Assembly: GCA_003139975.1 (NCBI GenBank)
Contig: PLHN01000117.1
Location: 1,409 to 17,543, forward strand
Reading direction: 5' to 3'
Length of the DNA stretch: 16,135 bases
From: Acidobacteriaceae bacterium
GTDB lineage: Bacteria > Acidobacteriota > Terriglobia > Terriglobales > Acidobacteriaceae
Shown here: piece after piece, positions 1-16,135 of the stretch
Numbering within the stretch: the stretch's first letter is position 1
Layout of the letters: every line of letters begins with the position of its first letter
Program-made: the position numbers and the translations under genes
The notes under the pieces: generated by a model
Databases searched by the model: none
Told to the model about the DNA's origin: nothing
Seen by the model: only the letters and a program-made list of their open reading frames with translations

Positions 1-3000
1 TGATCGCTAACCAGGCAGGCAACTCCAACTACGCCGCTGCGACTCAGGTTACTCAAAGCACGAACGCGACTCTGGCCACCTCAAGTGTAAGCGTAGGTTC
101 CAGTCAGAATCCTGCATTCTTGGGCCAGTCAGTGACCTTCACAGCGACAATCAACGGTCAGTTCGGGCAAGTCAAAGGGAACAACGGCTCGTCCCGCAAG
201 TCAAAAGCGAAACCGGAGGTTGTAACCGGTTCGGTAACCTGGAGCTCCAACACGGGCTGCGGCTCAACGACGGTCACGTCGGGAGTCGCGACCTGCACGA
301 CGTCGACTCTCCCCATGGGCACCGACACTATCACGGGCACCTACTCAGGTGACAGCAATCACAGCGGCGGCACAGGTACACTGACCGGCGGCGAAGTAAT
401 CAACCAGTACGGCACGAGCACGGCGGTCGCCTCTACACTGGATCCTGCAACGTACGGCCAATCCGTAAGCTTCACGGCGAATGTAACGTCGTCGGGCGGC
501 ACGCCCACGGGAACCGTGCAGTTCAACGTCGACGGCCTCGCCTTCGGTTCGCCGGTAACCTTGTCTTCGGGTTCGGCAGCGTCGGGCAGCACCTCGACTC
601 TGGCGGTTGGAGCGCACACGGTTACGGCGGTCTACTCGGGCGCGTCGAACTACGCTGCCAGCACGGGCATGCTGGCCGGCGGAGAAGTCGTCAACTCGGC
701 AACCGCAGCCACGACCGTTGCTTCCAGCCAGAATCCTACGAACTATGGCCAGTCGGTGACGTTCACAGCGACGATCAACGGCGAGTACGGCCTGGTTAAA
801 GGACGCAAGGGAGCATCGAAGAAACCGCTCGATGTAACAGGCAATGTGACCTGGAGCGCGAACACGGGCTGCGGCACAACCGCGGTCACGTCAGGCAATC
901 CAGGAACGGCAAGCTGTACGACATCCACTCTCCCAGTAGGCTCCGACACAATCACGGCGACCTACTCGGGTGACGGCAACCACAGCGGCAGCACGGGCAC
1001 GCTGACCGGCGGCCAGGTAGTGAATCAGTGGAGCACGAGCACGGCGGTCGGCTCCAGCCTGAATCCTTCGGTCTATGGCCAGGCTGTCAGCTTCACCGCG
1101 AACGTGACGTCCTCGGGAGGCACCCCGACCGGGACCGTGCAGTTCAACGTCGACGGCATCGCTTTTGGTACGCCGGTGACGCTGAGTTCCGGTTCTGCCA
1201 CGTCGACCAGCACTTCGACGCTGGCCGTAGGAACGCACACGGTCACGGCCGCTTACTCGGGCGCGACCAACTACACCGCCAGCACAGGCACGCTGAGCGG
1301 CGGAGAAGTTGTCAACTCGGCGACCGCTGCCATGGTCGTTGCTTCCAGCCTGAACCCGTCGGCGTTTAATCAGTCGGTGACGTTCACGGCGACGATCAAC
1401 GGCGAGTACGGCCTGGTTAAGGGACGCAAGGGCCACGCGAAACCGGAGGATGTAACCGGGTCGGTGAACTGGAGCTCAAACACAGGCTGCAGCACAACCA
1501 CAGTCGCGTCGGGCAATCCGGGAACCGCAACCTGTACCACATCCTCCTTGCCGGTAGGCACTAGCACGATCACGGCAACTTACTCCGGAGATAGCAACCA
1601 CAGCGGAAGCACTGCCACGCTGAGCGGCGGCCAGGTAGTCGACCAGGCGCCCGCGACGACGGCTGTTACTTCCAGCCTGAATCCTGCGACCTACGGCCAA
1701 TCCGTCAGCTTCACGGCGAACGTGACGTCGGCGGCAGGCACCCCAACCGGAACCGTGCAGTTCAACGTCGACGGCAACCTGTTCGATACCGAGACGCTCG
1801 CATCGGGTTCGGCAACGTCGACCAGCACTTCGACGCTGGCGGTAGGAACGCACACGGTCACCGCAGTCTACTCGGGCGACACGAACTTCCCGCCCAGCAC
1901 CGGCACACTGAGCGGCGGAGAAGTTGTCAAATCGGCAGCGGCCGCCACGGTCGTTACTTCCAGCTTGAATCCATCGACGTTCAACCAGTCGGTAACGTTC
2001 ACCGCGACCATCAACGGCCAGTACGGACTCGTCAAGGGCCGCAAGGGAGCGAAGCCCGAAGCCGTAACTGGAACGGTGGCCTGGAGCTCGAATACGGGCT
2101 GCGGCACAACCACAGTCACCTCGGGCAATCCGGGACTCGCCACCTGCACCACTTCAACTCTTGTATCGGGAACCGACACAATCACTGCCGCCTACTCGGG
2201 TGACAGCAACCACAGCGGCAGCACCGGCACGTTGAGCCAGACAGTGAGCCAAGCCACCACCACAACCGCCGTTGCTTCCAGCCTGAATCCTTCGACCACA
2301 GGTCAGGCTGTCAGCTTCACCGCAAACGTGACCTCGACAGCAGGTACGCCGGCAGGAACCGTGCAGTTCTCGATCGACGGCACTGCCTTCGGTTCGCCGG
2401 TAACGTTAGCTTCGGGTTCCGCCACGTCGGGTACCACCTCTGCCTTGTCGGCAGGAACGCACACCATCACCGCGGTCTACTCGGGTGCGGCCAACTACGC
2501 AGCCAGCACGGGCACGTTGAGCGGCGGCCAGGTAGTCAACCCAGTGCAGAGCCAGACCATCACGTTCAACCCCAACCCGCCATCGAGCGCGGCCTATAAC
2601 ACCAGCTTTACGGTGGCGGCCACGGCTAGCTCCGGATTGCCGGTTGCCTTCACCAGTACGGGCTCCTGCACCAACGTGGGCGCCACGTACACCGTGAATA
2701 GCGGATCGGGAACGTGCTTTGTGATCGCCAACCAGGCGGGCAACGCGCAGTATTCACCGGCGCCGCAGGTAACGGCGCAGGTGACGGCGGTTCCGGCCAG
2801 CCAGACGATCGCGGTCACGGTGGCTGCTCCTCCAACCGCAACCTACAAGAGCAGCTTCACTGTAGCGGCTAGCGCCAGCTCTGGGTTAGCGGTTACGTAC
2901 TCGAGCGCCGGGTCATGCACCAATTCCGGCGCGACCTACACGATCACTAAATCGAGCGGAACTTGCACAGGAACGATCACGCAGGCGGGCAACAGCAATT

Positions 3001-3548
3001 ACGCCGCTGCGACGCCGGTCGTCCAACACACAACGGTCGCGGCCGCGATTGCTCCGACGGTGAGCCTAACCGCTCCCGCCACTGCGGTCTACGGTTCCAC
3101 CTACACCGTAGTAGCAACCACGAACGCCAGCACTACCCCAACCATCACGGCGGCGCCCGTCACAGTCTGCACCATCAGCGGGACCACCGTCACCATGGTG
3201 AACGGTACGGGGACGTGTACGGTAACCGCGAAATGGGCTGCGGACGATGTCTATAAGGCGGCCACTGCCACGGCAAAAACAATCGCGCAAAAGGCGGCTA
3301 CGGTCCTCACCTGGCCGACGCCCGCGCCGATTACTTACGGCACGCCGTTGAGCAGTACGCAGCTGGATGCATCTGCCAGCTACAACAGTTCGCCGCTACC
3401 AGGTACGTACGTATACTCACCGGCAGCCGGCACAGTGCCGAAGGTCGGCACGTGTGACACTCTGAACGTGACCTTTACTCCCACGCAGAGCACGGACTTC
3501 ACCAGGGTGACTGCGTCGGTTTGCCTGCAGGTGAATGCAGCAAAGTGA
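1..3548 (+). CDS. Ig-like repeat surface/secreted protein, 5' end outside window
   Basis: The frame is open from the first full codon (position 3) to TGA at 3546-3548, so the start lies upstream and about 1180 residues are visible. The protein is almost wholly tandem Ig-like beta-sandwich repeats of the bacterial Big_3 kind, with signatures such as NPSxYGQSVSFTANVTS, GTPTGTVQF and HTVTAVYSG. Two alternating types, A and B, form four A-B pairs up to about 2540. Four further domains of a different type follow, including YGS/YGT modules typical of acidobacterial repeat proteins. The A repeats and the C-terminal domains carry paired cysteines (NTGC...TC, GSC...GTC), which suggests disulfides and an extracytoplasmic location. 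No C-terminal anchor (LPXTG, PEP-CTERM, autotransporter barrel) is visible. Likely role: cell-surface stalk or adhesin-like architecture. The true function probably depends on the missing N-terminus. An internal TTG at 120 is not the start. Confidence 0.9.
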   Translation, partial: IANQAGNSNYAAATQVTQSTNATLATSSVSVGSSQNPAFLGQSVTFTATINGQFGQVKGNNGSSRKSKAKPEVVTGSVTWSSNTGCGSTTVTSGVATCTTSTLPMGTDTITGTYSGDSNHSGGTGTLTGGEVINQYGTSTAVASTLDPATYGQSVSFTANVTSSGGTPTGTVQFNVDGLAFGSPVTLSSGSAASGSTSTLAVGAHTVTAVYSGASNYAASTGMLAGGEVVNSATAATTVASSQNPTNYGQSVTFTATINGEYGLVKGRKGASKKPLDVTGNVTWSANTGCGTTAVTSGNPGTASCTTSTLPVGSDTITATYSGDGNHSGSTGTLTGGQVVNQWSTSTAVGSSLNPSVYGQAVSFTANVTSSGGTPTGTVQFNVDGIAFGTPVTLSSGSATSTSTSTLAVGTHTVTAAYSGATNYTASTGTLSGGEVVNSATAAMVVASSLNPSAFNQSVTFTATINGEYGLVKGRKGHAKPEDVTGSVNWSSNTGCSTTTVASGNPGTATCTTSSLPVGTSTITATYSGDSNHSGSTATLSGGQVVDQAPATTAVTSSLNPATYGQSVSFTANVTSAAGTPTGTVQFNVDGNLFDTETLASGSATSTSTSTLAVGTHTVTAVYSGDTNFPPSTGTLSGGEVVKSAAAATVVTSSLNPSTFNQSVTFTATINGQYGLVKGRKGAKPEAVTGTVAWSSNTGCGTTTVTSGNPGLATCTTSTLVSGTDTITAAYSGDSNHSGSTGTLSQTVSQATTTTAVASSLNPSTTGQAVSFTANVTSTAGTPAGTVQFSIDGTAFGSPVTLASGSATSGTTSALSAGTHTITAVYSGAANYAASTGTLSGGQVVNPVQSQTITFNPNPPSSAAYNTSFTVAATASSGLPVAFTSTGSCTNVGATYTVNSGSGTCFVIANQAGNAQYSPAPQVTAQVTAVPASQTIAVTVAAPPTATYKSSFTVAASASSGLAVTYSSAGSCTNSGATYTITKSSGTCTGTITQAGNSNYAAATPVVQHTTVAAAIAPTVSLTAPATAVYGSTYTVVATTNASTTPTITAAPVTVCTISGTTVTMVNGTGTCTVTAKWAADDVYKAATATAKTIAQKAATVLTWPTPAPITYGTPLSSTQLDASASYNSSPLPGTYVYSPAAGTVPKVGTCDTLNVTFTPTQSTDFTRVTASVCLQVNAAK
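84..2543 (+). repeat. Four tandem ~606-621 bp A-B Ig-domain units
   Basis: Unit boundaries fall at about 84, 702, 1323, 1938 and 2543. Each unit holds an A domain with a lysine/arginine-rich loop, then a B domain with GTPTGTVQFNVDG or a close variant. DNA similarity between units is high: phrases such as GTGCAGTTCAACGTCGACGG recur in units 1-3. This suggests recent duplication and possible change in unit number by recombination. Confidence 0.85.
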
Positions 3549-3603
3549 AGTAGTGTGATTGTCGGCGAAATTCCGCCACCAGCGCACTCGCTAACGTTAA
3601 CCA

Positions 3604-3639
3604 ATGCGGCCCAGGGCAACTTGGGCCGCATATTTTTTT
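3604..3639 (+). terminator. Strong Rho-independent terminator of the Ig-repeat gene
   Basis: A perfect 10-bp stem (ATGCGGCCCA at 3604-3613 with TGGGCCGCAT at 3622-3631) encloses an 8-nt loop. One A and seven T follow, at 3633-3639. It lies 55 bases past the stop codon and is correctly oriented for the upstream gene. Confidence 0.92.
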
Positions 3640-3736
3640 CATCGATTGTCGCCTCCCGCAATTTTGTGGCACAAGGAGTAGCGCTGCGACAGGCCGTTCG
3701 TGACGCGATTGGAATGAACGATGTTGAGGTTTGAAG

Positions 3737-3830
3737 GGTCGCGGTTTCAGCCGCGTCGAAGCCGTCTGATTGAAGATTGAGGGCTTTTAGCCCCTGAGGT
3801 AAAACCCCACCAGGAAAGGCAGTCGCGACC
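3737..3830. repeat. REP-like element with 7-bp terminal inverted repeats
   Basis: GGTCGCG (3737-3743) and its reverse complement CGCGACC (3824-3830) bound the element. Inside are two small hairpins: CGCGG/CCGCG with a 6-nt loop (3740-3755), and GGGCTTTTAGCCC (3781-3793) followed by CTGAGG. The right end touches the lutC stop codon. It may also act as a weak transcription end for the lut operon, but no T-run follows on the minus strand. Confidence 0.5.
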
Positions 3831-4519
3831 TAAGCTCCACTCTGCAGGATAACCACCAACCGGCGCGGTCCGTGCGCGCCCTGCACCAGAATTTTCTCGA
3901 TGTCGGCAGTCCGGCTCGACCCGCTGATGACGCACGCGAACGAATTGCGATCAAACGTTCCCTGCTGTGAAATTCCGCTCATGGCGGTCGCGAGATCGGG
4001 GACCAGTTGAGCTGTCGTCGCGTAAACGATGTGACACGGAGCGATGACGGAAGCGCCCCGCCCTCCGCACGCGGCGCTTACCAGAATCGAGCCGGTTTGC
4101 GCGATCAGACTCTCGGCCAGCGTCACCGTGGCCTGGGAAGCCTCGCCCGGCGCTCCTTGGTTGGACCAGCGGATCGCCCGCGCGGGCGCGAACGGTTCGA
4201 GAAGGCGGCGCAAGGCGGGATCATCCTGGACGAAAATTTCCCCTGCGGGCAGCGATTCCAGAACCTCCGCAAGATGTTGCGCGCTGGCGGCAAAATCCGA
4301 GGTCAGCACACATTCCATCAGATTGGCAACGCATTCCTGCTGGAAGCGATCGAGCGGATTTGTGATGGGCTCGAAGATTACGCGCTCGGAATTGGCCTGT
4401 GTCCGGGGCTGCTCAGGAACCACAACCCGCAATCCAGTGCGAATGCGCTCTAGAATCCGCTCGCGGCTTGGGTTGCCGGTTTGCATTTGCTTCGTTTGCG
4501 CGTTGTCAGTTTCCGGCAC
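3830..4519 (-). CDS. lutC: LutC-like LUD-domain protein (lactate utilization)
   Basis: LutC is the third subunit of the LutABC system, which oxidises L-lactate to pyruvate in the cytoplasm. The 229-residue protein has a LUD (DUF162) domain. Family hallmarks are visible: LAESLIAQTGSILVSA, then GRGASVIAPCHIVYATTAQL, and near the end ISGSSRTADIEKILVQGAHG, which resembles the usual SGPSRTADIE...GVHGP. No Fe-S cysteine motif is present, as expected for LutC. The GTG start at 4519 is chosen because GGAGG sits 7 bases before it, inside lutB. The first in-frame ATG (4486) has no such site. The gene overlaps the lutB end by 14 bases, implying translational coupling. The reading frame also extends far upstream into lutB, but that part is a shadow. 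Stop codon is TAG. Confidence 0.92.
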   Translation of the reverse strand: MPETDNAQTKQMQTGNPSRERILERIRTGLRVVVPEQPRTQANSERVIFEPITNPLDRFQQECVANLMECVLTSDFAASAQHLAEVLESLPAGEIFVQDDPALRRLLEPFAPARAIRWSNQGAPGEASQATVTLAESLIAQTGSILVSAACGGRGASVIAPCHIVYATTAQLVPDLATAMSGISQQGTFDRNSFACVISGSSRTADIEKILVQGAHGPRRLVVILQSGA

Positions 4520-5924
4520 GGTCTTTCCTCCAGCGCGCACGGAATGATTGCAATGGCAACGGCACGGGCGCGCGATACCGGTTCCAGACGCGCATCGGAT
4601 CGACGACCGTTCCCGCCAATCCCAAGGCATAAAGCATGCGCAGCGCTTTGCGCATGGACCATCCTCCGAATGCATAAACCCGCGGACGAACCATCGCTGC
4701 CCGCCACATGCGGAAGATCATCCGCTCGCTCGATTTTGTGACTCCCGCCTCGGCAGCATTGCGTCGATTCTCCAGCAGATGGTGATGCAGGTCGATTTTC
4801 ACCGGGCACACACTGCTGCAAGCGCCGCACAGCGACGACGCATAGGACAGGTGTTTGAACTCCTTGATCCCATTCAGATGCGGCGTGAGTACGCTGCCGA
4901 TTGGTCCGGGATAAGTCGTGCCGTAAGTATGTCCGCCAACATGGCGAAACACGGGACAGATATTCAGGCAGGCGCCACACCGAATGCAATGCAGCACTTC
5001 GCGTTGTTCGGCATCGGCCAGCAACCGGCTGCGTCCGTTATCCACCAGCACCACGTGGAATTCCTTGGCTCCATCCACTTCCCCCGGCTGGCGCGGGCCC
5101 GCGATCATCGTGCTGTAAGTCGTAATGCCTTGCCCTGTGCCGGAAGTCGCAAGCACAGGCCATAAAACAGCCAGATCATCAAGCCGAGGAATCACTTTTT
5201 CGATGCCGGTAACCACCACGTGAATGGGGGGCACGCTCGTACACAAGCGGCCGTTTCCCTCGTTGGTGGAAATGGCCACGACCCCTGCATCGGCTACCAG
5301 AAAATTCGCGCCCGAGATCCCCATCTCGGCGGCAAAAAAAGCCTCGCGCAGTTTGCGGCGTGCCACGGCCATCAGGTCCGCGGGGTCGTCGCTGGCGATT
5401 GCAGGATCCAATTTCTCGCGAAACAATGTGGCAATCTGTCCGCGGTTCAGGTGCATCGCAGGCGTCACGATGTGGTAAGGACCTTCGTTGCGCAGTTGCA
5501 CAATGAACTCGCCCAAGTCGGTTTCCCAGACCTTGATGCCCTCCTTCTCCAGCGCCGGACTGAGGTGAATTTCCTCCGTCACCATGGATTTCGACTTCAC
5601 GACAGTGCGTACGCCGAACCGCAGGGCCAGGTCCTTCACATACGTGCACGCCTCCTCCGCATTAGCCGCCCAGTAAACATGCCCGCCCCGCGCCACAACC
5701 TTTTCTTCGAACTGAACAAGGTAGCGATCCAGGTGGTTGATGGCTTCCCTTTTAATCTCCTGACATTTCTCGCGGGCGGCTTCCCAGTCTTTAATTCGCG
5801 CCCGGCCCTTGAGGTGGGCCGCGTCATAACTGTCCATGCCACGCCGGATAATCTCGCGATGCACTAGGTCCGCCGACTTGACCGCAGCGTCCTCAAGAAA
5901 ACGTTGTGCCGCAGTCTGGGTCAT
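4506..5924 (-). CDS. lutB: LutB-like Fe-S protein with LUD domain
   Basis: LutB is the Fe-S/LUD subunit of the LutABC lactate oxidation complex. The 472-residue length is close to the family norm. An N-terminal LUD domain (about 65-300) contains VVKSKSMVTEEIHL and, near 218-240, STNEGNGRLCTSVPPIHVVV. Next come Fe-S ligands in CIRCGACLNICP (Cys313, 316, 319, 323) and CGACSSVCPVKI (Cys366, 369, 373), with the family segment GPIGSVLTP between them. The ATG at 5922-5924 overlaps the lutA TGA as ATGA, with GGAGGAG five bases upstream. The open frame continues 43 codons into lutA, but those codons look unlike the family. The C-terminus is a basic, partly hydrophobic tail. Cytoplasmic. Confidence 0.95.
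   Translation of the reverse strand: MTQTAAQRFLEDAAVKSADLVHREIIRRGMDSYDAAHLKGRARIKDWEAAREKCQEIKREAINHLDRYLVQFEEKVVARGGHVYWAANAEEACTYVKDLALRFGVRTVVKSKSMVTEEIHLSPALEKEGIKVWETDLGEFIVQLRNEGPYHIVTPAMHLNRGQIATLFREKLDPAIASDDPADLMAVARRKLREAFFAAEMGISGANFLVADAGVVAISTNEGNGRLCTSVPPIHVVVTGIEKVIPRLDDLAVLWPVLATSGTGQGITTYSTMIAGPRQPGEVDGAKEFHVVLVDNGRSRLLADAEQREVLHCIRCGACLNICPVFRHVGGHTYGTTYPGPIGSVLTPHLNGIKEFKHLSYASSLCGACSSVCPVKIDLHHHLLENRRNAAEAGVTKSSERMIFRMWRAAMVRPRVYAFGGWSMRKALRMLYALGLAGTVVDPMRVWNRYRAPVPLPLQSFRARWRKDRAGN
4527..4531 (-). promoter_or_regulatory. Ribosome binding site deciding the lutC GTG start
   Basis: GGAGG on the minus strand lies 7 bases before GTG at 4519. It sits inside the 3' end of lutB and favours the GTG over the downstream ATG at 4486. 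Confidence 0.75.
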
Positions 5925-6688
5925 GGCTTCTCCTCCGCCAGACCCTGGGGCGAACTGCCGGCCCCACGCTGCTGTGCGAGGATGCTCGCCAGATGAATGG
6001 TGCGGGCTGCAGCATTGCGTTTGCCCAAAATGCCTTGCAGGTGCATAAGACAACTGGGATCGATGGCGGTGACAAACTCAGCCCCGATCGCGTCCACGCT
6101 GTCAGCCTTCGAATTTCCCATTGCCCCGGAGATATCGGCGAACTTGGCCGCAAAGGTTCCGCCAAAACCGCAGCATTCTTCCGAGCGAACCATGGGAATC
6201 AGCTTCAGGCCCTCGACCTCGCGCAACAACTGCATCGGCTCGCTGCGCAGGTTCAGCTCGCGCAGCCCGTGGCAGGAAGCGTGATAGGTAACCGTGTGCG
6301 GAAAGCTTGCGCCCACCTGCGTGACCTCCGCGACCTTGACCAGAAACTCCGAAAACTCAAACGTGCGGCCGGCGAGCGAGATGGCGTCCTCGCGCAACGA
6401 GCTGTGGGCCAGCAACTCCGGGTAGAAAAGACGAATCACACTCACGCACGAACCGGAAGGGGATACGACAACCTCGGCGTTCTTGAACACGCGCACAAAA
6501 TGCTCGGCGCACGGGCGCGCTTCGCCCCAGTATCCCGTGTTGAGGGCAGGCTGGCCGCAACAGGTTTGATCTTCGGGGAAGTCAACTTCGCACCCAACCC
6601 GGCGCAGCACCTTGACGGTATCAACGGCGACCTCAGGCAGCAGTTGGTCCACGAAGCAAGGAACGAACAGAGACACTTTGCGGGACAC
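5921..6688 (-). CDS. lutA: LutA-like CCG-domain oxidoreductase subunit
   Basis: LutA (YkgE type) is the cysteine-rich-domain subunit of the LutABC L-lactate oxidation system. The 255 residues show two CCG domains of the kind also found in GlcF and heterodisulfide reductase HdrB. The first has Cys11 (LFVPCFVD) and TCCGQP (Cys43-44). The second has HASCHG (Cys139), EECCGFGG (Cys172-173) and DPSC (Cys213). The GTG at 6686-6688 is chosen because AGAGG precedes it by 7 bases and because LFVPC then falls at the usual distance from the N-terminus. The open frame extends 42 codons further, into the lctP 3' end, with no family likeness. It lies 35 bases downstream of lctP and overlaps lutB by 4 bases, so the genes are probably one transcript. 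Confidence 0.94.
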   Translation of the reverse strand: MSRKVSLFVPCFVDQLLPEVAVDTVKVLRRVGCEVDFPEDQTCCGQPALNTGYWGEARPCAEHFVRVFKNAEVVVSPSGSCVSVIRLFYPELLAHSSLREDAISLAGRTFEFSEFLVKVAEVTQVGASFPHTVTYHASCHGLRELNLRSEPMQLLREVEGLKLIPMVRSEECCGFGGTFAAKFADISGAMGNSKADSVDAIGAEFVTAIDPSCLMHLQGILGKRNAAARTIHLASILAQQRGAGSSPQGLAEEKP

Positions 6689-6723
6689 GATGACACCTCT
6701 TGTCTTTTCTACGTCGCCACTTT

Positions 6724-8562
6724 CTACCGCAACACCAAGTGAGTAAACGGAAACACATAGGCCTGGAGCGTCACAAAAATTCCCACCAAAGCCGCCAGCG
6801 CCAAACTGTGCCAAAAAACGTAGCGCAGGATGTCACCCTCATGTCCGTACCACTGCGTCGCCGTACTGGCCACGACAATGCTCTGCGCATCGATCATCTT
6901 GCCCATGACACCGCCGCACGAATTGGCCGCCGCCATCAGGCTGGGCGCGACTCCGATCTGCTGCGCCGTAATTTTCTGCAGGCTGCCAAACAACACGTTC
7001 GACGACGTGTCCGACCCGGTCAGCGCCACGCCCAGCCAGCCTAGCAAAGTTCCGAAGAACGGATAGAGCGTGCCGGTGCGGGCAAACGCCAGACCCATGG
7101 TGGCGTCCACGCCCGAGTAACGAGTCAGGACGCCGATCGCCAGCATGGCCGCGATGGTCAGTAGCGAGAAGCGCACCTTCACAATGGTGCGCCCATAGAT
7201 CTTGAAAATGTTCCCGACGCTTACACCCATCACCAGCCCCGAGATCAGTGCCGCGAACAAAATTCCGCTTCCCGTCGCGCTCAGCCAGTTCAGCGCAAAC
7301 ACCGCCGGTTCCTTGGCCGGCTTTGGAACCACGGGCGGCACGCGCTGCACCAGATTGTTCAGGCCCGTCACCGGAAACGCCGGATTCGTAATCTTGCTTG
7401 GCACTGTTTGCCATGTCGACATCGACCTGAACACTTTCTCGGGAGTGTTCATCAGGTTCTTCCCGGTCTGCGTGCCCCAAACGAAAACGGCGACGCTGAG
7501 GATGACCCACGGAATCCACGCGCGCACAACTTCCGAACGGCTGTACCCGTGAACGGCGCGCGCGCCCTTCGTCTCTTCGCCTTCAAACGTCCAGATCTTT
7601 TTCGGATGCCAAACGAAGAGAAAGCCGATCAGGCAAATCATCGAAACCACAGCGGCGATGATGTTCACCAGCCACGGACCGTGCAGGTTCGAAACCAGCA
7701 GTTGGGGGATCGCGAACGAGACGCCCGCCACCAGGATGGCAGGCCAAATTTCCATCATTCCCGAGAACCCGGCAAACGCCCAAATCAACCAGAACGGAAC
7801 CAGAATGCAGAAAGGCGTCAGAATGCGACCCGCCATCGCCCCCAGCATGATTTCACTCATGCCAGTCACTTTGCCCAATGCGATGAGCGGAGTGCCCAAA
7901 GCGCCAAACGCCACCGGCGCCGTATTCGCGATCAACGACAAGCCCGAAGCTTGCAACGGCTTGAAACCCAGACCAATCAGCAAGGCGGCGGTCACCGCCA
8001 CGGGCGTTCCGAATCCAGCCGCGCCCTCGAAAAACGCGCCGAAACAAAACGCGATCAGCAACAATTGCAGCCGCCGATCCTGAGTGATTCCCGTCATGCT
8101 ATGTTGCAGTACCTTGAAGCGTCCTGACTCGACCGTGAGCTGATACATAAAGATGACGTTCAAAATGATCCAGCCAATGGGAAACAGCCCGTATCCCGCG
8201 CCATACACCGCCGTCGTAGCGGCCAGGCGCGCCGGCATGTGGAAGATAAAAATTGCCGCCGCCAACGCTGTGCCCAGTCCGAGGAGCGCCGCATAATGAG
8301 CTTTGACGTGGAACAAAGCCAGCGCACCCAGCAGTACGACGACCGGCAATGCCGCCACCAACGTGGAAAGCCACCAGTGGCCGGTGGGATCATAGTTCTG
8401 CGACCAGGGCGATGTGAGCGCGGGAATCTTGAGAATAGCGACCGCGGCAACAACCGATACCAGGATCACGACTGCCCACGTGATTGGGCTAACAGAGGGT
8501 GGGGCGGAGGATTTCGCTGGAGGAGTCCCTTCAGCAGGCGGAGTTTGCGTTCTGACGGCCAT
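6724..8562 (-). CDS. lctP: L-lactate permease, LctP/LldP family
   Basis: This is an inner-membrane lactate transporter, probably driven by the proton gradient as in the family. The 612 residues carry many hydrophobic helices. Family segments visible include FFEGAAGFGTPVAVTAALLI, GSDTSSNVLFGSLQ and ANSCGGVMGKMIDAQS. The N-terminus has a Pro/Ala-rich cytoplasmic extension of about 25 residues before the first helix. A polar segment of about 110 residues in the second half makes the protein somewhat longer than the usual ~550. The start is the ATG at 8560-8562, with AGGGAGAG just upstream. Upstream in-frame ATGs lack such a site. As the first gene before lutABC, it gives the operon both uptake and oxidation. 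No regulator gene (GntR-type LutR or LldR) lies nearby. Confidence 0.95.
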   Translation of the reverse strand: MAVRTQTPPAEGTPPAKSSAPPSVSPITWAVVILVSVVAAVAILKIPALTSPWSQNYDPTGHWWLSTLVAALPVVVLLGALALFHVKAHYAALLGLGTALAAAIFIFHMPARLAATTAVYGAGYGLFPIGWIILNVIFMYQLTVESGRFKVLQHSMTGITQDRRLQLLLIAFCFGAFFEGAAGFGTPVAVTAALLIGLGFKPLQASGLSLIANTAPVAFGALGTPLIALGKVTGMSEIMLGAMAGRILTPFCILVPFWLIWAFAGFSGMMEIWPAILVAGVSFAIPQLLVSNLHGPWLVNIIAAVVSMICLIGFLFVWHPKKIWTFEGEETKGARAVHGYSRSEVVRAWIPWVILSVAVFVWGTQTGKNLMNTPEKVFRSMSTWQTVPSKITNPAFPVTGLNNLVQRVPPVVPKPAKEPAVFALNWLSATGSGILFAALISGLVMGVSVGNIFKIYGRTIVKVRFSLLTIAAMLAIGVLTRYSGVDATMGLAFARTGTLYPFFGTLLGWLGVALTGSDTSSNVLFGSLQKITAQQIGVAPSLMAAANSCGGVMGKMIDAQSIVVASTATQWYGHEGDILRYVFWHSLALAALVGIFVTLQAYVFPFTHLVLR

Positions 8563-8626
8563 GCGGCTCTCCCTCATTGGAGGAGAATATCTTCTCACAC
8601 TGGCAGGACTCGTGAATGGAATGAAA

Positions 8627-8647
8627 GCCGCCATTGGCAAAGGCGGC
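8627..8647 (-). terminator. Candidate hairpin between selC and lctP
   Basis: GCCGCC and GGCGGC form a 6-bp GC-only stem with a 9-nt loop. On the minus strand it is followed by TTTCATTCC. The T-tract is short, so it may be a leaky terminator for selC or a leader structure of the lctP transcript. It starts 109 bases after the tRNA 3' end. Confidence 0.3.
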
Positions 8648-8755
8648 GAGGGGTCCAAAGAACTGGATGTAATCTTTCACTTCGCGATTGCAGCCGCCGG
8701 CAGAACTTCTGATTCTCGCCCGCGCGTCCGGATTGCACGGCTAAATCTGAATAAT

Positions 8756-8852
8756 TGGCGGAAGCGAGTGCGAGTCGAACGCACCGGCGACAGGATCCCT
8801 GCCGCCCGCCGGTTTTGAAGACCGGGAACCCCACCGGGGACCCTTCGCTTCC
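8756..8852 (-). tRNA. selC: tRNA-Sec (UCA anticodon)
   Basis: The 97-nt gene includes encoded CCA. The 8-bp acceptor stem GGAAGCGA/TCGCTTCC, discriminator G and CCA match the bacterial tRNA-Sec type. The anticodon arm is CCGGT-CTTCAAA-ACCGG, with TCA at 8818-8816. A long extra arm pairs GGCGGCAG with CTGTCGCC (one G-U pair), and the T arm holds GTTCGACTC. It decodes UGA as selenocysteine together with SelA, SelB and SelD. None of those genes lies in this window, and no in-window gene visibly uses selenocysteine. The D-arm CCCCGGTGGGG resembles E. coli selC. The gene lies 193 bases upstream of lctP on the same strand. Confidence 0.95.
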
Positions 8853-9215
8853 AAGCCCTGTGTCACTTCGTCCTCGGTCCGCCCGTTTCGGCGGCTACGC
8901 TCAAGCTGGATGCAAAATAAAATCCGGTTCGCGACGAGGCGAAGGCCGCAGAGAGCGCTCACGCTCTGCTCCGGCCAGCGGTGCGTTCCGCTACCCCGAC
9001 GGCCCAGACCGTGATGACGTCGCACCGCTTGGCTGCCAAGTCCGAAGTCTATCGGATAACAACAGTTGCTGCCTTGTCAGCCGCAGTGGCAGTTGCTACA
9101 TAGCCCGGCTGAGCCAATGCAGAATATTGAGCAGGAATTGCCGGTCATTGTTGTCGGCGCGATGGCAACCGCTCCGAGCCAGGAGCTTAAATCAGAACCA
9201 AAGGGAGAAGGCCAC
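8853..9215. other. 363-base gene-poor stretch between selC and the peroxiredoxin
   Basis: No credible intact gene was seen on either strand. It contains an imperfect GC-rich inverted repeat (about 8944-8976) without a T-run, which may follow the peroxiredoxin transcript, and a short possible gene relic (9096-9191, -). No convincing selC promoter could be read: a TTGAGC (about 8893-8898 on the minus strand) has no good -10 partner. Confidence 0.6.
9096..9191 (-). pseudogene. Possible 3' remnant of a decayed gene
   Basis: A short minus-strand frame runs from just after a TGA (9192-9194) to TAG (9096-9098). It ends in RADNNDRQFLLNILHWLSRAM. That tail resembles the C-terminal DNxxFxLNxLHWLS pattern I recall from larger acidobacterial hypothetical proteins, a comparison not checked here. 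There is no start codon, no ribosome binding site, and the frame is blocked upstream. It begins 22 bases after the peroxiredoxin stop. It could be chance. Confidence 0.28.
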
Positions 9216-9875
9216 TCACTTCGGCTGCGCGACTATGCGCAGATACGGCTTCAGCGTCTTCCATCCGCCCGGAAATTTCTGCTTGGCCTGTTCGTCGGAA
9301 ACCGCCGGCGGAATGATCACATCATTCCCCGGCCTCCAGTTCACCGGCGTCGCCACGTTGTGTTTCGCCGTCAGCTGAATCGAGTCGAGCGCCCGCAGCA
9401 CTTCATCGAAATTCCGGCCCGTGCTCATGGGATAAATCAGCATCAGCTTGATTTTCTTGTCCGGCCCGATCACAAACACCGTGCGCACCGTCGCATTGTC
9501 AGCGGCTGTCCGCCCTTCGCTCGTCGTACCCGCGCCTTCCGGCAGCATGTCGTACAACTTCGCCACCTTCAAGTCCGTGTCACCGATCATGGGGTAGGTC
9601 ACCTTGTGCCCCTGCGTCTCTTCAATGTCGGCGGCCCACTTGCCGTGATTCGTCACCGGATCCACGCTCAACCCGATGATCTTCGTGTTGCGCTTGGCGA
9701 ATTCGCCCTGCAGCCCCGCCATGTATCCAAGTTCGGTCGTGCACACGGGCGTGAAATCCTTGGGGTGCGAAAACAGGATGGCCCAGCCGTCGCCGATCCA
9801 TTGGTGAAAATCGATCTTTCCTTGTGTGGTTTCGGCTGTGAAATTGGGAGCTTCCGAGTTGATGCGCAATGACAT
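9216..9875 (-). CDS. 1-Cys peroxiredoxin (Prx6 type)
   Basis: This thiol peroxidase reduces hydrogen peroxide and organic peroxides in the cytoplasm. Its 219 residues match the Prx6 family length. The peroxidatic cysteine is Cys45 in HPKDFTPVCTTE. It is the only cysteine in the protein, so there is no resolving cysteine and recycling needs an external thiol. The C-terminal Prx6 signature is intact: TPVNWRPGNDVIIPP and a terminal KPYLRIV. GAGG precedes the ATG (9873-9875) by 8 bases. A promoter and a possible operator lie upstream (9917-9970), suggesting controlled expression of a single-gene unit. Although selC is nearby, this peroxiredoxin has Cys rather than Sec in the active site. Confidence 0.95.
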   Translation of the reverse strand: MSLRINSEAPNFTAETTQGKIDFHQWIGDGWAILFSHPKDFTPVCTTELGYMAGLQGEFAKRNTKIIGLSVDPVTNHGKWAADIEETQGHKVTYPMIGDTDLKVAKLYDMLPEGAGTTSEGRTAADNATVRTVFVIGPDKKIKLMLIYPMSTGRNFDEVLRALDSIQLTAKHNVATPVNWRPGNDVIIPPAVSDEQAKQKFPGGWKTLKPYLRIVAQPK

Positions 9876-9916
9876 ATTTGTAACCTCGTTTCAGAAATTG
9901 TGCCGATAAACAGCCT

Positions 9917-9970
9917 ATACCCCACTAGTTAAGTAGAGATAGGATATTCCGCGCCCCGAACACCCGTCAA
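9917..9970 (-). promoter_or_regulatory. Peroxiredoxin promoter with overlapping palindromic operator candidate
   Basis: On the minus strand, TTGACG (9970-9965), an 18-base spacer and TATCCT (9946-9941) form a plausible sigma-70 promoter. Overlapping its -10 and start region is an AT-rich island in GC-rich DNA (9917-9947), with arms ATATCC and GGGTAT (one mismatch) around CTACTTAACTAGT. The position fits a repressor site, perhaps of the Rrf2/IscR kind, but the regulator is not known. Confidence 0.45.
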
Positions 9971-10092
9971 CCGCGCGGGCGTGTCGGGCAGGCGTATCCC
10001 ACACATCGCACACTTTGAATGGGTTCGTCCATTCGGTCCTCGCGGTTCCTCCAAGAATCGTCCCGGTCAAAAATTCATCTAACTTTCCATCC

Positions 10093-10989
10093 ATGGCCAC
10101 CTCTCGAAAACTCTCTTCCGTCCAAGTCGATGTTTTTACCGACCGCGCCCTCACCGGCAATGCCCTGGCCGTCGTCCTCGACGGACGCGGCCTCACGACC
10201 GGACAGATGCAAGCGATCGCGCGCGAAACCAACCTCTCGGAAACAACTTTCGTCCTCCCCGGAGATCCCGCCGCGGAAAAGTCGCGCGGCATCCGCGTCC
10301 GCATCTTCACCGTGCAGGAAGAACTGCCCTTCGCCGGTCACCCTACACTCGGCACGGCCTTCGTTCTGCGCGGCCAATCCGGCTCCAGCGAAGTCCTTCT
10401 TGAACTCAACGTCGGTACCGTTCCCGTGCGTTTCGAGGACAGACCCGGCCTTCCAACTTTTGGCGAAATGACGCAGAAGAATCCCGAATTCGGAGCCATC
10501 CACGACCGCGAAGCCGTGGCGCGTGTCGCCGGCCTCACCGCCGCTGACTTCGACCAGACCGCTCCCATCCAGACCGTCTCCACCGGAGTTCCATTCACCA
10601 TCGCCCCGTTGCGCTCGCTGAACACACTCCAGTCTCTTCATCTCGATCAGAATCGTGCCGCTGAATACCTGGACCGCAGCGCTGGAAGGTTCTTTTACTT
10701 CGTTTCCCGCGAGACCGTCGACCCCAAAGCCCGGCTGCATGCGCGCATGCTTTTCTACAACGGAGAAGATCCCGCCACCGGATCCGCCGCCGGTTGCTGT
10801 TCGGCCTGGATGGCCGCGCACGCAATTGCCGCCAGCGATGAGCAGGTCCTGATCGAGCAAGGCCTCGAAATGCAACGTCCCAGCCGCATTTTCGTCCGCG
10901 CCTCCAAACGTGATAACCAAGTCGCCAATGTGCGTGTCGGTGGAAATTGTGTGGAAGTCTTTCGCGCCGAACTCACGCTCAATCTCTGA
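10093..10989 (+). CDS. PhzF family isomerase-like protein
   Basis: This belongs to the PhzF/YddE superfamily of cofactor-free isomerases with a diaminopimelate-epimerase-like fold. The 298 residues are typical. Visible signatures are VDVFTD and GNALAVV near the N-terminus, NLSETTFV with the likely catalytic Glu50, LPFAGHPTLG (80-87) and YNGEDPATGSAAG, with Asp226 in the second half. The substrate is unknown: there are no phenazine genes around, so a phenazine role is not implied. The start is ATG 10093, immediately before KLSSVQVDVFTD. An in-frame TTG at 10015 adds 26 unlikely residues. No Shine-Dalgarno sequence is visible. It is divergent from the peroxiredoxin gene, with 217 bases between the starts. 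Confidence 0.93.
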   Translation: MATSRKLSSVQVDVFTDRALTGNALAVVLDGRGLTTGQMQAIARETNLSETTFVLPGDPAAEKSRGIRVRIFTVQEELPFAGHPTLGTAFVLRGQSGSSEVLLELNVGTVPVRFEDRPGLPTFGEMTQKNPEFGAIHDREAVARVAGLTAADFDQTAPIQTVSTGVPFTIAPLRSLNTLQSLHLDQNRAAEYLDRSAGRFFYFVSRETVDPKARLHARMLFYNGEDPATGSAAGCCSAWMAAHAIAASDEQVLIEQGLEMQRPSRIFVRASKRDNQVANVRVGGNCVEVFRAELTLNL

Positions 10990-11157
10990 CACGCGAGACG
11001 CTGCTCGCATCGCGGTTCGGCGCGTGATGCACTACCCTGCCATCCACCTCGGTGCCATTGGCGAGCGCGCCACTTTTCCGGCATCGTGATTCTGTTTACT
11101 ATTCGTCTCGCTCCGATTCTTGAAAAGAAGTGGCAACGACAGCCCCCGAGTCAACCA

Positions 11158-11580
11158 ATGAAGCCGAAAAAAACAATCCTCTGCGTCGACGATAACGAAC
11201 AGGCTCTTTCCATCCGCAAAGTCCTCCTCGAAACCCGCGGCTACCGCGTCATCGCCTGCAATAACGGCGCGGCCGCGCTCGAGGCCTTCCGCCGTAGCAA
11301 CGTCGACCTCGTTCTCACAGATCTCATCATGCCCGGCCTCGACGGCTCGCAGCTCATCGAAGAAATAAAGATGCTTTCCCCGCAAACGCCCGCCGTTCTC
11401 ATCTCCGGCCGCGTGAAGATCTACGAGCGCGACACGCTCGCCGATCTTTTTCTTCCCAAAGGAATGTACGAGCCGGTGGATTTGCTCGAAAAAATCCGCC
11501 TCTTGCTCGTGCGCAAACGCGGCCCCAAGCGCTCTGTCCAACTCCCCGTTCGTCCAGCCGCCCGCGCCACTGTTGCCTGA
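11158..11580 (+). CDS. Single-domain response regulator (CheY-like receiver)
   Basis: This is a stand-alone receiver domain of 140 residues. The acidic pair is Asp11-Asp12 (ILCVDDNEQ), the phospho-acceptor is Asp55 in LVLTDLIMPGLDG, the switch residue is Ser83 (VLISG), and Lys101 is in FLPKG. The lysine is followed by Gly rather than the common Pro, a small departure. A basic, Pro/Arg-rich tail of about 25 residues follows the domain. There is no output domain, so it would act by protein contact or as a phosphorelay step. No histidine kinase is adjacent. The ATG at 11158 is used because the family N-terminus (KKTILCVDD) follows directly. The upstream GTG at 11086 adds unlike sequence. There is no strong ribosome binding site. 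Confidence 0.92.
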   Translation: MKPKKTILCVDDNEQALSIRKVLLETRGYRVIACNNGAAALEAFRRSNVDLVLTDLIMPGLDGSQLIEEIKMLSPQTPAVLISGRVKIYERDTLADLFLPKGMYEPVDLLEKIRLLLVRKRGPKRSVQLPVRPAARATVA

Positions 11581-11589
11581 CGTGTAGCA

Positions 11590-11745
11590 CCGGCGTCTAG
11601 CCGGCAACCACGGACCGCCGATTCAGCCACGGCATACCCTTCAGTATTCAAGCTGGTTTTGCGGTGCGCTGGTTTGCGGTGGCGCAGCGCTTCAAGCGCT
11701 GCGGTAGCGGCAGCTATTTATCGGCGTCTTCAGCCGCTGAGAGCA
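11590..11745. repeat. Cluster of REP-like hairpins
   Basis: Three hairpin elements fill the gap after the response regulator. They are CCGGC/GCCGG with a 5-nt loop (11590-11604), a perfect 8-bp stem GCAGCGCT-TCA-AGCGCTGC (11684-11702), and a CTTCAGCCGCTGAG motif (about 11729-11742). The phrase GGTGGCGCAGC before the second is shared with the element at 12591-12655. The type resembles dispersed repeats recalled from acidobacterial genomes. Confidence 0.55.
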
Positions 11746-11797
11746 GATGCCATCCGGCCTGAGACTCGCCCTCTCCATGTGATATCGTTTTTATTGG

Positions 11798-12523
11798 ATG
11801 TCCGCCTTCATCGAGGCTAGAGAACTCCGCAAAACTTACCGCGTTGGCAAGGTTGACGTGCCCGCGCTGCGCGGCATCTCTTTCGGCGTGCAAAAGGGTG
11901 AGTTCGTCACCGTAGTCGGCCCTTCCGGCAGCGGCAAGTCCACGCTCTTTTACCTGCTCGGAGGCCTTACCCGCGCCGACTCCGGCAGCGTCACCATCGA
12001 CGGCATCGATTTCGCCTCGCTTTCCGACGCCGAGCGCACCCGCCTCCGCAAAAGCAAAATAGGATTCGTCTTCCAGAAATTCAACCTTCTCCCCACGCTT
12101 TCCGCTCAAGGCAACATCGACATCGCTGCCGACATCGCCGGCCTCGGCGCTCCCGATCCCGCATACCTGAAGAAGATTACCGAACTGCTCGGCATCGCCG
12201 GACGTCTCAACCATCGCCCCAACGAGCTCTCCGGAGGCGAGCAGCAGCGCGTCGCCCTGGCGCGTGCGCTCATCAATCGTCCCGCCATCGTTCTCGCCGA
12301 CGAGCCTACCGGCAACCTCGATTCCAAGAATTCCGCGATTGTCCTCAACATGCTGCGCCAGTCCAACAAAGAACTCGGCCAGACCGTCATGATGATCACG
12401 CACAATCCCGAAGCCGCCGAGTACGGAGACCGCATCGTTCACATGCGCGACGGCGAGATCGTCCCGCCCGAAGAAGATCCCCAGTGGACGCCCCATCATC
12501 CCGCCGGACAGGTGCGTCCATAA
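11798..12523 (+). CDS. ABC transporter ATP-binding protein, LolD/MacB type
   Basis: This is the ATPase subunit of a MacB/LolD-type ABC system, which in known cases drives lipoprotein release or export of peptides and drugs. The 241 residues contain Walker A GPSGSGKST (41-49), Q-loop Gln93 in VFQKFNLLPTLSA (family-typical), signature LSGGEQQ (144-150), Walker B IVLADEP (164-170) and the switch His202. All ATPase residues are intact. No permease (FtsX/MacB-type) follows: the next 150 bases are repeats, and then an opposing gene. It is therefore an orphan whose partner must be encoded elsewhere. The C-terminal extension of about 20 residues is Pro-rich. Start ATG 11798 gives the usual FIEARELRKTY opening. 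Only a weak GG precedes it. Confidence 0.94.
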   Translation: MSAFIEARELRKTYRVGKVDVPALRGISFGVQKGEFVTVVGPSGSGKSTLFYLLGGLTRADSGSVTIDGIDFASLSDAERTRLRKSKIGFVFQKFNLLPTLSAQGNIDIAADIAGLGAPDPAYLKKITELLGIAGRLNHRPNELSGGEQQRVALARALINRPAIVLADEPTGNLDSKNSAIVLNMLRQSNKELGQTVMMITHNPEAAEYGDRIVHMRDGEIVPPEEDPQWTPHHPAGQVRP

Positions 12524-12590
12524 TCAACGCAGATTCCGTTGCGCTGATGGCGCATCGGGTCAGCCTTGGGGCGGGTCAACGCGCAAGCTT

Positions 12591-12655
12591 TTGGTGGCGC
12601 AGCCCGCGCTGCGATAAGCGACTTCGTTTACGTGCCGGCTTTTTAGCCGCTGCGG
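12591..12655. repeat. REP-like hairpin element
   Basis: It starts with GGTGGCGCAGC, shared with 11678-11688, and forms GCAGC-CCGC-GCTGC (12599-12612). It ends with GGCTTTTTAGCC and CTGCGG, close to GGGCTTTTAGCCC plus CTGAGG at 3781-3799. It lies between the convergent ABC ATPase gene and the small membrane protein gene. Confidence 0.55.
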
Positions 12656-12676
12656 ACGCCAGGGAGGCTGCAGCAT

Positions 12677-12862
12677 TCACTTCTGCTTCCGCGCCGCCTC
12701 ATCGCGCGTCAGAATGATCTGCACCGCCATGGCGCAGGCGGTTGCGAGGAGCGTCGTTGCAAACAGTGGATGTGCCGGCCAGATTTTGGAGGCGAGCCCG
12801 AAGTTCCAAAACCCAATACTCGCGCCCAGTGAAACCGCCAGCGTAATGAGGAAAATTCGCAT
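12677..12862 (-). CDS. Small hypothetical membrane protein
   Basis: No family is recognised. The 61-residue product has two hydrophobic stretches (about 3-22 and 32-52) that look like membrane helices, and a charged C-terminus (TRDEAARKQK). The first helix could instead be a signal anchor. The ATG at 12860-12862 is preceded by GTAGGA at a short but usable distance. The frame stays open upstream into the tRNA-Gly gene, which cannot be coding, so the internal ATG is preferred. It is convergent with the ABC ATPase gene and divergent from the tRNA pair. Coding status is likely but not certain. Confidence 0.6.
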   Translation of the reverse strand: MRIFLITLAVSLGASIGFWNFGLASKIWPAHPLFATTLLATACAMAVQIILTRDEAARKQK

Positions 12863-12928
12863 GATTCCTACCCAGTCTAGATTACGAAAGCAGAATCCGC
12901 AAAGTTCCAGCCATTTTCCCCCTTCCGT

Positions 12929-12957
12929 TTGCCCCGCTCCAGCCGCTCGTTTATACT
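12929..12957 (+). promoter_or_regulatory. Sigma-70 promoter of the tRNA-Gly/tRNA-Cys unit
   Basis: TTGCCC (12929-12934), a 17-base spacer and TATACT (12952-12957) place the transcription start near 12964, about six bases before the tRNA-Gly gene. Spacing and position are ideal for a tRNA promoter. Confidence 0.72.
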
Positions 12958-12969
12958 CATAAAGTCCGA

Positions 12970-13044
<75 letters not shown>

Positions 13045-13051
13045 GTTCTTG

Positions 13052-13076
13052 AAGCCCTGCTTCGGCAAGGGCTTTT
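13052..13076 (+). terminator. UUCG-tetraloop hairpin between the two tRNA genes
   Basis: AAGCCC/GGGCTT (13052-13057 with 13069-13074) is continued by TGC/GCA around a C(TTCG)G tetraloop, with one bulged A. TT follows, then CG. The stem is very stable but the T-tract is short, so it may be a weak terminator or a processing signal in a two-tRNA transcript. Confidence 0.4.
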
Positions 13077-13092
13077 CGCTTTCAGCAGGTTA

Positions 13093-13171
<79 letters not shown>

Positions 13172-13177
13172 CCTCCC

Positions 13178-14311
13178 TCACGGCCTCGCCCCCGACTCCT
13201 CCAGCAACTCCTTCAAATACTGCTGCCAAATCGCGGCCCACGTGTGCGTCCCATGCCCATGCGTGTTCTCCGACGCCGGAATCAACACAAACTTCCCCTT
13301 CTTCACCTGCTGAATCTCCCGCTCCGCAATGCCCAGCTCTGGAGGATTAATAAAATCATCCGCCGAATTCACAAACATCACCGGAGCCTGAATCGTCCCC
13401 AGCTTCGCCGACGGATCATAATCCCGCGACGCGCCGACCGCATAAAGAAGGTCGTTCGCGTCCAAGCCATCCATCATCCGCTTCCGAGTCACCTCAAGAT
13501 ATTCGTCCGCCGCCTCGCGCGTAGCCAGCTCTTTCTGCATCGCCAGCGGAGCGCTCCCTGCAATCATTAGGAAATCCACGCCAATTTCGATCCCCGACCG
13601 CGGCTCGGCCGCATACTCGCCGTTCTTCCACTCCGGGTCCGAACGAATTCCATCCATCACCATCTTCCGCCAGATGCGGTTCCTCCCCGCAATCTGCACC
13701 GGCAAACACGCCAAAGGCATCAGCGCATCCATTTCCGCCGGATAGTTCTCTCCCCAAATCCACGAATGCATGCACCCCATCGATGTCCCCACCACCAGCC
13801 GCAAATGATCGACGCCCAGCCCCTTCGTCACCAGTTCATGCTGCAGCGCCACCATGTCGGCATAGTCATATTGCGGAAAATGAGCATGCATCCCATCGCT
13901 GGGCTTTGACGACTGCCCGTGGCCAACATTGTCCGGAATAATAAGGTAGTACTTCGATGCGTCCAGCAATTGGCCTGGGCCAAACAGGACGCCTGCGAAG
14001 ATGGGACGCAGGAAAGTCTTCCCCGATCCGCTTGTTCCATGCAGGATCAGTACCGCGTTGGTCGTATGCCCGCGCGCATCCTTCATGGCAGAGCCCAAAG
14101 TGGTGTAATGCATCCGCACCTCAGGCAGGGTTTCTCCTGACTGGAAGCGGAAGTCGCGAACCAAGTAATCGCCTTCATGCGGAGTTGGTTGGTCAGCCTT
14201 AAGTTGTTGAGGCGCTGAGCCTTGCGCATGAGAGAGCGTGATCGCCAGTGCAACAAGCAGCATCATCCTCAATGCAGCGAAAAGCCGCAGGCGCGACACG
14301 ATAGTTGTCAT
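13178..14311 (-). CDS. Secreted alpha/beta hydrolase, homoserine acetyltransferase-like fold
   Basis: This is an alpha/beta-hydrolase of 377 residues related to the MetX/homoserine O-acetyltransferase-like group. A signal peptide is visible (basic start, hydrophobic core about 11-26, possible cleavage after SHA at 29), so it probably acts in the periplasm or outside the cell. It therefore is unlikely to be a biosynthetic MetX. The oxyanion region LHGTSGSGKTF is followed by nucleophile Ser177 in GTSMGCMHSW, acid Asp318 or Asp319 in NSADDFINPP, and a histidine cluster NTHGHGTHTW (351-356) that supplies the catalytic His. Substrate unknown: an esterase or acyltransferase is possible. GAGG lies close before the ATG at 14311. 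It is 30 bases downstream of the three-gene cassette on the same strand, but belongs to an ordinary family. It converges on the tRNA-Cys gene. Confidence 0.9.
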   Translation of the reverse strand: MTTIVSRLRLFAALRMMLLVALAITLSHAQGSAPQQLKADQPTPHEGDYLVRDFRFQSGETLPEVRMHYTTLGSAMKDARGHTTNAVLILHGTSGSGKTFLRPIFAGVLFGPGQLLDASKYYLIIPDNVGHGQSSKPSDGMHAHFPQYDYADMVALQHELVTKGLGVDHLRLVVGTSMGCMHSWIWGENYPAEMDALMPLACLPVQIAGRNRIWRKMVMDGIRSDPEWKNGEYAAEPRSGIEIGVDFLMIAGSAPLAMQKELATREAADEYLEVTRKRMMDGLDANDLLYAVGASRDYDPSAKLGTIQAPVMFVNSADDFINPPELGIAEREIQQVKKGKFVLIPASENTHGHGTHTWAAIWQQYLKELLEESGARP

Positions 14312-14341
14312 AGTCCTCGCTTCAGTCTTGGGAGGGTCGTT

Positions 14342-14818
14342 TTAGGACTCGGTCTTCGTCTTCAAACGAATTGGGCCCGGCGGAATGGCTAACTTTACGT
14401 CTGGAGATTCACTTAGCTCCAGACATATCTCAATCCATCGCTCTTTGCGCTCGTTCATATCAGTGGGAGCCGGCCATCCCACCACAGAAGTGTGTCGTTC
14501 GAACGGTTGATCGTCCCGAATAGCTCGAAGTTTTTGCTGGAGGAACTGCTCCACCGGGACATCAGCGCGAGCATAGATGGTATCTCGGCCTGGTTCGCTG
14601 CGCATCGTATTCTTCTCAGCGATTTCCCAGATTGTCGAGTCAAGTAGGTCCGTCACGTGGATCCCTGAAAGCTTCATGCTCGGAGGAGGCATGAAGGCGC
14701 TCCGCTTCGGACGCATTCGCTGGCTGCTGAACTGAGTTTTCGAATACAGGATTCGCGTGACTACCTCGAAAGGTGCCAACTCACGCGGAACCTGGGACAC
14801 AGTCTCAACGCGCCACAT
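14342..14818 (-). CDS. Hypothetical protein with HTSVVGWP motif, third gene of cassette
   Basis: No named family is recognised. The core contains PFEVVTRILYSKTQFS, then RPKRSAFMPPPSMKLSG, an IWEIAE segment and HTSVVGWP (His109). I recall small hypothetical proteins with the same order (TRFI.S, AF.P....LS, IW, HANI.GWP), but could not check this. No signal peptide or membrane helix is seen, so it is probably cytoplasmic. The start is uncertain. ATG 14818 (158 residues) gives a 14-base overlap with the gene upstream and begins just before the conserved core. ATG 14884 (180 residues) would overlap by 80 bases and encode a poorly conserved-looking leader. Neither has a good ribosome binding site. 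It ends with TAA, 30 bases before the hydrolase start. Confidence 0.75.
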   Translation of the reverse strand: MWRVETVSQVPRELAPFEVVTRILYSKTQFSSQRMRPKRSAFMPPPSMKLSGIHVTDLLDSTIWEIAEKNTMRSEPGRDTIYARADVPVEQFLQQKLRAIRDDQPFERHTSVVGWPAPTDMNERKERWIEICLELSESPDVKLAIPPGPIRLKTKTES

Positions 14819-15329
14819 TCGTCGCAGCAGTTTCGCGAGCCAACTGGGACAGCGCATTCGCAATTGATCCAGGAATTCCATCATCAAACCATTCTGTACC
14901 CCTTAAGGTGCTATATCCACGCATACAAGCAAAGACGCATCGGCCTTTTTCATTGATGCTTACGCTTAGAGCCTTACGCGGACCGAACGACCAGTCCAAT
15001 GCCACATCTCCGTCAGGGTCAGCGCTAATCTCAGGATGTGGCGCGGTGGTAGGCAAGGATTCTAGGAAACGTCTCGCCAGAAGGTAAGCCTCCGGATTCA
15101 TCGGCTTCGCCCCGTAACCGTCCCATCCTTCAACAGAGGCCACACCTCGCGTCGCCTCCAATTCGTCCAGTGCGCGTTCGACTCCGCGACGAACGGCATA
15201 GCTGGCGAGAAGGTGCATCCGTATCTGCTCTATAATCGCTGACAACCGCTCAGCAGATTCACTTCGAGCAGTTGATCGGTTTGGCGTAATCAGTCCGGTG
15301 GGCCGTCCCAATGCTAGACCTGTTGTCAT
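14805..15329 (-). CDS. Hypothetical protein with GWDGYGA motif, second gene of cassette
   Basis: No named function. The 174 residues have a charged helical N-terminal part (about 20-65), then VEGWDGYGAKPMNPEAYLLA (67-86), a FLESLPTTAPHPEISADPDG stretch and VALDWSFGPRKALSVSINEKG. This resembles hypothetical proteins with a GWDGYGA / PEI..DPDG.V.LEW pattern that I recall but cannot verify here. The beta-rich second half could be a small binding domain. There is no signal peptide or membrane helix. ATG 15329 overlaps the TGA of the upstream TIGR04255 gene as ATGA, with GGAG 8 bases upstream, so translation is probably coupled. It overlaps the next gene by at least 14 bases. Confidence 0.82.
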   Translation of the reverse strand: MTTGLALGRPTGLITPNRSTARSESAERLSAIIEQIRMHLLASYAVRRGVERALDELEATRGVASVEGWDGYGAKPMNPEAYLLARRFLESLPTTAPHPEISADPDGDVALDWSFGPRKALSVSINEKGRCVFACMRGYSTLRGTEWFDDGIPGSIANALSQLARETAATNVAR

Positions 15330-16069
15330 TCGTACATCTCCACAGTCCGCTCAGTGACGCTCGCAAAAAAGATCTCATTCTTTAGCGCCCTAAGCTGCTC
15401 GAAAATTTCTGACAACGACGGATCATCTGCAGGTCTCGCTGGTTCTCGGAACGCGTCGATGTCCAAAAGAACTTGCATGGCAGAGGGATCCAAAGGTGCG
15501 TCCAACGCTTGAACTAGTATCGCTGAAAGCCTCCGCTCGGGAGCATCCACGACTACGCGAGTCAGAAACTCCCGTATCGTTTGGGGTATCGGCTCAGGCA
15601 GTACCGGCGGCGCTGACAGGTATTGGCCCAACTCCGCTGGCGCAGGTAACCGCAAGCGGTTGATATACCGGACTGCCAGTCTAGACACCTCTAGTGGCCG
15701 TGCCACCTGCACATAGATGCTCCAAAGGCGGCGGGCCTCTCCAAATACTTCTTCCCATGTCGTATAGGGTTCGAGTTTGCTGAAAGTGAATCCGTCAACT
15801 CTAAACTGGGCGACCGCTTTCTGCGTCTGGGAGTAATATAGCCACCCAACAGGGGCCTCCACCTGGACCGGCGCAACCGGTTTGCCACGCTCCACGCCGA
15901 ACCGCGCTTGGATAGAGTGCATTAGTGAAGGAGGGTTATATTGCTGACCAACTCTTGAACTGAGATCAGCAAAGTGGTCCGACGCGATGCCCTCCCCGGC
16001 CAATACACGAAAGTCAATGATCGCCTCGACGATAGGAGCACGGGCTAGGTGTGGGCGAGGTCTAGCCAT
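15326..16069 (-). CDS. TIGR04255 family protein, first gene of cassette
   Basis: This is a member of the sporadically distributed TIGR04255 family, whose function is unknown. The 247 residues show the family order: an opening ARAPIVEAIIDFRVL (9-23), FTFSKLEPYTTWEEVFGEA (94-112) with RLWSIY, the hallmark RLAVRYINRLRLP (130-142), YLSAPPVLPEPIPQTIREFL, VLLDIDAFRE and the C-terminal LRALKNEIFFASVTE (227-240). There is no signal peptide or membrane helix. The ATG at 16067-16069 is used. A GTG three codons upstream (16078) is equally possible, since neither has a clear ribosome binding site. It is first in a run of three overlapping genes. Sampled 60-base lines here count about 45-55% GC against about 62% in the ABC ATPase gene, consistent with transfer. 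Confidence 0.85.
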   Translation of the reverse strand: MARPRPHLARAPIVEAIIDFRVLAGEGIASDHFADLSSRVGQQYNPPSLMHSIQARFGVERGKPVAPVQVEAPVGWLYYSQTQKAVAQFRVDGFTFSKLEPYTTWEEVFGEARRLWSIYVQVARPLEVSRLAVRYINRLRLPAPAELGQYLSAPPVLPEPIPQTIREFLTRVVVDAPERRLSAILVQALDAPLDPSAMQVLLDIDAFREPARPADDPSLSEIFEQLRALKNEIFFASVTERTVEMYE

Positions 16070-16101
16070 TCGAGGCACGTCGCTTTCTGTGCGGAGAAGG
16101 G

Positions 16102-16129
16102 TTTAAAGGAAATCTCGGCGGCTCGACAA
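16102..16129 (-). promoter_or_regulatory. Candidate promoter of the three-gene cassette
   Basis: On the minus strand TTGTCG (16129-16124), a 16-base spacer and TTTAAA (16107-16102) would start a transcript near 16095, about 26 bases before the ATG. The match to consensus is moderate, and the window ends just beyond. Confidence 0.3.
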
Positions 16130-16135
16130 AACGCT

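Follow-up and report, generated by a model that had tools for sequence, protein, structure and literature searches.

It is held, with little better than even confidence, that genes R, A, B and C at one end of the window form one transcription unit working like a tripartite toxin-antitoxin system, in which C would be the toxin, B the antitoxin, A a stabiliser and R the repressor. The window is the whole stretch of 16,135 nucleotides that was analysed (G000:C51:1409-17543, from a 3.9-Mb draft genome of 545 contigs); its contig, L002, has 19,593 bases. The gene order, the tight packing, the coupling of the genes behind A, their swapping and the conserved site before R are observed. In the initial annotation, A, B and C had been proposed as a system. 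Their order and packing support this proposal in part, with the correction that A is the fixed element and that B and C represent one form of a pair that varies. The accompanying guess of a toxin-antitoxin-like unit is favoured, as known toxin families replace the third gene in some loci.

The three genes are overlapping minus-strand open reading frames (15326-16078, 14805-15329 and 14342-14887), as originally described. Gene A (15326..16069) was correctly placed in the TIGR04255 family, since it scores 121.9 bits over residues 11-246 with the NCBIfam model, for which the cut-off is 30. Its frame is open to the GTG at 16078 that was formerly taken as the start. The ATG at 16069, yielding 247 residues, fits better and is most likely the true start, as column M4 of the family is nearly invariant and an identical 247-residue record exists (P0100). 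Gene B (14805..15329, minus strand, 174 residues) shares the reported 4-base ATGA overlap with A; in the family alignment, it consists of a WDGYG-type domain following a variable N-terminal stretch. Gene C (14342..14884, minus strand) encodes 180 residues from ATG 14884, its frame being open to a TTG at 14887. The overlap with B is 80 bases from this ATG or 14 bases from ATG 14818, and both starts are present as annotated. The longer form is favoured by the sequence, because its N-terminal MMxFL-like stretch recurs in the relatives P0067, P0069, P0088 and L003. No Pfam family was found above cut-off in A, B or C, and no NCBIfam family in B or C; the PDB contains no sequence relatives of B or C. 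The closest named relatives of A and B are from Terriglobales bacteria (80-82% identity), which suggests that the window comes from an acidobacterium, and its genome has one match each to the A and C families. The lower GC content noticed over the trio was also found: 0.541-0.566 in four 1-kb windows, against 0.574-0.632 in the remaining ones.

The trio is not the whole unit, as a small gene, R, had been missed. It overlaps the start of A, the overlap being 8 nt with ATG 16069 as the start of A, and begins outside the window, the end of the window falling at a 2-base N gap within R. The part within the window is 16062..16135 on the minus strand; the whole open reading frame (L002:17470-17703) has 77 residues and appears ribbon-helix-helix-like by eye. 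Homologues of R precede A in L003, L004, L005 and L102, out of 83 loci scanned, and no Pfam family was found in those of L004 and L005, the two that were scanned. In all five loci with R, an 18-bp near-palindrome, ACCCGATAATWANCGGGY, lies 4-15 nt before the R start and includes the -10 box GATAAT. The best -35 boxes at 17-18 nt match TTGACA at 5, 5, 3, 3 and 4 of the 6 bases. Of the promoter-like sites in the region, the copy next to the window scores best (10/12); the region has 7 such sites against 2.1 expected. A candidate promoter had initially been noted ahead of the trio; the best site stands upstream of R, beyond the window. The pattern has 10 matches on both strands of the 3.1 Mb of fetched DNA; by our own reckoning, all are copies of five sites, since loci overlap and the perfect palindrome of L005 is read twice. 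Inverted repeats with arms of at least 8 occur in 30 of 963 80-nt windows of L002, so that the evidence for an operator is the sequence and place common to five loci and not the repeat itself. Regarding autoregulation of the type II toxin-antitoxin kind, the 18-bp site that lies across the -10 box is conserved in five of five loci with R, and Pfam gave 0 matches for the two R homologues scanned. From the conservation and place of the site, it is presumed that R binds the near-palindrome and represses the operon.

Scanning GTDB contigs for the B family gave 33 loci, with titles naming Acidobacteria, Gemmatimonadetes, Rokubacteria, Nitrospirae, Bacteroidetes, Dehalococcoidia, Akkermansia, Latescibacteria, Pseudanabaena, Lichenibacterium and others. 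A was found in 21 loci, C in 25 and all three genes in 17, always in the order A-B-C (17/17), which agrees with the fixed order suggested earlier. The initial annotation had stated that homologues occurring mostly apart, or with ordinary housekeeping neighbours, would argue against a system; this order and a packing above that of the control (see below) came out in favour of the trio. A-B-C is also found on L197, a contig from a viral collection, and L202, of viral-collection origin too, has A-B and a C-like gene beside a repressor-like gene (both so identified by eye). The C family is rare in the phylum of the window (4 of 199 genomes), and the plasmids searched contain no match to the B of L035. 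A is not found beside B in 12 of the 33 loci, several of which have C. Another gene stands upstream of B where A is missing in L010, L022, L025, L026 and L027. In three of these, a conserved protein of about 100 residues precedes B in the place of A (L022:7543-7848, L025:7411-7716 and L027:7447-7740), the L022 copy having no Pfam match. In L010, a protein of 130 residues (L010:1076-1465) without Pfam match directly precedes B and C, and may be another stand-in for A. The B protein of L015, where A is missing, carries its own DNA-binding domain (HTH_17, 38.4 bits, cut-off 27). Two small genes resembling a HigB/HigA-type toxin-antitoxin pair by eye directly follow C on the opposite strand in L004 (L004:3037-3686, minus strand).

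Loci were also anchored on A, so that the sample would not be biased by a start from B. TIGR04255 proteins, a family without assigned function, are widespread though sporadic. They were found in 39 of 396 genomes of the phylum of the window, and in 24/299, 21/194 and 15/201 genomes of the phyla of a Thiocapsa, a Pseudanabaena and a Dehalococcoidia genome, respectively; 14 control genomes had none. Relatives of A were found on three plasmids. The 108 usable loci, out of 124, include the window, the three plasmid loci and four loci whose genomes had initially been found by way of B (L114, L115, L121 and L123). Of the 16 loci dropped, six had an A reached only through B (L116-L120 and L122), and in the others the genes were fragmentary, interrupted or cut by a contig end (L082, L097, L107, L124, L125, L140, L173, L175, L192 and L193). 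Five weak TIGR04255 matches from the search of the phylum of the window were left out (G268, G026, G184, G051 and G256).

The genes behind A were chained by taking the longest open reading frame starting -150 to +170 nt from the previous stop, a procedure that overstates overlap and misses distant genes, and that was applied identically to a control of 288 other long open reading frames of the same contigs. In 98 of 108 loci, there is overlap or contact between A and gene 2, the overlap being exactly 4 bases in 43; the start of gene 2 is at most 30 nt away in 106. In the control, a gene 2 was found for 276 frames, with overlap or contact in 98, a 4-base overlap in 28 and a start within 30 nt in 159. 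The distance from gene 2 to the start of gene 3 is at most 30 nt in 103/108 loci, against 140/250 in the control. The packing after A (98/108 versus 98/276) is therefore well above background, and A heads, as gene 1, an exceptionally compact set. Small, tightly coupled neighbours kept across genomes, as in type II toxin-antitoxin systems, are thus found.

The 108 gene-3 open reading frames form 23 clusters (phmmer, E 1e-3), with 33 members of an unnamed type, 30 of the C-type, 11 HEPN-like, then 6, 4 and 3 members, four clusters of 2 and 13 singles. The domains of 104 of the proteins were examined; L101 (the real C of which is 10670-11086), L133, L178 and L186 were dropped as doubtful. At a Pfam E-value of 0.01, most had no match, and HEPN was found in 4, PemK in 3, PIN in 2, and Zeta, DUF7689 and alpha/beta hydrolase in 1 each, besides weaker secondary matches. 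Scores above the Pfam cut-off were obtained for PIN in L083 and L166, PemK in L099 and L130, Zeta in L042 (a plasmid) and DUF7689 in L090; PemK in L094, HicA in L095 and HEPN in L078 are below it. Known toxin families thus occupy gene 3 in a minority of related loci only, and no known toxin domain was found by Pfam or PADLOC in the genes of the window itself. As a background, 60 genomes of one phylum (230.8 Mb) gave 95 PemK and 526 PIN matches; with genes estimated at 0.95 per kb, 0.045 PemK and 0.25 PIN are expected in 104 random genes (p 0.001 for at least two PemK, p 0.026 for at least two PIN). The possibility that A is the toxin was discarded, as PIN, PemK and Zeta occupy the gene 3 position, apart from one PIN that is gene 2, not gene 3, in L104. 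With PADLOC, PDC-M32B was matched by 5 of the 104 proteins, and RTasMBL, LmuA, PDC-M48B, Avs1a and HEPN_IX by one each. The unnamed family (L080:3262-4116 and 32 other loci) is the commonest behind TIGR04255 (33/108) and has a QTCDI-like stretch; the one representative scanned has no Pfam match. It is a candidate for an undescribed toxin family.

Gene 2 is largely coupled to gene 3. A C-type gene 3 follows 26 of 30 B-type gene 2 and 4 of 78 others (Fisher p 9e-17), and the gene 2 of the 11 HEPN-like gene 3 falls into two clusters that go with no other type (9 and 2). There is no strict correspondence, however: one large gene-2 cluster, whose 57 members are in part joined by weak links, occurs with the C-type (29), with the unnamed type (18) and with cluster 3 (6), and many further gene-2 clusters are seen beside the unnamed type. 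Given this coupling, the conserved order and the packing compared with the control, the association of the trio is beyond chance. When gene-3 type was mapped on a tree of A (104 rows), 33 changes were required, against a mean of 62.0 after shuffling, which indicates that the type is clustered on the tree yet often swapped. Supported sister pairs of unlike type are L098 (HEPN-like) and L103 (C-type), with a support of 99, and L151 (C-type) and L155 (unnamed type), with 97. The tree is a quick one in which 38 of 101 inner branches are open; the starred branches alone force fewer changes, 7 for the C-type, 9 for the unnamed type and 4 for the HEPN-like type. The fraction of Ser and Thr in gene-2 proteins is 0.206 in the first 50 residues and 0.126 further on, a difference to which wrong starts could add. 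The corresponding values are 0.122 and 0.107 for gene 3, and 0.100 and 0.117 for A.

The model of A (pLDDT 95.6) resembles TBP, AdoMetDC and guanidino kinases/McsB among the fold matches listed, with low Foldseek TM-scores (at most 0.27 for the best three). SecB is absent from the matches listed, although such lists may miss a family, and reading A as SecB was provisionally set aside. Among viral predicted structures, A has one match at an E-value of 0.001 or better, an unnamed protein. Two A proteins were tried against phage records and neither matched, the A of the window (P0001) having no match in 50,697 records. The trio had been thought to lack enzyme-like parts, which may not hold for C, as its model resembles ADP-ribosyltransferase folds; R45, S74 and H132 are conserved residues of C. 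Comparison of C with six KptA sequences (hhalign) gave a probability of 0.2%, so that C differs from KptA/Tpt1 RNA 2'-phosphotransferases and other ADP-ribosyltransferase-like proteins in having no profile similarity to them. Profile comparison of C with A revealed no similarity either.

We infer the roles of toxin, antitoxin, stabiliser and repressor, and every biochemical step, as follows. C would be the toxin, probably an NAD-using enzyme to judge from its predicted fold. B may be the antitoxin for C, as the two occur together, A being found with other pairs too. A, the partner common to many pairs, most likely stabilises the antitoxin, as a shared stabiliser or sensor, perhaps through the Ser/Thr-rich N-terminal stretch of the gene-2 proteins. 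If A were lost or captured, perhaps by a phage product, the antitoxin would fail and the toxin would act. CmdTAC is the nearest worked-out parallel. There, as set out in passages of PMC11618068, a chaperone holds the antitoxin; once a phage capsid protein has drawn the chaperone away, degradation of the antitoxin releases an ADP-ribosyltransferase. CmdTAC and the TAC of M. tuberculosis are comparable to the present loci in their three adjacent genes, a constant third partner and varied toxins. The CmdTAC toxin is an ADP-ribosyltransferase, a class that the model of C resembles in fold. TAC chaperones are related to SecB; the best matches listed for the model of A are TBP, AdoMetDC and guanidino kinases. 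In Panacea (PMC8832971) and the hyperpromiscuous network (PMC10440598), one constant protein or domain likewise goes with many unrelated toxin families; there, however, the constant part is an antitoxin domain, whereas the present loci have a separate third protein in this place and vary in their antitoxin-like gene too. The network paper does not mention 'TIGR' in its main text, nor does a HEPN survey (PMC3710099) contain a 'three-gene' or 'third gene' passage. In 5.39 million open full-text papers, which leave subscription papers and preprints outside, the name TIGR04255 is absent, alone or with 'toxin-antitoxin'.

A bolder form of this proposal is advanced tentatively, as somewhat less than an even chance. 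TIGR04255 would be the constant hub of a new tripartite toxin-antitoxin class, with a TBP-like fold where TAC has SecB, serving many unrelated pairs across bacterial phyla; C would found a new toxin family with an ADP-ribosyltransferase fold, and the unnamed 33-member family would be a further undescribed one. If TIGR04255 is the fixed partner of interchangeable pairs, the family would gain a function and lead to new toxin families, namely the C-type, the most frequent unnamed type and some smaller types. It would, moreover, provide another, unrelated solution to the task that SecB-like chaperones perform in phage defence by TAC.

The unit could instead be a phage-defence system in which A, as a sensor or scaffold, recognises a phage product and switches on gene 2/gene 3 effectors that are not necessarily a toxin-antitoxin pair in uninfected cells. 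We regard this as rather unlikely. It is consistent with the sporadic spread of TIGR04255, the PADLOC matches of gene 3, the viral-collection contig L197 and the resemblance of B to part of the defence candidate PDC-M32A. B matches PDC-M32A with an E-value of 1.8e-6 over model positions 232-329 of 375, and 53 of 55 members of its family match the C-terminal part with one model; PDC-M32B is the PADLOC family found in five gene-3 proteins. PDC-M32, a two-gene PADLOC candidate, differs in that the match of B is partial, PADLOC yields nothing for C (P0003) at E 1 and a separate TIGR04255 gene stands in front. The idea of PDC-M32A as an A-B fusion was discarded, as the A proteins tried (P0001, L034 and L035) have no match to it at E 1; its 3 matches in 190 genomes cover the B part only. 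PDC-M32 is itself a candidate, listed as a hypothetical defence system in the pertinent passages of a paper on Sinorhizobium prophages (PMC12429752), the one open paper found to name it, and the absence of P0001 from the phage records also counts against phage defence.

It is more doubtful still that B and C are a self-sufficient two-gene toxin-antitoxin pair, with A an accessory enzyme or a nucleic-acid-binding fellow traveller. The loci without A beside B, the DNA-binding domain in the B of L015 and the resemblance of A to TBP and guanidino kinases/McsB would suit this explanation, but the packing of A before many unrelated pairs is hard to explain unless A plays a part in every one of them. 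An ordinary metabolic or housekeeping operon, with the gene-3 toxin families being miscalled neighbours, would account for the lack of toxin domains in the genes of the window and for the folds that A shares with enzymes. It was given very little weight and finally rejected, given the patchy spread and the swapped gene 3, PIN, PemK and Zeta being tightly packed behind the same gene 1.

An alpha/beta hydrolase-like gene (13178-14311, minus strand), homoserine acetyltransferase-like by eye, starts 30 nt after C and may share its transcript. It is not considered a member of the unit, as a different gene follows C in L003, L004, L005, L086 and L102. The window also contains genes for tRNA-Gly (12970-13044) and tRNA-Cys (13093-13167) on the plus strand, and for tRNA-Sec (anticodon tca, 8756-8852) on the minus strand, with coordinates converted from L002; the latter suggests that the genome uses selenocysteine. 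A set resembling lactate-utilisation genes by eye (LutC-, LutB- and LutA-like) with a lactate permease lies at 3830-8658 on the minus strand. According to the list of open reading frames, a very long repetitive frame with 1181 residues in the window occupies 1-3548 on the plus strand; on L002, where there are N gaps, it comes after the end of a protease that is sedolisin-like by eye.
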